Below are positions 1 through 64,000 of a stretch of 64,000 nucleotides of DNA, piece by piece. Positions within the stretch are counted from its first letter, which is position 1. The number at the start of each line of letters is the position of its first letter. A program made the position numbers and the translations under genes. The stretch comes from a virus. The stretch covers positions 1 to 64,000 of IMG/VR virus record IMGVR_UViG_3300009159_000064. One strand, 5' to 3'. The notes beneath the pieces were generated by a model. It did no database searches. It was not told where the DNA came from and saw nothing but the letters and a program-made list of their open reading frames with translations.

Positions 1-159
1 ATTTGTGCCATCAACATTAGAAACATATAGGGCATTAATTTTATAAACTTGACCACTAGCTCCAGAGTTAGTAACAATGGCAGTAGCCGAAGTTGTTACA
101 GCAAGAACCGCTGTTTTGCCTGTGATTGTTGTTACGTTAACTATATTTGGTGCTGCCAT
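1..159 (-). CDS. Structural protein, N-terminal fragment (runs off left edge)
   Basis: The first 53 codons of a minus-strand gene are visible, beginning MAAPNIVNVTTITGKTAVLA and continuing off the window. The segment is rich in T, V, A and S and reads like the beta-rich N-terminus of a phage structural or tail-fibre protein. It lies 9 bases downstream of the fibre-like gene that precedes it in transcription, so it is probably the next gene of the same tail-fibre operon. Start chosen at the ATG behind an AAGGAAAAATT ribosome-binding site. Function cannot be fixed from this fragment. Confidence 0.7.
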   Translation of the reverse strand, partial: MAAPNIVNVTTITGKTAVLAVTTSATAIVTNSGASGQVYKINALYVSNVDGTN

Positions 160-168
160 AATTTTTCC

Positions 169-1263
169 TTAACCGCCAAAAACTATTGCCATTGCAATAG
201 ATTTTCCTGTTGATGCTTTTGTATTTAATTGTGTCTGAATTGCGCTGGAAACTCCGTCAAGGTAGCCAATCTCGGTATCGGACACATTCGCTACCACTGC
301 TTGATAAACCGTTGGTGTAGCCCACGCAAGACCTGTTGCAGTACTAGAGTTTGCCGTGAGAACAGTTCCGTTTGAACCAACAGCCAATCTTGAAATAGTG
401 TTATCTGCAGTGCCAACAACAACATCACCTTTTGCATCATATGTATTCAAAACAGCATTTAATGGAGCAACACCAACTTCAATCCAGTTTGTTCCGTAGT
501 AAATGTAAGTACCACCAGTATCTGAATCAAACCAAATTTGTCCAGCGATTGGGCTTGTCGGAGCAGAAGATTGAACTTGAGCAACCATTGCGCTTGCACC
601 CAACTCAATCCATTGAGAATCGTAGTAAGTAAAAGATTGTGCGGTATCTGAATCAAACCACATATTTCCTTCTGCAGGAGATGCTGGTGGTGAAGAACTT
701 ACGGTTACAGAAGTAATTCCTGCCCCAGCACCAATTTCAATCCACTGAGAGTCATAATAGACAAATGTTTTTGCTGTATCTTCATCAAACCATATTTGCC
801 CAGACTGTGGTGATGCAGGGGCGTTTGCGGAAACAGTCGCCCCACCAATAATTGTTGCGTTAACCCACTGTGATCCATTCCATTTTAAAAATTGACCAAC
901 AGATGCACTTGCGATTGTTACATCTGAAAGGTCATCAATTGAACCAACTGTGCTTGCTACTCCAGGGACAAATTTAGTTCCATTAAATTTAAGAACTTGA
1001 CTAACTGATGCACTTGTAGGATCTATCTCAACACCGTTTACATACAAACCTTGTGCTTTGAAGGTATCGTCAGTCTTTAATATGTCTGCTGAAACTCTGT
1101 AAAGGTTGGTATCACCAACTACAGCACCAGAACCCCAAAGTAATTTACCGCCAGCTTCTAGGACTAAACGTGATTCAGTTTCAGCGTTAACACCAATTTC
1201 TACAGCAGAGGACGCTGCAGAAGCAAACTTTCTGGCTTTAATTTTTTCTAAAAATGTTGTCAT
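169..1263 (-). CDS. Tail-fibre-like protein with three tandem W-rich repeats
   Basis: A 364-residue virion protein. Its middle carries three tandem copies of a module of about 40 residues whose shared core is PASP..G.IWFD.DT...YY.SQWIE.G; a related copy is found in the neighbouring fibre gene and in the structural gene at 63142-63783. Such Gly/Trp/Tyr repeats are typical of phage fibre or adhesin proteins and may bind surface sugars, but no catalytic motif is visible. The C-terminus (roughly residues 270-360) has the GDVVVGTADNTISRLAVG type of segment often seen in fibres. It is second in the fibre group 3691-1; a GAGG Shine-Dalgarno precedes the ATG. Host-range function is inferred from family resemblance only. 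Confidence 0.8.
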   Translation of the reverse strand: MTTFLEKIKARKFASAASSAVEIGVNAETESRLVLEAGGKLLWGSGAVVGDTNLYRVSADILKTDDTFKAQGLYVNGVEIDPTSASVSQVLKFNGTKFVPGVASTVGSIDDLSDVTIASASVGQFLKWNGSQWVNATIIGGATVSANAPASPQSGQIWFDEDTAKTFVYYDSQWIEIGAGAGITSVTVSSSPPASPAEGNMWFDSDTAQSFTYYDSQWIELGASAMVAQVQSSAPTSPIAGQIWFDSDTGGTYIYYGTNWIEVGVAPLNAVLNTYDAKGDVVVGTADNTISRLAVGSNGTVLTANSSTATGLAWATPTVYQAVVANVSDTEIGYLDGVSSAIQTQLNTKASTGKSIAMAIVFGG

Positions 1264-1319
1264 TGGGCCTCAACCCTCGTCTATGTTCTAAACAACCCCT
1301 CAAGATTGTTTATATTTAC

Positions 1320-2576
1320 TTAACCTATTACTACGACTCTGTATTGATTAGTTGTTGGTGCTACGGCAAATCTAAGCGTTACTGTATTTGAGCCAGTAAC
1401 TTCCATATCTGGAATGACCATGATAGTACTAGACACTTCGTACACGCTTACGTGTACATCTTGAGTACCTAGACTGTGTGTAATCGTATAATCAACAGCA
1501 GAGCCATCTCCAAATGTTGTTGCATAGCGGGTCATGAACCCTAAGTTTGTTTTTGCTCCAGCAGCAGTACTTGCTCCAGTACCACCATCTGCAACAGCAA
1601 CATCAGTGCCATTCCAGATACCAGTAGTAATTGTACCAAGTGTTGTAATGCTAGATTGACCTACATACGTTGAGGCAATATCAACATCATTAGCATTTAC
1701 GGTGATTCGCCCAGCGGTACCGATTACATCAATAGTGTTGCCAGACTTAGTAAGACCAGCTCCAGCAGTGATTTGTCCAGCTCCAGAGAATTGTACAAAA
1801 GTTAAGGAAGTAGACCCAAGTGTTATTGTGTCATTAGTTGTAAGGACAAAACCACTATCGGCGTTAACTGTACCTTCGGAAACAAAGGTAAACATGCCAG
1901 TTGTTACTTCTGCAGAAATATCAGCGTCACTAGAACGTGACCAAGCACCCGCTGCTACATCATAAATACCGTTAGCTGAAGATGTGCTTTGGTCTTTAAC
2001 AAGAATGCGGTCACCTGCGATTACGCTGATTCCGTCAATTGTCTGAGTTCCTGATAAAGTGATGTTTGCAGTTGTAGCAACACGAACAGATGCTTTAACA
2101 TCCAATCCAGAGCGAGCGGCGTCAACATACGCTTTAGTTGCGGCGTCTTGAGCGCTGGTAGGGTCAGCAAGACCAGTTATTTTTTGACTATTGAATGCAA
2201 AAGACGATACAGGGCTAGCTAGTTTTTCAAAAGCAATAGCTGCAGCTGCATTAATATCTACGTTAGTGATTGTTCCATCAAGAATTTTGTCACTAGTTAC
2301 AGCACCAGTAGTAATATCTCCTGCTACTATGCTGTTAGATAGGTTTAGTTTACTGTAGGCAATTGCGGCTGCAGCATCTATATCCGCATTAACAAATGTT
2401 CCCGAAACTGTCTTCCAGGCAGTGCCATTCCAAACGTAAATTCGCTTATCTCCAACGGTAGAGTTGAAGTATATTTGTCCTTCTACAGGAGATGAGGGTG
2501 CACTTGCTAATGCTTGAATTTTCGCATTTTGCAGTTCGTTTTTGTTAAGGTTTACATTATTTAAAAACTTAGGCAT
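1320..2576 (-). CDS. Tail-fibre protein
   Basis: A 418-residue protein with several hallmarks of phage tail fibres: an N-terminal SSPVEGQIYFN..YVWNGTAWK module, a KITGLADPTSAQDAATKAYV segment in the middle, VADGGTGASTAAGAKTNLGF near residue 330, and a C-terminal beta domain containing ITHSLGTQDVHVSVYE. The same C-terminal pattern (W/D..ITHNLG) ends the next protein upstream, so the two fibres may share a receptor-binding or trimerisation tip. Start ATG has AAGGATGTACA before it. It belongs to a four-gene fibre group transcribed leftward from about 3.8 kb. Role in host recognition is inferred. Confidence 0.85.
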   Translation of the reverse strand: MPKFLNNVNLNKNELQNAKIQALASAPSSPVEGQIYFNSTVGDKRIYVWNGTAWKTVSGTFVNADIDAAAAIAYSKLNLSNSIVAGDITTGAVTSDKILDGTITNVDINAAAAIAFEKLASPVSSFAFNSQKITGLADPTSAQDAATKAYVDAARSGLDVKASVRVATTANITLSGTQTIDGISVIAGDRILVKDQSTSSANGIYDVAAGAWSRSSDADISAEVTTGMFTFVSEGTVNADSGFVLTTNDTITLGSTSLTFVQFSGAGQITAGAGLTKSGNTIDVIGTAGRITVNANDVDIASTYVGQSSITTLGTITTGIWNGTDVAVADGGTGASTAAGAKTNLGFMTRYATTFGDGSAVDYTITHSLGTQDVHVSVYEVSSTIMVIPDMEVTGSNTVTLRFAVAPTTNQYRVVVIG

Positions 2577-2585
2577 TGTACATCC

Positions 2586-2984
2586 TTATGACAGATAGGC
2601 CGAGCCACTAAAGGCCGCAGCAAAGTTTACCATTAATGAGTTAAGGCTGAGATAGGTGACATCACCAAGACAAGTGCTTCCACCACTATCTACAACAGCT
2701 ACACCTGCTGGGTAATACCCTAAGTTGTGAGTAATTGTCCATGTTGTTGACGCTGCTGACTGTGTATGTTGGTAATAAGTTACTTGTCCAACTGGAAAAG
2801 TAAAGTTAAGAGTTTGTGTTGGAGAAGTACCCGTAATTGATACCGCTAATGGTCCAGCGCTTACAGTTCCAACAGTTAATGCATTTGGTGGACCAGCAGC
2901 TCCTGGATCAGTAACTTGAATAACATCAGTACTTTTTTGAGTTACCGATACAGTTTTGCGCTTCCTAACAACTTCTACGGTCAT
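2586..2984 (-). CDS. Small tail-fibre/tip protein
   Basis: A 132-residue protein. The N-terminal half is basic (VRKRKTVSVTQKSTDVIQVT) followed by a Gly/Pro-containing stretch (DPGAAGPPNAL). The C-terminal ~60 residues (HTQSAASTTWTITHNLGYYP ... VNFAAAFSGSAYL) match the common phage fibre tip pattern in which 'W.I.HNLG..P' begins a compact beta domain. It overlaps the upstream gene by four bases (ATGA-type junction), so the two are translated together. Likely a fibre tip or an adaptor between fibre and baseplate; which one cannot be told. Confidence 0.7.
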   Translation of the reverse strand: MTVEVVRKRKTVSVTQKSTDVIQVTDPGAAGPPNALTVGTVSAGPLAVSITGTSPTQTLNFTFPVGQVTYYQHTQSAASTTWTITHNLGYYPAGVAVVDSGGSTCLGDVTYLSLNSLMVNFAAAFSGSAYLS

Positions 2985-3691
2985 ACTGGTTCCGTAGATG
3001 TAGCTGCTTCAACAATAAGCGCTCCTTTGACTAACTGATCCCAATCTCCTACAGAATCTTGGACAAAAATGTCATAAGTGTATGTTCCTGCAGCAATATC
3101 GTTTTTGTTAGATATGTGCAATTCTAAAGTAGCCCCACTGCTTGGAGCAAGATATCCACGCTTATTGGCTGGAGTTAGGGCAATGATAGTATTTTCTGCA
3201 GGAACAGACGCATACCATCTTAAATCTAGTACTGTGGTTCCAGCAGAGTTCTTTGCTTGCATGAATGCGCTTTGAATCGCCAGAAGAGCACTTTCTTCGT
3301 CACGCCACGTAAATACACGGCGGAAATCAGTTCGTTGTGTATAGCGTAATTCCATAGCGTCGTCATCCTCCGATGGGGTAACAGATGTATAACTAGATAC
3401 GTTAATTGTGCCTTTAGCAATAGGTTGATAAAGTTCATCAACTGTTGCCCATACATCATACGCCAAATTACCTTCAGGCAAATCAATAGTCTCGTCGGCG
3501 TTTAAAGAAAGCCTGACGTTATTGTTTCCCATTACTTCTGCATTTATTTCTTTTTTGTAATTGGAAGTTACCTGTACATAAGCGTTTGGATCAGTTGCCC
3601 CAACACGCCAGTGAGTTCGTCGGCTCTTTACACATATTTGCCTATTCCATGGAAGACCTCTAATCAAGTCATAATTGATTACAGTCACCAT
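2981..3691 (-). CDS. Putative fibre/baseplate-attached structural protein
   Basis: A 236-residue protein beginning MVTVINYDLIRGLPWNRQIC. I place the start at 3691 rather than at an upstream in-frame codon, because the preceding small zinc-ribbon gene ends with TAA overlapping this ATG by one base (TAATG). The sequence looks like two or three immunoglobulin-like beta repeats (SLNADETIDLPEG, LELHISNKNDIAAGTYTYDI), the kind of architecture found in upper-baseplate or fibre-anchor proteins. No catalytic motif is seen. Position directly ahead of three fibre genes supports a role in building the fibre. Confidence 0.6.
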   Translation of the reverse strand: MVTVINYDLIRGLPWNRQICVKSRRTHWRVGATDPNAYVQVTSNYKKEINAEVMGNNNVRLSLNADETIDLPEGNLAYDVWATVDELYQPIAKGTINVSSYTSVTPSEDDDAMELRYTQRTDFRRVFTWRDEESALLAIQSAFMQAKNSAGTTVLDLRWYASVPAENTIIALTPANKRGYLAPSSGATLELHISNKNDIAAGTYTYDIFVQDSVGDWDQLVKGALIVEAATSTEPV

Positions 3692-3819
3692 TAGTAAACT
3701 CCCTCGCAACAGGCATCTCGGCTACCGCAGTTTGGACAGCGGTAGTGAGCGTGCTCAGGGTTCATTCGTACTCCGCAGTGTATGCACTGCTCGCTGCAAT
3801 CTCTAGTAGGCGTGTCCAC
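3691..3819 (-). CDS. Small zinc-ribbon protein (GTG start)
   Basis: A 42-residue protein with CSEQCIHCG and CPNCGSRDACC, i.e. two CxxC knuckles spaced like a zinc ribbon. It starts at GTG with no Shine-Dalgarno; instead the -10-like box TAAACT lies exactly six bases upstream, suggesting a leaderless mRNA. Its stop overlaps the next start (TAATG), so it is the first gene of the fibre operon. An upstream ATG is unusable because the next codon is TAG. Function unknown; small zinc ribbons of this sort are common beside phage tail genes. Confidence 0.7.
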   Translation of the reverse strand: MDTPTRDCSEQCIHCGVRMNPEHAHYRCPNCGSRDACCEGVY

Positions 3820-3825
3820 CTACAT

Positions 3826-3831
3826 AGTTTA
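3826..3831 (-). promoter_or_regulatory. -10 box TAAACT for leaderless fibre operon
   Basis: On the minus strand AGAG-TAAACT is followed by exactly six bases and then the GTG of the zinc-ribbon gene. The same arrangement recurs at ten gene starts in the window. No clear -35 is visible. Confidence 0.55.
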
Positions 3832-3833
3832 CT

Positions 3834-4097
3834 CTATTTATTAGGGTACAAGATTGCGTGAGGTACACGATGGCGTATATTACTTTCCATATAAGTGTTG
3901 CCCTCTTCCCATGCCTCATCGCTGTCAAACAACCTGAGAACATGTACGCAAGGATCGTGCCCTTCATTAAACTCAAATTCTTCGTCTACGGTTAGAGGAA
4001 CACCATCATGGGTTTCACAGGTTGTGTATAAACACCATTTGTGATCTATTCCATACTCTAACCATGTATCAAAGTCCATCTCTTTTTTCTTAACCAC
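3834..4097 (-). CDS. Hypothetical acidic protein
   Basis: An 87-residue protein, VVKKKEMDFDTWLEYGIDHK at the N-terminus, then acidic and aromatic (DEEFEFNEGHDPCVHVLRLF). I chose the GTG start because GGAG lies seven bases upstream, whereas the internal ATG (MDFDTW) has only AAAGAG. The Shine-Dalgarno overlaps the stop of the preceding small gene, so both are one transcript. No family recognised. Confidence 0.65.
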   Translation of the reverse strand: MVKKKEMDFDTWLEYGIDHKWCLYTTCETHDGVPLTVDEEFEFNEGHDPCVHVLRLFDSDEAWEEGNTYMESNIRHRVPHAILYPNK

Positions 4098-4107
4098 TTT
4101 TTGTCTC

Positions 4108-4263
4108 CTAGGATACTTGTAATGTGACTTCGTATATTCCATAACTAGTTTGATCAATAGACAATACAGATATACGACGATAACCCTGCGCTTGAGCCAT
4201 CTTAATAGCCTGGTCCCTAGCATCGTGCATCGCTGGAGTATTGATTGTATAAGTTGATACCAC
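4108..4263 (-). CDS. Hypothetical small protein
   Basis: A 51-residue protein starting at GTG (VVSTYTINTPAMHDARDQAI) with GAGG seven bases upstream. The predicted shape is beta-strand, one helix (HDARDQAIKMAQAQGYRR), then two strands (ISVLSI, YGIYEVTLQV), a small alpha/beta fold. Its TAG merges with the Shine-Dalgarno of the next gene (TAGGAG). It was missed if only ATG starts are considered. No family recognised. Confidence 0.65.
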   Translation of the reverse strand: MVSTYTINTPAMHDARDQAIKMAQAQGYRRISVLSIDQTSYGIYEVTLQVS

Positions 4264-4312
4264 AAGTTATCCTCTGAGTCTAGTCGTGTCAATCATTTAA
4301 AGTTCTGTAATG

Positions 4313-4465
4313 TCAATCATTTTTATAAAATTTAGGTATTTTTTTGTGAGTTTGTCTGTCTTCGTGTTCTCTTCTGTTTCTTTTACCAACATGAGTGTAA
4401 GAAATTTCGTCATCATCCAATTCCTCAGAATAGGAGAATTGATTACTTAGTTTGTTTTTGTTCAT
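4313..4465 (-). CDS. Hypothetical small charged protein
   Basis: A 50-residue protein, MNKNKLSNQFSYSEELDDDE followed by a very basic C-terminal half (VGKRNRREHEDRQTHKKIPK). Start overlaps the end of the upstream gene by 23 bases. Charged and probably disordered; function unknown. Confidence 0.55.
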   Translation of the reverse strand: MNKNKLSNQFSYSEELDDDEISYTHVGKRNRREHEDRQTHKKIPKFYKND

Positions 4466-4592
4466 CTTTAGGTAGGTACCCTAATATTGTCCACAATTTA
4501 ATTTCTTTGTCAGAAAGTTTGTCAGACAATCTTGCCATAGAGTCTTTTATTCTTTGTTTTCCATAATTACCAAGTCCGTGTTGTTTTGTCAT
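4443..4592 (-). CDS. Hypothetical small protein (leaderless)
   Basis: A 49-residue helical protein, MTKQHGLGNYGKQRIKDSMA then RLSDKLSDKEIKLWTILGYL. No ribosome-binding site is present, but TACACT lies exactly six bases before the ATG, matching the leaderless promoter pattern of neighbouring genes. Function unknown. Confidence 0.55.
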   Translation of the reverse strand: MTKQHGLGNYGKQRIKDSMARLSDKLSDKEIKLWTILGYLPKDEQKQTK

Positions 4593-4598
4593 TTTATT

Positions 4599-4604
4599 AG
4601 TGTA
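4599..4604 (-). promoter_or_regulatory. -10 box TACACT, six bases before an ATG
   Basis: Minus-strand TACACT-AATAAA-ATG. One of ten N6-spaced boxes. Its hexamer deviates by one base from TATACT. Confidence 0.45.
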
Positions 4605-4610
4605 GTACAT

Positions 4611-6188
4611 CTACTCAAAGCCAGGAAGTTTTGTTTGTTCTGGGCCTTTGTACCTCGTTGGATCGTTTTCTTTATAAAATTTATGTGCATCCAAACCTGC
4701 CTTACCCAATCCCAAATCATTTAATGTTTTACGAACATGAGCGTGGTTGTCGTACATATGGCCAAGAAGTAAGGTATTAGCAATGTGTCGTGCTTCTGGC
4801 GTATTTTCGCTTATTGCGCTCCGCCTACGTGGGTTTTTTTGGGTATGCTTGTTATACAAAGATTCACGAGAAGGAACTTGATTTAGGTCATCTATTCTTG
4901 GGTTTGCAGCTGTATGTGCTGCCATCGCTGCATACAGAGCCTTAGATGTGTTATTAGCAAAACCAGAAAATGTAGTTGAATAACCATAATTAGAAAATGA
5001 TTTATCAGTTTTTCCTTGTTCAAGAAGTTCCCTAGACACATCTTTTTGAATATTATGTGCAAAAGCAAAACCGTCAGCAACTCCTTCCTGCGCAGGGTCT
5101 GGTCTTCCAGAAACCAAACGATTTTTAACCCAAGTACGTGAACTTCTCTGATTATACGGATCACCTAGATTGGGGTCAAAATGATGACCTAGTTCATGGA
5201 CTAAAGTTTCTTCGTCAATACCGTCTTTTCCTCTTTTAAGAATAACACGTGCTGGTATAACTTCTTCCTGTGAACCTTCGTGCCCTACTATTTTATGACG
5301 AGTATGAAATATTCTTATAGACTCACCATTCTCTTTGTTGCCATCATACACTTCGTGTTTTTTGACTACGATATCTGGATCTGTAACATCTTTTCCAGAA
5401 CCAGGCCAAACATTGAAATGGTGTCCTGGTGGTAATACTGTTTCCCCTCCATATTTGTGCTTACCGTAGCCAGCCCTAAAGTCGGGAATATCATCTGTTT
5501 TAAGATAGGGACTTTTATCAAAAGCACTTCCATCTGGTGTAACAATATCTGCAATTTTAAAAACACCATCTGCAACATAGTGCTGGGAATCCCAGTAAAC
5601 ATCTTTAACCTGTTCTGCTAGTTCAGGGTTTGGAATAGGCTGTAACTTTAAGCCTGTACGAACAGTCCTAACTTGTTCGGGCACTTCTACTTTTTCATAT
5701 GATTCTTGATATGGAAGTCTAATCTTACTCCCGCTTATGTGCCCACGAGTCATGTTTGTATTTGCAATACCTAATACGGGTTTTGGAACAAGGTGTTTTT
5801 CTATTTCGTAAGTAGAAAGGTTTGAGTTGTCTAAAGCATCTGTATAAGCATCTATTGCTTTATTTGTTGCTCGTTTTGAAAGTGGTTTTCCTGCTGACCT
5901 TGCATCTGCAGACATTGAAAGTCCAGCTCTTACAGCATATTTTTCTGGGTCAGCCATTCCAAGACCTTTTGTAATTGCTTGCATACGCCGTTCATGCGGC
6001 ACTAGAGGATCATTTTTTGCTCCAGTTCCCGTTTCTGGACTAAAGAGCATTCCTTGGGTTGGTGTTGAAGTTTCCCCAGATACCTTTGTAACTTTAAAAG
6101 GTTCGTTAGGTGTAGACATCACGTAGGACGTCATGTTTCCTTCTTCGCCAACCCAATGAGTATTTTTAAACTGAGGTCCTAAAGCCAT
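4611..6188 (-). CDS. Putative zinc metallopeptidase (HELGH)
   Basis: A 525-residue protein. Residues 331-335 read HELGH inside ETLVHELGHHFDP, a zincin HExxH motif, and about 33 residues later comes QEGVADGFAFAHN (E368), placed where a gluzincin-type third zinc ligand would be. This supports a metal-dependent peptidase fold, though the substrate is unknown. N- and C-terminal regions are polar and look flexible; the C-terminus ends QTKLPGFE. The N-terminal LGPQF also appears in the plus-strand gene at 7256. The ATG is preceded at six bases by TATACT and has no Shine-Dalgarno. Possibilities include a virion-carried, injected protease or a maturation enzyme; it lies between fibre genes and the plus-strand accessory block, which favours a virion or host-interaction role. 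Confidence 0.65.
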   Translation of the reverse strand: MALGPQFKNTHWVGEEGNMTSYVMSTPNEPFKVTKVSGETSTPTQGMLFSPETGTGAKNDPLVPHERRMQAITKGLGMADPEKYAVRAGLSMSADARSAGKPLSKRATNKAIDAYTDALDNSNLSTYEIEKHLVPKPVLGIANTNMTRGHISGSKIRLPYQESYEKVEVPEQVRTVRTGLKLQPIPNPELAEQVKDVYWDSQHYVADGVFKIADIVTPDGSAFDKSPYLKTDDIPDFRAGYGKHKYGGETVLPPGHHFNVWPGSGKDVTDPDIVVKKHEVYDGNKENGESIRIFHTRHKIVGHEGSQEEVIPARVILKRGKDGIDEETLVHELGHHFDPNLGDPYNQRSSRTWVKNRLVSGRPDPAQEGVADGFAFAHNIQKDVSRELLEQGKTDKSFSNYGYSTTFSGFANNTSKALYAAMAAHTAANPRIDDLNQVPSRESLYNKHTQKNPRRRSAISENTPEARHIANTLLLGHMYDNHAHVRKTLNDLGLGKAGLDAHKFYKENDPTRYKGPEQTKLPGFE

Positions 6189-6194
6189 TCAACA

Positions 6195-6200
6195 AGTATA
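6195..6200 (-). promoter_or_regulatory. -10 box TATACT for the metallopeptidase gene
   Basis: Minus strand TATACT-TGTTGA-ATG, six-base spacing, no Shine-Dalgarno. A strong -10 match. Confidence 0.6.
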
Positions 6201-6211
6201 AACTATTTTTA

Positions 6212-6385
6212 CTAACCGCCATTAGAATAAAAACCTTTACCAACAAGGTTTACTGCTGGGGCAAAGTAAACTGGTTTAAGTTTTTCCCTACATTCTAAGC
6301 AGTGAATTACATGTTGATCTTCTTTTATGTTGCGTTCTTCTTCATGAACATGGTTATTAGGGCATTTATATTGATAAGTAGGCAT
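6212..6385 (-). CDS. FmdB-like small zinc-ribbon protein
   Basis: A 57-residue protein beginning MPTYQYKCPNNHVHEEERNI, the signature opening of FmdB-type regulatory/zinc-ribbon proteins (MPxYxYxCxxCG), followed by the second knuckle CLEC. The first knuckle is CPNNH, so a histidine may replace one cysteine. I start it at MPTYQY, six bases after the TATACT box, not at an upstream in-frame ATG. Proteins of this type are common in phages; precise role unknown. Confidence 0.75.
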   Translation of the reverse strand: MPTYQYKCPNNHVHEEERNIKEDQHVIHCLECREKLKPVYFAPAVNLVGKGFYSNGG

Positions 6386-6391
6386 ATAACA

Positions 6392-6399
6392 AGTATACT
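6392..6399. promoter_or_regulatory. Palindromic AGTATACT shared by two divergent leaderless genes
   Basis: AGTATACT is its own reverse complement. Read on the plus strand TATACT (6394-6399) is six bases before the ATG at 6406; on the minus strand TATACT (6397-6392) is six bases before the ATG at 6385. On the plus strand TTGATA lies 17 bases upstream, a good -35. One box therefore appears to fire both ways. Confidence 0.65.
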
Positions 6400-6405
6400 G
6401 AGTAG

Positions 6406-6627
6406 ATGGCAACATCAAAGAAAAAAGAAACACCAGCAACTCTGGCAGCAGGCGGTGCTCCTCATCGCATATACAAAAAAGATGGAAAAGTTATTGTTGA
6501 CCACCTTGGTAAAACCAAAGGTAAGTACGACAAACTTAATTTGACTGATTTGGCTGGCGCTAAAACGGTTAAAGAAGGTGTTAAAGCAACTAAAGATTGG
6601 CATAAAAAGAACCCTCATAAAAAATAA
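6406..6627 (+). CDS. Hypothetical small basic protein
   Basis: A 73-residue, lysine-rich protein (MATSKKKETPATLAAGGAPH ... KATKDWHKKNPHKK). First gene of the only plus-strand block. TTGATA-17-TATACT followed by six bases and ATG gives a convincing leaderless promoter. Its TAA overlaps the next ATG (TAATGA). Unknown function; nucleic-acid binding is possible from charge alone. Confidence 0.65.
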   Translation: MATSKKKETPATLAAGGAPHRIYKKDGKVIVDHLGKTKGKYDKLNLTDLAGAKTVKEGVKATKDWHKKNPHKK

Positions 6628-7238
6628 TGAGTAAACACGTTGCGGATATCCCTAAACCATTTTATTGTCATGTACAAAACGAGTTTTTGTACAATTTTGA
6701 AAAAGGTTTTGGAGAATATACAGCTTGTTTAGTCTATGGCTTATCTGCAATCCCTAATAGAGCGTGGGGTTTGTCCCTACTTCTAGAAAACGGCGCTTTA
6801 GTACAACATGTGCCCATTCACGCACTTACTTTTCGTACACCTGCCATACACCACCACCCTCTTGACCACCTGCAAGTATGGAGTTGCTACGGACAAGACT
6901 TCACTACTCATGAATATAGCGCCCTTTCTGAATTAGCCGTGAAGGTATACATGAAAGAAGGGGTCTGGGAGACAGGTAGATACATGTTTACTGCTGCTCC
7001 TTACGGTGATATGTACTCATCAACACCTGATCAACACAAACATTTTAATTTTGTTCGCTTAGATTGTGGTCGTATAGGGTCTTGGCCTGGTAATCGTATG
7101 CTTATATTTGATGAATCTTTTGTCAAACTGACAGAAGAACGCCCAAAATATGTTACAAATACTAAAATTTGGCATCCAGAAGGCTTTGATGTGGCTAACC
7201 CGTTTGATAAAGTGATCTCTCCAGACACTTCTCTGTAA
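6627..7238 (+). CDS. Conserved-type phage protein of unknown function
   Basis: A 203-residue globular protein, rich in aromatic and His residues (PAIHHHPLDHLQVWSCYGQD, AAPYGDMYSSTPDQHKHFNF). Start overlaps the preceding stop by one base. The even mix of predicted strands and helices indicates a folded domain, but no catalytic motif or family is recognised. It shares the transcript of the small basic protein ahead of it. Confidence 0.7.
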   Translation: MSKHVADIPKPFYCHVQNEFLYNFEKGFGEYTACLVYGLSAIPNRAWGLSLLLENGALVQHVPIHALTFRTPAIHHHPLDHLQVWSCYGQDFTTHEYSALSELAVKVYMKEGVWETGRYMFTAAPYGDMYSSTPDQHKHFNFVRLDCGRIGSWPGNRMLIFDESFVKLTEERPKYVTNTKIWHPEGFDVANPFDKVISPDTSL

Positions 7239-7243
7239 TCATC

Positions 7244-7249
7244 TATACT
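7244..7249 (+). promoter_or_regulatory. -10 box TATACT before the 7256 gene
   Basis: TATACT-TAGATA-ATG, six-base spacing, in the 17-base gap after the previous stop. No Shine-Dalgarno precedes the ATG. Confidence 0.55.
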
Positions 7250-7255
7250 TAGATA

Positions 7256-7432
7256 ATGACTGACCCTAGACATCTTGGCCCTCAATTTCGTTGGAAAACT
7301 GACGAAAACCCTAAAGGTCACACTTATATAGATGATGAAGCCGTTGACATAGATGAAATCCACAAAAATGTAGGATTTGTTGAACGTGACCCCGCTTATT
7401 TACTAGAGAAGCATAAAGCAAGGAAGAAGTAA
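7256..7432 (+). CDS. Hypothetical small protein with LGPQF N-terminus
   Basis: A 58-residue protein, MTDPRHLGPQFRWKTDENPK then an acidic segment (YIDDEAVDIDEIHK). The LGPQF element near the N-terminus is shared with the metallopeptidase-like protein at 4611-6188. Its stop overlaps the next ATG by one base. Leaderless start behind TATACT. Function unknown. Confidence 0.6.
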   Translation: MTDPRHLGPQFRWKTDENPKGHTYIDDEAVDIDEIHKNVGFVERDPAYLLEKHKARKK

Positions 7433-7824
7433 TGGCTGCACTTGAGCACCTTCAAGGAAAACAACTCTCCATGTTCCTTCCTGCCAAAGTGCTGCGTGGT
7501 ATGCGTCCCCATATGGAAGACATTGACTCTGAAACGGAAGGGTGGGATGACTATAAAGAACCAGGGGTAGCAGGCCCTGGTATGCGTAATAAAAAACGAT
7601 TTATGTGGCAAGTCAAGTTAGACGAGAGCAGTGATGACAACTTATATGACTCAATCGCTTTTGAGGGAGTACATACTCCAATACTTATCCAACATTACGG
7701 TAAAAACAAAACCCGTTTAGCGGAAGGACATCATCGGGTTGCTTCCGCTTACGATATTAATCCAGATATGGAAGTCCCCGTAGAACACGAAACTCGCACA
7801 CACTTTAGACGGGATGATGTGTAA
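7432..7824 (+). CDS. ParB/sulfiredoxin-fold-like protein
   Basis: A 130-residue protein whose C-terminal half (about residues 70-125) has the ParB N-terminal/sulfiredoxin pattern: DSIAFEGVHTPILIQHYG, then TRLAEGHHRVASAYD with the GHHR signature (99-102). Members of this fold are ParB CTPases, sulfiredoxins or phage nucleases; nothing here identifies the activity, and there is no C-terminal ParB DNA-binding part. The N-terminus contains QLSMF (11-15), close to a beta-clamp-binding motif, and HLQ, which recurs in the 8350 gene. Overlaps both neighbours by one base (TAATG), so it is in a tight operon with the ADP-ribosyltransferase-like gene. Confidence 0.65.
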   Translation: MAALEHLQGKQLSMFLPAKVLRGMRPHMEDIDSETEGWDDYKEPGVAGPGMRNKKRFMWQVKLDESSDDNLYDSIAFEGVHTPILIQHYGKNKTRLAEGHHRVASAYDINPDMEVPVEHETRTHFRRDDV

Positions 7825-8279
7825 TGGCTGCGCACGAAGGTATAAATTGGGATCAGTTTTCTAATAGTCTTGAAGTACATGAACCATATCTGGGCACAGA
7901 TGAAGCAGATGCACAAGAACAATGGTCGCTTGGTCGTGGAAAATGGCCTACTCCATACATAAAAGCGGTACAACCTAGGTATGAAGAAGCATATCAAGCG
8001 CTTCAATACCATCTAAAGAATGAAGTAAACCTTCCTGATCAAGTTCAGGTAACTCATAGAGGAGATGTACCTAAAAACGCCAAAGTAAAAAGTGGTTCAA
8101 TATTCCCTAATTGGTCTGGCAACAACCCAGATAGTGAGTATGGCATACATCATTACGGACAGAGCAGTAGACTGCATATTCATTTAGTTCCTCGTGAACA
8201 CATCATTGGGGTAGGTCATGAGGGTGAAGGCGAAGTGTTTTTTGACGAAGGTGCTAAAAAACCTAAAAAGAAAAAGTAA
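7824..8279 (+). CDS. Putative ADP-ribosyltransferase-like protein
   Basis: A 151-residue protein. Its C-terminal 75 residues follow the R-S-E ADP-ribosyltransferase layout: VTHRGD (R79-G80) for the NAD-binding Arg, FPNWSG (S98) where the STS strand would be, a strand-turn SRLHIHLVPREHI, and EGEVFFDEGAK with an ExE pair (E135, E137). That order and the spacing before the ExE resemble phage Alt-type and toxin ADP-ribosyltransferases, which modify host RNA polymerase or other proteins; the STS motif is weak, so activity is uncertain. The basic tail is KKPKKKK. Translationally coupled to the ParB-like gene. Confidence 0.45.
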   Translation: MAAHEGINWDQFSNSLEVHEPYLGTDEADAQEQWSLGRGKWPTPYIKAVQPRYEEAYQALQYHLKNEVNLPDQVQVTHRGDVPKNAKVKSGSIFPNWSGNNPDSEYGIHHYGQSSRLHIHLVPREHIIGVGHEGEGEVFFDEGAKKPKKKK

Positions 8280-8337
8280 AGCCCTTTACACGGATTTTTT
8301 TTAATTCGCCCTTATTAACCATTATTGTTGTAAGAGG
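8280..8337 (+). promoter_or_regulatory. Short intergenic gap with T-run
   Basis: The 70-base gap between 8279 and 8350 contains a run of eight T (about 8295-8302) but no convincing stem, so a weak terminator is possible; it ends in the promoter listed next. Confidence 0.25.
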
Positions 8338-8343
8338 TATACT
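8338..8343 (+). promoter_or_regulatory. -10 box TATACT before the 8350 gene
   Basis: TATACT-TGTGTA-ATG, six-base spacing. No Shine-Dalgarno before the ATG. Confidence 0.55.
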
Positions 8344-8349
8344 TGTGTA

Positions 8350-8964
8350 ATGCCAGCACATGAACACCTTCAAAATCAATTATTCACTGGACAGGGATCA
8401 GTTGACGCTCAACGTCGCAAAAGACTCCTTGCCTCGTCACAACGAGCTATGGAAGACATTGACTTCGCTGTTGATAATAAGCCCTACCCTAAGAATGAGG
8501 CACTAGAGGCATCTGACATTAAGAGATGGGGTCCAGACCCTGATCCAGTAGACCCTGCCAATCCAACTATTTTTAGGTTTAAAGGTGGTTGGGACCCTCA
8601 CATCAATGGTGACTTCTATCGCACCAGCGAACAAGAAGGTGCTGGAGCTGCAGAGTATACCCTTGAAAACAATGATCGTGAAGACAGAGTAAATGTGTTT
8701 GGAAGTACTGAATACCATCCATATAGGTTTAATGAACTAGACATAGATGAAGATGGTCCATTACATGGTCTTGCGCAACCAGCAACAAGCGAAGGAAATA
8801 ATTGGGCAGATAGCACAAAATCACATATGTACATGTCTAAGAAAGAAAAAGCTGGTGCTAGACAAAAGAAGGATGAAGACGAAGCAGATGCTCATGCAAT
8901 GATTAAAGAAAGTTTTGCTCGTGTTAGAGGGACTTATCCTGACGATAACCACGGACGTGACTAA
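8350..8964 (+). CDS. Hypothetical acidic protein with HLQ..LF N-terminus
   Basis: A 204-residue polar, acidic protein (MPAHEHLQNQLFTGQGSVDA at the N-terminus; many D, E, P). The middle has DPHINGDFYRTSEQEG; the C-terminus is helical and charged (SKKEKAGARQKKDEDEADAH). No family recognised. N-terminal HLQNQLF resembles HLQGKQLSMF of the 7432 gene, hinting at a shared targeting or binding element. Stop overlaps the next ATG by one base. Confidence 0.6.
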   Translation: MPAHEHLQNQLFTGQGSVDAQRRKRLLASSQRAMEDIDFAVDNKPYPKNEALEASDIKRWGPDPDPVDPANPTIFRFKGGWDPHINGDFYRTSEQEGAGAAEYTLENNDREDRVNVFGSTEYHPYRFNELDIDEDGPLHGLAQPATSEGNNWADSTKSHMYMSKKEKAGARQKKDEDEADAHAMIKESFARVRGTYPDDNHGRD

Positions 8965-9305
8965 TGCCATCTTCAATAGAATATCAATATGATCCAGGCA
9001 ACAGGTCAGTACCCCATAGGATCAATGCAAAACTAGGAACTGAGACAGTTGGGCGTTTAGAGTGGCACGGTGATCCTGAAGATATTTATAACCACGTAGA
9101 AGAAATAGAAGTAGACCCCACCATGCGTAGACAGGGCATTGCGACTGGAATGTGGAAGCATGCTCATCACATCTCTACACAGTTTGACGATGTAGCACCA
9201 CCAAGGCATAGTTCAAACCGTACCAACGAAGGCGATGCTTGGGCAAAGGCAGTGGGTGGGCATGTACCTACCCGTATTCCCGCAGTGACGAAAGAAGTAG
9301 ATTAG
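8964..9305 (+). CDS. GNAT acetyltransferase-like protein
   Basis: A 113-residue protein with a clear GNAT motif A: VEEIEVDPTMRRQGIATGMW, where RRQGIA is the acetyl-CoA pyrophosphate-binding R/Q-x-x-G-x-A loop, preceded by the beta-strands that normally precede it. It is shorter than a full GNAT domain (usually about 140-160 residues) and the C-terminal part (KAVGGHVPTRIPAV) is only suggestive of the last strands. It could be a minimal acetyltransferase acting on a host or phage protein or a degenerate binding domain. Last gene of the plus-strand block. Confidence 0.65.
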   Translation: MPSSIEYQYDPGNRSVPHRINAKLGTETVGRLEWHGDPEDIYNHVEEIEVDPTMRRQGIATGMWKHAHHISTQFDDVAPPRHSSNRTNEGDAWAKAVGGHVPTRIPAVTKEVD

Positions 9306-9988
9306 GTCTATTTAGCGGGTCGGTTGGGCGTGTCCAGTTTTTTAACTAGGTCTATCTGGTACTTCTCAGTTGTTGGCGCCTGGGTCCTCCGCCCCAGCCA
9401 ACCCTAAACCTCTACTTAAGGGTGGGGGTCTAACTCTCAACCACTACTAGAGGGTTGAGACTTACGGCTACCACACGGCGTACCACTACCACCACACGGC
9501 GTACACATACCTCCATGCCACTGTAGATGGCATTGATTGACAGATCGTGTGGGCGATTATGCGCACGCATTTATTTCGCCTGCACTCAGATAGCCAGTCT
9601 GCTGTAACTAGGGCTTAGAACGCATCGTGGAGCGTCTCAGGATGTCCACGATCCTACGAATAGGTCTATGTCCACGAGCCTGCACATGATTGGGGACTAT
9701 GGGGAGCGTGTGTCACCGAGTCACTTCACCAGTAGTTGATATCGCATTGCTGGTGACATATCTCGCTACCGAGTATGTCATCCAGTATGTCATCGGTATG
9801 TCTTCTCTCATGTCTCATGGAGTGATTGACCGATCAAGTTCGGGCGAATTAATCAGGCCTGCAAATTGGGTGCGCAGGCTCGATCAGATTCCAGACTGCG
9901 CACTGGTGGAGGCTGTCTTCATCCATGCCGAGTGTTCTCATCTTCTCCTATCGCATCGTGGAGTGTGTCAATTTGAGTTTGGGCAAAA
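9306..9988. other. Non-coding, hairpin-rich stretch between convergent genes
   Basis: About 680 bases with no supportable gene, visibly richer in G and C than the flanks. Perfect or near-perfect hairpins: TCTCAACC/GGTTGAGA (9435-9460), ATGCCA/TGGCAT (9515-9533), ATCGTGGA/TCCACGAT (9624-9652), and GTTGG..CTGGG/CCCAG.CCAAC near 9371-9402 with a three-base bulge. Also three copies of TAGGTCTAT (9303, 9347, 9661). It sits where the plus- and minus-strand blocks converge. A structured RNA, a replication element or a remnant of acquired DNA are all possible; I cannot tell which. Confidence 0.5.
9471..9504. repeat. Direct repeat CCACACGGCGTAC x2
   Basis: CCACACGGCGTAC occurs at 9471-9483 and again at 9492-9504, a 21-base period with similar flanks (CACTACCA / CACATACC). 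It lies in the structured non-coding stretch. Confidence 0.7.
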
Positions 9989-10030
9989 AAAAATACTCAG
10001 TGAGACATTGCTGACTCACTGAGTATTTTT
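9989..10030. terminator. Bidirectional terminator
   Basis: A perfect 16-base inverted repeat AAAAATACTCAGTGAG / CTCACTGAGTATTTTT around a 10-base loop, with A-run and T-run flanks on both strands. It sits between the convergent plus- and minus-strand blocks, 14 bases after the end of the minus-strand helicase gene, and should stop transcription from both directions. Confidence 0.9.
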
Positions 10031-10043
10031 ACAATTCAAATTA

Positions 10044-11669
10044 TTATTTTGATTCTGTCCATCCATAACTGGCGAGCACTGCATTCGCATTGCTGACATT
10101 CTCATCGTTGATCAAGTTGCCATCAAAGTTAAACTCAACTCCATCCAGCACCGCATTCAACACTCCGCACTTCGCATCAACGATTGCGAACAGTCGCTCA
10201 TCAATCGTGAGATCACCTTCAATGCATCCGAGCATGATGTGCGAAACTACTTCACGAGTCTGACCACGACGAGCCAAGCGATCTTCACACTGCATCAAGT
10301 CTGCACTCGTCCAGCATCCTTCAGCGTTCACATGATGGCGACCACTGGTGAGTGTGATGCCAACTCCCGATGCGATGACATTGCCCACCAGCACATTCGC
10401 ACTGCCACTTTGAAATGCTTCAACACTTGCATTCTTTGCCGAGTCACTCATGCCACCTTCAATGCGCACGACATTGCACATCTCGCCATTCGGCATTTCA
10501 TATTTGGCGAAATGATTTACATAAGCCTGCGCAACTGCTCGGTGAGTACAAGTGATGAAGACCTGCTCATTCTCGTCCAGCAGATTCTTCACATACTGCA
10601 CGACTCCAGCAACCTTGCCATGACCCACGATGTCACGCAATGTGTTAATCCTAGAAATTGCTTCAGCCTTCATCGCACGCTCTGCACTGGGTGTACCTTT
10701 CATGTCTTCAATGTATTGAAACAGATCTGCTTCAGCCTCCATGTACTTGTCGGCAATCGCTGGAGCAATTTCTATGTAGTGCTTCACACGACCCTTATTC
10801 GGGAGCGTGAGCACCTCGCTTCGCAATCTGCGAATCATGATGCCATCCTTGAGTCGTGCATGGAGTTCATCCAAGTGTGCGACTCCACGAGTACCAAAGC
10901 GATCAATTCTCGGTGCGAACTTGCCAAGAAAATAATCAAAGCCATCAAGATTATTTGTGGCGAAGTCATTCAAGCGATCAATCACCAGCAATGTTGGGAT
11001 CAGATCCTTCGGATGATTGATCAATGCTGTACCACTCATGGCAACTCTGATCGCTCCTGCTGGCAATGCTCGTGCGATCTCCACAACTGCATCAGAGCGT
11101 TTGCTACGGGTGCTCTTCATGCGATGACACTCGTCTACAACTATCGCTTTCACAACTTCTTTCAACTGCGATTTGTAACCTTCAACTGACAAGTCGCCCA
11201 TCAACAGAACATCACACTCAGGCAATGGCACTGGAGTACCACCGATGACTCGCTTTGATTTACGACCAGTCTTCGGATCTTTGACTTCAACAGTCTTTCC
11301 ACCAATCACTGGAGTACCTTTGCCAGTGATCTTCTGTACATTCAGCGATGGTGCGAACATCTTGAACTCTTTGATCCAGTTCAATCGCAAGTGTGGAGGC
11401 ACGACTACGAGCACTGGCTTCATCCCAGCCTCCACAGCAGACTTGATGATGCAAACAGCCTGCGCAGTTTTTCCAACACCCATCTCATCACCAATAAGGA
11501 CTCCACGATTCTTGAGAACCATTTGCACAGCATCAATCTGATAATCACTCAGTGGCAATGCAGTTGATGCCATCGCAATTTCTTGCAGTGGCATCTGTGG
11601 TACTTGAACTGAATTACTTTTATTTGCGATGAAACTATTCAACGCTTGAATTGCATTTTGATTTGACAT
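10044..11669 (-). CDS. SNF2-family (superfamily 2) helicase
   Basis: A 541-residue DNA-dependent ATPase. Q/Walker A region LSDYQIDAVQM then GDEMGVGKT (60-68); motif Ia VVVPPHLRLNW; Walker B VVDECH (box DECH, 179-182); motif III MSGTALIN; C-terminal RecA-like lobe with the ASGVGITLTSGRHHV and DLMQCEDRLARRGQ motifs (V and VI, arginine fingers). This is the SNF2/SMARCAL1-type arrangement, acting on DNA forks or displacing proteins. It is the last gene of the long minus-strand transcript before the bidirectional terminator. AGAAGGGG precedes the ATG. A second SNF2-type helicase lies at 40493-42037. Base use looks more GC-rich than in most of the window. Confidence 0.9.
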   Translation of the reverse strand: MSNQNAIQALNSFIANKSNSVQVPQMPLQEIAMASTALPLSDYQIDAVQMVLKNRGVLIGDEMGVGKTAQAVCIIKSAVEAGMKPVLVVVPPHLRLNWIKEFKMFAPSLNVQKITGKGTPVIGGKTVEVKDPKTGRKSKRVIGGTPVPLPECDVLLMGDLSVEGYKSQLKEVVKAIVVDECHRMKSTRSKRSDAVVEIARALPAGAIRVAMSGTALINHPKDLIPTLLVIDRLNDFATNNLDGFDYFLGKFAPRIDRFGTRGVAHLDELHARLKDGIMIRRLRSEVLTLPNKGRVKHYIEIAPAIADKYMEAEADLFQYIEDMKGTPSAERAMKAEAISRINTLRDIVGHGKVAGVVQYVKNLLDENEQVFITCTHRAVAQAYVNHFAKYEMPNGEMCNVVRIEGGMSDSAKNASVEAFQSGSANVLVGNVIASGVGITLTSGRHHVNAEGCWTSADLMQCEDRLARRGQTREVVSHIMLGCIEGDLTIDERLFAIVDAKCGVLNAVLDGVEFNFDGNLINDENVSNANAVLASYGWTESK

Positions 11670-11761
11670 GATTTCCCCTTCTAGAGATATGTGACTTGCA
11701 CCCCATAGTCTATGGGATGCAAGCCACTTTGCTACTTATTCTTCGGGACATTACAACACTT
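11670..11761 (-). promoter_or_regulatory. Leader of the helicase gene with CATTACA motif
   Basis: The 92-base gap holds GGACATTACAACA (11746-11758, plus strand), a motif repeated in several gaps to 17.3 kb, an imperfect inverted repeat ACCCCATAGTC/CTATGGGATGC region near 11699-11720, and the TCTCTAGAAGGGG ribosome-binding leader. Confidence 0.4.
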
Positions 11762-12523
11762 TTATTGCTGATTCTTCGCACACTCCGAACCCATACCACG
11801 AGCACGAGATATCTCGTCAGTGAGTGTTCTGCCACAGATGCAACAGCGTCCGAGATTGTCAGCGAAGGCTTTCATCGCATCATCTGACTGCTCAGTTGTC
11901 ATTGCTTTCAATGTCTCAATCACTCGCACTGCTTCGCTCATGCGCACCACTGGACAGGACTCAAATGTCTGACCACCGAGTATTCGCTTGAGCACCATCA
12001 AGTCACCAGTTGCACGATGACTCGCTGTCAGCGAGTAGAAGTCAAGATCATTGTTGCCAGTGTGCGAAGGTAGTGCGAAGAATACCGAGCCACACTTGCG
12101 ACACTGCTCGTGAACCCAACACTCAACTTGCACTGCGAGCACCGAGCCATCTTTAGGCTCACCACATTCGCCATCCTTGTGAAAGGTCAGCCATCGCTTG
12201 TCACTGAGTAATGCAATGCCAGTGTTCGCTGACACTGGATTACCACACAGTCCACAATCCTTGCTGTAGCGATTCATGATCACTCGGTCTGCTACGACTC
12301 CAGTGTGGGCGATTGAAATACTTGGTGCTTTGCGAGTTACTGATGGCGTGATTGCCAACAATTTCTCAATGAACTCTGACGCTTCACGACTTGATTGCAA
12401 ATTGCAATTTCCAATGTAATCAATAACCGAGTTTGGATCATCTTTTACTTTTAGAAGATCAGCACGCTCGGTTACTAACTTGACGATGAAATCAGTTTGC
12501 TTCTTGGTGATAAATGTATTCAT
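11762..12523 (-). CDS. Zinc-binding protein with DUF6011-like C-terminus
   Basis: A 253-residue protein. The N-terminus (MNTFITKKQTDFIVKLVTER) and the C-terminal zinc knuckle CCICGRTLTDEISRARGMGS followed by EC are the pattern of phage proteins carrying a DUF6011 domain, known in many actinophages. An additional zinc-ribbon region is visible in the middle (CGLCGNP, later CRKCGS). Probably DNA- or protein-binding; no activity is known for the family. Overlaps the next upstream gene by one base. Confidence 0.7.
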   Translation of the reverse strand: MNTFITKKQTDFIVKLVTERADLLKVKDDPNSVIDYIGNCNLQSSREASEFIEKLLAITPSVTRKAPSISIAHTGVVADRVIMNRYSKDCGLCGNPVSANTGIALLSDKRWLTFHKDGECGEPKDGSVLAVQVECWVHEQCRKCGSVFFALPSHTGNNDLDFYSLTASHRATGDLMVLKRILGGQTFESCPVVRMSEAVRVIETLKAMTTEQSDDAMKAFADNLGRCCICGRTLTDEISRARGMGSECAKNQQ

Positions 12524-12702
12524 TATTTTCCCTTCTGTGAATTGAAGTAATCTGCCATCGCTTCAGCAGTGCCACACGCACTGCAAATCTCGGTGACATT
12601 ATCTCTGCGAGAAATTGCCCCACAGTATTTTCCAGCGTGTTCACGACTCGGTATTGGCTCTGAACATATTGGACACATTTTAATTATGATTTTGTTTTCC
12701 AT
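12523..12702 (-). CDS. Small zinc-binding protein
   Basis: A 59-residue protein with CPICSEPIPSREHAGKYCG and ICSACGTAEAMADYF, i.e. two pairs of cysteines. The start at 12702 has GAGGAGGG seven bases upstream and is preferred to an in-frame ATG at 12741. Small proteins ending in 'ICSxCGTxEAMxDF' are frequent in actinophage early regions; function unknown. Ends in an ATG-overlap with the DUF6011-like gene. Confidence 0.65.
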   Translation of the reverse strand: MENKIIIKMCPICSEPIPSREHAGKYCGAISRRDNVTEICSACGTAEAMADYFNSQKGK

Positions 12703-12776
12703 TTTGTTACCCTCCTCAAGGTAGGACTCCATCTTAACCACACAATCGTGGACATTACAACACTTTCATAAACGCC

Positions 12777-12809
12777 AAAATCCCCAGCATCGGGGGGTGA
12801 TGCTGGGGA
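12777..12809 (-). terminator. Hairpin terminator after the DUF932 gene
   Basis: TCCCCAGCATC / GATGCTGGGGA, an 11-bp perfect stem with a 7-base loop, followed on the minus strand by TTTT. It lies 26 bases past the stop of the DUF932 gene. Confidence 0.85.
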
Positions 12810-12834
12810 CTCGGCTAACGCTGGTTGAAGGGGA

Positions 12835-13869
12835 TTAAACCAGCGTAAGTTCTCGCAATCTGTCAATCACAACTGCATCATCTTGAGCCTGCTGTCCATT
12901 GACTAGGCGATTGTAATTTCGTCCTACTCGCTTCGCATCAGTGCCTGCGATGTGCTGGTTGAATGTGGTGAACGCCTGCACAACTCCGAGCGCAGTATTC
13001 TTCCAGTTCACAACACGCTCATCTGTTGCCCACAGTGCTTGCAAACTTTCACGCTTGCTTGTCTGCATTGTCACAGATTTCTTTGATGGTTGATCAAGTG
13101 TGCCTAAGCCCACAGTGATTGGGTACATCTGCTCTACCAGTTTAGTGAATTGATTGTCAGTGACTGACCACGCTGACAGCGCATTCAATTCTGCAAGCAT
13201 CTCATCAGATGTTTGGTAGATGATTTCAAGCGCATCTCGTACTTCTGAGACACTGCCATCCAACATTGTTTTACCCTTATGGCGAAACTTGACTACAGAT
13301 TTTGAGCCTTCTGATAATGCCATTTCCAAAGTATTATCGCAAACAACTGCTTGCATGACCCTTCTGTATGTAGTTGCAAGTGAACCATTGTGCGCAGTAC
13401 TTGCCAACAGTGTTGGGCGAAATGCGAAGCCATCTTGAGTTGTGACATTCTCAGGTACAGAAATCTGAACCCAAGCCTTGCCACCCTTTTGAAGCAAACC
13501 AGCAGAATCAATTCCAAGTTCATTGGTGTCAAGAATCTGCTCAAGGTTCTTCAGCAATGCATCATCAAATTGATGGATGTTGAAGCGATCAGAGAACACA
13601 CCAAACACTTCTTTTGTTTGGTCATGCATAACTGCTTTACGATTCTCAATTTGCTTGTAATCGCCTGCTTCAGTTTTGATGAACACTTCAGTCTCAACTG
13701 CTGACCAGTTGAACAATCGCCTGCGAACATCTTCAATCGGTACGAACTTGTCGTAATGGTTGCTCTCGCCTTCTTGCTCTGACTCACGCCAGTGCCATGC
13801 TGTTCCTCGCTTCAACACATTGCCAATTAAGGTCATGGTGTTGAGCCATTTGGTGGTTTCTGCTGACAT
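12835..13869 (-). CDS. DUF932 / phage-plasmid-like protein
   Basis: A 344-residue protein beginning MSAETTKWLNTMTLIGNVLK. The pattern of a phage/plasmid-type DUF932 protein is visible: MHDQTKEVFGVFSDRFNIHQ followed by AWVQISVPENV, then LASTAHNGSLATTYRRVMQA and VVCDNTLEMALSEG. Family members are found in phages and plasmids next to replication or anti-host genes, but have no known activity. The start at 13869 has AGGAGGAAAAATA before it, so the longer in-frame extension to 13947 is rejected. It has its own promoter and its own terminator, so it is a single-gene unit. Confidence 0.8.
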   Translation of the reverse strand: MSAETTKWLNTMTLIGNVLKRGTAWHWRESEQEGESNHYDKFVPIEDVRRRLFNWSAVETEVFIKTEAGDYKQIENRKAVMHDQTKEVFGVFSDRFNIHQFDDALLKNLEQILDTNELGIDSAGLLQKGGKAWVQISVPENVTTQDGFAFRPTLLASTAHNGSLATTYRRVMQAVVCDNTLEMALSEGSKSVVKFRHKGKTMLDGSVSEVRDALEIIYQTSDEMLAELNALSAWSVTDNQFTKLVEQMYPITVGLGTLDQPSKKSVTMQTSKRESLQALWATDERVVNWKNTALGVVQAFTTFNQHIAGTDAKRVGRNYNRLVNGQQAQDDAVVIDRLRELTLV

Positions 13870-13901
13870 TATTTTTCCTCCTGTTTGGTAAGCACGATTG
13901 C

Positions 13902-13941
13902 TTACATTCATAAATGTAATCTTGATTATTACGAATTGCAA
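13902..13941 (-). promoter_or_regulatory. Promoter TTGCAA-17-TACATT with overlapping operator-like palindrome
   Basis: On the minus strand TTGCAA (13941-13936), a 17-base spacer, and TACATT (13918-13913). The -10 is embedded in the palindrome TTACATT-cata-AATGTAA (13902-13919), a likely operator. Drives the DUF932 gene. Confidence 0.6.
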
Positions 13942-13979
13942 CCTCAAATGTACTTATTATTTAAGCCAACAAACATAAA

Positions 13980-14002
13980 GGCTGGGGCGATAAACCCCAG
14001 CC
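13980..14002 (-). terminator. Hairpin terminator GGCTGGGG/CCCCAGCC
   Basis: An 8-bp perfect stem with loop CGATAAA, followed on the minus strand by a T-rich tail TTTATGTTTGTT. It lies after the stop of the 14037-14603 gene. Confidence 0.8.
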
Positions 14003-14036
14003 TCATGTTCTTAGTTTTGGACATTACAACAGTTTT

Positions 14037-14603
14037 TTAAGGTAAAGGGTTTTCCATCTTGGGAGCACCAAACAAACTATTGCGGAGTTCATCAAAGATC
14101 GTGGTGATTGCTTTCATGCTGTGATCCACTTGCAAAGTTGAATATGTGTAATCCAACGATGCTTTTTCTTGTGATGATTTTTTAAGAGCCTCATGAACTA
14201 TTTGAGTGATGAGATTACGCAAGTCAGAACCATTTTCAATGAGTTTCTTGGTAATCAATTCATCAATAGGTTCAACAAGTCGTTCAAGAAACTCACCTTC
14301 ATCTACTGCATCTTTGATCTTGTCAGCCCAGTCAATGTCATCTGTTACATCAGTGATCTTGTCAGCGATGTCTAACTCATCAAGTGCTTCATCAATCATT
14401 GTGTTGATTTCTGATTTCTTTACGAAATCTTCAATGTCTTGTTCTCGCACGACATCTTCCATGTCTTTGCTGTTTACAAGTTCTACTTTATCAACATAAT
14501 TATCAATGATTGCTTCAACCTTCTCCGTAAAGAATGGTGTATTGAACAGTTTCGTAATTGAAACTGAAAACGCATCTGCAAACTCTTCTGCTAAATTAGT
14601 CAT
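14037..14603 (-). CDS. Hypothetical acidic helical protein
   Basis: A 188-residue protein, almost entirely predicted helix and strongly acidic (MEDVVREQDIEDFVKKSEIN, DEALDELDIADKITDVTDDI). Short repeats such as DKIxDxxDxxDWADKIKDAV suggest a coiled-coil or helical bundle. AGGAGGAATA precedes the ATG. It has its own promoter and terminator. Acidic helical phage proteins can mimic DNA or bind host proteins; that is speculation here. Confidence 0.65.
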   Translation of the reverse strand: MTNLAEEFADAFSVSITKLFNTPFFTEKVEAIIDNYVDKVELVNSKDMEDVVREQDIEDFVKKSEINTMIDEALDELDIADKITDVTDDIDWADKIKDAVDEGEFLERLVEPIDELITKKLIENGSDLRNLITQIVHEALKKSSQEKASLDYTYSTLQVDHSMKAITTIFDELRNSLFGAPKMENPLP

Positions 14604-14638
14604 TATTCCTCCTTGTTGGTTTTTGTTACTGGATTGTA

Positions 14639-14667
14639 AATGTAATGGTCAGATTGTTTGAAAGCAA
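14639..14667 (-). promoter_or_regulatory. Promoter TTGCTT-17-TACATT
   Basis: Minus strand TTGCTT (14667-14662), 17-base spacer, TACATT (14644-14639), about 36 bases upstream of the ATG at 14603. Both boxes fall in the arms of the 14641-14680 hairpin. Confidence 0.6.
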
Positions 14668-14680
14668 CCTGACCATTACA
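14641..14680. repeat. Inverted repeat spanning a promoter
   Basis: TGTAATGGTCAG / CTGACCATTACA, 12 perfect base pairs, then one mismatch and TTG/CAA, 8-base loop. A second copy of the same design is at 15417-15457. It may act as operator, terminator of the preceding gene, or both; no T-run follows. Confidence 0.65.
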
Positions 14681-14686
14681 ACAGTT

Positions 14687-15382
14687 TTAGACAGTCAATC
14701 TTCTTGCTTGAAGAACTCCAAGTGATACACCAGCCTCAAGATATTGCATCAAGTTGGTGTTCCAGTATTCGTAGGCTTTTTCCCATTGCTCGTCAGTGAG
14801 TCCCTCATTAGATGGTGGTTGAGGATCATGACCAGCGAAATCTACTACTACATTATTTCTGAATACTTCCCAGCCTGCGTACATATTTGACTCTTCGGTG
14901 TACCACATAGCAAATGTTAATTGTGGAAACATTCCTGAGATTAATTTAATTAGATTGCTTGCTGGTGACCATGCACTGGTGAACTCAAACCTAAGACCGT
15001 TGTACTCAGGGCAAAGTGTTCCGAACTCTTTTGGATTTGTACTTGTCTCAAGATCATCCAGCAAGTCAATACTGCACGCTCCCCACTTTGTACCATAAAC
15101 TTCGCAAGCCCAGTCGTACCAGTTTTTGTGACCGTACTTTTCAAGATTTGCATTTTCTTGTTGTTGCAGTTTTTCTTGTGCTTCTTTATCGCCATTCCAT
15201 CCTGCCATTGTGTTTCTTAATTCATCAGGACATTTGACAAGACTGTTGAAGTCAAAGAATAAATTAGGTTTAACTTCTCCATCAATGATCTCTTCTTCAT
15301 AACCAGTTGTTTCTTTGATGAAACGATTAAGTTCTGAGTTGTCACCTGATATTTCTAAGTGTTGATAGCACCAATTCGGCAT
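14687..15382 (-). CDS. Api92-like ferredoxin-fold protein (DUF1281 type)
   Basis: A 231-residue protein starting MPNWCYQHLEISGDNSELNR, the classic opening of phage/plasmid Api92-like (DUF1281) proteins, with the family's other landmarks: NWYDWACEVYGTKWGACSID in the middle and LRFEFTSAWSPASNLIKLIS, then MWYTEESNMYAGW. The family has a ferredoxin-like fold and unknown function; homologues occur in phages and mobile elements. AAGGAG precedes the ATG. Preceded by its own promoter. Confidence 0.8.
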   Translation of the reverse strand: MPNWCYQHLEISGDNSELNRFIKETTGYEEEIIDGEVKPNLFFDFNSLVKCPDELRNTMAGWNGDKEAQEKLQQQENANLEKYGHKNWYDWACEVYGTKWGACSIDLLDDLETSTNPKEFGTLCPEYNGLRFEFTSAWSPASNLIKLISGMFPQLTFAMWYTEESNMYAGWEVFRNNVVVDFAGHDPQPPSNEGLTDEQWEKAYEYWNTNLMQYLEAGVSLGVLQARRLTV

Positions 15383-15414
15383 TTCGTTTTCTCCTTTGTT
15401 GTTGTGGATGTATT

Positions 15415-15444
15415 AATGTAATGATCGGATTGGCACATAAACAA
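15415..15444 (-). promoter_or_regulatory. Promoter TTGTTT-18-TACATT
   Basis: Minus strand TTGTTT (15444-15439), 18-base spacer, TACATT (15420-15415), 33 bases before the ATG at 15382. Same design as the promoters at 13913 and 14639. Confidence 0.55.
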
Positions 15445-15457
15445 CCCGACCATTACA
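15417..15457. repeat. Inverted repeat, second copy
   Basis: TGTAATGATCGGATTG (15417-15432) pairs with CAACCCGACCATTACA (15442-15457) with two mismatches. It covers the -35 and -10 of the promoter for the Api92-like gene and matches the 14641-14680 element. Confidence 0.65.
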
Positions 15458-15461
15458 AAAC

Positions 15462-15683
15462 TTACGGTAGAAACCTCATATTCTCTAATTCTGTTGTGCT
15501 CAAATACTTCACAGCAGTATTGGTTAGTTCTTCGGCATCCCAAACAACATCCCAGCCAGCGTCTTGAACATCAACGATCTTACTTAAATCAAGATGAGAA
15601 TCGTAAGCATCTTCTATTGTCTCTGCTTCAACAACAACACCTACATCTATCATCTTTGATATGCGCACTATAAATTGAGCCAT
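15462..15683 (-). CDS. Hypothetical small protein
   Basis: A 73-residue protein, MAQFIVRISKMIDVGVVVEA then ETIEDAYDSHLDLSKIVDVQ. Predicted beta-beta-alpha, the look of a small antiparallel domain of the 'VxVEAxTxEEAxxxA' kind seen in many actinophage small proteins. No function recognised. Confidence 0.65.
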   Translation of the reverse strand: MAQFIVRISKMIDVGVVVEAETIEDAYDSHLDLSKIVDVQDAGWDVVWDAEELTNTAVKYLSTTELENMRFLP

Positions 15684-15696
15684 AAATTACTTTTCG

Positions 15697-16053
15697 TTAA
15701 TAATTGTTATAGGGATTTTGTCTATCCCAGTAGTCTCGCATTTTCTGACTCTTCTGCACAGATTTGACAGTACGCAAATCAGTGGTTAAGGACATTACAG
15801 AAGATTTTAGTTTTTCTACTTCTTCTTCTAGTAATTGAATTGGATTGTTGTTAAGAGTTACACCTTCCAAAGTCAGTTTTCTAATTTCATAAGTGAGTTC
15901 TGGAAACTGAACTAACTGTTCACATAAAAGCATTACTTCATGATCTTGAACAGTGGCTGTTAAGAGTCCATCAATGACGCTGTTTATATCCTTCTTCAAG
16001 TTTCGCAACAACTGCACAAGTTGTGTTCGTTGTTCTATTGAGTATTCGTTCAT
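15697..16053 (-). CDS. Hypothetical helical protein
   Basis: A 118-residue helical protein, MNEYSIEQRTQLVQLLRNLK, with a probable coiled coil (LLEEEVEKLKSSVMSLTTDL) toward the C-terminus. I start it at 16053, behind GGGGATAAAAATATC, and reject an upstream in-frame extension. Overlaps the next gene by four bases. Function unknown. Confidence 0.65.
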   Translation of the reverse strand: MNEYSIEQRTQLVQLLRNLKKDINSVIDGLLTATVQDHEVMLLCEQLVQFPELTYEIRKLTLEGVTLNNNPIQLLEEEVEKLKSSVMSLTTDLRTVKSVQKSQKMRDYWDRQNPYNNY

Positions 16054-16487
16054 GATATTTTTATCCCCATGATGTCGTTTGCGTAGTTGCGGATGCCCGA
16101 AAGTAGTTCTTCCCTGTAAACATTCCACAAGTAATCTGATGACAATATGTATTGCCCCAACTGGTTTAGTCGGTCGTCTGTTAATTCTTTTGCGAACCTG
16201 TATTCTGCGTCTTCGTAACCGCTATCTAAACGATTGGTGATTTCTTCACGCAACGCTTTCACACTGAATGCGATTGAGTTTGCGTAAGTGAGGTCGTTAT
16301 TTACAAACTTCTCCAGTGGTGTTCCATACTTTTCAGCAAGTTCTGTAGACACGCTGTCTGCTCCACTTTCAATCCATGCAGATAGCAATGCAAATCCTTC
16401 GCTGTCTAGATTGTCTATGTCTACGATTGAACTGTCTTCTACGGAACAAACTGTTCCATCAGTTCTGTTGATTACCATTTTGTACAT
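16050..16487 (-). CDS. Hypothetical protein
   Basis: A 145-residue protein (MYKMVINRTDGTVCSVEDSS). Start at 16487 has GGAG eight bases upstream and overlaps the previous stop by one base. Largely helical C-terminal half (KALREEITNRLDSGYEDAEY). No family recognised. Confidence 0.65.
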   Translation of the reverse strand: MYKMVINRTDGTVCSVEDSSIVDIDNLDSEGFALLSAWIESGADSVSTELAEKYGTPLEKFVNNDLTYANSIAFSVKALREEITNRLDSGYEDAEYRFAKELTDDRLNQLGQYILSSDYLWNVYREELLSGIRNYANDIMGIKIS

Positions 16488-16816
16488 TACAATGACTCCT
16501 TTTTTAATTTTGCTATAAGCACATCTAACTGATCTTCGGAACATAAAGATGATAAAACACCAACAAGATATTCAACGGCATTATCGCCCCAGCCTGCTCG
16601 GACTAATCGTGATATTTCGTTATATCTGTTCAGCATGACTTCGTTATCGGGTTCTTCTTGATTGTGTTCTTCTTCCCATTCGCAATATGAGCAAGTGCCA
16701 TCTTCGTTGTTCCAGTTGGCGCAAACACATTCGTGATGAGGATTGATTGTTTGATTGTCATATTTAAGATCGGCATATTCTTGTTCTGACATATCTTCGG
16801 GTGCTCTACTTCTCAT
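16487..16816 (-). CDS. Hypothetical Cys-containing protein
   Basis: A 109-residue protein with a zinc-knuckle-like N-terminal part (HHECVCANWNNEDGTCSYCE) followed by acidic helix and a helical C-terminus (EDQLDVLIAKLKKESL). Overlaps the next upstream gene by 11 bases. Function unknown. Confidence 0.65.
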   Translation of the reverse strand: MRSRAPEDMSEQEYADLKYDNQTINPHHECVCANWNNEDGTCSYCEWEEEHNQEEPDNEVMLNRYNEISRLVRAGWGDNAVEYLVGVLSSLCSEDQLDVLIAKLKKESL

Positions 16817-17027
16817 AAATCACCCCTTGAGATAATGCAGACAAGCGACTAACTGCGTCAAAGCCTGCTGTGAATATAACTTCGTTCCAGTCTTGTTCAG
16901 CCTTCTCAATCGTGTACTCTTCTGTTTCGTCAAGTAACGACTTAAGCAATGAATCAAACCAGTCTCTTTGATACTTTACTGCTACCGCTAATTCACGGCA
17001 TTCCTTCTTCCACTCTTTCTTTGTCAT
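16806..17027 (-). CDS. Hypothetical helical protein
   Basis: A 73-residue protein, MTKKEWKKECRELAVAVKYQ, all predicted helix. AGAAGGAGGTAATT stands before the ATG, one of several genes with the same AGAAGGRG leader. Function unknown. Confidence 0.65.
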   Translation of the reverse strand: MTKKEWKKECRELAVAVKYQRDWFDSLLKSLLDETEEYTIEKAEQDWNEVIFTAGFDAVSRLSALSQGVIYEK

Positions 17028-17084
17028 AATTACCTCCTTCTAAGGTATAAACAAGTTACCTACTTCAATCTGAAATAAACAACC
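17028..17084 (-). promoter_or_regulatory. Leader of the 17027 gene
   Basis: Minus-strand GGTTGTTTATTTCAGATTG and TTTATACC lie upstream of ACCTTAGAAGGAGG. TTGTTT with an 18-base spacer to TAACTT gives a plausible promoter of the local type. Confidence 0.35.
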
Positions 17085-17336
17085 TCAACTGCTAATAAAG
17101 TTTTCTATTGCTACATCTGAAAGATTTGATCCTACAACTTGACGAACATACCGATCATTAAGATTGTCATAAATTATTGAGTGAACTTCTTCTAATTCTT
17201 CTAAAGCCATTGGCAGTGAATGTAAAACTCCACGCTCTTCTGCTTCTCCACTGGTGATACCCTCCATGATGATGTCTCGGTAGCAGTTCAATGCAACCTC
17301 AATTATTTCCATGTGCTTATATGTGATTGGGGACAT
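17085..17336 (-). CDS. Hypothetical helical protein
   Basis: An 83-residue protein (MSPITYKHMEIIEVALNCYR). The ATG sits inside the recurrent GTTGTAATGTCC motif and lacks a Shine-Dalgarno; an internal ATG at MEIIEV is the alternative. Helical, acidic. Function unknown. Confidence 0.55.
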   Translation of the reverse strand: MSPITYKHMEIIEVALNCYRDIIMEGITSGEAEERGVLHSLPMALEELEEVHSIIYDNLNDRYVRQVVGSNLSDVAIENFISS

Positions 17337-17342
17337 TACAAC

Positions 17343-17486
17343 TCTTTTCTGTGATTTGGGATTTTTAGTGTACTGGCGAGTAGTCCCATCTCCACTCCGT
17401 CATGCTTTGACAGGACTACTCACCTATTTGATGCTCACAACAAAGGAGGTTGAATGAGCACCAAAATCTTTTAGTATTTGTTGTTT
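17343..17486 (-). ncRNA. Possible small RNA with two hairpins, one presenting an anti-Shine-Dalgarno loop
   Basis: The 144-base gap contains GAGTAGTCC / GGACTACTC (17378-17386 / 17413-17421) and TGCTCA / TGAGCA (17432-17437 / 17455-17460). On the minus strand the second loop reads TTCAACCTCCTTTGTTG, containing ACCTCCTTTG, the 16S rRNA 3' end sequence; on the plus strand it is AAAGGAGGTTGA followed by ATG and a six-codon frame. No promoter or terminator was firmly identified, so RNA status is a guess. Confidence 0.3.
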
Positions 17487-17717
17487 TTACGCCCAAGAAT
17501 CCACTCTGCTTTGTAACCAAGCGATACAAGTGTTAAACCAACAAATTACTTCTTCGCAATAATTCTCATCAAGTTCACTCATTGGGGTTGATTCTCTTAA
17601 AAAATCTATAAGTCCTAACAGATCTCTTTTGGTTATCGGAGCATTACCGTTTTCATCAAACATATGAACAGATGAATTAATAAATTGAATATGAGTTTCA
17701 TTATTCATTGTTTTCAT
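17487..17717 (-). CDS. Hypothetical acidic protein
   Basis: A 76-residue protein, MKTMNNETHIQFINSSVHMF, then DLLGLIDFLRESTPMSELDE and a Trp/Cys-containing helix. It overlaps the upstream gene by 17 bases; the second ATG (MNNETH) is an equally possible start. Function unknown. Confidence 0.6.
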   Translation of the reverse strand: MKTMNNETHIQFINSSVHMFDENGNAPITKRDLLGLIDFLRESTPMSELDENYCEEVICWFNTCIAWLQSRVDSWA

Positions 17718-17883
17718 TCTCCGTGTCTGCGATCATGCCGTAGTTGTGGCATGAAAAATCTTTTATGCTGGGTGAAACAGCAAGAAGATTCTGTAACTGA
17801 TGCCAAGCATTATCTTCTGCCTGCTCCTCGTTTACTCCTTCACCATTTATTGATATTGAAAAATTGAACATGTATGTTTTCAT
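17701..17883 (-). CDS. Hypothetical small protein
   Basis: A 60-residue protein (MKTYMFNFSISINGEGVNEE, then EDNAWHQLQNLLAVSPS). Beta-beta-alpha layout like the protein at 15462-15683. Function unknown. Confidence 0.6.
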   Translation of the reverse strand: MKTYMFNFSISINGEGVNEEQAEDNAWHQLQNLLAVSPSIKDFSCHNYGMIADTENENNE

Positions 17884-17888
17884 CGTTT

Positions 17889-18071
17889 TTAGTTCTCTTT
17901 CTCACCAACAGTTGTGAGGACATTACAACAGTCTGCGCAAGTAAATCCGTCAGGATAACCAGTGTTGTAGGCTGGCTCAATAATCATTGCATCTTTATTT
18001 GCGTAACCACAACTCATGCAAACCAAACGCTCATCATCAATGACATATCCAATAGTTCGCTGATCACTCAT
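17889..18071 (-). CDS. Small zinc-binding protein
   Basis: A 60-residue protein starting MSDQRTIGYVIDDERLVCMS with CMSCGYANK and CADCCN, a CxxC...CxxC zinc ribbon. Start overlaps the end of the upstream gene by eight bases; GAGGAG lies eight bases before it. Function unknown. Confidence 0.6.
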   Translation of the reverse strand: MSDQRTIGYVIDDERLVCMSCGYANKDAMIIEPAYNTGYPDGFTCADCCNVLTTVGEKEN

Positions 18072-18261
18072 CGTCTTGCTCCTCATTTTCTGCGATCCAG
18101 TCGTTCAACAAATAGAAGAGAACATCGTTGCCCATTTCCACAACTCTGTTCTCTAAGTATCCTGAAAGTTCGCCCATAACAAAGTCGCACTTATCTTCCG
18201 ACCAGTCAGGGTGAAACGCTTGAATGTCTGCGCCTACCCATTTCACTGTGGCTTCGTTCAT
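18064..18261 (-). CDS. Hypothetical acidic protein
   Basis: A 65-residue protein (MNEATVKWVGADIQAFHPDW), with acidic end NEEQDDE. It overlaps the next gene upstream by four bases. Part of a chain of coupled tiny genes. Function unknown. Confidence 0.6.
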   Translation of the reverse strand: MNEATVKWVGADIQAFHPDWSEDKCDFVMGELSGYLENRVVEMGNDVLFYLLNDWIAENEEQDDE

Positions 18262-18452
18262 TGCGTTACCTCCTCAATTCCCAAGATGGTGAAATTGCTG
18301 TCTTCATCATGCTCAGTGATTCTTTCATTTGCTTCGTAGCCATTGTCTGCCCAAATCTGTTGGGCTTCGTCAGGGCTTTGCGCTTCAACATAGTAAGCAG
18401 TGTAAGTTTGTTCGCTTACCATAATTTTGTATTTTTTAGTTGTCGTATCCAT
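18258..18452 (-). CDS. Hypothetical small protein
   Basis: A 64-residue protein (MDTTTKKYKIMVSEQTYTAY), then YVEAQSPDEAQQIWADNG, the beta-alpha pattern 'xVEAxSxDEAxxxA' shared with other small genes of this region. AAGGAG precedes it, and the ATG overlaps the stop of the upstream gene by one base. Function unknown. Confidence 0.6.
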   Translation of the reverse strand: MDTTTKKYKIMVSEQTYTAYYVEAQSPDEAQQIWADNGYEANERITEHDEDSNFTILGIEEVTQ

Positions 18453-18685
18453 CATTCTCCTTCTAACGGTTGTATGTTTTGCTTCGTACACCAGTGATCG
18501 TAACAGTCATCGCACAAATAAACATCTTCTTCGTAAATGCGCTCAGAATCTCTTTCAATGAGATAAACATTGCCATGTTGATCTGTGTCTTCAGTGATTA
18601 CTTTGTCGCTTTCTATTGGTGCAAGATTCCAGTCTTCAAGCATTTCAACATCACATCCAGTACAGATTTGCGTTGTTGCTAGCAT
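18452..18685 (-). CDS. Small zinc-binding protein
   Basis: A 77-residue protein with CTGCDVEML near the N-terminus and CDDCYDHWC near the C-terminus, a zinc-ribbon layout split by an acidic strand region. One-base overlaps join it to both neighbours. Function unknown. Confidence 0.6.
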   Translation of the reverse strand: MLATTQICTGCDVEMLEDWNLAPIESDKVITEDTDQHGNVYLIERDSERIYEEDVYLCDDCYDHWCTKQNIQPLEGE

Positions 18686-18945
18686 TACTTCCTCTTTTGT
18701 TTTGCTGGTGCTTTTAATGGTGATTTGAGTCTTGCAAGTTCTCGCTCTAATCCTGAGCCTTCGCAGTTGTCAAGCAGACTGTAAAGACCACTAACCCACT
18801 TCGCAACACTTACTGGTACAGGTGTTGTATTTAAGTAAGTTGCATAGTCGTTGATTACGCTCTCTACTTCTCTTGACAGCCCTGATCCTTCAACATTTTT
18901 TGTAATGTCAAGAACCTCAGTGATAAAAGTTTTGTAATCTTTCAT
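18685..18945 (-). CDS. Hypothetical protein with internal EGSGL repeat
   Basis: An 86-residue protein (MKDYKTFITEVLDITKNVEG). The elements NVEGSGLSREVESV and NCEGSGLERELARL form an internal repeat about 44 residues apart, so it may be two copies of one small helical unit. The C-terminal end is basic (APAKQKRK). Function unknown. Confidence 0.6.
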   Translation of the reverse strand: MKDYKTFITEVLDITKNVEGSGLSREVESVINDYATYLNTTPVPVSVAKWVSGLYSLLDNCEGSGLERELARLKSPLKAPAKQKRK

Positions 18946-19262
18946 TATTGTTTCTCCTTTTGTTTTCGTTTTCTTTTGCCTTTGAAATTGTATTCATCTA
19001 TCTCAACCCAATTAGATGTGTCAGTTTCTATGTACCCAGCACTGTTCATGTATTGTGGGTGAGCAACTGCACTAATTGTGTTGGGTTCTCCACAAGTGTG
19101 GATATTTATGTCCCAGTCTTTTGAGTAAGAATAAAATAGGTCTTGTCCTTCCGTGACCCAACCATTGTCTACCAATGCCGATACATATCCTTTTACCCAT
19201 ACTCGTATCAACTCTAGTTCATGTTTTTCTAATACTGGAGTAATCATTTGATTGCGAACCAC
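18945..19262 (-). CDS. Hypothetical protein, basic C-terminus
   Basis: A 105-residue protein (MVRNQMITPVLEKHELELIR). The middle is beta-rich with PNTISAVAHPQYMNSAGYIE; the end is very basic (FKGKRKRKQKEKQ). Start overlaps the previous gene by 19 bases; MITPV five residues in is an alternative. Function unknown. Confidence 0.55.
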   Translation of the reverse strand: MVRNQMITPVLEKHELELIRVWVKGYVSALVDNGWVTEGQDLFYSYSKDWDINIHTCGEPNTISAVAHPQYMNSAGYIETDTSNWVEIDEYNFKGKRKRKQKEKQ

Positions 19263-19585
19263 CAGTCATCCTCCTTTTGCTTGTTGTCATCTGCACTTAC
19301 TTGTATTTCGTATTCTAAGGATTTGTCATATTGCTCTTCTGTAACAAAGTAACCAATCCTGTTTACAAGATGGTATCCGTTAATTATGTAAGTTCCACCA
19401 TCACCATCAACATATGTCCAAATGTGATCGGTGTAGTGAGAGCGAACAAAATCTAACTCTTCTCCATAAGTTTCAAACATAATTCCATTAAATGAAGCGT
19501 TGTCATCAAATGTGTTTTTTATTGGTTTGAACTTTTCTTCCCATAAGTCCATAGTCAGACCTACCATTGGTTTACTGAGTGTCAT
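19244..19585 (-). CDS. Hypothetical protein
   Basis: A 113-residue protein starting MTLSKPMVGLTMDLWEEKFK, with FETYGEELDFVRSHYTDHIW and WTYVDGDGGTYIINGYHLVN following. The combination looks like a compact alpha/beta domain seen in phage early proteins; no name is justified. GGGAG six bases before the ATG, with the CTAGAAGG leader. Preceded by a promoter. Confidence 0.65.
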   Translation of the reverse strand: MTLSKPMVGLTMDLWEEKFKPIKNTFDDNASFNGIMFETYGEELDFVRSHYTDHIWTYVDGDGGTYIINGYHLVNRIGYFVTEEQYDKSLEYEIQVSADDNKQKEDDWWFAIK

Positions 19586-19611
19586 TGCATTCTCCCTTCT
19601 AGAGAATTAAT

Positions 19612-19640
19612 ACATTACAGAACTATTTAGTGAATTGCAA
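19612..19640 (-). promoter_or_regulatory. Promoter TTGCAA-17-TAATGT
   Basis: Minus strand TTGCAA (19640-19635), 17 bases, TAATGT (19617-19612), 27 bases before the ATG at 19585. It carries the CATTACA motif on the plus strand. Confidence 0.6.
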
Positions 19641-19648
19641 CCTGTTTA

Positions 19649-19870
19649 TTATATGTAGTCACAATCAACTGCGTAAAGATGGACAATCTTTCCATACTCT
19701 GTTTTCATCGCATAATACTTTCCGTATCTGTCCTTAAAACCTAACTCATCAACGCAGTTAAGAAACTCCATGTTTTCTACATCTTTTGAAGAATAGAAAT
19801 CTTCCGTGTTGTTTGCTGGAATAGATACTCCTTGCGCTATCAAATCTTGTCGCATTCTCACAACCAACAT
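19649..19870 (-). CDS. Hypothetical small protein
   Basis: A 73-residue protein from the ATG at 19870 (MLVVRMRQDLIAQGVSIPAN); GGAGG lies six bases upstream and the ATG overlaps the WhiB stop (TGATG). C-terminal half YGKYYAMKTEYGKIVHLYAV looks beta-stranded. Function unknown. Confidence 0.6.
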   Translation of the reverse strand: MLVVRMRQDLIAQGVSIPANNTEDFYSSKDVENMEFLNCVDELGFKDRYGKYYAMKTEYGKIVHLYAVDCDYI

Positions 19871-20160
19871 CAGCAACCTCCATTCTGTTCTGCAAACTTT
19901 TCTCTTCTTCGTAAGTTGCGTCTAGTCTTATTAGTCGTGTTGCCCCAAATACCTATGCAATGATTGTCAATGGCATATTGCAAACACGCTTTTTGAACAG
20001 AACAGTTATTGCAATAAGCAAATGCTGATTTAGCACTTTCTCCTCTGCCGATAATAAATATGTCTTTAGGAGCATCTTTACAGTTTGCAAACTTACGCCA
20101 TGATTGACCATATTTTTCGGTGACAGTAAATGCTGGTAACTCGGTTTTTCTTTTTGTCAT
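19870..20160 (-). CDS. WhiB-family iron-sulfur regulator
   Basis: A 96-residue WhiB-like protein. The four [4Fe-4S] ligands are C27, C50, C53 and C59 (spacing C-x22-C-x2-C-x5-C), followed by the family turn IGIWGNTT (G-[VI]-W-G) and a basic C-terminal helix (KTRRNLRRREKF) that contacts DNA. WhiB proteins bind the principal sigma factor sigma-A and alter promoter choice; phage copies are known to regulate host genes. Start chosen at MTKRKTELPA with GAGGAGG upstream; the longer in-frame extension belongs to the neighbour. One of two WhiB genes here. Confidence 0.9.
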   Translation of the reverse strand: MTKRKTELPAFTVTEKYGQSWRKFANCKDAPKDIFIIGRGESAKSAFAYCNNCSVQKACLQYAIDNHCIGIWGNTTNKTRRNLRRREKFAEQNGGC

Positions 20161-20167
20161 AATTGTG

Positions 20168-20506
20168 TTACACCTCCTCTTCAAAGAAACTCTCTGCTTC
20201 AAAGAAACCAAAGCAAGCACCATCATCATCACTAGCACCAAAGTAAAAACCTTCGGGTGCTATTCCGTTAAGGACGGTAAACAATGTGTCTACCAGTTCG
20301 TTACTCCCCGCTAAATCTTCTGCTTCTGTTCCCATGCTGTCAATGACATCGTTCCATTCGTTGTACACCTTTGCAAGCAGTTGCTTGTTGTTCTCATCAA
20401 GAACTGACATAAACTTTCGTGCCAAATCTGAGTTCTTGAGTGTGCCTTCTGATACGACAACATTCTTCCAGTCATCGCTCAGATCATTAATTTGTTCCAG
20501 TGTCAT
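20168..20506 (-). CDS. Hypothetical acidic protein
   Basis: A 112-residue acidic protein (MTLEQINDLSDDWKNVVVSE, ending FEAESFFEEEV). Helical with an aromatic core segment YFGASDDDGACFGFFEAESF. It overlaps the previous gene by four bases. Function unknown. Confidence 0.65.
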   Translation of the reverse strand: MTLEQINDLSDDWKNVVVSEGTLKNSDLARKFMSVLDENNKQLLAKVYNEWNDVIDSMGTEAEDLAGSNELVDTLFTVLNGIAPEGFYFGASDDDGACFGFFEAESFFEEEV

Positions 20507-21033
20507 GTCAATGCCTCCACAAGTTTTTCTAAATCAGAACCCATCCACTCTTTTAATTTATCTATGTCATCTGTTTTTGCTAAGAGTGTTATCGCTGTGC
20601 TAAATACATTGCTCGTTGGCTCAATCAAAAAAGCAACTGCATATGGCATGTGCTGATTTAACGAACAAACTTCTTCCATCCATTCGTTGAATGTTTGTTT
20701 CCGTTTTGCAATAGCATCATCCCAACCACCTGTAGTCCAACCATCGGTTACGGTATCCCAACCTTTTATTTTTGTTTCAAAATATCCACGCCAATCGCTG
20801 GTGCTGATCCAGTCCCTAGTAATTTCAAGGTTGGATGGTATGTCATCACCATATTCAGTTATCCGAATGTGGTTGCCAATGTAGTATTTTCTTAACTCGT
20901 TATTTTCCACAACAAGTAAAGTTGATGGATGCTCCATGTCTGCTGACTCGCAAGACTCGCATAACGGAGCATCTTGAGTATGACTCCAAGTCATCTCATC
21001 ATGTTCCTCATTGCACTCTACGCACTTTTCCAT
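20503..21033 (-). CDS. Hypothetical protein with N-terminal zinc knuckles
   Basis: A 176-residue protein opening MEKCVECNEEHDEMTWSHTQ and then CESCES, which forms a CxxC...CxxC zinc motif; the rest is a mixed alpha/beta domain rich in Trp (GWDTVTDGWTTGGWDDA). Leader AGAAGGAGGTCACTA before the ATG. Function unknown. Confidence 0.65.
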   Translation of the reverse strand: MEKCVECNEEHDEMTWSHTQDAPLCESCESADMEHPSTLLVVENNELRKYYIGNHIRITEYGDDIPSNLEITRDWISTSDWRGYFETKIKGWDTVTDGWTTGGWDDAIAKRKQTFNEWMEEVCSLNQHMPYAVAFLIEPTSNVFSTAITLLAKTDDIDKLKEWMGSDLEKLVEALT

Positions 21034-21065
21034 TAGTGACCTCCTTCTAAGGTTGGATTAAGAGA

Positions 21066-21230
21066 CTACAGGTCGTTATCGCTTTTAACAACCTTCTTCT
21101 TACCTATTAGTAATGGTTGATAGGTATTGTTTGAATTAGGGCAAATATGTAATGGTGGTTCAGTAATTGTTGTATATGTGGTTATGGCTTCCGAGCAGTT
21201 CGGGCAATGCCAGTGTTCAGTTTTAGTCAT
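21066..21230 (-). CDS. Small zinc-binding protein
   Basis: A 54-residue protein, MTKTEHWHCPNCSEAITTYT then CPNSNN and a basic end KKKVVKSDNDL; CPNC plus HICPN suggests a zinc ribbon lacking one cysteine. Too short for automatic gene finding but encoded between two solid genes in the same direction. Function unknown. Confidence 0.5.
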   Translation of the reverse strand: MTKTEHWHCPNCSEAITTYTTITEPPLHICPNSNNTYQPLLIGKKKVVKSDNDL

Positions 21231-21237
21231 ATATTGG

Positions 21238-21780
21238 TTATGGCTTTAAAGCAGTCCACGGCAACCAGCCTGCGACATCATAAAGTAACTTACCAGCCTT
21301 AAGGTTAGTCAGTGGGTCAAGCAATGGTTCTTGAGTACATATATCCATTTGTTTACAGACTAGCCCAGCATATTCTTTATGATCTTGTTTCCAGTGAACC
21401 CCATTGATCTGTAATAGACCACTATCTGATCTGTGACTCCATTCGCTTACGCCTGTGATGTTGCAGTCTTTGTCTACCTTGTCCCCACCTACCCTGTTTG
21501 GGCAACAACCTGATTCTCGTAGTGCGATCTGTTTAAGTTTTCCGATCTGCTCTACCTGCCAGCCTGCTTGCAGTGCCAGTTTTGGTAGCCATGAGCAATC
21601 TCCCCATTTATAAGTGACAGCAGGCATTACAGGATTTTCGTTTAATGTTGAGTAACTGATTATGTTATTTACTTGTTTAGGCATTACAGAACTATCCTCT
21701 TCGGTTAACGCAGGGCTAACACCAAAAGATAGAAGTAGGTTGAAGATGGATAAAACAATAACTAACGGTAATTTGTGCAC
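21238..21780 (-). CDS. Secreted lytic transglycosylase-like (SLT) protein
   Basis: A 180-residue protein starting at GTG with AAAGGA upstream. The N-terminus (about residues 1-25, LPLVIVLSIFNLLLSFGVSP) is a signal peptide or anchor. The rest is a short soluble lytic transglycosylase-like domain: the catalytic glutamate region IALRESGCCPN (E89), then SDSGLLQINGVHW (GLLQIN, 121-126) and further Trp/Pro. It would cleave peptidoglycan glycan strands outside the membrane and could take part in host lysis or in entry. The spacing E to GLLQIN is as expected for the family. Confidence 0.75.
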   Translation of the reverse strand: MHKLPLVIVLSIFNLLLSFGVSPALTEEDSSVMPKQVNNIISYSTLNENPVMPAVTYKWGDCSWLPKLALQAGWQVEQIGKLKQIALRESGCCPNRVGGDKVDKDCNITGVSEWSHRSDSGLLQINGVHWKQDHKEYAGLVCKQMDICTQEPLLDPLTNLKAGKLLYDVAGWLPWTALKP

Positions 21781-21809
21781 TAAGCATCCTTTGTCCAGTT
21801 AATAAAAAA

Positions 21810-21832
21810 GACCCTACAAAACACATAGGGTC
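21810..21832 (-). terminator. Hairpin terminator GACCCTA/TAGGGTC
   Basis: A 7-bp stem with a 9-base loop followed on the minus strand by TTTTTTATT. It follows the stop of the WhiB gene at 21855 and precedes the transglycosylase gene. Confidence 0.8.
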
Positions 21833-21854
21833 AAAGCCTGTTAAGGGCGTGTAT

Positions 21855-22280
21855 CTAGTTTACCTCATTAGACTTACCAAACATCGTTTTGTGCACATTT
21901 TCTATATCTGTAAAAGGCTTACCAGCACTGGGATACAGAGATTTATTTATTATTTTTTCAAAGTTTTTCGTGTGAGCGACAGAACATTCTTCACAAGAGC
22001 ATCCTTGTCTAAAGCGTTGTGATGATCCGTGTCGTGCAAGATGCTTGTCAGTTTTATTAAAATATGATGAGCGTTCCGTTGGAGTTAAGCCACCCCACAT
22101 ACCATGAACTTCTTTTTCACCAAGTTTTAAACATTCTTTCCAAACAGGACAACTGTTGCAAACTGTTACAGCAACATCATAAAATAATCGTTGCTCTGAA
22201 TATCCTTCTATCGGAGGAAACCATAAACTTCCATGCAGTTTCCTACACGCTGATTTATCAAACCAATTAGGTGTTTCCAT
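21855..22280 (-). CDS. WhiB-family iron-sulfur regulator, extended C-terminus
   Basis: A 141-residue WhiB-like protein starting METPNWFDKSACRKLHGSLW. Cluster ligands are C12, C41, C44 and C50 and the turn is GMWGGLTP (60-67), the canonical G-[VM]-W-G-G. The C-terminus is about 60 residues longer than a typical WhiB and contains HGSSQRFRQGCSCEECS, adding further cysteines, a resemblance to a second metal site. The longer in-frame extension at the N-terminus is dropped because it lies inside the neighbouring gene. Expected to act on host or phage transcription through sigma-A. Confidence 0.9.
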   Translation of the reverse strand: METPNWFDKSACRKLHGSLWFPPIEGYSEQRLFYDVAVTVCNSCPVWKECLKLGEKEVHGMWGGLTPTERSSYFNKTDKHLARHGSSQRFRQGCSCEECSVAHTKNFEKIINKSLYPSAGKPFTDIENVHKTMFGKSNEVN

Positions 22281-22593
22281 GTGGGTTAGCCTCTCGGTAT
22301 AATACGAGGGCAATGATGGCGTAGGCGGCCAAATCCATTAAAGAGTCTTCAATTCCTTCGTTGACTAAAGCACTACCTTTCGCAGCGTTTTGCAAACGGA
22401 CAACTTTGTCATTGGCTCTTACCAGTGTTCCAATCCATGCTGGGATTCCCCATTGCTCAGAAGAACGCACATTACCTAAAGTGTCTATGCCTATTCCGTA
22501 GTCTCTGCCTTTTCTGTCATGGAGTAAAGCCATTTCTTCCAGCACCTGAAAGAACATGGGATGACCATGCAAGTGTTCAAACATTTTGCTCAT
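22267..22593 (-). CDS. MazG-like/DUF1599-type nucleotide protein
   Basis: A 108-residue all-helical protein with the layout of DUF1599-type all-alpha nucleoside triphosphate pyrophosphohydrolase relatives: LLHDRKGRDYGIGIDTLGNV, then ANDKVVRLQNA and NEGIEDSLMDLAAYAIIALV, where the acidic residues E/D of IEDSLMD would hold metal. Such phage proteins are thought to handle nucleotides or modified bases. It overlaps the deoxyribosyltransferase-like gene by four bases, giving a nucleotide-metabolism pair. Confidence 0.65.
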   Translation of the reverse strand: MSKMFEHLHGHPMFFQVLEEMALLHDRKGRDYGIGIDTLGNVRSSEQWGIPAWIGTLVRANDKVVRLQNAAKGSALVNEGIEDSLMDLAAYAIIALVLYREANPHGNT

Positions 22594-23036
22594 ACGTCAG
22601 GATCTGACTCAAGCCATGTTGTTAATTCATCAACATGGTAAAAGATAGGTATACCGACTTTCTTGGCTTCAACTATTTCTCTATCAGCACCTTGAGAAAT
22701 GCCACCGAGTCGTAAAATAGCGTCACAGCGTCGCATAACCAATAAACAATACTCAGACCAAAAAGATGGTTCATGAGGCATTACAGTATTCCACAGCATT
22801 ACAAGATGGGGAACAATAGGAACGCAAACACCTGACACATATAACTCGTCGGCTGTGCGTATTGCTAAATTGGTATTCTCTATAGGGTCTGGAAATGAGT
22901 AGGGAGCAGAAATGTAGACATGGGGCAACAAAAGATGTGCCAATGTCCTTAAACCACTTTTCTCGTTTTCGTCCAGATCAGGGTTACGAATATCTTCAGA
23001 AAAATTACGCATTGTATAACCAGACTTTTCAATCAT
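22590..23036 (-). CDS. Nucleoside 2-deoxyribosyltransferase-like protein
   Basis: A 148-residue protein with a DUF4406/nucleoside deoxyribosyltransferase pattern: HVYISAPYSFPDPIENTNLA (Rossmann-like strand and loop), PIVPHLVMLWNTVM, then SEYCLLVMRRCDAILRLGGI and SQGADREIVEAKKVGIPIF. The catalytic Glu expected in this family could be the E of DREIVEA. It would cleave or transfer the base of a deoxynucleoside in nucleotide salvage. AAGGATAAA precedes the ATG. Confidence 0.75.
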   Translation of the reverse strand: MIEKSGYTMRNFSEDIRNPDLDENEKSGLRTLAHLLLPHVYISAPYSFPDPIENTNLAIRTADELYVSGVCVPIVPHLVMLWNTVMPHEPSFWSEYCLLVMRRCDAILRLGGISQGADREIVEAKKVGIPIFYHVDELTTWLESDPDV

Positions 23037-23068
23037 TTTATCCTTATTGTGTACAGTTTGTGTTTATA

Positions 23069-23323
23069 TTACTTAGACGACTTAGTATTCCATTCTGAGA
23101 TTGCACGAACCATTGCTACCATATGCCCAGTTAGGTCTTCTGAACCATCCTGTAATGCCTGACAGTAACTATTGGTTGATGTGATAACGGCTTGGGCGTA
23201 AGTTACCTTACGGAGTAAGGAATCTACTAATTCTTTTAAATCAGCCTTATCTTCGTTTGCCCGTTCTAGAGAGTTTTGCAAATCTTGGATAACTGCATAT
23301 TCGTAAATTGTGTCTGTTGCCAT
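23069..23323 (-). CDS. Hypothetical helical protein
   Basis: An 84-residue protein starting MATDTIYEYAVIQDLQNSLE with GAGGAAATC before the ATG. Coiled-coil tendency (QNSLERANEDKADLKELVDS). The start is at 23323 rather than an upstream in-frame ATG. Function unknown. Confidence 0.6.
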   Translation of the reverse strand: MATDTIYEYAVIQDLQNSLERANEDKADLKELVDSLLRKVTYAQAVITSTNSYCQALQDGSEDLTGHMVAMVRAISEWNTKSSK

Positions 23324-23380
23324 GATTTCCTCGCTTTCTATTGGGTACATATCAAATGTACCTTACTTTGGTCAAGTTTG

Positions 23381-24817
23381 TCAGTTATCTTCGCTTAAGT
23401 CAAGTATTTCCGAGTACATAGCATCAGCCTGTTGGCGATTAAACCCACCATCGGTTAGTTGTTTGGTTGCGTTTCCCACACCGTTACCGAACAAACGACT
23501 CAAAACTCCACTGCTACCTCTTGCTTCAACTTCCAGTCTGACCATATCTCTAGTATCGGATATGTCTTTAAACTTCTCTACAAATGAGAACAATCTATCT
23601 ATCTCATCGGACAATGCTGGGTCAAGCCCTTGTCCTTCAAGCTCTTCAGCAAAGCGAGCAAACAAAACACGACTTACTTGCATCTCTAACATTGCTCGTA
23701 ATGCAGCTTGTAATTGATCTTTTGTTTTGATCTCAACAGGTAACTTAAAACCACATTCTGAATTCTCACGAAACGCAGGACAACGTGCCGAGAGATAGCA
23801 ACTATTGCACTGTCTTAAAAGGTTAGAATTATACCTAATTGTAGATACTGATTCTATACTTATTTCCCCATCTTCTCCATGTTCTGCAAGGGTTTCTGCT
23901 AATGGACTTGAATACTGTTCCACTCCCATTATTGGTAATATCATCTTTTCTGTTTCGTGCCGCTTTTCTACCCCCCTTATAGCAACACTTGCACCCCCTT
24001 GTGCCACTTTTTGAGAAATTGCATTTTGGTCGGTATAGTTGCTATTGCTATCATTATCTAATAGACCCATTTCTTGTTCATCATCGTCTTTTGTGGGGTC
24101 ATAGACCCCAAAAGTTTGATTCTCCCAAGCCTTCCATGACATGATTGCAAGTTTGGCTACTTCGTTATTATCATCTTGAATGATTGCATCTATGTCTAAA
24201 CCTAATCTTTGTATATCTGCTCTGTGTTTTTTGCGGGACGAATCTTTTTGTTGTGCGGGATATCTTCGCAAGCCATGACCATCCCATACTTGTGTTTCCC
24301 CATAACGAACAGCACTAGTCCAAGAACCTACTAAGGCTGAGTCCCACGGAATAGTCTCCAGAATGTCTGGCTTAGAAGACACGGCTATTAGTTTTGCATC
24401 CCAACGAGTCATGGCATTTCTAATTTTAGAAACAGTTTTACCATTTATTGCTTTGTCGCTTATCGCTGCTTTTCCATACTTCTGACAAAGCCATGACAAG
24501 CGTTCTAGGTCGTCAGGATCATTCCATAATGGTACATACCGATCACCAAGCCAAGAGCCATCATAATCTGGGCGACCAATAATGTGGGTCAAACTCTCGT
24601 AATGCTCCCTTACAAAAGAATCGTAACGTGTTATATCCTCATCATTTTCTGAGGTATAAAGAGTTATCTCCCCGCCATTAAACATGGCGGTTAAATCTAA
24701 TTCTTTCTTTTTTGGTATTGCTAAATGGGTAAGGTTTACAGCAAATCTGGTAACACCCGAAGCAAGCAATAGTGAGCGAAATGATGACTTCTCAGAGTTA
24801 GCAAAGTATATTTTCAT
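23381..24817 (-). CDS. Large protein of unknown function with a cysteine cluster
   Basis: A 478-residue protein. N-terminal 250 residues are alpha/beta with MKIYFANSEKSSFRSLLLAS, an inner pattern like SLTHIIGRPDYDGSWLGDRY and VGSWTSAVRYGETQVWDGHG; around residue 340 comes a cysteine cluster CNSCYLSARCPAF..NSECGF, typical of an iron-sulfur or zinc site; the C-terminus is helical. The domain order, with an N-terminal alpha/beta part and a Cys cluster, is not one I can name. It heads a chain of three genes with four-base overlaps (23381-25775), all of which look like parts of one pathway. Confidence 0.6.
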   Translation of the reverse strand: MKIYFANSEKSSFRSLLLASGVTRFAVNLTHLAIPKKKELDLTAMFNGGEITLYTSENDEDITRYDSFVREHYESLTHIIGRPDYDGSWLGDRYVPLWNDPDDLERLSWLCQKYGKAAISDKAINGKTVSKIRNAMTRWDAKLIAVSSKPDILETIPWDSALVGSWTSAVRYGETQVWDGHGLRRYPAQQKDSSRKKHRADIQRLGLDIDAIIQDDNNEVAKLAIMSWKAWENQTFGVYDPTKDDDEQEMGLLDNDSNSNYTDQNAISQKVAQGGASVAIRGVEKRHETEKMILPIMGVEQYSSPLAETLAEHGEDGEISIESVSTIRYNSNLLRQCNSCYLSARCPAFRENSECGFKLPVEIKTKDQLQAALRAMLEMQVSRVLFARFAEELEGQGLDPALSDEIDRLFSFVEKFKDISDTRDMVRLEVEARGSSGVLSRLFGNGVGNATKQLTDGGFNRQQADAMYSEILDLSEDN

Positions 24818-25299
24818 TTCGTTTCTTTTTCTGCTCTAAAAATGCTTTGTACTTCTATTTCCCTAACTAGGTCATCCCACATCTGCTTTTCTCTGGGCTT
24901 ATCCTCTCGCCATTCTGGACGAACAAATGCTGGTAAACCAACTAAAATTGATGGAACAGCATCCTGCATAACTAACTTGACTGTGCGTGGATCTGAGTCA
25001 ACAAACCAATTTAATTTGCCATATACAGCATTAAGATCACGAATGCGGTCACGAATACTCTCAGGTGTTGTAGTTGATATTACATCTATATGCGAGTACT
25101 TATAACCTTCTAGTTTTGCCCATCCTTGAATCAAATCTGCTCTAGTTGTACCAGTAGCCAAGATAATCATGTTTCCGTGATATTGATTGTAAAGAGCATT
25201 CCATAACCCTCTTGATTCAGGTGATGGTTGTCGGGCGCCAATGGACATTGCTTTATCCGTTGTTGGATACGCCAGTACATCAAATGTAACTACGATCAT
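24814..25299 (-). CDS. HAD-like protein (degenerate motif)
   Basis: A 161-residue protein with a HAD-superfamily look: MIVVTFDVLAYPTTDKAMSI where the first motif DxD is reduced to one Asp, NMIILATGTTRADLIQGW as motif II, and NWFVDSDPRTVKLVMQDAVP as motif III/IV. The second acidic residue of motif I is missing, so it may be a nonenzymatic or altered phosphatase. It is coupled to the large unknown gene downstream in transcription and to a Cys-rich gene upstream. Confidence 0.5.
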   Translation of the reverse strand: MIVVTFDVLAYPTTDKAMSIGARQPSPESRGLWNALYNQYHGNMIILATGTTRADLIQGWAKLEGYKYSHIDVISTTTPESIRDRIRDLNAVYGKLNWFVDSDPRTVKLVMQDAVPSILVGLPAFVRPEWREDKPREKQMWDDLVREIEVQSIFRAEKETK

Positions 25300-25775
25300 T
25301 TATTTACGTCAATGTCGTACAATCCTATTTCTTTTCGTTCTTTATGTGCTACATAGGATGCGCAAGGGCAGTACATACATAGGTATTGGCGTTTTGCAGG
25401 AGGAACACCAGTTTTACGTCCAATAATCTTAGATTCGTCACACCAATCTATGCATGAATCTTTAGGTCTGTTATGTGAGTTAAAGCAACGTAAAGCATCT
25501 ACTTTAAGTTCATCTCTAAAGTCTTTAATATAAACATCTAATTCGCCAAGTTTGTTTGTTAATACAGTTTCCATATCTAATTTTGCTGCAGTATCTGCAT
25601 CTACTCTGAATATTGAAGCATTGCAGTTTTGAGGATCTGGCACTTGAGCGTTATGCCTATCGCATATTTCACGCAATTCCATGTCATACTCAGCAGGACC
25701 TTCATATGGCTTTAGTTTCCACATGGTGTTGTGTGTTTTACAAACTAATAATCGTTCATCTGGTTTATCTGACAT
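25296..25775 (-). CDS. Cysteine-rich protein of unknown function
   Basis: A 159-residue protein starting MSDKPDERLLVCKTHNTMWK. Eight or more cysteines, including DALRCFNSHNRPKDSCIDWC and YLCMYCPCASYVAH near the C-terminus, indicating zinc or iron-sulfur sites. Four-base overlap with the HAD-like gene. A promoter-like TATAGT (minus strand, near 25813) lies upstream with GTGGAACAAA before the ATG. No family recognised. Confidence 0.6.
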   Translation of the reverse strand: MSDKPDERLLVCKTHNTMWKLKPYEGPAEYDMELREICDRHNAQVPDPQNCNASIFRVDADTAAKLDMETVLTNKLGELDVYIKDFRDELKVDALRCFNSHNRPKDSCIDWCDESKIIGRKTGVPPAKRQYLCMYCPCASYVAHKERKEIGLYDIDVNK

Positions 25776-25825
25776 TTTGTTCCACTTTTCTAGTCGTTAC
25801 CCGTACTATACACGAAGATTAGTGA

Positions 25826-26155
25826 TTATGGGTGGACAGGCCCATCTTCATGCAAAGAAGCTTGAGCGGCTGGATGCATAACTATAGATTTACGAACATC
25901 ATCATAATTTATGCCACCCATGTCCGTTATTGCAACGGGGTTTGGAATAATGCCCAATAACTGACCATAGTTATGAATCATGTTGTCTGACATAGTGGAC
26001 AAATGCGCATATAATTCCCCAGATCTAGGGTGCAACTTCTGGGAAGGATGCATACCTCTGGAGACTTGACGAGAAATATCATCTCTAGTATCCATACCTT
26101 TTTGCTTGTTTATTTTGCGTTTTCTAAACTCATTCATGTCTATTAACTCACCCAT
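25826..26155 (-). CDS. Hypothetical protein
   Basis: A 109-residue protein, MGELIDMNEFRKRKINKQKG then RQVSRGMHPSQKLHPRSGEL and helix HLSTMSDNMIHNYGQLLGII. First of a chain of fifteen or so small genes to 32.5 kb on the minus strand. Function unknown. Confidence 0.6.
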   Translation of the reverse strand: MGELIDMNEFRKRKINKQKGMDTRDDISRQVSRGMHPSQKLHPRSGELYAHLSTMSDNMIHNYGQLLGIIPNPVAITDMGGINYDDVRKSIVMHPAAQASLHEDGPVHP

Positions 26156-26161
26156 GATTAC

Positions 26162-26386
26162 TTACCAACCGTCTGTATTTTTGTCAAACTTTTGAGGGGT
26201 GTCCACACCATCGTTGTCCATGGCTACTTTGTAAGCACTTTCAGCATCTTCTTGTTCTAAATCTTTCTGTAAGTCAGGACTTAGAATTCGTTGAACTGTT
26301 GCGCCTCCGCCCATGTCAAACGTAGTCATTCCTTTTTTACTAACCTTGCGATTAGGATTATGTCGTTCGTCTTTACCATTAGCCAT
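26162..26386 (-). CDS. KDERHNPNR-family small protein
   Basis: A 74-residue protein starting MANGKDERHNPNRKVSKKGM. The N-terminal KDERHNPNR element is found also at 28479-28802 (MAQGKDERHNPNRRP) and in variant form at 28182-28475 (MAGGKDTSNHPNRSV). Rest is polar. Shared element suggests a small paralogous family of virion or accessory proteins. Function unknown. Confidence 0.6.
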   Translation of the reverse strand: MANGKDERHNPNRKVSKKGMTTFDMGGGATVQRILSPDLQKDLEQEDAESAYKVAMDNDGVDTPQKFDKNTDGW

Positions 26387-26389
26387 GAT

Positions 26390-26644
26390 TTATATTTCTT
26401 TCTCCCAATCAAATAATTGGGGTTTAGGTTCAACCAACCTAACTGTTGGCTTAGCTTTAACAAGTGCTGTTCGTCTTTTCCATTCTGAATGTGTTTCAAA
26501 ATCTTTTCTTTTAGTATCTTTTCTAGGGACATACCGATCAAAAGTTTTATCGTTACCTACGTCAGTAACTTCTTCGTAGCCATTTATTGAAACACCATTA
26601 GAGTTTTTATGAGGAATTGGGCGCATTCTATGATCGTATGCCAT
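26390..26644 (-). CDS. Hypothetical basic protein
   Basis: An 84-residue protein (MAYDHRMRPIPHKNSNGVSI) with polar and basic composition (RKDTKRKDFETHSEWKRRTA). Contains VSINGYEEVTDVG, reminiscent of GYEEYEDGTIVD at 28479-28802. The start at 26644 replaces a longer in-frame option. Function unknown. Confidence 0.55.
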   Translation of the reverse strand: MAYDHRMRPIPHKNSNGVSINGYEEVTDVGNDKTFDRYVPRKDTKRKDFETHSEWKRRTALVKAKPTVRLVEPKPQLFDWEKEI

Positions 26645-26660
26645 AATCTTTGTAATCACG

Positions 26661-26900
26661 TTAGTCGTGAGTACACTCACCTTTAGAGCATTCATCCATA
26701 GTCCAGCCACCTTTTGTTGCTTCATGTCGTCTGAACTCTAAGTTTCTTTTTCCTAAAGCTGTAAATGGCATTTGTTTGCCAGTCTTCAAAGTTACGTGAA
26801 ATGGAATCATCCCAGAAACGCCAGATTCATCCATGACGTTTATGCCTTTGTCTGAGACATCAATTGTGCTTGGGTCATTACCCTCAGAAACGTCTGTCAT
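26661..26900 (-). CDS. Hypothetical protein
   Basis: A 79-residue protein (MTDVSEGNDPSTIDVSDKGI), ending DECSKGECTHD. Beta-rich middle (SGMIPFHVTLKTGKQMPFTA). Function unknown. Confidence 0.55.
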   Translation of the reverse strand: MTDVSEGNDPSTIDVSDKGINVMDESGVSGMIPFHVTLKTGKQMPFTALGKRNLEFRRHEATKGGWTMDECSKGECTHD

Positions 26901-26905
26901 GTCAG

Positions 26906-27109
26906 TTACAAACTTAGTGTTGGGTCTTTAACCTCAGCTAAAGGTGAGCGACTAGTAATGTTGTACTGTTCGTTAATTACCATAGAGCGCTTGAGTATAG
27001 GGCCAGTTTCTACTACCCCACCACGATCTGGAGAAAGGTTTTTGAAGGTTCCGTCAGTTGCGCCTAAGCGAAGATCTGCGTTTTGAGAGCGAGAAGAGTT
27101 TACAGCCAT
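26906..27109 (-). CDS. Hypothetical small protein (leaderless)
   Basis: A 67-residue polar protein (MAVNSSRSQNADLRLGATDG). TAAACT lies exactly six bases upstream of the ATG; AAGGTG is too far for a ribosome-binding site. Function unknown. Confidence 0.6.
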   Translation of the reverse strand: MAVNSSRSQNADLRLGATDGTFKNLSPDRGGVVETGPILKRSMVINEQYNITSRSPLAEVKDPTLSL

Positions 27110-27115
27110 AGTACT

Positions 27116-27121
27116 AGTTTA
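27116..27121 (-). promoter_or_regulatory. -10 box TAAACT, six bases before ATG 27109
   Basis: Minus strand GTGATAAACT-AGTACT-ATG. Same spacing as the other leaderless starts. Confidence 0.5.
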
Positions 27122-27847
27122 TCACCTTGAACGTCTGTTAGATGGACCATTGATAAACGTAAGAGAAGAATCACCAGCACCTGGTGTTGGTGGATTGTTT
27201 TTTGGTGTTCTTGGTGTTTTACTTGCTGGTGTATTTGTTTTCTTTGCCGCTCTCTTTGTTGCAAGCTCGGCTACTCTTTCTGGTGTTTTTGGGGTGTATG
27301 GTCCTCTTGGTTTTCCTGTATTCTTAGCAGGTTGTGCAGGTCCACCTAGTTTTACGTTTTGATTAAATTCATTAAAAGCGGATGCTCCAGTTGCATCGTT
27401 AATGTCACCGCCAGCTATTGCGTTTTTATTTACGCTAAAATCCTGCATTGTAGGATTAAAATTAAAATCACCACCGCCAGGATTGTTAAATGTGTTGGTT
27501 TGTGTTGTACCATCATCGGACATAGAGCTGGTTTGACTCATACCTTGAGGTTGACCTTGACCTTGTGATTGGCTTTGATTTCTTGATCTTCTTGAGTTAC
27601 CCCTACCATTATTATTAAAAGGACTTAGGTAGTTATAAGGGTTAAACATGGAAGCAAGATCATTCGTCATGCCATTAGCTGCTGGTGGTGCTTGATTACT
27701 TATACCAAAGTTATAGCCACCAGAACCACTACTACCAACACTGCCCAAACCTTGCCTTGTGGGACTTGGGGTTATGTCTCGTGGATTACGCCCAGTGGCG
27801 TTGTATAGCGGAGCTACGGGAGATGCACCAAATCTGTCAGAAGCCAT
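27122..27847 (-). CDS. Disordered Gly/Asn/Gln-rich protein
   Basis: A 241-residue low-complexity protein, rich in G, S, N, Q, P and T (GSVGSSGSGGYNFGIS, SQSQGQGQPQGMSQTSSM) with a basic C-terminal tail PKTPRTPKNNPPTPG. Around residues 137-158 DFSVNKNAIAGGDINDATGA resembles DYSVNKGAYAGGNINNAVGA in the 29110 gene, so both share one structured island. Start is leaderless behind TAAACT. Probably a virion or scaffold-like protein; unproved. Confidence 0.6.
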   Translation of the reverse strand: MASDRFGASPVAPLYNATGRNPRDITPSPTRQGLGSVGSSGSGGYNFGISNQAPPAANGMTNDLASMFNPYNYLSPFNNNGRGNSRRSRNQSQSQGQGQPQGMSQTSSMSDDGTTQTNTFNNPGGGDFNFNPTMQDFSVNKNAIAGGDINDATGASAFNEFNQNVKLGGPAQPAKNTGKPRGPYTPKTPERVAELATKRAAKKTNTPASKTPRTPKNNPPTPGAGDSSLTFINGPSNRRSR

Positions 27848-27853
27848 AGATAC

Positions 27854-27859
27854 AGTTTA
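27854..27859 (-). promoter_or_regulatory. -10 box TAAACT, six bases before ATG 27847
   Basis: Minus strand AGAGTAAACT-GTATCT-ATG. Identical AGAGTAAACT to the 3826 box. Confidence 0.55.
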
Positions 27860-27864
27860 CTCTA

Positions 27865-28182
27865 TTACCAAAGGTTGTTCATAGAATAACGACCAGAACC
27901 TGTAAAAGCATCGTCATTCATCTGTGCTCTTGTAAGCATGTTTACTGCTCCAGATACCCAAGAACGGTAAGTTGGGGCGTTTCTATCAACAGATAAAATG
28001 TCCATAACACCAAGTTCTTGTTTAATAAAACCCCTACGCTCTGGCATCAACTGCTGAGGTACGACTGGGCGTATATTTCTAATTGTTTCAGGATCAGAAA
28101 TAGCAACTTCCAATGCAGTATCCACTAACATCTCTTCACGAGATTGCCAAGGTCTACGAGTGCGGAAGTTATCTACAGGCAT
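27865..28182 (-). CDS. Hypothetical protein
   Basis: A 105-residue protein (MPVDNFRTRRPWQSREEMLV), helical N-terminus with the DTALEVAISDPETIRNIRPV segment and a C-terminal NMLTRAQMNDDAFTGSG. TAATG overlap with the upstream gene. Function unknown. Confidence 0.6.
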   Translation of the reverse strand: MPVDNFRTRRPWQSREEMLVDTALEVAISDPETIRNIRPVVPQQLMPERRGFIKQELGVMDILSVDRNAPTYRSWVSGAVNMLTRAQMNDDAFTGSGRYSMNNLW

Positions 28183-28475
28183 TAGTAACCTGCTTTTACG
28201 TTCTTTTTTGCTTGTCTTTTAGCCCCAAACCTAGTTCTCTTTTTGTTAGCAGTGTCAATAGTAGTATCACCAATTTCTTTTTTAGCAACTACTGGAAAAT
28301 ATCCTTTTTGTGGAGTTGCAGGTGTAGACCCAACCTCAACAGGAGTTACACCAGGATCATCTTTCATTTGAGAGTTTTTTGGCATGTCTTTAGACATTTC
28401 GCCAACATACCCATAAGGTTTAGTTCTTGTTACAGACCGATTGGGGTGATTACTAGTGTCTTTTCCGCCAGCCAC
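28182..28475 (-). CDS. Hypothetical basic protein (GTG start)
   Basis: A 97-residue protein (GTG-start MAGGKDTSNHPNRSVTRTKP) with basic C-terminal tail (KKRTRFGAKRQAKKNVKAG). The N-terminus is a variant of the KDERHNPNR element. Function unknown. Confidence 0.55.
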   Translation of the reverse strand: MAGGKDTSNHPNRSVTRTKPYGYVGEMSKDMPKNSQMKDDPGVTPVEVGSTPATPQKGYFPVVAKKEIGDTTIDTANKKRTRFGAKRQAKKNVKAGY

Positions 28476-28478
28476 AAT

Positions 28479-28802
28479 TTAAGATCTCGAGCTTTTTGGT
28501 AAATCTACAATAGTGCCATCTTCATATTCTTCATACCCTGAAGGTCCACTTCCATGCAAAACAGTTTTAACAAGATTTAATCCTGGAGCACTAGGATCAT
28601 TTCTATACACTCTTTTACCTTTTGTATGATCGTAATCATAGTCGTAACGTGGAACAGTTCCATTTTTTGTACGCAGTTCAGATGGTAAATCTACAATAGT
28701 ACCGTCTTCATACTCTTCGTAGCCTGAAGGTCCACCCTCGTGTAAAACAGTTCTAACAGGTCTACGATTAGGGTTATGTCGTTCGTCTTTACCTTGTGCC
28801 AT
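28479..28802 (-). CDS. Protein with two copies of a GYEEYEDGTIVDLP unit
   Basis: A 107-residue protein starting MAQGKDERHNPNRRPVRTVL. The unit TVLHEGGPSGYEEYEDGTIV plus DLP appears twice, about 62 residues apart, the second copy reading TVLHGSGPSGYEEYEDGTIV; at DNA level the two copies are strongly alike, so a recent duplication is likely. Good GGGGAG ribosome-binding site. Function unknown. Confidence 0.65.
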   Translation of the reverse strand: MAQGKDERHNPNRRPVRTVLHEGGPSGYEEYEDGTIVDLPSELRTKNGTVPRYDYDYDHTKGKRVYRNDPSAPGLNLVKTVLHGSGPSGYEEYEDGTIVDLPKSSRS

Positions 28803-28804
28803 GA

Positions 28805-29104
28805 TTAGCTCCCCATTGGTGAGTGAAAGTTATCGCCAGGATGTTGACGATACCATTGTCCTTCATGTTGAATATCTTTCCATTGTTCATGACCTGACCT
28901 ACTAATATCCAAATCACTTTTAGTAGTAAGTCTGCGTTTATTTGCTAAATCCATAGCATGTCGGTTTGCATCCATTTCAGCAGTTTCGCCTCTAAACTCT
29001 GCATGATGTTTACCATCAACAGTTACTATAGAGTGCATTCCACTCGTTGAGTGCTGTTGGGAAACTCCCCAACCATGATACATTCCTAATTCAAAGTCGC
29101 TCAT
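28805..29104 (-). CDS. Hypothetical protein
   Basis: A 99-residue protein (MSDFELGMYHGWGVSQQHST), His/Trp rich (HSIVTVDGKHHAEFRG, WKDIQHEGQWYRQHPGDNF). AAGGATAA precedes the ATG. Function unknown. Confidence 0.6.
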   Translation of the reverse strand: MSDFELGMYHGWGVSQQHSTSGMHSIVTVDGKHHAEFRGETAEMDANRHAMDLANKRRLTTKSDLDISRSGHEQWKDIQHEGQWYRQHPGDNFHSPMGS

Positions 29105-29109
29105 ATTAG

Positions 29110-30651
29110 TTATCCTTTGTTAGTTGGTCGGCTACCACGAGATGCATTTTGCGCTCGTGGATGCCCTGATGTTGCATTACCTGAAGTGCTGGCAGTTACC
29201 CCGCCTTTACCTGAACTAGTTGCTCTACCTGAAGTAGTTGCAGTTACTGGTCCATATCCACCGCTTATCTTTTGTGTGTGTGTATTACCAACTGTTGCGC
29301 CAACTGCATTGTTTATGTTACCACCAGCATATGCACCTTTGTTAACACTGTAATCCCCACCAGACGTAGGTGGTTCTGGAGCATTTTGTTTTGCTGGGGC
29401 AGAATACGGCGAAGCTGGTGCAGACGTTTGTGGTGCAGACGCTTGCGGTGCAGACGCTTGCGGTGCAGACGCTGTAGGTGGTTGTAATGCTTGTGGTGCT
29501 GAAGATTGTGGTGCTGAAGCAGATGGCCTAACCATTGATTGTGCCCAATTCTTTGCGCCTTGACCAAAATGACTCATTCTTTCCCTAAGGCGTGGTGGTA
29601 GCACTGTGCTTTGTTCACCATCATTAACTGTTTCTTTTTCATGATCAAACAGTTTTACTTCTGGCTCACCATTTAGATGTTCCCAAGCCTTTGGGTCGGA
29701 TGGGCCAAATAGGGGTACATCTGTGCGTGGGTACCCTATTTCAGCTACTGGTTTTGGTGCAGTTCCTGCTTTTTGTTCTGCTACCGTACCAAAAATACTT
29801 TTTGGCATAGCATCAGATGAAGATGAAGATGCTGGATCACGGCGTGTAGGTGTTGTCTCTAGAGGATCTACAGGATTTGCTGCTTTTTGCTCTGCATATG
29901 TACCAAACATGTTTGGCTTTAATGCAGGAGTACTTGGGTCTTCAGTTTTTTTAGAAATCTCGGTAAACTTTTCTTTAGCCATTGGAAGAGAAATGCTATT
30001 CATGTCACTAACAGATACTTGGTTTAACGTATCTACAAGAGAAGTTTTTGGAGTTTTTGCAATTTCAGAAGTTACTGCATCTGATGGAGCACTTGTTGCA
30101 TCAGCTTTTTCTTTAGATGCTTCTCTTGCAGCACGCTCTCTTGCAGTGCGAGCTGCTTGTTGTTCTGGAGTCCTTGTACGTGAAGATTTAGTTCTTGCTG
30201 GGGTAGCATCGGCGGTAGCATCGGCGGTAGCATCGGAAACTTTGCCCACTACGGCTTCTACTGCAGGAGTCATATTCTTTCCTGCGCCGCTAGCCTTGCC
30301 TTTTTTACCTTTTTTACTTGCCATGTCAGCATCCTTTGTAATAGTAGTAGTAGTTCCTTGATACGAAGTTCCTTCAGGGTAATATTTGTTTGGTCCTATC
30401 TTGTATGAACCGCCAGCTTCTCTTACATCAGCAAGAATTTGCTCATAATCTGCTGTAGATGGATTTAACCGTCTTTTTTTCTCTTTTGCTAATTGTTCTG
30501 GAGTAATGCCTAGATTCTTTTTGTCGGTACGTGCATCCTGCCTTTTCCTTTTTGCAACTTCGTCAGGTGGCAATAAATCAATCATTTCTTGTGCCGACAT
30601 CACTGGCACGCCGTCCTCATTTACCTTTGGTTTCTTTGCTTTTTTAGCCAT
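29110..30651 (-). CDS. Long disordered protein with APQAS repeats
   Basis: A 513-residue protein, lysine-rich at the N-terminus (MAKKAKKPKVNEDGVPVMSA), then mostly disordered with A/P/S/T/Q repeats such as SAPQASAPQASAPQTSAP around residue 420. A structured island near residue 440 (DYSVNKGAYAGGNINNAVGA) matches one in the 27122 gene. Two further Met/GTG starts upstream (30669) are possible. It resembles head-scaffold or decoration-like proteins only by composition. Function unknown. Confidence 0.55.
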   Translation of the reverse strand: MAKKAKKPKVNEDGVPVMSAQEMIDLLPPDEVAKRKRQDARTDKKNLGITPEQLAKEKKRRLNPSTADYEQILADVREAGGSYKIGPNKYYPEGTSYQGTTTTITKDADMASKKGKKGKASGAGKNMTPAVEAVVGKVSDATADATADATPARTKSSRTRTPEQQAARTARERAAREASKEKADATSAPSDAVTSEIAKTPKTSLVDTLNQVSVSDMNSISLPMAKEKFTEISKKTEDPSTPALKPNMFGTYAEQKAANPVDPLETTPTRRDPASSSSSDAMPKSIFGTVAEQKAGTAPKPVAEIGYPRTDVPLFGPSDPKAWEHLNGEPEVKLFDHEKETVNDGEQSTVLPPRLRERMSHFGQGAKNWAQSMVRPSASAPQSSAPQALQPPTASAPQASAPQASAPQTSAPASPYSAPAKQNAPEPPTSGGDYSVNKGAYAGGNINNAVGATVGNTHTQKISGGYGPVTATTSGRATSSGKGGVTASTSGNATSGHPRAQNASRGSRPTNKG

Positions 30652-30704
30652 GGGCGTTACATTCTCCACTGAAGACGAATTAGACTCTCCTACTTTACCA
30701 CAAG

Positions 30705-31196
30705 CTATCTCCAGCTAGGCTTAAGCGTTTTTAACTGAGCACGACGCTCTGCGTCAATATACTGTTGGTTATCCTGTTCCATTGTTCGTGGTATACCTTT
30801 AGGACCAACTTTGCCATCGTTTGTGAGAACCACTGGCATTGCTCCTGGTGGGGCAAACTTCATGCCTTTAGATTCGTATGAGATACCAGTCCATAAATTA
30901 AACTCATCTGGCCAAACGTAATCACCTGGATTTACTCTTTCGCCTTTGTGCACACCACGAGAATATTGTCGGGCATTAGTGCGACTCAATGTTCCTAAAG
31001 TTTTATCTTGTCGTCGGTTTGCCGACATTGTGCCGAGGTATCCGTCTGGATACGTGGTGTCTTGAAGTGTTCTGTAGCCTGCTAATTGATAATCTTTGTT
31101 ATTGCGAAACATAGGAGCTGGCCCAAACATTGGTTGGGATGAAGATTCTTGCTGAGCGTTGGGTGTTTGCCAATCAGCAAAGGATTGATTAGCCAT
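30705..31196 (-). CDS. Hypothetical protein
   Basis: A 163-residue protein (MANQSFADWQTPNAQQESSS), with QPMFGPAPMFRNNKDYQLAG and GYRTLQDTTYPDGYLGTMSA, later PGDYVWPDEFNLWTGISYES. The Pro/Trp/Tyr-rich composition fits a virion-associated protein. Function unknown. Confidence 0.6.
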   Translation of the reverse strand: MANQSFADWQTPNAQQESSSQPMFGPAPMFRNNKDYQLAGYRTLQDTTYPDGYLGTMSANRRQDKTLGTLSRTNARQYSRGVHKGERVNPGDYVWPDEFNLWTGISYESKGMKFAPPGAMPVVLTNDGKVGPKGIPRTMEQDNQQYIDAERRAQLKTLKPSWR

Positions 31197-31321
31197 TAGT
31201 TACCAGCGTTACTATGATCAAAAGAAGTCATGAACCCACCAGCCGCTCCACTCACTGCTGAAATAGGACGTGGTTTAGCCTTAACAACTTTCTTAGAAGC
31301 TTTCTTCTTTTTAGTAGCCAT
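31196..31321 (-). CDS. Tiny basic protein
   Basis: A 41-residue protein, MATKKKKASKKVVKAKPRPI then SAVSGAAGGFMTSFDHSNAGN. Start and stop overlap both neighbours by one base (TAATG). Function unknown; DNA-binding by charge is possible. Confidence 0.5.
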   Translation of the reverse strand: MATKKKKASKKVVKAKPRPISAVSGAAGGFMTSFDHSNAGN

Positions 31322-31581
31322 TAGCAATCCCATTTACGCAAAGCCAATGCTTTACGTGTTGGTTCACCATTTGGCTTCTTCATTGGACCTTCCATGCCTC
31401 CCATGCGAGCACAGAACGACTTGCGTCGTGCAGCAGACTTAGGAGATTTCTTCGCTTGCTCGGCAGAGACAGGTGGTTTGAGGTTATGTCCTTCCTTTTT
31501 AGCAGAGGCACGACCTTTAGCATTTAAACCACCTTCAGGGTTTTTACCCTCTTTTCGTTGCCATGCAGGTGACTTAGCCAT
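31321..31581 (-). CDS. DUF6321-like phage protein
   Basis: An 86-residue basic protein, MAKSPAWQRKEGKNPEGGLN then KGRASAKKEGHNLKPPVS and RRKSFCARMGGMEGPMKKPN. The 'WxRKEGKNPxGGLNxKGR...SFCARMGxM...KPNGEPTR' signature is a common protein in phages of freshwater and marine bacteria (DUF6321 type), with no known function. Coupled to neighbours by one-base overlaps. Confidence 0.7.
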   Translation of the reverse strand: MAKSPAWQRKEGKNPEGGLNAKGRASAKKEGHNLKPPVSAEQAKKSPKSAARRKSFCARMGGMEGPMKKPNGEPTRKALALRKWDC

Positions 31582-31715
31582 TATTTCTTTTTTGCTTTCT
31601 TTACTGGTTTCTTGGTTAATTCTGATTCAGGTACGCAGTTAGGAACCATTTTACCATTCTTCTTCTTCATCCCTAATTGTACATAGCCTTCCCAGCACGG
31701 TCCTTGTTTTGCCAT
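31581..31715 (-). CDS. Small phage protein (PCWxGYxxxGMKxKNGK type)
   Basis: A 44-residue protein, MAKQGPCWEGYVQLGMKKKN, then GKMVPNCVPESELTKKPVKK. The 'PCWxGYxxxGMKxKNGKxVPNCV' pattern is a widespread tiny phage protein often found with the DUF6321-like one; function unknown. Confidence 0.6.
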   Translation of the reverse strand: MAKQGPCWEGYVQLGMKKKNGKMVPNCVPESELTKKPVKKAKKK

Positions 31716-31716
31716 A

Positions 31717-32022
31717 TTAGTAACCATTCCGTCTTTTCTTGTTGATATCTCCGTTGTACTTCTGCCATATCATATAATTGTCTCTTGATTTTTGTTCACT
31801 GCGTTCAGCTTCATCAAAATGATTTGAGCCTATTGACATGTATGACATTGGATTAATGCCTGAGTTTTTGTCTGGATCTTTATCTGGCAAACCACCAGTT
31901 TTAGTTCGTGGTTTTTTAGGTGGCTTTTTACTGCCACCGCCTGATGCTGTTTGTGTACTAGAGTCTTTCCACACTTTATTTTTTAAGTATGGGCCGCTAA
32001 TTTCATCTAAGCGGTTTTCCAT
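31717..32022 (-). CDS. Hypothetical basic protein
   Basis: A 101-residue polar protein (MENRLDEISGPYLKNKVWKD), with a Lys/Pro-rich stretch GGGSKKPPKKPRTKTGGLPD. Possibly disordered, DNA- or capsid-associated. Function unknown. Confidence 0.55.
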   Translation of the reverse strand: MENRLDEISGPYLKNKVWKDSSTQTASGGGSKKPPKKPRTKTGGLPDKDPDKNSGINPMSYMSIGSNHFDEAERSEQKSRDNYMIWQKYNGDINKKRRNGY

Positions 32023-32024
32023 AA

Positions 32025-32213
32025 CTACTCAGTCCAAACTTCAGTTTTTCCAGCACCAGTTGGACGAGGCATTCCATAAGGAGAAGCGTCGTCATTAAGA
32101 TTAGATTTTTTAGAAGGGTTATGAGAAGCATCTGTTTGTTTGCGAGCTTTTCTTCCTTTATACTCTGCCATGTCCACAATATTAGACTTTTGTGATTTAC
32201 GAATATAGCCCAT
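32025..32213 (-). CDS. Hypothetical small protein
   Basis: A 62-residue polar protein (MGYIRKSQKSNIVDMAEYKG), with basic patch KARKQTDASHNPSKKSN. Function unknown. Confidence 0.5.
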   Translation of the reverse strand: MGYIRKSQKSNIVDMAEYKGRKARKQTDASHNPSKKSNLNDDASPYGMPRPTGAGKTEVWTE

Positions 32214-32215
32214 TT

Positions 32216-32464
32216 TTATTTGTAATATCCATCTTTGTCATATCGTTCCATTTTTTCATTATGGTCTTTAACGCCTTTAAATCCATCTTTAAGATAAGCT
32301 GCTTCAGCTCCGCTTGCTGGTATGTCCCTACCTAGTGTTTTGACAGCGCTTAATCTTTCTCGTTCTTGTTCATGTACTTGAGTGTACAACTTACCTGCGT
32401 CTGCAGAAGTAATGCCGTGTGGATCGTCGTAGCGTCCACCATGGTGTTTTTTATGAAAAATCAT
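32216..32464 (-). CDS. Hypothetical small protein
   Basis: An 82-residue helical protein (MIFHKKHHGGRYDDPHGITS), with a charged helix HEQERERLSAVKTLGRD. Good GAGGTAAC ribosome-binding site. Function unknown. Confidence 0.55.
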   Translation of the reverse strand: MIFHKKHHGGRYDDPHGITSADAGKLYTQVHEQERERLSAVKTLGRDIPASGAEAAYLKDGFKGVKDHNEKMERYDKDGYYK

Positions 32465-32466
32465 TG

Positions 32467-32757
32467 TTACCTCAATACTGGTTTAAAGGAAATAGCCGAA
32501 ATGCTTTCACCGTTCTCACCAATAATATCATCAAAACCAATAATGAAATAAAGATCTATGCCTCGTGGGGCAACAAAACCTCTTGCAATAGCGGCAGCTT
32601 TTGCACCTTGATTAACAGCACTTGCACCAATGGCTCGTATCTTAGGTAAATGCCCTGCGACAATTGATCGGGCAAGAATAGAGCCAACACTTTGAGGGTT
32701 GCTGCTTCCTGATACCTTTAAGACATCTTCAACTTTCTGATTAAGTTCTTGTGACAT
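32467..32757 (-). CDS. SpoVS-like Alba-fold protein
   Basis: A 96-residue protein starting MSQELNQKVEDVLKVSGSSN that matches the sporulation stage V protein S family along most of its length: KVSGSSNPQSVGSILARSIV, then IRAIGASAVNQGAKAAAIAR and GFVAPRGIDLYFIIGFDDII, finishing ISAISFKPVL. SpoVS (86 residues in Bacillus) adopts an Alba-like fold and binds nucleic acid. Its use in a phage is unexplained; it may act as a small DNA- or RNA-binding regulator. GGGAG before the ATG. Confidence 0.85.
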   Translation of the reverse strand: MSQELNQKVEDVLKVSGSSNPQSVGSILARSIVAGHLPKIRAIGASAVNQGAKAAAIARGFVAPRGIDLYFIIGFDDIIGENGESISAISFKPVLR

Positions 32758-32829
32758 ATAGACTCCCATTTGTAAAACATAGTTAAACAATGGTAGCACT
32801 ATTGCAATACTTATGTGTTAAAGCATAAA

Positions 32830-33195
32830 CTACTGAAACTCAGCATCTTTTAAGAGTTTTAGCATGTCCTCTAAACGCATGATGGCGTATGACTCCCCTA
32901 ATGCCGCTGCTCCCTTACCTGGTCGTTTTACTACAAGCAAAGGATAAGCTTCTTTAAGCCGTGCAGCTTGTTCTACGGTTGCGTTAAGCCACTCACTTAA
33001 CTTAAAAGATTTTTGATTCTTACATTGAATAGCAATCTCAACAGGGCTAAGTCTTTGCTTTATGCCGTGTATATCACCAGCATCATTTTCTCCTGCAAGG
33101 GCGGTTCTGCGAGCGTTTGGGAACATGTTCTCTTTAAGGTAGTTAACAATGGCTGTCTCAAATGAGGTGCCTTTAGCTTTATGTTTATTTCCCAT
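32830..33195 (-). CDS. PD-(D/E)XK-type Holliday-junction-resolvase-like protein
   Basis: A 121-residue protein with a resolvase-type start KHKAKGTSFETAIVNYLKEN, then RTALAGENDAGDIHGI, and EIAIQCKNQKSFKLSEWL; the acidic residues E/D/E and the K of CKN form the PD-(D/E)XK pattern (E...D...ExK). The order is that of phage Holliday junction resolvases. Acts in resolving recombination or branched DNA. Located directly upstream of the recombination/replication block. Confidence 0.75.
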   Translation of the reverse strand: MGNKHKAKGTSFETAIVNYLKENMFPNARRTALAGENDAGDIHGIKQRLSPVEIAIQCKNQKSFKLSEWLNATVEQAARLKEAYPLLVVKRPGKGAAALGESYAIMRLEDMLKLLKDAEFQ

Positions 33196-33356
33196 TACTC
33201 CTCCACTTGCTGATACTTAGAATAACTCATAGTAATTAACCTATCTCCTGAAGTAACACCTACCCAAGTTGGGGAATCACTGTCGCATAAACATCCCACA
33301 GTACGTTTTGTATCAGAAACAATAATGTGATTGCAGGTATTGCACTGTACTTTCAT
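33195..33356 (-). CDS. Small zinc-binding protein
   Basis: A 53-residue protein, MKVQCNTCNHIIVSDTKRTV then GCLCDSDSPT. CxxC...CLC fits a rubredoxin-like or zinc-knuckle fold. TAATG overlap with the resolvase gene. Function unknown. Confidence 0.55.
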   Translation of the reverse strand: MKVQCNTCNHIIVSDTKRTVGCLCDSDSPTWVGVTSGDRLITMSYSKYQQVEE

Positions 33357-33358
33357 AA

Positions 33359-33841
33359 TCAGGGTAGGAATCTAGAAGCACGATTTTCTTTAGGTGCAAG
33401 ACTAATTCTTCGGCTTAACTCTCGTGAAAGGACTTGAGCACCACGTTCACACCTATCAAAAACCGTGTCTACTAACTTACGGTAAGCACGAGCCTGTGTG
33501 TAGGTTTCTTGTTGTGTTTGGACTTTTTCTTCAACATCTCTTTTTGCTTTAGCTATAGTCACTAGTTCACCTTTAATTTTGTTGTCCCATTGTTCAATAA
33601 GGGTGCAAGCTTTTATGTACTCAAAAGTGTTTAACTCACGTTCTTCTATAATTTCTGCTGAGACTAATTGAGACTTAGTGTAGTTAACCCATGCCATAAA
33701 CTCTGAATACAAGGACATAAGATCAATTTCCGAAATGTCTCCTAAGTTTCTAGGAACTACTGGTAATAAACCGTGTGGCTTTTCAGGCAACATAAAGTTG
33801 TGTAAAAATTTGTCCATCTCTGGTGTCTCATCTATAATCAT
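33359..33841 (-). CDS. Hypothetical helical protein
   Basis: A 160-residue predominantly helical protein (MIIDETPEMDKFLHNFMLPE), with a long coiled coil (ELVTIAKAKRDVEEKVQTQQ) in the middle. GGAG six bases before the ATG at 33841. It overlaps the Cas4-like gene by four bases, so a partner in recombination is conceivable; nothing in the sequence says so. Confidence 0.6.
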   Translation of the reverse strand: MIIDETPEMDKFLHNFMLPEKPHGLLPVVPRNLGDISEIDLMSLYSEFMAWVNYTKSQLVSAEIIEERELNTFEYIKACTLIEQWDNKIKGELVTIAKAKRDVEEKVQTQQETYTQARAYRKLVDTVFDRCERGAQVLSRELSRRISLAPKENRASRFLP

Positions 33842-34716
33842 CTTTCGCTCCAACATGTTTTCTTAAAAGGACAATACTTACAACCACTACAACTTGAAGA
33901 CTCTGCCCACGCTGGGCGCATTGGTGGAATCTTCTGCTGTAAGGCTACTAGCAAAAGTTGACAACTATCCAATATAGGTTGAATTAATTCTGGAAGATAC
34001 TTAATAGAAAACTCTTTAACTTCTTGAGAAGGCTTCCACTCATAAATAAAGGTTAAATCATGAATACCAGTACAGTGCATGTACAACATACCTTGACGAA
34101 TATGGCTTGCAAATGGTTGGCGAATCTTCTTCCATAGACCGTCTATACCCATAGCTGGGTTAGTTTCGTACTCTTTGTATAAGTCTAAGGCTTCAAACCT
34201 AATAGTGCCTAAACCTACGGATTTAATTTCAATTAAAGTTCTACCTTTTTTGTCTGAAACTATTCCATCAGCACTACCTATAATCCCGTAGGGTTCGCTT
34301 TTTAGAGGAACTTCAGCATACGCCAAATGTTCTGATGCATTGCATTCTGGACAATTTCTTGGTGATAGGTCCCACCACTTGTGTGAACATGAACCACACC
34401 TCCATTGACCTTCTAATACTCCTGCATCCCATAGCCATTTCTGCCACTTTGCGTGAATAGCGTGTCCTTCTTCAAATACGTTTAGTCTTTGGAAAGAAAA
34501 GGTTTCATCGGAATCAACTTCTCCTTTTATCTTGTACCAAGTAGCTCGTGGACACCAGTCTCTTTTAGCCAAATCACTGGGGTGAAACATAGTTGTATCT
34601 CTATGTTTATCTTTTTCTTTTTTAGACTTTAATAGCTGAACAGCAACAAGAGGAATAATGCGTCCATTCATTTTTAACAAATTCTTATAGTTGTGCATGT
34701 CTCCAGAGTTAGTCAT
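33838..34716 (-). CDS. Cas4-family RecB-like exonuclease
   Basis: A 292-residue PD-(D/E)XK nuclease with iron-sulfur cysteines. N-terminal Cys in KRDWCPRATW (C55), nuclease motif residues H88, D150 (GSADGIV), E163 and K165 (LIEIKS), and C-terminal cysteines C276, C279, C282 and C288 (CSGCKYCPFKKTC). This is the Cas4/RecB-like 5'-3' ssDNA exonuclease layout. An extra zinc ribbon (CGSCSHKWWDLSPRNCPEC, 107-125) is inserted between Cys and nuclease core. No CRISPR array is near; phage Cas4 genes act in recombination or DNA end processing. Confidence 0.85.
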   Translation of the reverse strand: MTNSGDMHNYKNLLKMNGRIIPLVAVQLLKSKKEKDKHRDTTMFHPSDLAKRDWCPRATWYKIKGEVDSDETFSFQRLNVFEEGHAIHAKWQKWLWDAGVLEGQWRCGSCSHKWWDLSPRNCPECNASEHLAYAEVPLKSEPYGIIGSADGIVSDKKGRTLIEIKSVGLGTIRFEALDLYKEYETNPAMGIDGLWKKIRQPFASHIRQGMLYMHCTGIHDLTFIYEWKPSQEVKEFSIKYLPELIQPILDSCQLLLVALQQKIPPMRPAWAESSSCSGCKYCPFKKTCWSER

Positions 34717-35047
34717 TAGTTGTTAACTCCAAAAAATCGTCCTCAATAATAACTACATAACGGCGGTTAGCAAGATCAAACTGTAATATCGGTATTCTAT
34801 CTTCCAGTAATGCACGATCTCTAAGCTCCCTTAAATCCAATTCTTTTAATGTAATTGTTTTTTTGTTCTCTGTCAGTTTATTCTCAATAAGATATTCATG
34901 ACTTCTAACGTCATTCTTTCTAAGCCAGCCAGCTCCAGAGCGTGCATTACGTGACCCGTTGTAAGTATTTGCTGTTCTTTTCTCTTGTTTCTTAGAGGAT
35001 TTCATTATCCTCGTGTGTCTATCGGGATCTCTCCCTATGACGGTCAT
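34709..35047 (-). CDS. Small PD-(D/E)XK-like nuclease candidate
   Basis: A 112-residue protein with ARSGAGWLRKNDVRSHEYLI then ENKLTENKKTITL and DRIPILQFDLANRRYVVIIE. The 'S.GAG.LRKNDV...LIE.K' element (E and K here in LIENK) is a short PD-(D/E)XK pattern seen in phage Holliday junction or end-processing nucleases. The start at 35047 shares an ATGA junction with RecA; a second ATG (MKSSKK) with GAGG nearby is an alternative. Positioned between RecA and Cas4, so recombination is likely. Confidence 0.6.
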   Translation of the reverse strand: MTVIGRDPDRHTRIMKSSKKQEKRTANTYNGSRNARSGAGWLRKNDVRSHEYLIENKLTENKKTITLKELDLRELRDRALLEDRIPILQFDLANRRYVVIIEDDFLELTTND

Positions 35048-36066
35048 CTGACAACTTTGTAATAGGCTTCAATATCAGTCTTTAGAGATGCTTGTAACTG
35101 AAGATCTTCTCTAAAAGCTTCTAGCATCTTGTCTTTACCTTGCCATCTTTGCCCAGCATAGTCATAGTAAGCGCCAGCACGAGTAATAATCTCAGTAACT
35201 GCAGCGATGTTAAGCATATCCTTTAGGGTGTCAAAAGAACCAAGAGAAAAACCTTGAGTGTTTGTAAAGTAAAAGTCAACTACAGCCTGTTGCGATGGCT
35301 TATATGTTTTGTTCTTTAGGGTTCTAGCTTTGATGGTTTGACCAATAATTTCATCTTTATCTTTAAGCCATTCATCTCTACGAACCTCAACCCTAACAAA
35401 GTAACTAAAGTTTTTAGCAAGACCGCCTGGAGTAGTTCTATTGTCTCCCCACATCACACCAATCTTCTGACGCCATTGATTAATCATTAATCCAGTGCAT
35501 GATCGTTCTTTATCTACCATTGATCTCTTCTGTGCTTCTGAAGCTTTGCGAAAAAACTTTGATGTAATACGAGCGCCTAACCCAACAGTAAACTCATCCA
35601 TAGCACGCTCTGACTCATCAGATGGTACAAGTGCAGGTAGAGAGTCAATAACAACGCAATCAGCAGCTCTGTTGTGCATTAACTCAATAACAAGGTTGTA
35701 TGCTTGCTCCATATTATTTGTCTCAATGACCCATAAACGAGACAGGTCAACCCCAATTGCTTGGGCATAATCTGGTACAAACTCTTCAGCAGCTACCCAT
35801 ACAGCAGTCCATTCAGGATCTAAGGCTTGATTTGCTGCAATGGTCTTAAAGGCTATTGCTGTCTTTCCCGATGACTCATCACCAATAATCTCAGACCATT
35901 GATTAGAAGGCCAGCCTCCACCAAGCATCAAGTCATAGGCAAGAATACCAGTGGTAGTACGTTCTAAGCGTTGATGCATAGCATCGGCACGTAAAATAGA
36001 AACATCATTTTGTTTCTTGTTTATTTTATTAATTATTGCTGATATTGATTCGTAATTAGTTTCCAT
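35044..36066 (-). CDS. recA: RecA-like recombinase
   Basis: A 340-residue RecA/RadA-type ATPase starting METNYESISAIINKINKKQN. Walker A GDESSGKT (62-69) and a following strand; Walker B DCVVIDSLPALVPSDE; L2-like region and the KNFSYFVRVEVRR strand appear in the expected order. The protein promotes strand exchange for phage DNA repair and replication restart. Start placed at 36066 with AGGAGCACAAA upstream, rejecting a longer extension. Between a nuclease pair and the zinc protein, it forms the recombination module. Confidence 0.9.
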   Translation of the reverse strand: METNYESISAIINKINKKQNDVSILRADAMHQRLERTTTGILAYDLMLGGGWPSNQWSEIIGDESSGKTAIAFKTIAANQALDPEWTAVWVAAEEFVPDYAQAIGVDLSRLWVIETNNMEQAYNLVIELMHNRAADCVVIDSLPALVPSDESERAMDEFTVGLGARITSKFFRKASEAQKRSMVDKERSCTGLMINQWRQKIGVMWGDNRTTPGGLAKNFSYFVRVEVRRDEWLKDKDEIIGQTIKARTLKNKTYKPSQQAVVDFYFTNTQGFSLGSFDTLKDMLNIAAVTEIITRAGAYYDYAGQRWQGKDKMLEAFREDLQLQASLKTDIEAYYKVVR

Positions 36067-36076
36067 TTTGTGCTCC

Positions 36077-36451
36077 TCATACTGACCAGGATGTCTGATC
36101 TGCTTGCTCATATATACCATTCCAACCACATTCAAAACATCTTGGTGCTGGTGCGTGTCCTAATGAGCCACCATTTGATCTACTGAATACATTTTTACTA
36201 GCGCAACGAGGACATGTCAAAGAACCTTCTCTACGATGAGCCTCTCCACCTTTCCAATTCCTAATAGCCGTACCCATGTCAGTTTGCCCTGTTGGGTCAC
36301 TCTGTGGAGCTACTGACTCTACACGTTGTATAGCAACAGCTTCTGCCTGTTGGCGTAGGGCTGGCAAAATTACGTTCCGAGTAACTGGAGGTAATGAAGA
36401 ACTTTCTTGTGAACTATTTCCTGTTAACTTTTTATCCCACCATGAAGACAT
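36077..36451 (-). CDS. Zinc-ribbon protein
   Basis: A 124-residue protein with a disordered N-terminal half and a C-terminal zinc ribbon (LTCPRCASKNVFSRSN then PRCFECGWNG). May be a small regulator or a partner of the recombination genes around it. Function unknown. Confidence 0.65.
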   Translation of the reverse strand: MSSWWDKKLTGNSSQESSSLPPVTRNVILPALRQQAEAVAIQRVESVAPQSDPTGQTDMGTAIRNWKGGEAHRREGSLTCPRCASKNVFSRSNGGSLGHAPAPRCFECGWNGIYEQADQTSWSV

Positions 36452-36853
36452 CTAATCCCAATCCTCTCGTTCTTCGTCGTCGTCGTCCCTATCACAATCA
36501 TCATCGTACTCCACCGTGTACATTAAAGCAACCTTATTGTTAGATATTAACTTCTGAATTAACGACATACTGTAAGACATGATTACAGTTTTAGCGCTTT
36601 CAATCATGGCTGGAGTTTGACCTTCTGTAGAATTTGTTTTCTCTAGCACTTGTGAAAACCACTCAACAGACTCAACAATTTCATCAAAAATACCAAAATG
36701 ATGTAATGTTTCCCATTGTTGTTCTATAAGACCTAGTTCTAATTCCTCAACATCTTTAGATGCTGGGGCAAAACCTAATTGATTAGCAACATCTTGACCT
36801 GTCTGTGATGACAGCATTAGACAAAAATTGCGTTTACTTAAGATAGTTGTCAT
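36452..36853 (-). CDS. Hypothetical acidic protein
   Basis: A 133-residue acidic helical protein ending in YDDDCDRDDDDEEREDWD. It overlaps the polymerase gene by four bases (ATGA type). Function unknown; a polymerase accessory is a possibility from position only. Confidence 0.6.
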   Translation of the reverse strand: MTTILSKRNFCLMLSSQTGQDVANQLGFAPASKDVEELELGLIEQQWETLHHFGIFDEIVESVEWFSQVLEKTNSTEGQTPAMIESAKTVIMSYSMSLIQKLISNNKVALMYTVEYDDDCDRDDDDEEREDWD

Positions 36854-38898
36854 TGTTTAGCCTCCGCCCAACTACGTGCTGCATGGCACGAAACTTTTAA
36901 TGTGACACCCATGATAGTCTTATTGTGACCCATTGCGTTTATTAGCGTAGATATAGCTGATTCTTCTTCATCTTCTGGAGATATGGCTACCAATTCGTCG
37001 TGTACCTGCACAAGCATCTTAGAATTTGTAGAGCGAAAAGCCAAGTCAACATCAATCATTGCCTGTTTACAGATGTCGGCAGCACTACCTTGAATAATAG
37101 CGTTAATAGCTTGACGCTGTGCTCTTGAAACCAACTCAGAAGAACGAGAAGTCAAATCAAGTAGTCTTCGTCTTCTACCGCTTATGGTAGCCGTGTACCC
37201 ACGTTTGGTGGCAGTAGCAATGGCTACCTGTTTCCATCTAGTTAACCCCGAAAAGCTCTTATAATAAGAAGCCAATATCTCCTCAGCATGCTCCGCAGTA
37301 ATACCTGTAACACGTGCAAGCTTGTTAGAACCTCCGCCATACGCTGTAAGGAAGTTAACTCCCTTACCTATTTGTCGTTCTTCAGAAGTTATTTCTGTAA
37401 TATCTTTTTTAAAGACAGCTGCTGCTGTTGCTGTATGAATGTCCTCGTTGTTTCTAAAAATCTCTAACAAACGCTTGTCTTGACTAAACATAGCCATTAC
37501 ACGTAATTCAATCTGATCGTAGTCAGCTACAAGCATGGTGTACCCATCTGGTGGAACAAACAATCCTCTAATGCTTGAATCACGAGGAACATTCTGTAAG
37601 TTTGGTGAGGACGAAGACAAACGCCCAGTCGCTGTTCTATGTAAATTAAAAGATGGGTGTAACTTATTATTGTTAAGTTTTGGAAGAAGTCCATCTACAT
37701 ATGTGTTCTTTAGCTTCTGAGTTTCAGACCAAGTAAGAAGTAACGGAATAATAGGGTGCTTACCCTGAAGACTCTCCAAAGACTCTGTGTCCACGGATGG
37801 TGCTCCTTTTGGTGTTTTCTTGGTGGGTTTTAAACCTAACCCACCATCTCTCTTTTTGTTAAATAAAAACAACTGCTTGTCCTTATTTGAATCTGGATTG
37901 AATCCAGGGTAAGCGACCTCTGACAACAAAAGAAGAGTGTCATTCAACTTGTTGTCTAATTCTTTTCTTAGCTGCTTTAGAGCGTAGCTATCTACAGTAA
38001 TGCCCTCTTGCTCCATAGACATAAGAACACGCATAACTTCCATGTCTTGTTCCATTACTGGAATTAATGAAGACTCGGTTTTTAGCTTTGCCATTAACTT
38101 TATGTAGAGCATCCATGTCCAACGAGCATCTAAATGCACATAACGAGAAGCCATACTAAATGGAACTGAAGTAATAATTTTGCCCAACTTACCTTCTTTG
38201 GCATAAGGTGAATGGGTACCAAAATTCATGGATATTAAATTGGTTAAAGAAAAGCTAGATGAGTTCTCGTCGCAAACATGTTGCAAGATCATGGTGTCAC
38301 GATAAGGACCATGTGGCAACTCTCCATAATACTTTTGGATGGATAAAGCGTCAAACTTTACGTTGTGCCCAACTTTGGTAGCATCACTAAAGAATATGGG
38401 GCGTAAAGTCTCAAAAACATCGTAGCGAGAAAGTTGCGCTGGTGGAGCGGAATGCGTAGCAGGTATATGGTATTTAGTCTTTGCGGTAGATACCAAACCG
38501 TTTTTAAGAACCTTGCGATACTCCAATGGTGGAAGAACAGTACCATCGCCTACTTGTTCAGGAACTAATATCTCTCCTACTGAATGCCCCATTGGTATAG
38601 CCCATGAATGTCCATGTGTTGCTATGCCTAACCAAAATACCTCATTACGAAAAGGGTCAAGTGCAAGAGTTGAAAGATATCGTTGGCGAATTGCTTCAGT
38701 TGATCTAGCTACCACATCCTCACTAGGGTTCTTAAGAGTTGCGATGTGTTCTTTACACTCATTTTTAAAAAGTGTATTAACATCATCGTGACGCTCAAGA
38801 ACCCCACGTGATTCAATGTCAAAGGCAAAAGCCTTAAACTCTGTAACTGTCTCTACTATCTTCTGCAATTCTTCAACGGTGTGAACCGTCTTGTGCAT
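36850..38898 (-). CDS. polA: Family A DNA polymerase with 3'-5' exonuclease
   Basis: A 682-residue replicative DNA polymerase of family A. Exonuclease: FDIES (D27, E29), GHNVKFDA (D183) and LDARWTW (D257). Polymerase: motif A ADYDQIELR (D459), motif B RQIGKGVNFLTAYG (R508, K512, F516) and motif C VHDELV (H633, D634). There is no 5'-3' exonuclease domain, as usual in phage enzymes. F516 at the O-helix position predicts poor use of dideoxynucleotides. Downstream lies the ssDNA-binding protein, upstream the replication helicases, as in other phage replication blocks. Confidence 0.95.
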   Translation of the reverse strand: MHKTVHTVEELQKIVETVTEFKAFAFDIESRGVLERHDDVNTLFKNECKEHIATLKNPSEDVVARSTEAIRQRYLSTLALDPFRNEVFWLGIATHGHSWAIPMGHSVGEILVPEQVGDGTVLPPLEYRKVLKNGLVSTAKTKYHIPATHSAPPAQLSRYDVFETLRPIFFSDATKVGHNVKFDALSIQKYYGELPHGPYRDTMILQHVCDENSSSFSLTNLISMNFGTHSPYAKEGKLGKIITSVPFSMASRYVHLDARWTWMLYIKLMAKLKTESSLIPVMEQDMEVMRVLMSMEQEGITVDSYALKQLRKELDNKLNDTLLLLSEVAYPGFNPDSNKDKQLFLFNKKRDGGLGLKPTKKTPKGAPSVDTESLESLQGKHPIIPLLLTWSETQKLKNTYVDGLLPKLNNNKLHPSFNLHRTATGRLSSSSPNLQNVPRDSSIRGLFVPPDGYTMLVADYDQIELRVMAMFSQDKRLLEIFRNNEDIHTATAAAVFKKDITEITSEERQIGKGVNFLTAYGGGSNKLARVTGITAEHAEEILASYYKSFSGLTRWKQVAIATATKRGYTATISGRRRRLLDLTSRSSELVSRAQRQAINAIIQGSAADICKQAMIDVDLAFRSTNSKMLVQVHDELVAISPEDEEESAISTLINAMGHNKTIMGVTLKVSCHAARSWAEAKQ

Positions 38899-38901
38899 TA
38901 C

Positions 38902-39627
38902 TTACCGAGCGTCAGTAATCTCTGCGGCAATTTCCAAAAGGTCACTGCGGTTAGGGATTGAAATAATCTCAGGTGTGTAGCAATTGCGGTGTAGGACTAC
39001 CATCTCTTCTTCGGTGTACCCGACCATTGACCAATCTGTTAGGTCACGATCATGTACTTTCTGAATGATGGTTTGAGTTTGTGCACCCTTGCCAGTCTTT
39101 GATACTGCCCAATAACTCTTGGATAGTGGGCCTTGAACTGGGTGGGTGTGGAAGTTTTTGAGTTGATCAATTAGACGAACTCCTACTTCAAATGACTTAA
39201 CAGATGTGTCTCCTTCATCACCAAGTACTGCAATGTTAAATGCAAACTTTGTTGATGGGCGATTTCCTGAGTCGCAAAGTGGACAACCATCTTGGTGGTC
39301 AGCTAAGCAAACAAAAGATTTTTGACCTGCACGACCATCAATCCAGTGTGTACGGAATGATGCGTAAGGCTCATCTTCTAGGAACTTAATAATCTGTGGT
39401 TCTTCGGTAACCTTAAAGCGTTGAGCAAACGCTGATGTTGATTCTTGCACTTTTTGTGCAGCACCCCAACCACGCTTGATAACACTTTTCTTAGCTGGAT
39501 CACTAACTGGTGTTTCTACTCTTGATTTTTGTGCAAGAGGTGAACTCTTTGTTTCAGCAGCTGGTGGAGTGTCAAACTCCACTTCGTCTGTGTCAAAGTC
39601 TTCGTCATATTTATTTGGCATTGGCAT
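38902..39627 (-). CDS. ssDNA-binding protein (gp32-like)
   Basis: A 241-residue protein with disordered acidic N-terminus and a zinc-binding core: SFVCLADHQDGCPLCDSGNR, in which C-x10-C-x2-C could bind zinc as in T4 gp32-type proteins, followed by KFAFNIAVLGDEGD. It would coat single-stranded DNA during replication and recombination. AAGGAAAAAAACA precedes the ATG. Placement between the polymerase and helicase genes supports the assignment. Confidence 0.7.
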   Translation of the reverse strand: MPMPNKYDEDFDTDEVEFDTPPAAETKSSPLAQKSRVETPVSDPAKKSVIKRGWGAAQKVQESTSAFAQRFKVTEEPQIIKFLEDEPYASFRTHWIDGRAGQKSFVCLADHQDGCPLCDSGNRPSTKFAFNIAVLGDEGDTSVKSFEVGVRLIDQLKNFHTHPVQGPLSKSYWAVSKTGKGAQTQTIIQKVHDRDLTDWSMVGYTEEEMVVLHRNCYTPEIISIPNRSDLLEIAAEITDAR

Positions 39628-39664
39628 TGTTTTTTTCCTTTGTGCTTGTGTTTGTTTTTATGTT

Positions 39665-40090
39665 TTAATTTTTCCAATTATCTTTTATGTGTTGCCTTAG
39701 TTTATTCCATGCCGTAGCTGGTACCACACTAGGGTTGCTATCCCCTAAATAAGTATCAACTGCGAACAATATTAAGTCTACCTGCTTCTTGGTGTAAAGC
39801 CTACGTCCTTTTAAAGATTTTCCTGGAGCTTGTATACCAACAGGTAGTTGTGTTCTATAGGTTGTAGGAGGTATTATGCCTCTTGATTCCCATGCTCGTA
39901 TAGTAACAGCTTTTCTTCCTATTACTTTGGCTAACTGTCCTACTGTATAAACTTCAACCCTCTCCCCACGTAAAATGTAAGTAGCAGGTTTGATTCCCGC
40001 AAAAGGATCATCAATACGTTTTTGTTTGCGTACTGTCCTATTACGTGGAGGTTTTTTACCTGGGTAATCCTCTATGCCTTTAATGCCCAC
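39665..40090 (-). CDS. MerR-like helix-turn-helix protein
   Basis: A 141-residue protein. The central segment VYTVGQLAKVIGRKAVTIRA then WESRGIIPPT and GRRLYTKKQVDLI is the MerR/excisionase winged helix-turn-helix (helix 1, recognition helix, wing). N-terminus is basic. It may act as phage regulator of early or replication genes, or as an initiation cofactor. Overlaps the upstream gene by 19 bases. Confidence 0.7.
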   Translation of the reverse strand: MGIKGIEDYPGKKPPRNRTVRKQKRIDDPFAGIKPATYILRGERVEVYTVGQLAKVIGRKAVTIRAWESRGIIPPTTYRTQLPVGIQAPGKSLKGRRLYTKKQVDLILFAVDTYLGDSNPSVVPATAWNKLRQHIKDNWKN

Positions 40091-40491
40091 GTTTCTTTCT
40101 CCACATATAAAGTTTTAACTTTTTCTTGAATTTCTTCATTGTCCCATGCTAAACCAAGTAATTTATCTTCACTGAGTACTTCAATCACTTCTTTAACAGT
40201 ATCCCAATGACCATTCTCTTTTGCCCAAGCTTCAGCTGCTGAGGTATTAAATGTTTTGGAAACACGTCGCTCTCTTTTAATCTCAAAACCTGAAGTGTTT
40301 ATCCAAAGGTTGCCTTTGTCGTCAGGCTTTCCGTGAGCAATGAGCATGTCATTTAATTCTTTTTTGTAAGCATCTACACGCTTTTGTGTAGTCTCTAACA
40401 TTGTTTTATGATTTTGAAACTCAGTAACTAATTTAACAGCATACGCTTCATCAAAAGTTGACTCTGGTTTTTCTCTAACTATTTTGTCCAT
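40072..40491 (-). CDS. Hypothetical helical protein
   Basis: A 139-residue protein (MDKIVREKPESTFDEAYAVK), with NHKTMLETTQKRVDAYKKEL and SKTFNTSAAEAWAKENGHWD. Two helical segments separated by a short beta hairpin. Start at 40491 uses GAGGTATGAG; the MRYEMDK option upstream is possible. Function unknown. Confidence 0.6.
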   Translation of the reverse strand: MDKIVREKPESTFDEAYAVKLVTEFQNHKTMLETTQKRVDAYKKELNDMLIAHGKPDDKGNLWINTSGFEIKRERRVSKTFNTSAAEAWAKENGHWDTVKEVIEVLSEDKLLGLAWDNEEIQEKVKTLYVEKETWALKA

Positions 40492-40492
40492 C

Positions 40493-42037
40493 TCATACCT
40501 CACTGTTGGTTATAAACTCGGATAAAGCACCTAATGTAAGTTTGTAGTCACCTTTAACATCGTAACCACCATCTATAAATGCTTTATTGATATTTCTCTT
40601 CTCTTGCAACATTTCATATTGTCTTTCCTCAATGCTACCCTTCATAACGAAAGAAACAACATTGACGTGTGGAAATTTTGAAGACAATCTGATAATACGT
40701 GCTTCTCTTTGATCTAGTTTGCCAGCAGACCAAGGAAGGTCATAAGAAATAAGGTAGTTAGCAACTGGTAGATCTACACCATAGCCACCTGCATCTGAAG
40801 ATAAAAACAATCTAACATTTGGGTCTTGAGAAAATTGCTGTTTGGAGTTGTCTCTATCTAGCATACTCATTCCTCCCATAAACAAAACGCTTCTTGCAAC
40901 GTGTTTAGTGGCTTCTTGAATAAGTCGTAAGTTCTCTTTAAAGAAGGAGAAGAGAACAACTTTATTAGCTGGGTTCTGTTCTAGTACATCTTCTATGTAC
41001 TGTATCACTGCTTCTAACTTAGGTGTACCTGATGTGGGTGGCAAGATTCCTTGATTGATTAATTTGTTAGCGTACTCACTTCCATGAGTATTGGTTGCAT
41101 CTGCATATTGTTTTGCAGACCAATGAACTAAGGATGGGTTGTCACAAAACATTCTAAGGACAATTAGTTTTGACATGATGTCACCTTGGGCTTCTTTATT
41201 TCCCGATGATCCATAATAGTGACTCCAGATATCAAAACTTCTACCTGCCTGCGTCATAGCTTTTTGAATGGAGTTCAGTAAATCATTAGCTATCTTTCTA
41301 TACACAACTGCACCAGCAGTGTCAAAAGGAACGGGTATTACTTGTTGTATAACTTGTGGCAATTGATCGGCAATGTCTTCTCTAGTTTTGCGAATCATTA
41401 CCCCTTCCATGCTCTGGTGTAACCGTTTTAGGTTACGGTATCTATTTGGCTTACCATAGTGATCTCGGACAATAAAAGTCCTATCAAACACATCTACTTT
41501 GCCAAGAACTTTGGGGTCAACAAACTCCATAATAGAAAACAGTTCTTCTGGTTTGTTCTCAATTGGCTGTCCTGTCAAAGCAAACCTGTAGTGATACCTC
41601 TTGCCAATGCGCTTTATTAAACGTGACCTTCTTGCTTTGGCAGATTTGATAATGGTTGCTTCATCTACAACTATGGCATCAAAGGTATGTTTGTCAAAGT
41701 CAGCTATATCGTTCTTTAAAGATTCGGAATTGACAATAACATAAGTGGAACTAAGTGAGGTTCTCCATTGTTTCTTGCGAGTGCTGATTGTACCATCAAT
41801 GACCGTGCACGAAGAATCCGTAAAGCGTTTTATCTCACGCTCCCATTGATATTTTAGGGAAGACGGAACAACAATCAATGTTTTCTTTATTTCTTGTTGA
41901 TCTTTCAAAGACTCTAGTGCGGAAAGAGTTGTAATGGTCTTACCAGCGCCCATGACTAAGGCCAATAGCATTTGACCTCTGTCAACCATTGAGTCTGAAG
42001 CTTCCTGCTGAAAAGGGTATAAGTTACCTTTAAACAT
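40493..42037 (-). CDS. SNF2-family helicase
   Basis: A 514-residue superfamily 2 DNA translocase. Walker A LVMGAGKT (27-34), motif Ia VVPSSLKYQW, Walker B VVDEATIIK (DEAT box near 125-128), motif III LTGQPIENK, motif V LFLSSDAGGYGVDL and motif VI DLPWSAGKLDQREARIIR. Its C-terminal lobe is complete. Starts at MFKGNLYPFQ with an eight-base overlap (ATGTTTAA) with the primase gene. A second SNF2 helicase in the window lies at 10044-11669, with little obvious sequence match between the two. Confidence 0.9.
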   Translation of the reverse strand: MFKGNLYPFQQEASDSMVDRGQMLLALVMGAGKTITTLSALESLKDQQEIKKTLIVVPSSLKYQWEREIKRFTDSSCTVIDGTISTRKKQWRTSLSSTYVIVNSESLKNDIADFDKHTFDAIVVDEATIIKSAKARRSRLIKRIGKRYHYRFALTGQPIENKPEELFSIMEFVDPKVLGKVDVFDRTFIVRDHYGKPNRYRNLKRLHQSMEGVMIRKTREDIADQLPQVIQQVIPVPFDTAGAVVYRKIANDLLNSIQKAMTQAGRSFDIWSHYYGSSGNKEAQGDIMSKLIVLRMFCDNPSLVHWSAKQYADATNTHGSEYANKLINQGILPPTSGTPKLEAVIQYIEDVLEQNPANKVVLFSFFKENLRLIQEATKHVARSVLFMGGMSMLDRDNSKQQFSQDPNVRLFLSSDAGGYGVDLPVANYLISYDLPWSAGKLDQREARIIRLSSKFPHVNVVSFVMKGSIEERQYEMLQEKRNINKAFIDGGYDVKGDYKLTLGALSEFITNSEV

Positions 42038-42953
42038 GTAACCACCATGGAAACACCGATGCTTTAGAAATAGCTTCATGTATCTCTGAGTCTGTCATAT
42101 CACCAATATCTTTTGCTGTTGTGTGAGCATACTTCAACCATAGTACTGGCTGTCTAAATGCTGGAAGACTTAAATATAATTTTTGGGCAGAAGCAATACC
42201 AGCGCTGTCATTATCTAATGCAATTATAAGTTTGTTTACATGATAGGACATCAACTCTATTTGCTTCTTACTAACATGCGCACCAAACGAAGCAATACCA
42301 CAACAACCACTAACGGCAGTATGGATGCGCACAACATCAAGGGGAGACTCAACCAAGATGCATGTATCACAATCCGCTTTGTCCATACCGAATAAGGTAT
42401 TGGATTTAATAACACCAACAGGGTAGTTTAAAACTTTATCCTTTGATTTAGTCTGCCAACCCAATAGTTCTCCAAGTGGTGACACTATTGGTATTATCCA
42501 TGCGTTATCTTTCGCATCCCATCTAATGCCATACCTGCGTATTGCTTCTCTATCTAGATTGCGAGATGTCAACATGTCATCGGAGGGCACTTGAAACTTA
42601 CTGAAAGTAAACCAGTCAACTTCGGCTGTAGGTTTCTCAACAGATATTGGGTTTAATAATCGAGACAACCCTCCTTGAATAAGAAATTCGTGTACTGCAA
42701 CAATAGAATCAGGTTCTCCAGTAAGGTCAGAAACCAAATGAGATAGTGTGCCACGAGCACCACATGAGTAACATAACCATAAACCGCTTGAAGCATTCAT
42801 GGACCATGATGGCGATCTATCTGCTTTGCCAGTGTTCTTTAGGTGAACTGGGCAACGTGCAGATATCTCAGTATCACCTACTCGTACAACATCAACTCCT
42901 AGTTGCCTAAGAACTTCTGCAAGATCAGTAGTACCATGAATCGCTGTCATCAT
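42030..42953 (-). CDS. DNA primase (CHC2 zinc finger, TOPRIM)
   Basis: A 307-residue DnaG-type primase. Zinc finger CPVH (C34, H37) and CYSC (C61, C64), then an RNA polymerase-like core and a TOPRIM domain: ILVESPLDVVRI (E202, D206) and LIIALDNDSAG (D247, D249). Synthesises RNA primers on ssDNA together with the DnaB-like helicase next to it. Start chosen at 42953, with GGAGAGG nine bases upstream, rather than the more upstream in-frame ATG. Overlaps the helicase gene's stop. Confidence 0.9.
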   Translation of the reverse strand: MMTAIHGTTDLAEVLRQLGVDVVRVGDTEISARCPVHLKNTGKADRSPSWSMNASSGLWLCYSCGARGTLSHLVSDLTGEPDSIVAVHEFLIQGGLSRLLNPISVEKPTAEVDWFTFSKFQVPSDDMLTSRNLDREAIRRYGIRWDAKDNAWIIPIVSPLGELLGWQTKSKDKVLNYPVGVIKSNTLFGMDKADCDTCILVESPLDVVRIHTAVSGCCGIASFGAHVSKKQIELMSYHVNKLIIALDNDSAGIASAQKLYLSLPAFRQPVLWLKYAHTTAKDIGDMTDSEIHEAISKASVFPWWLHV

Positions 42954-44184
42954 TATCATCATCCTCTCCAACCTCTGTAAAGTCCATGTTATTCCAATCC
43001 CAGTTAATTCTGATCTCACCTAATGGAGCAGAACGAGCAAGTACTACACGGATAATAGATTGATTGTCTATGTCAGGATCAGACTCCACACCAACGATTA
43101 GGTCTGAGTCTTGGGCAAAAGAAGATGTGTATCCAATTGAATCAGCAGTGATGCGCCTTGACTTCTTGTTACCTAACTTCCAAGACAGTACCTGTGTTGT
43201 CCCAATGACTGGAATGTCAGAATTTTGTGCAAGTCGCTTAAGTGAGCGAGTGATGTTAGTTAATGCTTGAGGAGATCCTTTGGGTTCACCATTCTCATCG
43301 TCCATTAAGTAAACACCGTCAACAAATAAGATGTCGGGCTTAAACTCTTTTACCTTTGCGGCAAGCGCACTAACCGTTGTCAGAGATGATGTATCTTCTG
43401 TAACAATAAATGGGTGCATGTTCTTTCTCATGCGTAAGGTGTCCGTTATCTTTGCTAGTTCATTATTGGTGAGTGAACCACGAAGAATATTTGTGTACGA
43501 GACTTTAGAAACAATTGCGTCGTAACGTGCTGCTTGCTCTTCTGCTGACATTTCAAACGATACAAATAACGGAGATTTTCCGTGAAGGTGAGCAGCGTTA
43601 GCCATGATTAGCGTCATCAATGACTTACCCTTTTTAGCTTCACCTACAAAGGTAATCAACTGCTGTGGTCTAAAGCCAGATGTTATTCTGTCAAGACCCA
43701 GTAACCCAGTAGGTATACCACGTAAGGCATTAGGTGTACTTTGTAATTCTTTGTACTTGTCAACTCGTTGTTCCCAAGTGTCAATCAAGTTAATATCACG
43801 AAGTCGTGCAGTCTCTGCTGAGGCTAACTGCACACCCTTAGATAATTCAAGAAGTGCTTTTGCTGTATCCCCTGATTCCAAAGATGGTACAGCTAAAGCC
43901 ATCGCCTCTAGCAAATTGCGATGTCTGTATGAGTTATAAACCTCATCAATTAGCGCAGTGAATGGTTCTTCTTCCGCACTGATTAAACGAATATCACCAA
44001 ACTCTTGGCTTAGTGCACGCTTTGTTGGCACCTCTCCATGATCTCGCCAAAAGGTGACAACCCATGACCATACCTTTGACCACTCTTTGGTAAAGTGATC
44101 TTCTTTAACTCCAGACTTTAAAGCAACAGTTAAGTCTTTAGTTTGTATTACCTTGCTGATTAAGAGATGTTCTGCACTAGCCAT
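42925..44184 (-). CDS. DnaB-like replicative helicase
   Basis: A 419-residue protein with an N-terminal helical domain and a RecA-like motor: Walker A GEAKKGKS (181-188), Walker B DILFVDGVYLM, H3-type IPVIGTTQVLSWK and H4-like end. It unwinds the phage fork in front of the polymerase. Starts at the ATG overlapping the upstream TAA (TAATG). Directly next to a DnaC-like loader and the primase, so the block is a primosome. Confidence 0.9.
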   Translation of the reverse strand: MASAEHLLISKVIQTKDLTVALKSGVKEDHFTKEWSKVWSWVVTFWRDHGEVPTKRALSQEFGDIRLISAEEEPFTALIDEVYNSYRHRNLLEAMALAVPSLESGDTAKALLELSKGVQLASAETARLRDINLIDTWEQRVDKYKELQSTPNALRGIPTGLLGLDRITSGFRPQQLITFVGEAKKGKSLMTLIMANAAHLHGKSPLFVSFEMSAEEQAARYDAIVSKVSYTNILRGSLTNNELAKITDTLRMRKNMHPFIVTEDTSSLTTVSALAAKVKEFKPDILFVDGVYLMDDENGEPKGSPQALTNITRSLKRLAQNSDIPVIGTTQVLSWKLGNKKSRRITADSIGYTSSFAQDSDLIVGVESDPDIDNQSIIRVVLARSAPLGEIRINWDWNNMDFTEVGEDDDNDDSDSWYY

Positions 44185-44624
44185 TATGCTGACCACGCAG
44201 TCTTAGTAGAAACAACTGTTGACCTAAACCCAATAATCTTTGCGTGCTCTTCATCAGATGTGTACACCTTCTTTATTGATGGAAAAAATCTTAAGTCGTG
44301 TGCTAGTTCTTCAATCGTTGCGTAGGCAAAAACTGAAGTAGATATCCCTTTTCTAACTAACCACTTCTCAATACTGTCAACAAGATACCCTGGCAATAGA
44401 GTATAAACAACTATCCCTACCTGATATCTACTAATTAAATCAATAGCATGTTTGATAGGAACATCATTAGTCTGCCATTGTGCTAGATACTGGTCCCAGT
44501 TCTTACCAGCTTGAGCAACAATTGATCTTGCTTTTTTTATACCTGTAGGTTCTGAAGCTAGTACTCCCTCAAACATTGTGGCTTGAGATATCGGAGAAAA
44601 ATCAGATAGGTCATTCCCCTGCAT
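44184..44624 (-). CDS. Hypothetical alpha/beta protein, HAD-like tail
   Basis: A 146-residue protein starting MQGNDLSDFSPISQATMFEG. After a helix-rich first half comes IDLISRYQVGIVVYTLLPGY and a strand-helix alternation ending EHAKIIGFRSTVVSTKTAWS, which recalls the end of a Rossmann/HAD-like domain. No catalytic motif of either family is complete. It overlaps the DnaC-like C-terminal frame by 14 bases, so it may be a replication accessory. Confidence 0.5.
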   Translation of the reverse strand: MQGNDLSDFSPISQATMFEGVLASEPTGIKKARSIVAQAGKNWDQYLAQWQTNDVPIKHAIDLISRYQVGIVVYTLLPGYLVDSIEKWLVRKGISTSVFAYATIEELAHDLRFFPSIKKVYTSDEEHAKIIGFRSTVVSTKTAWSA

Positions 44625-44901
44625 AATGCTCCATTGCACGATAGTCCTTGCCCAAGAACGGCAAAACACAACAGCACTCACTTAAAATTGACTTAACACG
44701 AGGTCCGTAAATATCGCTTAAACGCGATAATGGAATTTCGCTAGTGATGATCGTTATCAACTGCTGTTCGTATCTGCTGTTCAGCATTGACGTAATCGCT
44801 TTCTTTGTAAAGTCGGTCATTCTTTCTGAACCTAAGTTGTCCAACACTAAAATGTCATAAACAGAGTGAATGTACTTAAGCATGTGCTCATCTCCGTACA
44901 T
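44611..44901 (-). pseudogene. DnaC/IstB-like loader, C-terminal part (frame 2)
   Basis: A 96-residue frame continuing the ATPase core of the preceding gene: VYDILVLDNLG (Walker B), then RMTDFTKKAITSMLNSRY and LITIITSEIPLSRLSD (sensor I and the arginine-finger region). It opens at about 44931, immediately behind a TGA, and its apparent ATG at 44901 has no good Shine-Dalgarno. It belongs with 44847-45257: together they give one DnaC-like ATPase of about 213 residues if a -1 shift occurs between 44931 and 44925. It may be real frameshifting, a mutation or a sequencing error. Confidence 0.6.
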
Positions 44902-45257
44902 CTCTGAAGCTCGTGGTCTGGATTCATCTCGTCATAGGATGCTTCTACAAACTTTTCTGCTGTAATAAAGAAGCCACTTAAAAAGTTGTTTAGTACAACT
45001 TCCCTAAGCACTCCGCAAGCAACATGAGTTTTACCACTGCCAGAACCGCCAAACAAATACAAACCTTCGCCACATTCTCTATTGTGTTCAATGTTGTCAA
45101 TCCACTGTTGAGAGTATGTAACAACATCGGGACTACCTAATTTGGTGTCATAATCATTTAATGTTTTTTTAACAAACCGTTTGGGTATGTGCGCATTTTT
45201 AAGTCGCTCTTCAGGTTGCCTATTGCGCCAGTACTTGGCAGATCTCCACTCAGTCAT
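44847..45257 (-). pseudogene. DnaC/IstB-like helicase loader, N-terminal part (frame 1)
   Basis: A frame of 136 codons beginning MTEWRSAKYWRNRQPEERLK. The Walker A GGSGSGKT (70-77) and the following THVACGVLREVVLN, then FFITAEKFVEASYDE, are typical of DnaC/IstB-type helicase-loading ATPases. After residue 110 the sequence stops making sense (MNPDHELQRCTEMSTC) and no Walker B follows; instead it appears in the -1 frame at 44611-44901. It would load the neighbouring DnaB-like helicase on the origin. N-terminal half is intact. Confidence 0.6.
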
Positions 45258-45651
45258 TACTACCCCTTTTCAGTCTCTTGTCCACAGTGTATTCCGAGTA
45301 ATCAAATTTTGCTATCGGAGTGTCAACTTTCTTCTTTAATGAATCTAACCTCGATGCAAAGCCTTTCCAAGTAGGAACATCTTGGGGTAACGGAGTCTGC
45401 TTTATCTCATGAGCAAACATGTCAATCATTTTGTAAATCTGCTCAACAGTTACTCCCTTGCTTTTTAGAGTTTTAAAGATTTTCATCAAAGCTATGCCGT
45501 TGATTGGAGCATTCAAAGTCATGGCTGACCCTGTAGTCACATCTCTGAAGTAGTTAACCATCCCACCGTTGTACGGTTTCTTCTCAACAGGAAATTTAAT
45601 AACAGGTTCATCTGCTCCTATAGTTTTGCCGCCCCAATCGTCATTCTTCAT
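45250..45651 (-). CDS. Hypothetical protein
   Basis: A 133-residue protein, MKNDDWGGKTIGADEPVIKF, then NYFRDVTTGSAMTLNAPING and helical MKIFKTLKSKGVTVEQIYKM. It overlaps the DnaC-like gene by eight bases and the next upstream gene by 11; within the initiator/loader block. Possibly a replication partner; no family recognised. Confidence 0.6.
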   Translation of the reverse strand: MKNDDWGGKTIGADEPVIKFPVEKKPYNGGMVNYFRDVTTGSAMTLNAPINGIALMKIFKTLKSKGVTVEQIYKMIDMFAHEIKQTPLPQDVPTWKGFASRLDSLKKKVDTPIAKFDYSEYTVDKRLKRGSND

Positions 45652-45808
45652 TCCAAGTAGGCTTTCCTTTTGGACCAACAAAACGAACTCTAATTTTTTT
45701 ACCGTTTTCTACTGGGGTTAAAGACATCCGTGAAGACAATACTTCCTTGCCCTTTTCATTTAATTCTTTGATGCTGTACTCCCACATCCATACCATTCCT
45801 TTTGCCAT
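45641..45808 (-). CDS. Hypothetical small basic protein
   Basis: A 55-residue protein (MAKGMVWMWEYSIKELNEKG), with KKIRVRFVGPKGKPTW at the end, looking like a small beta barrel or KOW-like element. GGAGAG lies nine bases before the ATG at 45808. Function unknown. Confidence 0.55.
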   Translation of the reverse strand: MAKGMVWMWEYSIKELNEKGKEVLSSRMSLTPVENGKKIRVRFVGPKGKPTWNEE

Positions 45809-45810
45809 GA

Positions 45811-46389
45811 TCAAACTCTCCTGTCGTTTATACGAAGTTGCTGTGCCCAACGAGTGTCCGTTGAGTATAGATCCAGTTGCGTAAGTTTTTTAGAACTTGC
45901 TTTTTTACTTTTTTCATTCTTAGTATTATTGTTCTCTCTTATTTGGGTGACACTGGAGTCACTCAATATGAGTGTCTCTGGAGTCACCACAGTAGTGTCC
46001 CTGGAGACACCCCTCAGACCCCCAGTGTCTCTGGAGTCACCCCCATTAAGTAGTGCTTCTGCGGCTGCCGTATTGTACGTAATTACGTACACATTTGGCA
46101 TGTTCTTTCCGTATCTACCCATCTTTACAGTCTTGCGGATTACTCCAATTTCAACAAGTCTGTGCATAGCCCGAATAACAGTTCGGCGGTTATACCCAGT
46201 GTCTCTTGCAAGAACATCGTAAGTGGTAGATAAAGTTTGATCGTGAGTATTCATGTAAACAATTGCGCATGTCAAAACATGTAAAGCAACAGAATCCCCT
46301 TTCATATGTTTAACTACCCAACTAGGTATAGATACCCAAAATCCTCCTAGTTGTGTATTTTCTCCAGTGTGCACTTTTTTTATTCCCAT
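45811..46389 (-). CDS. Winged-helix replication-initiator-like protein
   Basis: A 192-residue protein. Residues about 25-105 form a winged helix: WVVKHMKGDSVALHVLTCAI, then TTYDVLARDTGYNRRTVIRA and LVEIGVIRKTVKMGRYG, the DnaD/phage O-type pattern of Rep proteins. The last 75 residues are polar and include a repeated SRDT element coded by four DNA repeats listed separately. It precedes (in transcription) a DnaC-like loader, DnaB-like helicase and primase, like lambda O-P. Probably binds the origin; the identification rests on fold pattern and context. AGAGG lies upstream of the ATG. Confidence 0.65.
   Translation of the reverse strand: MGIKKVHTGENTQLGGFWVSIPSWVVKHMKGDSVALHVLTCAIVYMNTHDQTLSTTYDVLARDTGYNRRTVIRAMHRLVEIGVIRKTVKMGRYGKNMPNVYVITYNTAAAEALLNGGDSRDTGGLRGVSRDTTVVTPETLILSDSSVTQIRENNNTKNEKSKKASSKKLTQLDLYSTDTRWAQQLRINDRRV
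45947..46041. repeat. Four iteron-like repeats in the initiator-like gene (origin candidate)
   Basis: Four copies of GTGTCTCTGGAGTCACC with small changes: 45947-45962 (GTGACACTGGAGTCAC), 45972-45988, 45995-46011 and 46025-46041. Spacing is 25, 23 and 30 bases. An AT-rich stretch (about 45899-45944, T-runs) lies directly beside them. The layout (iterons plus AT-rich tract inside an initiator gene, upstream of loader and helicase) is that of a lambda-type replication origin. Confidence 0.6.
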
Positions 46390-46431
46390 ATGGTTGTTTC
46401 CTCTCTGATAGTCATGTTATGCTCGTATTAC

Positions 46432-46457
46432 GTAAACAGTTCCCTTCTCCTGTTTAC
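46432..46457. promoter_or_regulatory. Inverted repeat GTAAACAG/CTGTTTAC upstream of the initiator-like gene
   Basis: Perfect 8-bp arms separated by 10 bases, 43 bases in front of the start at 46389. With the 46465-46479 repeat it looks like an operator region for the initiator-like gene. Confidence 0.55.
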
Positions 46458-46464
46458 TATTGCG

Positions 46465-46479
46465 AGTTACTTAGTAACT
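46465..46479. promoter_or_regulatory. Inverted repeat AGTTACT-T-AGTAACT
   Basis: A 15-base perfect palindrome, 76 bases upstream of the initiator-like start. Operator-sized; the binding protein is unknown. Confidence 0.5.
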
Positions 46480-46497
46480 GCGCAAGGTTCATATTGT

Positions 46498-46536
46498 GGT
46501 GGGGCGCTGGTTACCCTTCTTTATCGGCGCTCCACC
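46498..46536. repeat. Stem-loop GGTGGGGCGC/GCGCTCCACC
   Basis: Ten base pairs with one G-T wobble and a 19-base loop, between the stop of the 46550 gene and the initiator-like gene. No T-run follows on either strand, so its role is unclear. Confidence 0.5.
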
Positions 46537-46549
46537 CTGAACTACTCGT

Positions 46550-47179
46550 TCAGCAATATGCTGATTTGTTCAAGAACTCCAAAACAGTTTCTTTGTCTCC
46601 AACAACTGTGTTTGCTTCTTCACCATGTACTTCAGTAAGCACCCAGAAGCTTTTAAAGATCGTTGGGGCTACATCCTGTGTAGGTAAAGGGGTATCAGCT
46701 TTTGTCGCTTCCTGGGGCTTCCTAGGGGCCTCTGGAAGGTCATTAGCTTCTTGATTGCTTACTAGAAGCGGAACCAAGCCATTGCACAAATCAAGAGACT
46801 CCATGCCTAAAGAATTGGCATAGGTTATTAGCTCGTACACAAGAGCAGTAGGTTCACCAGTGCTCACTTCTTCGTCCCACAGAACAAGTACAGAAAAATG
46901 ACCGTATCCATCACAAGCGTCTTTAACAAGGTTGTCAACTTTAAGAACACGTTGAGCCGCTGCTTCTACTTTAGGGTGTACTTTCCCGTCTTCATGCATG
47001 ATAGAAAATTCAATCTCGTGCGAAATCAACCAATCTAAAACTCGTGCTTGACCATCAGTTGGCTTACCAGTCCACAGATAAACAAACTCATCTGCGATTG
47101 CTGAAATATCTGATAACCCAGTTTCAATGACATTAGCACTAGCGTTGCCTGTACCACCAATTATGTAATACCTTCTCAT
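46550..47179 (-). CDS. Hypothetical protein
   Basis: A 209-residue protein (MRRYYIIGGTGNASANVIET). The first 140 residues look like an alpha/beta domain of the DUF2493/SLOG-like kind (DEFVYLWTGKPTDGQARVLD, GHFSVLVLWDEEVSTGEPTA), where nucleotide binding would be plausible but no clear motif is complete; the rest is polar with PEAPRKPQEATKADTPLPTQ. Sits between the baseplate/membrane genes and the replication block. GGAG lies before the ATG. Confidence 0.6.
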   Translation of the reverse strand: MRRYYIIGGTGNASANVIETGLSDISAIADEFVYLWTGKPTDGQARVLDWLISHEIEFSIMHEDGKVHPKVEAAAQRVLKVDNLVKDACDGYGHFSVLVLWDEEVSTGEPTALVYELITYANSLGMESLDLCNGLVPLLVSNQEANDLPEAPRKPQEATKADTPLPTQDVAPTIFKSFWVLTEVHGEEANTVVGDKETVLEFLNKSAYC

Positions 47180-47195
47180 TTTATTCTCCTATTGT

Positions 47196-47450
47196 TTATT
47201 TTAAAGACTTGTGATGTGCCATATCCCCTAGATAAGTTACGCAACGTAGTACGGTGTGACAAAGCCCAGCAAGGGTTGCTATAACTAATCCACCAATCCA
47301 CATATTGTCAATGTCTACAATGAAAGAAGCTCCGTATGACATTGCAACTCCAGCAAGAACCTTAACCCAAGGCATTGCTTCTTTAGGCAAAAGTAAATCA
47401 ACAATTTGTAACACTTTGTAAACGGCTAGTGCACCTAGTATGTAGTTCAT
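47196..47450 (-). CDS. Small membrane protein (holin candidate)
   Basis: An 84-residue protein from the ATG at 47450 (AGGAGAAAC upstream). Three hydrophobic stretches: about residues 1-20 (ILGALAVYKVLQIVDLLL), 32-50 (KVLAGVAMSYGASFIVDI) and 53-72 (WIGGLVIATLAGLCHTVL), with a basic C-terminus (HHKSLK). A phage membrane protein right after the baseplate genes; a holin-type role is a guess, since no endolysin gene adjoins it. Confidence 0.55.
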   Translation of the reverse strand: MNYILGALAVYKVLQIVDLLLPKEAMPWVKVLAGVAMSYGASFIVDIDNMWIGGLVIATLAGLCHTVLRCVTYLGDMAHHKSLK

Positions 47451-49087
47451 GTTTCTCCTGGGATCCAATCGTAGTTAATTGCTGTGTCTATGGATGTGTC
47501 CAGTAGCATAGTGACTGGGAATAGATTTGGCAACAACCTAGTAATTGTTTCTTGAGTTTTTGTACGGTTGGGCGAATAAGTAGAATAAGATGCGTATTGG
47601 CTACCAGACCATTGATGATCTGCCAAGTTGTTTTGATAAACAAAACCGCCAAAGTCTGAGTCCCCATTAAAGAAGTTGCCGTAAGTATTAGGTTCTAACA
47701 TCCATTCTGATACCACTGTTGATTGCCCAGCACCTAGTCCAAGGATAAGTACTGGAAAGTACGTAGCAGTAGTTGATATGTTTGGGTTTAATATTACTTT
47801 CCTACCTGTAGGAGATAAGTTGGTTGCCACTACTTGATTAGTCTGAGAAGTTGTTGCCCAATTAGACCAAGAGGTAGATGCAGAAGCATATTGTGCTCCC
47901 CAAATAAAACCAGCAGAAGCTGTTGTGATTTGAATAGATGACCAGTATTCGGTGTCAGCTTTTATAGGAACACCAACTGTTGACAACAAGGAAAATTGAG
48001 CTGAGGCACTTCCTGTATTAGATACAGTTATGTATTTACCATTTTTGGTATAACTAACTGAAGCGGTCTGAGATGATAATTCCCATTTCTTAGTTCCAGA
48101 TTCTATTACAAATAAAGAGTCAGCAATAAGGTTTGCTTTGCCAGCATGCACATTAAATTTATAACGAGGGCTTGAAGTAGACTTAACAACGTCCACCTCA
48201 GATCCACTGATAGCAATTAAAGTCTGTTTAACAGCATCTAGCGTACCTTTACGTTTACGGTAATAAGTAAGGTCTTTAAGTAATTGCCTTACCCTTGATG
48301 TACCTAAATCTTGAGGGGTAACCTCTAATCCAAACATCTTTGATAGTTGTTCAATGGACTCAGCCTCAGTAACTTCTGGGTCATACTGCTTAACAACAGA
48401 ATCAATTAGTGTTCTAGTTCTATCAAACTCAAAACCAAATATATCTAAAAAGCGATATAGGTAGCCTCTGTTCAAACCTTCTGGGTCTGTGTCTCTTCCA
48501 TAGATGTCTTGTTGACGATGATTAGATGGGATACGACTCCACAGAGAATCCGTAGTTTGATGTGTAAAAGGAACTAACTCTTGTAATGTGGCAACTCTTT
48601 CATACCAATTAACTCCAGTGCTGCCAGTTCCATTTTGATTCCAATGCAAGAACAAAGAATAGTACGCCCACTGTCCAGATGGCAAATTAGTGTGAGTATA
48701 CGAAAAAGTAGTGTCACTAAATATTTGCCTTTTTATTAATATTCCATCAGCAACAGTTTCAGGTGCCCCAGTTGACGAATATACAATTACTACTCCTTGT
48801 ATATTTGTTTGTGTTGCTACATTTAATGCAGGGTTTGTTATTAAAAAGTTAGACCAGGATAGTTGTACTGAAGTATGAGTTGTAGCTATTGCCTCAAAAG
48901 CAGCTGTTACAACGAGAGCGCCAACTGGGGCTATGAAGCCATCAGCACGTAATGAACTATCACTATCAACACGTGTTAATCCTGTTGGAGCATCAGTTTC
49001 AGTTCCACGAACATAAGAACCAAACGGGTTAGCGTCAGGGCTAGCGCCTGTATCAACTCGTCGTATTCTAAAAGATTTATACGCCAC
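47447..49087 (-). CDS. gpI-like tail/baseplate protein
   Basis: A 546-residue protein of the tail protein I (baseplate wedge) type. Central landmarks: LWSRIPSNHRQQDIYG, YLYRFLDIFGFEFDRTRTLI, then EVTEAESIEQLSKMFGLEVT and YYRKRKGTLDAVKQTLIAIS, the signature region of P2 gpI-like proteins. The C-terminal 230 residues are beta-rich and may form a fibre attachment part. It follows gpJ-like and gp25 in the usual baseplate order. Start at GTG 49087 overlaps the gpJ-like stop. Confidence 0.85.
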   Translation of the reverse strand: MAYKSFRIRRVDTGASPDANPFGSYVRGTETDAPTGLTRVDSDSSLRADGFIAPVGALVVTAAFEAIATTHTSVQLSWSNFLITNPALNVATQTNIQGVVIVYSSTGAPETVADGILIKRQIFSDTTFSYTHTNLPSGQWAYYSLFLHWNQNGTGSTGVNWYERVATLQELVPFTHQTTDSLWSRIPSNHRQQDIYGRDTDPEGLNRGYLYRFLDIFGFEFDRTRTLIDSVVKQYDPEVTEAESIEQLSKMFGLEVTPQDLGTSRVRQLLKDLTYYRKRKGTLDAVKQTLIAISGSEVDVVKSTSSPRYKFNVHAGKANLIADSLFVIESGTKKWELSSQTASVSYTKNGKYITVSNTGSASAQFSLLSTVGVPIKADTEYWSSIQITTASAGFIWGAQYASASTSWSNWATTSQTNQVVATNLSPTGRKVILNPNISTTATYFPVLILGLGAGQSTVVSEWMLEPNTYGNFFNGDSDFGGFVYQNNLADHQWSGSQYASYSTYSPNRTKTQETITRLLPNLFPVTMLLDTSIDTAINYDWIPGET

Positions 49088-50885
49088 TAGTAGAGACTCC
49101 TCCACTAATTGTTACTGCTAGTTCGGTTAGTAGAAGTAATTCTGTGTCAGCTGCTTGCACACCTTGAACATTTGGAGATGCCGATGCTGTATCTATAACA
49201 CTGGAAGAACCAGTAGTAAACCTAGTTATGTTTGCGTAGTCAACACCGTCAACATTTAGTATAGTTCTGTACAGAGTTCCTAATGAAATTGTTTGACCAA
49301 ACGAAATATCGTCAAAATTAAATAAAGTTTTGATAGCAGTTCTTATGTTGTCTTCTACCAACTCTTGAACATAGCTAGGAAGAATGGCTACAGAACAACT
49401 AATCTTTGCTAAGGCAAGTACTACAGAAGGCATAACAACAGAGTTGACACCTATCATTTCACGAGGTTGAATGTAGTCGTAGATCAAATCTCGATACGTT
49501 GAATCTAGATACAAAGGACTAGTTGTCGGTGTTCCTGTTAATGTTCCATCATAATCATCTGGAGTGTTTAAGGCAAATATCTTAACTTGTGCATTCTTAA
49601 ACGTAGCAACAGATGAAACGCTAGCCGATGCAACACTGGCAGATGTTAGAGCGTAAGTAAAGGTATTACTTGTAGTTCCTGTTACTACATATGTACCATC
49701 AAACGTATCATCAACTCCAAACACTCCAACATACTCTCCATTTGAAAGAGAGTGGGTAGTAGAAGTAGTCAAGGTTGCAACAGTTGCTGTTTTTGCTTTG
49801 TTACTGATAACCCCTTGTTTTGCAACTGCTCCTGTAACTACCTTTGCTTTTGTTTTAGTAATACCTGGAACACGTAAAGTTAGTTCTTCATAATCTTGCA
49901 GAGAAACTGCTCTATCTTGAGATCTAAAAGAAGTTGGTATGTTTGCTTTTAGTGAAGTTATGCTCTCAGCGTTTGCTCCACCAAAAGCTCTCAAGGTGTT
50001 TGGGGTAATGACAATGCCATCGTAAGCTGGTCCATAAGCATTGGTTAAAGACTCAAAAGCGTTGACTGAGTTGGCTGGTACGTTACCCGCTGAACCTCTA
50101 CTCCTACGGTAAGTAATAGTTACGATTGCATTTACTGTAGGTATTTTTCCATGTACACCATTACCAAAATGCAATTGAATTGAATCGTCTGATTGAAGAT
50201 CGGCTGAGTAAACTTTATCAGAGTTAGTACTCTCTATTAAACGATCAACTTGAGAGTATCCAACAACTGCACCAAAAATTCCTTCAGCTACTGTTACATC
50301 AATAGAGTCTTTAACAATGCCAATTCTAGATAAAGTAAATTTTTGTGAGAGTTGCCCGTTGCTAGTAAAAGACTCTGTAAAGTTTTCGCCTTCAGTTAAC
50401 CGTAGGGTTGCTGAAGTTGCCTTAGCATATGTTGAATACCCAGAAATTGTAGTTCCGCTTGCATTAAAAGCTATTGCTGTGTTAGATGTGAACACTACTG
50501 GATCAGCAGTTTCTACTATGGGTTTAGCTAAAAATCTTGTGTTTGCTGGTATTAAAATAGGGTTTACATCTGTTGCAAGTGATGCAGCAGCATTTAAACT
50601 GATTGTAGTTTGAGCAGGAGTTCTCCCATGGGGGATGTAGTCTAGTAAACTTGCAATTGCTAAAATTGACGAACGTCGTGACGCTGTGTCTAAGAAAGCT
50701 TCTTTTGCTGCTTGATCTACATAGTAATGTAAGATGTCACCCATATAAGCAACTAAATCAACAAATAACATTCCAAAATCAGAATTGTCTCTTGATGACC
50801 ATTCTGGGAAAATAGAAGATGCACGTGCTAATAGGTCAGAGCGAATAGATACATAATCTCGGTTGGTGTAATCAAATGTGCTCAT
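49077..50885 (-). CDS. gpJ-like baseplate protein (T4 gp6-type)
   Basis: A 602-residue baseplate J-like protein. It begins MSTFDYTNRDYVSIRSDLLA, with the N-terminal wedge region PEWSSRDNSDFGMLFVDLVA and GDILHYYVDQAAKEAFLDTA, and further LRAFGGANAESITSLKANIP and RDRAVSLQDYEEL-like segments typical of the family. In contractile tails it forms the wedge core of the baseplate. Coupled to gp25 (four-base overlap). The middle contains low-complexity TATVATLTTSTTHSLSNG, a probable inserted domain. Confidence 0.9.
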   Translation of the reverse strand: MSTFDYTNRDYVSIRSDLLARASSIFPEWSSRDNSDFGMLFVDLVAYMGDILHYYVDQAAKEAFLDTASRRSSILAIASLLDYIPHGRTPAQTTISLNAAASLATDVNPILIPANTRFLAKPIVETADPVVFTSNTAIAFNASGTTISGYSTYAKATSATLRLTEGENFTESFTSNGQLSQKFTLSRIGIVKDSIDVTVAEGIFGAVVGYSQVDRLIESTNSDKVYSADLQSDDSIQLHFGNGVHGKIPTVNAIVTITYRRSRGSAGNVPANSVNAFESLTNAYGPAYDGIVITPNTLRAFGGANAESITSLKANIPTSFRSQDRAVSLQDYEELTLRVPGITKTKAKVVTGAVAKQGVISNKAKTATVATLTTSTTHSLSNGEYVGVFGVDDTFDGTYVVTGTTSNTFTYALTSASVASASVSSVATFKNAQVKIFALNTPDDYDGTLTGTPTTSPLYLDSTYRDLIYDYIQPREMIGVNSVVMPSVVLALAKISCSVAILPSYVQELVEDNIRTAIKTLFNFDDISFGQTISLGTLYRTILNVDGVDYANITRFTTGSSSVIDTASASPNVQGVQAADTELLLLTELAVTISGGVSTSGV

Positions 50886-51280
50886 AAAGAAGAGTCCTCG
50901 TTTAGATCAGATGGAATAAGTACTTGAATAATTGCTTGGCGTGTTCCAAATGTTGGAAGTTTGTACTCTACTGCAATATTAACAGTTGAGTCATCTAAGG
51001 AACTAGGTCCTAAGATATACATATTAGATATTTGCGCTCCAGAAATGTTTTTTTGCAAACCACTCAAAGCCTCTAGTTTAAATTCTTCAAAAAATAATGA
51101 ATCAAAATTTTCAAAAACTAAAGCGTCGGTGTTAGCGCCATATGATGGTGTCATTGGTCGCTCAAACATAGAGGTTAGTAAATAATCTGTAATCTTTTGT
51201 TTAATTATTTCGTCCGTGGTCTTAGCCGAGGCAAGCCTTCCAGAAGAATCTATTTGCATAGGTATTTTTAAAATTGACAT
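50882..51280 (-). CDS. gp25-like baseplate protein
   Basis: A 132-residue protein with the T4 gp25/GPW pattern: DEIIKQKITDYLLTSMFERP then MTPSYGANTDALVFENFD, and FGTRQAIIQVLIPSDL at the end. It forms part of the inner baseplate and primes sheath assembly. Located between the spike and gpJ-like genes as expected. Confidence 0.85.
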   Translation of the reverse strand: MSILKIPMQIDSSGRLASAKTTDEIIKQKITDYLLTSMFERPMTPSYGANTDALVFENFDSLFFEEFKLEALSGLQKNISGAQISNMYILGPSSLDDSTVNIAVEYKLPTFGTRQAIIQVLIPSDLNEDSSL

Positions 51281-51282
51281 AT

Positions 51283-51540
51283 TTATCCTTGAACTATGGG
51301 GTTGACATTTAGAATAAACATATTTGTGTATTCTCTACTATCAGTAGCAACAACTACTTGAGTTCCTATTGCAGGAACTGGCCATACTCCATCAACTTTT
51401 TGTCTACCAATAAAAGATATATCCAAAGCAATCTCTGGTCCAAATTTAGAAGGAATACGAACTTTGATCTCACCAGTAATTTCATCAGATGAAGAGACTA
51501 TGGCTCTGTGTATATACGGACCAAAAATTTCAGTATACAT
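51283..51540 (-). CDS. gpV-like baseplate spike OB-fold protein
   Basis: An 85-residue protein starting MYTEIFGPYIHRAIVSSSDE. The pattern GEIKVRIPSKFGPEIALDIS and GVWPVPAIGTQVVVATDSRE is the OB-fold N-terminal part of gpV/T4 gp5-type spike proteins; the spike tip part is missing, so it is a short version. Start placed at 51540 and overlaps the hub gene by 11 bases. Confidence 0.75.
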   Translation of the reverse strand: MYTEIFGPYIHRAIVSSSDEITGEIKVRIPSKFGPEIALDISFIGRQKVDGVWPVPAIGTQVVVATDSREYTNMFILNVNPIVQG

Positions 51541-52693
51541 GAGCAAACTCTCTTTCTGTTTTCCACAAGTTGTTAACAAGTATAGATTCAGGAGCCTCTT
51601 TGTAGATAGAGTCATTACCTATAACTAACGGTTCTTCATTAGTTGAATCGGTTTTTAACTTAAGTGTTGTAATGTAATGTTTATTATTGATATGATGTGT
51701 AGCTTCTTCAATAATCCAGTAGCCATCAAATTTAGAATCATATGGGCCAATATTTACTAATCGTCCAGGCATAGCGTTAGAAACACCTATTACAGATGCT
51801 GTTGCTACCATTGGGTAAGACTCTCTAGTATATTTTCTTACGTACTCTTTTAGAGAATCCTGAGTTGTTGTGTTTATTATAATTTCATTAACAAATTTAG
51901 TTTTAAACTTGCTTCCAAGACCACTGTTCTTATCTTGAGTAGATGAATAGGATATTTCTTTTCCTAAATTGTCTAAAGATTTAACTATCCAATCAGAGGC
52001 GTTGCCTTCTGGCGTAACTTGTCCAAAAACACCTTTAAACTCGTATATGTTTCCAGGAAGCCTTTCTGCGCCCTTAGCTCCATTTAAAGTTTGTAGGGGT
52101 ATTGCTGGAAGCAATTTAAAGTATGAAGAAAAAGAATCGTAGACATTTATATGTGTTCCATGCGCTGTGACAGTGTATCCAATTCTATTAGCTGCAGATA
52201 CAAGAAACTCCCAGTCACTAATTTCATTTTGGCTTAGTAGTGGAAATACATAAGTATTGTCAGGGACAGAATAAGAAAAACCGTACTTTTCTGCCATAAT
52301 AGATGTTAATTGTTTTATTGTTTTTTTCTCGTAAGTTTTGTTTTTAATAGCTTTCATTTCGTAGCTACTCCCAAAACAAACAACTTTAGCCATTTGAATT
52401 AATGAGTCATTCACTGTACCCATTTTTGTACGTGCTTCTATTTCTACATAGGCTACATACCCTGTAAATTGTATTAAATTTGCTTCGTTATTTCCAAGAA
52501 GTATTTTTACGGGTAGACCTATATAGGAGGTAACTGCAACACCAGGAAAGCCTGCATAAGTAATGGTAGCCATATCATGTTTATTCTCAGAAAAAGATAG
52601 GTCAACAGAAGCTATTTGAGAGTATGGTACTGTGCCTTGCTCTATAATCACATCTAAGATTGGAACTTCGGGAAAAGCATTTGAAAAAATCAT
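51530..52693 (-). CDS. Baseplate hub protein (gpD-like, late control protein D type)
   Basis: A 387-residue protein. N-terminal segment DVIIEQGTVPYSQIASVDLS and VTSYIGLPVKILLGNNEANL, then RIGYTVTAHGTHINVYDSFS and IGPYDSKFDGYWIIEEATHH match the pattern of phage hub proteins of the gpD/T4 gp27 type. It connects tail tube to spike. It overlaps the LysM gene by four bases. Confidence 0.8.
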   Translation of the reverse strand: MIFSNAFPEVPILDVIIEQGTVPYSQIASVDLSFSENKHDMATITYAGFPGVAVTSYIGLPVKILLGNNEANLIQFTGYVAYVEIEARTKMGTVNDSLIQMAKVVCFGSSYEMKAIKNKTYEKKTIKQLTSIMAEKYGFSYSVPDNTYVFPLLSQNEISDWEFLVSAANRIGYTVTAHGTHINVYDSFSSYFKLLPAIPLQTLNGAKGAERLPGNIYEFKGVFGQVTPEGNASDWIVKSLDNLGKEISYSSTQDKNSGLGSKFKTKFVNEIIINTTTQDSLKEYVRKYTRESYPMVATASVIGVSNAMPGRLVNIGPYDSKFDGYWIIEEATHHINNKHYITTLKLKTDSTNEEPLVIGNDSIYKEAPESILVNNLWKTEREFAHVY

Positions 52694-52935
52694 AGAGGTA
52701 TACGTATTATGTCGTTAGCTGTTAAATCAAAACTAAATTCTAATTGAGGATTTAAATCTAGTAATCTCCAATGCTGAGAACTGTCTCCATAAAGTTTAGC
52801 TGCTAATACCTCTATTGTGTCACCTGGTCTAACTATATAATTTTGCACAGATAGACTACTTTGATTTTTGCGTATAGCAATGACTGATCCATCGTCATTT
52901 ATTGCAGTGGTGTATCGGGAAAGGGAGTTAATCAT
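52690..52935 (-). CDS. LysM-containing tail protein (gpX-like)
   Basis: An 81-residue protein with a LysM-like segment YIVRPGDTIEVLAAKLYGDS and LLDLNPQLEFSFDLTANDII. It is the P2 gpX-like/gp53 tail hub protein between the tube adaptor and the hub. In contractile tails such LysM proteins link tube and spike. Confidence 0.8.
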   Translation of the reverse strand: MINSLSRYTTAINDDGSVIAIRKNQSSLSVQNYIVRPGDTIEVLAAKLYGDSSQHWRLLDLNPQLEFSFDLTANDIIRIPL

Positions 52936-54704
52936 GGAGCAGGAACTTTAAACGTAATGCCTCTAAATAAAACATTATCACCACATGCTACTTTTTGTTC
53001 AACATGAGCAGTTTGAGCTACTGGATAAGTTGTTCCATCAACTTCTAATTGCAGGTCAATGTTTAATTCTACCCAAAATTTGTCTTCAATAAATGGGCGA
53101 GGAATATTTGAATCAATTGTGCCATCTGAGTATAAACTCCATTTAGCATCTGCTTGCGAGCCAAAAATAGCTGGTCCTGGGCTTACTTTGCCAATAATGT
53201 GAGAAAAAATAGTCTTATTAAAAACTTTATATTGCTCAAACATTTTTCCACTGCCTACAGCTAGTGTTAATGGGTTTGCTTTCGTACCCCATTTGGCAAG
53301 AGCACTATCAGAAGGCGCTCCTGCAGTTAAGGTGTAGGGAGCAGGTGCGTTAATACTAGAAAATCCTCGTGTGCCATTAGAAGAAACATAAGAATGCCAC
53401 CACATTTTTATAGTCCCATTCCAAATAAAGTTGGCTGTTTTCCCTACAGCTTTATCTAAAGTATTATCTATAAAAAATTTACCTTCATCTGATACTAATA
53501 GTTGAAAATTAAAATTGTGTTCAGTTTTGTTTGTTGGTAGTATTATTTGTAAAAGACTAAGATCGCTACCATCATGAACTATTTTTGAATAAAGGTTTTT
53601 AGTTCCGTCTTTATTTTGTCTGTAAAGGGCTATTTGTGACTCTGATAAATTTGAAAGATCTGGTTCTGCACTGGAATCTGCTCCATCACCACTGAATCCT
53701 CCAACATTAGAAGTAAGCATTGTTTGTTTTTTAGCAAAACCAATGTACAGTGCTTGTATTTGCAAAGTAACTGTTGCTTGTGTTGGTATAAATGTGTTAG
53801 TAAACTTGTGAATATTTACCGAACTCTGAGTAACAAAACCTTCAACCATCATTAAATTAGATAGCATAATGCGCACTGGAGAAGGAACTAAAAAAGCTGT
53901 GTTCCCTATGTTTGGGTTGTTTTTAAGATCACCAGAATTTGCAGACCAGTAATCATTGCCAGTTTTTATGCTGTCCTCTTTATCCTGATCATCAGACTTA
54001 TCATTGTTTTTTGGAGGGTCTTTAGGGTTATTCTTTGCATTTCTTGCATTGGTTTCTACTATGTTCTGGAGAGTTGATATTGTTTCTTTATTTATTCCCT
54101 GACCAATAATAGAATCTAAAACAAATATGTCAGCAAGAACCCCTATCTGACAAACCCATGATTTGTCATAATCTGCAGTCATGTATTTTTGTACAGAATT
54201 CATGTCAAAAGCATCGGTGTTGACACGTTTAGATGTTTTAGTAGAACCACCTTTTGTATTGGGTAGATATGTTCCTGAAGCTACTTCCGCTTCTCTGTTA
54301 AACAATAACCTTAAAGTGTAGCTAGATTGTCCAGGAACGGGTACCGTCAATTGACCTGGATCTTGGTTAAAAAAGAATTGAGTGTTTATAGCGTTACCAT
54401 CAACAGTACGTTCAAAAGATTCTGGTTGAAATTGAAAGTTACATCGTCTATTTTTGATATCGCTAGCGTCCCCCATTTTAGCGTAGAACTCATTTAATCT
54501 ACGAATATACCCACGCACTGGTTGATATGTTCTATTACTCATTGTTCTTGCTGTTGCACCAGGCCAAATAAACGCTGGATTGTCAAGTTCCCCTTGTTGA
54601 GGTTCTTGTAGGTTTCCAGTAATTCTATAATTAGAAGAACTACTTGGTATTGTTTTTGAACTCTTTGCTTCTATTTGTCTTTCCCATTCATCAGCAGATG
54701 GCAT
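52932..54704 (-). CDS. Tail tube/baseplate adaptor protein
   Basis: A 590-residue protein (MPSADEWERQIEAKSSKTIP). The region around residues 275-325 (PVRIMLSNLMMVEGFVTQSS, then FIPTQATVTLQIQALYIGFA) resembles the tube or tube-adaptor proteins of contractile injection systems, and CNFQFQPESFERTVDGN near residue 90 belongs to the same pattern. A disordered Asn/Lys/Asp insertion (NPKDPPKNNDKSDDQDKEDS) sits in the middle. It lies between the tape measure and LysM proteins, the expected place for an adaptor. Confidence 0.65.
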   Translation of the reverse strand: MPSADEWERQIEAKSSKTIPSSSSNYRITGNLQEPQQGELDNPAFIWPGATARTMSNRTYQPVRGYIRRLNEFYAKMGDASDIKNRRCNFQFQPESFERTVDGNAINTQFFFNQDPGQLTVPVPGQSSYTLRLLFNREAEVASGTYLPNTKGGSTKTSKRVNTDAFDMNSVQKYMTADYDKSWVCQIGVLADIFVLDSIIGQGINKETISTLQNIVETNARNAKNNPKDPPKNNDKSDDQDKEDSIKTGNDYWSANSGDLKNNPNIGNTAFLVPSPVRIMLSNLMMVEGFVTQSSVNIHKFTNTFIPTQATVTLQIQALYIGFAKKQTMLTSNVGGFSGDGADSSAEPDLSNLSESQIALYRQNKDGTKNLYSKIVHDGSDLSLLQIILPTNKTEHNFNFQLLVSDEGKFFIDNTLDKAVGKTANFIWNGTIKMWWHSYVSSNGTRGFSSINAPAPYTLTAGAPSDSALAKWGTKANPLTLAVGSGKMFEQYKVFNKTIFSHIIGKVSPGPAIFGSQADAKWSLYSDGTIDSNIPRPFIEDKFWVELNIDLQLEVDGTTYPVAQTAHVEQKVACGDNVLFRGITFKVPAP

Positions 54705-57328
54705 TATGTTGTCCTCAACAATTCTTGTTTAAGATCTTTATCTATTAATCGGGCTAATTCTTGAGCCATACGGTATGCGTCAGACGGATTGCTTCCAGTA
54801 GAGGTTACATATATGTTAGGCGCTATTGTAACACTAGTGTTTCCACCAATTTTTACGTTTGGTTTATTGTTACGTTTTGGTGTTGTTAGATCTTCAGGAT
54901 CTCCAACAGCTGCAGACATTCCTGGAAGCACTCCTGCAGTATTCCATGTATCACGTTCTGGAAACTGACCAACACCCTCTTTAGTCCCCTTAGCCTCCAT
55001 TGTTGTTCCGTCACCTAAGCTAATGGCTACGTGATGTGCGGCTGCTCCTTCTTCTTTCCTAAACAACAACGCTCCCTTTTGTTTTTTGGCTTCCTCTGGA
55101 GTTAACTCACCACCAGTCTTTTTAGTAAACTGGTACAAACCCTCAGCGTTTGTATTACCAAAACCAGGGGCTTCGTAACCAGATTGTTTAGCTGCCCAAA
55201 CAACAAGACCACTGCAATCAAATGCAGAAGGATCAGGGTTTGATAAATCTCTGGCTGTGCCATAAGCATATGTATCTCCCTCCGCTTTTAGAGCTTGGTT
55301 TACAAACGCTTCAGCTTTGTTCGTCGCAACAGTTTCTAGTTTTGACACACCTGGAGTAGCCCCAGTGCTGGGAGTTGGTGCATTGGTTGAACCCAGCATG
55401 GATCCTTTACTACTAATTCCTGCACCACCTGCTGCTCCATCAGCAAGTAACGATTGTAAGTTGGTTGATTCAATTTGTTGTGAAGCACTTGTAGTAAATG
55501 AACTTTGAACGCTGTTTAAACCTGCTTGATATTCAGCCCTAGTTCTGGGAAGTTCAGCAGGTTGTACGTGCCATGGTTCTCCGTGTTCACCACCAAAAGC
55601 TTTTAAGCCATATTTTGCTGCATTTTTTTCTACCCAATCTATATCTCCAGATAAGTCTGCAGCAAGCCCTAACTCGTGCATTGATGTTCCTGGAGGAGCA
55701 ACTGGCGCTCCAGAGACATGTCGGTATTGTTTGCCGTTCCAAGTTGCATCACCATCGTCGCCCTCACGAACTTCTGTATATCGGGAGAGGAACAAAGCTT
55801 TTTGTTCTGCTTCAGATCGTGCACCGCTAGCCAATCCAACTTTTGGGTTGTCTTGAAACATTTTAAGCAATCTGTTTTTAAATGATGCATTTAATGGAGA
55901 AAACTCAGGGGAGTTAACAAGGTCGGCTAACGGTATTTGGCCGTTCTTAAGAGGAATAGTTGCGCCTTTTGTATTGTCTTCATTAACGGGGTCACCCATT
56001 GTTTTGGCACCAAAACCCATCAATGCTGCACCAGCAACAGCGCCAACACCAGTCCAACCAGCAGCACCTGCTATTGCAGCTCCACCAGCTATCATAAGTC
56101 CACCAGTTACTTTTCGTCCAACGCTTCCTCGTGTTTTTATGTTTGTCCCAACAATACCTTTTAGAGCTTCTTCTAAACCTCCAAGTGCCCTAGTAACTGC
56201 TTGAGTATTTTTTTCAAATTGGGCTAAATTATCAGCATTTCTTGCGTAATAATTTTCATCACGTTTTTCTGACACCCTTGCAGTTTCCTCTGCTTGCGTA
56301 GCATAGTTGTCTTCAATACCCATAATTCTACGATCAGCAGCTTTGGAACCATCGTAAAGAGTGCTTTTTCCAGTTTTCTTTTTATATGTTTGAGCTTGTT
56401 GCGCATAGTCTAAGTATTGGTCAACCATGTCTTCAGGTACTCCAGAAGCCAAAAGCATTGCTCTGGTATTTGAACCTTGTTGTTTGGCGCCTTTTAATAC
56501 CCTGTCATTAAGCAAACCTGTTCGTTGCACTACTTGTTGCATTACCTCAAATGATGATCGTTGCTTACCTCCAAGACCATACATACCAGTACCAAGCATC
56601 ATGGTCATACGGTTGTTGGCAGCAGGTCCAGCTAAAGTTGCGGCTTGTTGCGCTAGTTGATCTGTACCAATTGAGTAGCCAGAAGAAGCTCGCATTGCGG
56701 AAAAACCAGCAGCATTTTTTTGTGCGTTGATACCAGTTGATGCTTGTAACGAAAGTAAGGTACTTATTCCTCCATAGCCTAAACGCTGATCAGTCAAAGG
56801 AGTACGCATCTGGCTAACGTACTGCATTTGTGAAATACCCTTAGTTTGCTGGTAGTAAACACCTAATTTATCTGCACTCATAGAACGAGAAAGATTATTA
56901 TCCATTCGGGCATTCATTGCACCAATAGTCGCCGTAACTGCTTGTAACCCATATGATGCTGCTCTACCATAAGGGTTAATTCCTGCTTGTCCACCGCCAC
57001 CACCGCCACCATTCCCTGGTTCTGGCGTTGCAGGAATAGTACCGCTAATAACTGTATTATTCTGAATCAAAGTCATATGAGCTGGAGGTGTTATAGCTCC
57101 AGTAGTTGGGTTAGCCCCTCCACCGCCTATTCCTGCTACTCCGCCAAGTCCTTTTATCCTTTGTAAAGCGGCCAAGGTAGCGTTTAATTTTCTATTAACG
57201 CTAGTTAAAGTCGTATCTAATGCCTTAAAATCGGTACGAATGGTTGTAATACCTTTAACCAGTTTCTCCATCTGGTCAACGTCAACTTTAAATTTAGCTT
57301 TTAAGTCACCTAAGTTTTTTTCTGCCAT
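54704..57328 (-). CDS. Tape-measure protein with M15 peptidase and NlpC/P60 domains
   Basis: An 874-residue tail-length/tip protein. Residues 1-400 are helical (tape-measure part); 405-440 is a hydrophobic Gly/Ala stretch, a likely membrane segment. Residues 495-595 match peptidase M15/VanY: SGARSEAEQ, SMHELGLAADLSGD (H551, D558) and EPWHVQP (H587). Residues 670-805 match NlpC/P60: AFDCSGLVVW with catalytic C705, and AAHHVAISLGDG with H765/H766. The two domains would cut peptide stems of the host wall during DNA injection. Compared with other tape measures it is modest in length. Its start overlaps the stop of the small frame upstream. Confidence 0.9.
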   Translation of the reverse strand: MAEKNLGDLKAKFKVDVDQMEKLVKGITTIRTDFKALDTTLTSVNRKLNATLAALQRIKGLGGVAGIGGGGANPTTGAITPPAHMTLIQNNTVISGTIPATPEPGNGGGGGGGQAGINPYGRAASYGLQAVTATIGAMNARMDNNLSRSMSADKLGVYYQQTKGISQMQYVSQMRTPLTDQRLGYGGISTLLSLQASTGINAQKNAAGFSAMRASSGYSIGTDQLAQQAATLAGPAANNRMTMMLGTGMYGLGGKQRSSFEVMQQVVQRTGLLNDRVLKGAKQQGSNTRAMLLASGVPEDMVDQYLDYAQQAQTYKKKTGKSTLYDGSKAADRRIMGIEDNYATQAEETARVSEKRDENYYARNADNLAQFEKNTQAVTRALGGLEEALKGIVGTNIKTRGSVGRKVTGGLMIAGGAAIAGAAGWTGVGAVAGAALMGFGAKTMGDPVNEDNTKGATIPLKNGQIPLADLVNSPEFSPLNASFKNRLLKMFQDNPKVGLASGARSEAEQKALFLSRYTEVREGDDGDATWNGKQYRHVSGAPVAPPGTSMHELGLAADLSGDIDWVEKNAAKYGLKAFGGEHGEPWHVQPAELPRTRAEYQAGLNSVQSSFTTSASQQIESTNLQSLLADGAAGGAGISSKGSMLGSTNAPTPSTGATPGVSKLETVATNKAEAFVNQALKAEGDTYAYGTARDLSNPDPSAFDCSGLVVWAAKQSGYEAPGFGNTNAEGLYQFTKKTGGELTPEEAKKQKGALLFRKEEGAAAHHVAISLGDGTTMEAKGTKEGVGQFPERDTWNTAGVLPGMSAAVGDPEDLTTPKRNNKPNVKIGGNTSVTIAPNIYVTSTGSNPSDAYRMAQELARLIDKDLKQELLRTT

Positions 57329-57330
57329 GA

Positions 57331-57474
57331 TTACTCCGATCTACGCCAACGGCTCATTGCCGCCCAATAAGTGCGCTGACGCACTGTCATCATTTTGATA
57401 TCGGTGAGCGAAAAGCCCTTGTAAACAGATGCTATTGAATCGTATTCCCAGTAAGTCCTTACTAGATTAGCCAA
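57331..57474 (-). CDS. Small tail-chaperone-like frame upstream of the tape measure (TTG or frameshift)
   Basis: A 47-codon frame beginning at TTG (TTGGCTAATC overlaps the stop of 57467-58261). It reads MANLVRTYWEYDSIASVYKG then FSLTDIKMMTVRQRTYWAAM and ends SRWRRSE. A 'WEYDSI..VY.GFSLTDIKMMT..QRTYW' look matches the second part of tail-assembly-chaperone pairs, and it lies just before the tape measure as such frames do. It has no Shine-Dalgarno, so it may be reached by a shift from the upstream gene (which lies in a different frame) or by coupling. Confidence 0.5.
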   Translation of the reverse strand: MANLVRTYWEYDSIASVYKGFSLTDIKMMTVRQRTYWAAMSRWRRSE

Positions 57475-58261
57475 ATAAAAGTGAGGCCCAGTTTAGCATT
57501 ATTGGAAAAGGTTTTTCGCAATGGGCACAGTGGGCTTCCACCTCCTTGATTTCTGGGCCAGGTTGTGCTGCAAGTAACTTATCAATGATTGTGGCACGGT
57601 CTTTCATACCTAAGCTTTTAGCCCATTTCTCAGTATCTGCAGGAGGAGTAACCCCTTCCCACAAAGCGCAACGAGATATTAAAATGGTGTTTTGCTCTGG
57701 AATAGTTTTTGCTTTCTTACTAACTGCTTGACTATCTCCACCTGTAACTAGGCGAAATGCCTGCTCTTGTCCGTTTCGTAGTTTAATTACTAATGGTTTT
57801 TGCGGGTTACTTTTAGGTTGTTTAATAGGAAACTCCGACATGCTAATAAGCACATCATTAGATTTCTTACAATGAGGACAATTGATTTGGTACTCACGGT
57901 GTTCCCCATAAGTGGCTCTTACCGTTGCCAAGAATAAAGAGTCTCGATCTCCTAGAATAAGAGAATCAATTAATGCAGGTTTATCTGCAACTATTAAGTT
58001 ACCAACAGACAAAACACTTCTTTTCAAAAGTGCTGCCATGTATTGAGCGTATAGTAAATCACCATCAGCATCTAATGCCGCTAATGCTTCTTCATCTTCA
58101 CCAGTTAATTCTTTAACTGTAGCTGTGGTTTCCCATTCCATAGATTCCGCATTTTTAATACCGCAAAATAGTTCTAAAGTGGTATTTGGTGTGGATACTA
58201 TTTGTGGTACTGGATCAGCTATAGCAGCGTTTATTGCTGCTGCATCATTTTGTATTACCAT
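57467..58261 (-). CDS. gp26-like baseplate/tail assembly protein with two zinc knuckles
   Basis: A 264-residue protein (MVIQNDAAAINAAIADPVPQ). It carries CPHCKKSNDVLISM (about 127) and CAHCEKPFPIMLNW at the C-terminus, so a pair of CxxC knuckles likely binds one zinc. The pattern LELFCGI..AESMEWETT and DRDSLFLATVRATYGEHREY resembles the T4 gp26-type baseplate/tail assembly proteins. In phages this protein sits upstream of the tape-measure gene and may act as an assembly chaperone. It is followed by an overlapping frame. Confidence 0.6.
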   Translation of the reverse strand: MVIQNDAAAINAAIADPVPQIVSTPNTTLELFCGIKNAESMEWETTATVKELTGEDEEALAALDADGDLLYAQYMAALLKRSVLSVGNLIVADKPALIDSLILGDRDSLFLATVRATYGEHREYQINCPHCKKSNDVLISMSEFPIKQPKSNPQKPLVIKLRNGQEQAFRLVTGGDSQAVSKKAKTIPEQNTILISRCALWEGVTPPADTEKWAKSLGMKDRATIIDKLLAAQPGPEIKEVEAHCAHCEKPFPIMLNWASLLFG

Positions 58262-58281
58262 TTTGTGCTCCTAGTTGTTAT

Positions 58282-58896
58282 TTAATTTAGACTGTCAATA
58301 TCCGCAACGTCATTGCCCCATGCTACTGCAAAACCTTCATGATGAATATTAAGCTGTTGAATCATAATTCCGTTGTCTCCAGCGTTAAGATCACTAAGAC
58401 CATAAGCTCCAGGCCAGCAGTTAAATATTTTAAAAGCTAATTTAACATTTCCAGGGTTAACTGGAGTTGTTGTTTGATTGTCGTATTGGTATTGAACGCC
58501 TTGCGCAGTAAATGGGTGATCATATACTTTAACAACTATGTTGCAACGGTAGTTAGATGCATCGCCAGAAGCTCCTCCTGCAAAACCGCCTTTACCTCCG
58601 TCAATCCATGAGTGCATAAACTTCTGCCACTGGTACAACTGATCTTGAGTGGCAAAAGCACCTCTTGCAAAAGAAATTGGTGGGAAATCTGATTGACCCA
58701 TCATCTTATGAGGGTGGGTGTTCATTCCACCTTCACGGTAAGCTATAAGTTCGTTTTGAACGGATAGTCCACCCATTTGTGCAAACCCTAAATCGCCTAT
58801 ACCACTAGTAAGGGTTTTTAAAGTGTCGTCAAGGGGAGTGAATCTAACCGTAAATTTAAAGTTACGTAGAGGATCAGTTCGTGTTGTTTGTGCCAT
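58282..58896 (-). CDS. Tail tube protein (T4 gp19-like)
   Basis: A 204-residue tail tube protein. Conserved landmarks: FKFTVRFTPLDDTLKTLTSG, QNELIAYREGGMNTHPHKMM and QSDFPPISFARGAFATQDQL, then VKLAFKIFNCWPGAYGLSDL. Forms the inner tube within the contractile sheath. AGGAGATACC precedes the ATG; just downstream of the sheath gene as usual. Confidence 0.9.
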   Translation of the reverse strand: MAQTTRTDPLRNFKFTVRFTPLDDTLKTLTSGIGDLGFAQMGGLSVQNELIAYREGGMNTHPHKMMGQSDFPPISFARGAFATQDQLYQWQKFMHSWIDGGKGGFAGGASGDASNYRCNIVVKVYDHPFTAQGVQYQYDNQTTTPVNPGNVKLAFKIFNCWPGAYGLSDLNAGDNGIMIQQLNIHHEGFAVAWGNDVADIDSLN

Positions 58897-58904
58897 GGTA
58901 TCTC

Positions 58905-60449
58905 CTATATAGATGTTGCTGTTGACCCACCAGTAAATTGACTGATGGTGATTACGATAAATTCAGCAGGAGTTTGTAAGGCAACCCCAACTTCGATGTT
59001 TACTATTCCATCTTCTACTGATAGTGCCGTGTTGTTTGCTGAACTACATGTAATGTAGAAAGCTTCTCCAGTAGATTTTCCTTTTAATCCACCAGTTCCC
59101 CAGAAGTTTGTAAGAATAGATGAGATTTTTACTGTAAGGTCAGACCACAAACGCTCATCATTTGGTTCAAATAGAGCGTATGCTGTTGAGTCTTTAAGTG
59201 TTTGCTTAAGGAAGTTTAAAGAACGACGCACCGTAATAAACTTATCTGCAGTGTTTCGTGCTTGTGTGCGAGCGCCATTTATGATAACGCCAACTCCAGG
59301 GACTGTACTAAACAAGTTAATTTGTTCTGTTTTGTACAATGAACCTTGCTCTGCTTCAGTAAGGGTTGTTACTAAACCAAAGACATTGCGCACATCTAAA
59401 CCGTAACCAGCTGGGGCTTTAGCAACACCACGAGATACCTCAGAACGAATCATTGCTCCAACCACTGCACCACCAGGGAAGGTAGTACGGACAGCTGCGG
59501 CACCTGATTTGGTTGGGTCAAACATTTTAAGGGCTGGTCCGTATACAGCAGCGTAGCTGGATTGAGTATACCCAGATACAGCCGCCGATAGAGCAGATTT
59601 AGTGGTTGCTGCCAGTGGTGTGTCTACAACTAGGAAAGAATTTCCTCTTGTAGCCATTTTGTCTATACCATCATTAACAATAGTTGTAGACGTTTGCCCG
59701 ACTAAGTTAAAAATCAAAGGTTGCTTGTTAGTATCGTAGTTGTCTAACGTAGCAGCCCAGTCAACAGAGTCAATTGATCCACCTCCGTCTGATCCAGAAG
59801 CAAAGGTTTTTGAAACAACTACTACGCTGCTTGTCAAACCACTGATAGTCAGCTGAGCACCTGCGGCAACTGTAGCAACGCTTGCTGTTGTGACGTATGA
59901 CGAATATAAGTCAAGAACTGTACCGATGTACCTGTTCTCTGAAGGATCTACAGATAGACCAGACCATTCCTCTACTTGTACACCACTTAGTTTTACTGTC
60001 ACTGTAAACAATGAGTCTTTAGTAAACTTAGGTGTTGTTGTCGGAGTGACCAGCGTAGTGGTATCAAACGTGTAATCAACTGTTAAAGAGTTACCCCAAA
60101 CACCAGCTGATTTAGCATTTAATCTCCAGATGTCTGCGGCAGCACCAGCAGTTGGAGTTCCTTGAATATTGCTGGTTGCAAGCACTGCTGAAGAATCGGC
60201 AACACGAGCAACATAGGCTGTCTGTCCACCGTTAGCAAAGAAATGGTAAACAGCGTAACCTAGATCATAATCATTGTTTAAAGCGCCAAAAATACTTGTG
60301 TACTGTGTCCAGCTAGTAATAGCTATTGGCGTAGTTGGACCTCGCTCTGCCGTTCCTAGAAAAGCAGCAGATGTTACTCCTGTGTTAGCTGTAATGTTGG
60401 TAGTAAACGTGGATTCTGATACGTATACTCCTGGGCGCTCATATGCCAT
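58905..60449 (-). CDS. Tail sheath protein
   Basis: A 514-residue contractile tail sheath protein. N-terminal MAYERPGVYVSESTFTTNIT and SAAFLGTAERGPTTPIAITS, then YAVYHFFANGGQTAYVARVA are diagnostic; the C-terminal AYALFEPNDERLWSDLTVKI and YITCSSANNTALSVEDGIVN are the linker and attachment parts that join sheath rings. A clear ribosome-binding site AGGAG precedes the ATG. Its presence makes the phage a myovirus. Confidence 0.95.
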   Translation of the reverse strand: MAYERPGVYVSESTFTTNITANTGVTSAAFLGTAERGPTTPIAITSWTQYTSIFGALNNDYDLGYAVYHFFANGGQTAYVARVADSSAVLATSNIQGTPTAGAAADIWRLNAKSAGVWGNSLTVDYTFDTTTLVTPTTTPKFTKDSLFTVTVKLSGVQVEEWSGLSVDPSENRYIGTVLDLYSSYVTTASVATVAAGAQLTISGLTSSVVVVSKTFASGSDGGGSIDSVDWAATLDNYDTNKQPLIFNLVGQTSTTIVNDGIDKMATRGNSFLVVDTPLAATTKSALSAAVSGYTQSSYAAVYGPALKMFDPTKSGAAAVRTTFPGGAVVGAMIRSEVSRGVAKAPAGYGLDVRNVFGLVTTLTEAEQGSLYKTEQINLFSTVPGVGVIINGARTQARNTADKFITVRRSLNFLKQTLKDSTAYALFEPNDERLWSDLTVKISSILTNFWGTGGLKGKSTGEAFYITCSSANNTALSVEDGIVNIEVGVALQTPAEFIVITISQFTGGSTATSI

Positions 60450-60484
60450 GATAACTCCTATTGATAATTAATGTGGGCTGTATA

Positions 60485-61153
60485 TTACTCATTGAAAGCT
60501 GTTAGTTGATAATCTATTGTACTATTAATTGTGGACACTGGTTTAACAGAGGTGAGGGATGTGTAATCTCCATCAGCTATCTCTGAAGACATTTTTAAAG
60601 TATATACCTTACGAAATATTCGTTTTCTAAAACCAGACTCCTGATCTAAGAGGTCGGCATTGGTCCAATCCAACAGATCAAACCTTCGTGCAGTGTTGTC
60701 TGCTTGAATATGTATGGAATTATACCTAAAAGGAACAACGTGGGATAGAAAGCGTGAGGTCAGTTGGCGGTCATGTAGGGCAGTACGACAGTATGTAGAC
60801 ACTTGATAAAGTAAGTCAACTGGAATAAAGTCCATTGTTGTCTTAAAATTGGTTGTGCTTCCACCAGAAACACTAGCGCTAACACTTGGCCAATAGTTAA
60901 AGAAGGCGGGGTTACCCGACCAACCACCAGCATTTCCTGAGTAAATCAAGGTATCTGAATGCTGACGGTCTGTAGCATGAAGGATATCAATAAGCTCAAT
61001 TGTGATAAAAGGGTATTTACGCTCAGTTTCTGATTCTGGGTATCTAAAGAAGACATCTACAGGTCGGCTACCATCTCTATCGTCGCTTACAGAGCAACCA
61101 CTAAACCTAAGTTTAATAGCTTCATCCTCTGCTAATAGGAATCCAGTCTTCAT
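60485..61153 (-). CDS. Putative tail terminator/neck protein
   Basis: A 222-residue protein (MKTGFLLAEDEAIKLRFSGC). DVFFRYPESETERKYPFITI, followed by ELIDILHATDR, is the pattern of tail-terminator or T4 gp15-like neck proteins, and its position directly upstream of the sheath gene fits. Assembly of the tail end is the likely job; confirmation is not possible here. It is coupled to the next gene by four bases. Confidence 0.55.
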   Translation of the reverse strand: MKTGFLLAEDEAIKLRFSGCSVSDDRDGSRPVDVFFRYPESETERKYPFITIELIDILHATDRQHSDTLIYSGNAGGWSGNPAFFNYWPSVSASVSGGSTTNFKTTMDFIPVDLLYQVSTYCRTALHDRQLTSRFLSHVVPFRYNSIHIQADNTARRFDLLDWTNADLLDQESGFRKRIFRKVYTLKMSSEIADGDYTSLTSVKPVSTINSTIDYQLTAFNE

Positions 61154-61545
61154 TTTTTATTACCTAAAAACTCGTTAATTCTGGTGTTAATGGCTTTACC
61201 CATAGTTTTATCAACCTTAAGGATTTCATGCCTTAAAAGGGATTTTGCTGGGGGACCATATTCTAAAGAAGCAGCAATAGCTTTAGATTTACCTTTTACT
61301 GCGTAGTTAAATGTAAGGTTTTTAGGATCCCAAAGAATATTAAAATCTTCTGCTATGTCCTTCCAAGCCGCTTCTTTTTCAGGAAGTTCTTTTTTTATTC
61401 GCTCCGTATCTGACAAGATAATTGGATCAATAATTTGAGCAAGATGTTTGTCCATATTTATAAACAACTCAGCTAAGTAGCTAATTGGAGAAGGACAGCC
61501 TGAGATTATAGGACTAGAGGATGCGCTTGAAGATGTGCCACTCAT
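61150..61545 (-). CDS. Head-tail connector-type protein
   Basis: A 131-residue protein (MSGTSSSASSSPIISGCPSP), then helical with LEYGPPAKSLLRHEILK and TMGKAINTRINEFLGNKK. The 'LEYG.P..S.LR' type segment resembles HK97 gp10-like neck proteins. AAGGAG is upstream. Role inferred from position among connector genes. Confidence 0.5.
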   Translation of the reverse strand: MSGTSSSASSSPIISGCPSPISYLAELFINMDKHLAQIIDPIILSDTERIKKELPEKEAAWKDIAEDFNILWDPKNLTFNYAVKGKSKAIAASLEYGPPAKSLLRHEILKVDKTMGKAINTRINEFLGNKK

Positions 61546-61576
61546 AGGCGCTCCTTGTGTTCTATAGGCGTTGTAT

Positions 61577-61596
61577 TACTTAGCGCTCGCTAAGTA
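61577..61596. repeat. Perfect palindrome TACTTAGCG-CT-CGCTAAGTA
   Basis: Nine-base arms around a two-base centre, between the stop at 61608 and the start at 61545. No T-run; an operator or RNA-processing hairpin is more likely than a terminator. Confidence 0.6.
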
Positions 61597-61607
61597 TTTA
61601 CAGTTTA

Positions 61608-62138
61608 TCAGGAAAGAGAAGGTAGCGCCGAAGGCCAAGGGAAGTCAGTAACAGCCAATGCTGCTGGACCTGGATCGTTGGGCATTTCGTCATCTACGTA
61701 CACTTCAATGCCTTCAACTACTACAAGCACATCATCTTTTACACGACCACGAACACGGTACATCGTAACACTGTAATAACGAGCGTCGTACATAAACATA
61801 TCATTTAAATGTCTTTGGTATTCATATGGCTCAGGTACACCTGCGTCACGCATGTCAGCAATAGACATAACTACGTTTACTACCTGTACTGGCTGTCTTC
61901 CTTCAGGAATGGCTCTTTTAGTATCTTCAGTTTCGGTAATCATAAGTACTGGAATAGATATATTATCCCTATACTTCTTACCACCATTCCCGCCTACACC
62001 TTCGTCGTAAACATCGTCGTATGTGCTTCCCACATTTGAAAAAGGTATAAAGCTAAACCATGATATGGTTTCTCCAACGTGTCGTTGGTATTGACGATAG
62101 TTTTTGCGAATATGCGCAAGTTCTCTACGACCATCCAT
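61608..62138 (-). CDS. Head-tail connector/neck protein
   Basis: A 176-residue protein (MDGRRELAHIRKNYRQYQRH), with ETISWFSFIPFSNVGSTYDD and YEYQRHLNDMFMYDARYYSV, then RVKDDVLVVVEGIEVYVDDE. Position between other connector genes suggests a neck or head-completion role. No family name justified. Confidence 0.5.
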   Translation of the reverse strand: MDGRRELAHIRKNYRQYQRHVGETISWFSFIPFSNVGSTYDDVYDEGVGGNGGKKYRDNISIPVLMITETEDTKRAIPEGRQPVQVVNVVMSIADMRDAGVPEPYEYQRHLNDMFMYDARYYSVTMYRVRGRVKDDVLVVVEGIEVYVDDEMPNDPGPAALAVTDFPWPSALPSLS

Positions 62139-62141
62139 AAG

Positions 62142-62975
62142 TTACATCCCGTAGATTGCGGCAGAGTTTATGCTAACTCCAGGCTCAATATCTACAAAAA
62201 CATTGTTAAGTTGCTTATCGGCTGGCTCTTCAATAACAATCATTCCCTCACTTATCTCAGGGAACAAGCGTTCAATAGGTCCATATTCTCCAAGTTCTTT
62301 AGACTTGTAAATAGGAACAAACCTATTTGTGCTTCTAGACACACGACGCAAATTCATTACTTCAATTCTTTCAAGACCAATGTTTAGAGATTTAGCTTGG
62401 CGTTCGTATGCTTTTGACCAATAATCAAGTAAGCTTTGAACCATTCGGAAGCGTTGACTTGCTGGGATATGCACTGATTCTGATGTTGTAATGTCAATGT
62501 CTCGGCTGTACTCGGTCAGTAAACCCCAAAGAGATTCAACAACACAGTGCATACCAATAGTGTCAATAACAATTGCAGACATGCTTTCAAGAGGTAAATC
62601 TAAATTGTATATATGCTGTTCTATTGAATGACTAGCATAAAACTCAAGGTCTGAAGGAAGAACCCATTCATAATAGTAACCTTCAACTAGGATACTGGCG
62701 CTGGCTGAAGGTGTTGTATTAAACCGTAGAATACCGTTTCGGGCATCTAGAGAGTAATAAGAACTTGCAGACGTATCAGAAGTTATTGTAACTGGGGCGT
62801 TGTTTACGTATGTAGCAACCCATAATGAGTCAGAGTCTATGTTTGGACTTCCTAGTTCATAAGTACGCCCAACCGCATCAAAGGATACTTGAAAGAATTT
62901 AGGAAAATCTCTTAAGAAGTTTCTAGCAATTGTTGTAATGGTAGAAACAGTTGCAGCATCATATGTTGTCGTCAT
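62142..62975 (-). CDS. Head-completion/neck-like structural protein
   Basis: A 277-residue protein (MTTTYDAATVSTITTIARNF), N-terminal beta region then helix with RFRMVQSLLDYWSKAYERQA and EVMNLRRVSRSTNRFVPIYK. Probably connects head and tail. The ATG is preceded by TAAACT exactly six bases upstream and no Shine-Dalgarno, so this leaderless site may start the connector-to-tail operon. Confidence 0.6.
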   Translation of the reverse strand: MTTTYDAATVSTITTIARNFLRDFPKFFQVSFDAVGRTYELGSPNIDSDSLWVATYVNNAPVTITSDTSASSYYSLDARNGILRFNTTPSASASILVEGYYYEWVLPSDLEFYASHSIEQHIYNLDLPLESMSAIVIDTIGMHCVVESLWGLLTEYSRDIDITTSESVHIPASQRFRMVQSLLDYWSKAYERQAKSLNIGLERIEVMNLRRVSRSTNRFVPIYKSKELGEYGPIERLFPEISEGMIVIEEPADKQLNNVFVDIEPGVSINSAAIYGM

Positions 62976-62981
62976 GCTAAT

Positions 62982-62987
62982 AGTTTA
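62982..62987 (-). promoter_or_regulatory. -10 box TAAACT, six bases before ATG 62975
   Basis: Minus strand AAAGTAAACT-ATTAGC-ATG. Placed at the head of the neck-tail gene run; candidate late promoter. Confidence 0.55.
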
Positions 62988-62992
62988 CTTTA

Positions 62993-63145
62993 TTATTGAT
63001 CGCCAGAACCAGAACCAGGAACTGTATCTTGAAGTTCTTGATTCATTGCTGGCTGTTGTTCTCTAAACCTGCCAACAGTCACTCTGCGTACTCTTGTAAT
63101 GTCAGCGACAGTCCCTGTAGGGATTGGGATAAGTCGTTCGCTCAC
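62993..63145 (-). CDS. Small protein (GTG start)
   Basis: A 50-residue protein, VSERLIPIPTGTVADITRVR then RVTVGRFREQQPAMNQELQD, starting with GTG overlapping the stop of the preceding gene (GTGA). Basic middle segment and Gly/Ser tail. Function unknown. Confidence 0.55.
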   Translation of the reverse strand: MSERLIPIPTGTVADITRVRRVTVGRFREQQPAMNQELQDTVPGSGSGDQ

Positions 63146-63783
63146 AATCCAACAAGCAAAAATGGATTTAGTGGGGCATCAGATGCCACAGTGTACACTC
63201 CCAAGTTTTGCCATACTCCAGTGTGCTTTACATACAAAGAAGATTGACCAGAAGCTGGGGTGTCTCCAGTACGGATATACAAATCGCCATCAACACCAAC
63301 AGATGGTGGAACACCAGTTCCACTGCGGATGATTGTAGATACAAGTTTGCGTTTGTCAACAACACTGTTATTACCAAAGGTTTCACCAGACTTACGGAAA
63401 AGCGCATACAGCACAATTTGAGTTGAAGCTACAGTCGGAAACACAGGGTTAGTTGCGCTAGCTGTTCCAATGATGGTGTTTAAACTAAACACACCAGAAC
63501 TATTTTGGGCAACAACTAAATCAAAACGTGGGTCAGCTCCAGCTGCTGTAAAGCTTAAAGTAGCCCCAGCGACAGAGCCGTAAACACCATCAATGAGTAC
63601 TTCACCAGTAGCAACAATTGCTGTACCGTTTCCAGTAGCATTAAACGTGGTGGAAAACCCAGAAAGTATGGCATATCTGCCATTACCTAAAATATTAAAA
63701 TCTAATGAGTCAGGCTCTGCTTGGTCTAAACTTTGGATTGATACACCAAATTCTTTTGCGTTGGGTACTGTAAATCCTGTCAT
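63142..63783 (-). CDS. Structural protein, fibre-like
   Basis: A 213-residue protein (MTGFTVPNAKEFGVSIQSLD) rich in Gly, Ala, Ser and Thr, with GDLYIRTGDTPASGQSSLYV and KHTGVWQNLGVYT near the end, a copy of the 'G..Y....G.....Y....W..LG' unit found in the fibre gene at 169-1263. Likely a head or neck fibre/decoration protein; GAGG lies before the ATG. Confidence 0.6.
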   Translation of the reverse strand: MTGFTVPNAKEFGVSIQSLDQAEPDSLDFNILGNGRYAILSGFSTTFNATGNGTAIVATGEVLIDGVYGSVAGATLSFTAAGADPRFDLVVAQNSSGVFSLNTIIGTASATNPVFPTVASTQIVLYALFRKSGETFGNNSVVDKRKLVSTIIRSGTGVPPSVGVDGDLYIRTGDTPASGQSSLYVKHTGVWQNLGVYTVASDAPLNPFLLVGL

Positions 63784-63793
63784 TGTCTAAACC

Positions 63794-64000
63794 TCAAAGT
63801 GTGTCGTAGATATTTCCTGACCTTTTAAGATAGTTGAACAGTTCACGTGGAAGCTTATAGCGTTGCCCATCATTAAATGAATAGCTTGTATGACTCCAAA
63901 ACATAACCCAACTACCCTTTACCCTTGCGGATACAAAGTCGTCTTTGGTGTTTGGATCCAATACTTCTGCTTCATCTCTAGCAATTTCATATAAACTTTG
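63794..64000 (-). CDS. Structural-region protein, C-terminal fragment (runs off right edge)
   Basis: The last 68 codons of a minus-strand gene, SLYEIARDEAEVLDPNTKDD and ending RELFNYLKRSGNIYDTL. Aromatic residues WVMFWSHTSYSF are conspicuous. It is upstream of the fibre-like gene. Function unknown; likely one of the head or connector proteins. Confidence 0.55.
   Translation of the reverse strand, partial: QSLYEIARDEAEVLDPNTKDDFVSARVKGSWVMFWSHTSYSFNDGQRYKLPRELFNYLKRSGNIYDTL

Follow-up and report, generated by a model that had tools for sequence, protein, structure and literature searches.

A putative replication origin of the lambda O type within the initiator gene of an environmental phage family, and its covariation with the initiator's recognition helix

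The window analyzed here, a stretch of 64,000 nucleotides from IMG/VR virus record IMGVR_UViG_3300009159_000064, carries within the gene for an O-like winged-helix protein an array of four near-palindromic repeats bordered by an AT-rich tract, and we consider it likely (probability about 0.88) that the array and tract together form the phage's theta-type replication origin of the lambda O/ori kind. Origins of this kind are already known, with the mechanism and intragenic iterons of lambda O/ori described previously (PMC4488673, PMC6022878). What is new is a large environmental family that encodes its own DnaB and primase, has an apparently split initiator and carries a candidate residue-base code that can be read from its sequences. 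The features open to direct observation are the dyads, their copy number and placement, conservation at the DNA level, the AT-rich tract, the gene order and the covariation of repeat and protein. An earlier note, made from the letters of the window, had put forward a candidate lambda-type intragenic origin, and this proposal gains support from the retention of the array among relatives and from the same anatomy in lambda O. The gene and its elements are as follows.

45811-46389, minus strand: O-like initiator, 192 aa, comprising a winged helix, an iteron-encoded linker and a Lys/Asn-rich tail (PHROG 270/391/678; AlphaFold2 model; relatives)
46078-46344, minus strand: winged-helix DNA-binding domain, about residues 16-104 (alignment, AlphaFold2 model, fold matches)
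46147-46188, minus strand: recognition helix, residues 68-81 (AlphaFold2 model; covariation)
46183-46185, minus strand: Arg69 codon, second residue of the recognition helix
46025-46041: iteron 1, first in gene direction, GTGTCTCTGGAGTCACC, 0 mismatches, strict dyad motif match
45995-46011: iteron 2, GTGTCCCTGGAGACACC, 2 mismatches, strict dyad motif match
45972-45988: iteron 3, GTGTCTCTGGAGTCACC, 0 mismatches, strict dyad motif match
45947-45963: iteron 4, GTGACACTGGAGTCACT, 3 mismatches, strict dyad motif match
45887-45946: tract rich in A+T (77%) and, on the coding strand, in purines (75%); candidate DNA-unwinding element

The array of 16-17 bp near-palindromes spans positions 45947-46041. 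Each iteron is a hyphenated dyad in which two GTGWCW half-sites flank a 4-bp centre, and on the coding strand the copies read, in order, GTGACTCCAGAGACAC, GTGTCTCCAGGGACAC, GTGACTCCAGAGACAC and GTGACTCCAGTGTCAC. Their starts lie 30, 23 and 25 nt apart in the direction of the gene, and iteron 3 occupies a reading frame different from that common to the other three. The earlier note had described four 17-base copies 23-30 bases apart in the initiator coding sequence, each an imperfect dyad suited to a dimer; the copies and spacings (25, 23 and 30 nt from start to start, in order of position) are as it had placed them, and the dimer idea fits the dyads. At up to three mismatches, 0.11 matches to GTGTCTCTGGAGTCACC would be expected by chance in the window versus the four found, a number reached in 0 of 100 shuffles. 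The four iterons are the only matches to GTGTCTCTGGAGTCACC in the whole record (69,252 bp), and the only places in it where the strict motif GTGWC-N6-GWCAC occurs. When synonymous codons of the window gene were shuffled with the protein held fixed, four repeats appeared in 1 of 500 trials.

A scan of IMG/VR with the initiator and three family helicases yielded 78 distinct candidate ORFs, of which 68 core, near-complete distinct genes (33-100% protein identity) form the analyzed set; 17 aligned winged-helix domains proved too divergent for use in scanning at the DNA level. By the earlier note's own test, absence of the repeats from close relatives with conserved amino acids would have refuted its proposal. 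Instead, an array lies after the winged helix, at the same place, in 68/68 genes. Exactly four copies were scored in 64 of these; L055 and L056 were scored with three, the fourth being visible on inspection but above the mismatch limit, L089 has a true fifth copy, and the fifth copy in L079 is spurious. Start-to-start spacing in the relatives is mostly 22-30 nt. The copies occupy two reading frames in every gene, and it is therefore the DNA, not a peptide, that is conserved; which copies share a frame varies by lineage.

The 60 nt past the last repeat rank within the top 1.3% for A+T among the gene's 60-mers. This tract sits on the loader side (3′ side) of the iterons and is strand-asymmetric, and the T-rich stretch that had been noted beside the repeats (45899-45944) is borne out at 78% A+T and 65% T. 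Among relatives the tract has a mean A+T of 0.68 and falls in the top 10% of its own gene's 60-mers in 56 of 68 genes. Codons ending in A or T are commoner in the tract than elsewhere for Gln (93 v 39%), Ser (92 v 66%) and Thr (84 v 51%), with no enrichment for Lys (40 v 49%). Because the Lys codons go against the trend of the other three, this usage suggests, rather than proves, that the tract is kept by selection as DNA.

The 192-aa ORF matches PHROG profiles for O-like and replication initiation proteins (270; 391, 7e-9; 678, 7e-8), and PHROG 678 is also matched by lambda O at 1.7e-35; the window protein's profile similarity to lambda O, at 7e-8, is modest. Although the window initiator returned no match from the phage collection when used as a query, the winged helix of a relative returned annotated O proteins; this result and the PHROG profiles place the initiator in the O-like winged-helix family. 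An AlphaFold2 model built on an alignment of 17 relatives is a winged helix with a mean pLDDT of 76, rising to about 90 in the recognition helix. By Foldseek, the nearest solved folds are winged-helix regulators of the MarR/CodY kind, with TubR also near, and the nearest predicted viral folds include helix-turn-helix phage proteins and a coliphage replication protein O.

The C-terminal tail of the initiator is short, and distant relatives (L153, L155 and L166) have a one-piece initiator of about 415 aa. Homology to the C-terminal part of these long proteins is found in a separate 143-aa protein encoded next to the window initiator (hhalign probability 97, E 2.4e-11; hmmsearch 6e-7 to 5e-4). 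Thus, judging by homology, the DNA-binding part and the second part of the initiator seem to be two genes in the window family, and the 143-aa protein might perhaps contact the loader. The neighbouring genes are these.

45641-45850, minus strand: 69-aa ORF overlapping the initiator gene end, partly conserved
45250-45681, minus strand: 143-aa protein, a homologue of the long initiators' C-terminal part
44847-45257, minus strand: DnaC-like helicase loader, N-terminal part (PHROG 50, E 1.8e-16)
44611-44901, minus strand: DnaC-like loader, C-terminal part, in another frame (one frame in 180 related loci)
42925-44196, minus strand: DnaB-like replicative helicase (Pfam DnaB_C 6e-31; PHROG 19, 1e-61)
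42030-43019, minus strand: DNA primase, CHC2 zinc ribbon and Toprim (PHROG 47, 1e-46; Pfam)

A loader, DnaB-like helicase and primase therefore do lie downstream of the initiator, as the earlier note had it, together with an SNF2-type helicase, but three small ORFs are interspersed and the loader ORF is split. The likeness to the lambda O-P order is partial, as DnaB, primase and DNA polymerase are encoded here by the phage itself. The frame break in the loader is confined to the window record (0/180 related loci); the nearest relative, which over 2.2 kb is 99.1% identical, differs in this stretch by a single gap. An error of sequencing or assembly is the probable cause, or else the gene is broken. 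Elsewhere the record contains genes for the DNA polymerase, a tail sheath and a baseplate, which mark a contractile-tailed phage. End repeats were not found in the record, which is either incomplete or linear. Cumulative GC skew is no guide in this linear, mostly one-strand record and shows no clear turning point at 46 kb: in raw form it has no interior one, and after detrending its minimum falls at 47.4 kb. No match emerged when bacterial genomes were searched for a host with the helicase, both as an alignment and as a single protein. Streptomyces phages are nearest for the helicase, primase and tail sheath; the stretches read from the nearest isolates, BRock and Alone3, contain no recognizable O-like gene or dyad array.

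Strong but indirect evidence that the encoded protein binds the repeats comes from comparing relatives, in which residue 69 of the recognition helix covaries with base 3 of the half-site. Most genes have GTGWC half-sites, with GTATC in L064 and GTAG[CT] in an eleven-gene clade (L059, L067, L070 and others), and the distant long initiators have GGGTC or AGGTC. In lineages with a switched base, both arms of the dyad have changed. All 384 half-sites of Arg69 genes have G as base 3; those of Thr69 genes have A in 88 of 96 (G in 8), those of Ile69 genes A in 7 of 8 (G in 1), and those of Ser69 genes G in 55 of 56 (A in 1). Since the half-sites of one genome do not vary independently, these counts are read as three lineages rather than hundreds of trials, the 95 of 104 half-sites with A in the pooled Thr69 and Ile69 genes falling in three separate lineages. 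On the tree, the A3 state was gained at least twice fully (in L064 and in the His-Arg-Thr clade) and once partly, in L040, where 3 of 8 half-sites carry it. In L123, the sister of the His-Arg-Thr clade, residue 69 is Ser and a single half-site has the A3 state. Among 108 alignment columns, residue 69 alone is private to all three A3 lineages when they are set against 54 G3 genes, and L040 has no other private residue. His67 accompanies G at base 4, in one clade only.

We favour, with some reserve, the view that O-type initiators follow a simple, evolvable code in which residue 69 sets base 3 (Arg with G, Thr or Ile with A, Ser being permissive), with base 4 perhaps governed by residue 67 (His with G). 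Because the site lies within the gene, inheritance keeps the protein and its eight half-sites together, and new origin specificities could arise by point change, with L040 and L123 as living intermediates. Searches of the open-access literature turned up no previous description of such a code linking iterons to the recognition helix in O-type initiators.

Applied to lambda O, the scanner used for the family detected four iterons at nt 348, 368, 392 and 415 of the gene, matching the annotated ori; the first lies at nt 348 as compared with 349 in the window gene. The lambda iterons are hyphenated dyads of 18-19 bp spaced 20/24/23, intragenic like those of the window, and are followed on their 3′ side by a tract of 68% A+T and 67% purine (77% and 75% in the window). 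Both systems also have an N-terminal DNA-binding half in the initiator and a loader gene downstream. They differ in iteron sequence, in the length of the initiator, which at 192 aa is shorter than lambda O and is accompanied by the separate protein resembling the C-terminal part of its long relatives, and in the loader, which is DnaC-like (PHROG 50) and not a lambda P homologue by name. Lambda, moreover, relies on host DnaB, primase and polymerase, whereas the window phage encodes these.

A closer match to the repeats occurs in Escherichia phage mEp044, a lambdoid phage isolated on E. coli K-12, whose annotated replication protein O gene contains four intragenic GTGWC dyads (one GTGTCACTGTGACAC, three GTGACACAGAGTCAC) spaced 23/22/23, with the same half-site as in the window. 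An AT-rich tract again follows the dyads, and the recognition helix reads SKRT, placing Arg at the R69 position; unlike in the window, the dyads are 15 rather than 16 bp, the protein is longer and the genome is that of a temperate lambdoid phage. The replication genes of SfV, PhiR49_2 and PseuP_222 contain intragenic GTGCA...TGCAC repeats at nt 265-370 of the gene. Like the Arg69 genes of the family, these three pair Arg in the place of R69 with G as third base of the half-site; their base 4 is different and their arrays are less regular. These isolates played no part in finding the residue-base rule, and the counterpart of residue 69 in their helices was assigned by visual alignment. In PLE elements, the DNA-binding domain of the RepA initiator and the origin iterons also covary, and replication needs cognate pairs (PMC8263062); in contrast to the window system, RepA belongs to the RepA_N family, its origin lies outside the gene, and the change is by recombinational swapping rather than point change.

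By analogy with lambda, initiation might proceed as follows. The winged-helix protein would bind each of the four 16-bp dyads, located in the linker-coding part of its own gene, as a dimer, and the four bound dimers would form a nucleoprotein complex that strains and melts the adjoining AT-rich, purine-skewed tract. The DnaC-like loader could then place the phage's own DnaB helicase, with the phage primase and polymerase acting next, such that replication would start at the array.

The covariation would look the same if the dyads were operators, as operators often are dyads, through which the winged-helix protein represses or times the downstream replication genes while replication starts elsewhere; the nearest solved folds, being of the MarR/CodY kind, would suit such a repressor. 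We nonetheless regard this as unlikely, since the fixed spacing of the four copies and the AT-rich tract next to them, kept in nearly all 68 genes, fit an origin rather than an operator, the closest annotated viral relatives are replication proteins, and the correspondingly placed iterons of lambda are a known origin (PMC4488673). Autoregulation may exist in addition to the origin role. The presence of TubR among the nearest winged helices, and the fact that centromeres are iteron arrays, would also accommodate a partition or other nucleoprotein site bound by a TubR-like protein. That reading appears very improbable, however, given that the ten neighbouring genes scanned include no filament or ATPase partition gene and do include a loader, helicase and primase, that an AT-rich tract is present, and that O-type profiles score best.

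Two further readings dispense with protein binding to DNA and have next to no probability. Three of the four window copies share a frame and encode similar peptides, and the synonymous shuffles do give four repeats on occasion (1/500), as might be expected were the repeats to mirror a functional repeated peptide such as D-S-x-D-T. The frames of the copies refute this and we rejected it: in all 68 genes the two frames yield unlike peptides (DSRDT, VTPET), and a peptide explains neither the dyad symmetry nor the change of both arms in switched lineages. Dyad symmetry would likewise permit the repeats to fold as RNA hairpins in the mRNA, but a hairpin requires only pairing, not identical arms, whereas the arm sequence is common to all copies of a genome and tracks residue 69; the hairpin reading was rejected on this ground.

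A well-supported candidate for an intragenic origin of the lambda kind, ordinary in itself, thus appears here in a new setting. Dozens of natural genomes in the family record, with unusual clarity, how an initiator and its putative iteron sites have evolved together, and that record opens the reading code to testing. A search with lambda O as query found no matching chain in the copy of the PDB searched, and for this reason the residue-to-base rule offers a direct, cheap test of how a lambda O-type initiator reads DNA. For uncultured phage genomes, the results suggest seeking origins as dyads after the winged helix of an O-like gene.

Several minor observations were made along the way. The long initiator genes of L153, L155, L163 and L166 contain intragenic dyads, GGGTCAC...GTGACCC or AGGTCAC...GTGACCT, and that of L168 carries, at about nt 339-400, where the array usually lies, three direct non-palindromic repeats with a consensus near CACGGGCGGACAT. 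A lone degenerate dyad-like sequence in the adjoining 143-aa gene of the window (45526-45541, TGACCCTGTAGTCAC) may be due to chance, and a plus-strand ORF across the array (45854-46222) was taken as a shadow of the coding strand. Two SNF2-type helicase genes, both PHROG 62, are present on the minus strand (10044-11669 and 40493-42079), as is a queuine tRNA-ribosyltransferase-like gene (PHROG 887, 23381-24817), perhaps for modified DNA bases. Away from the replication region, a minus-strand ORF at 29110-30669 contains at least four internal 16-nt repeats.
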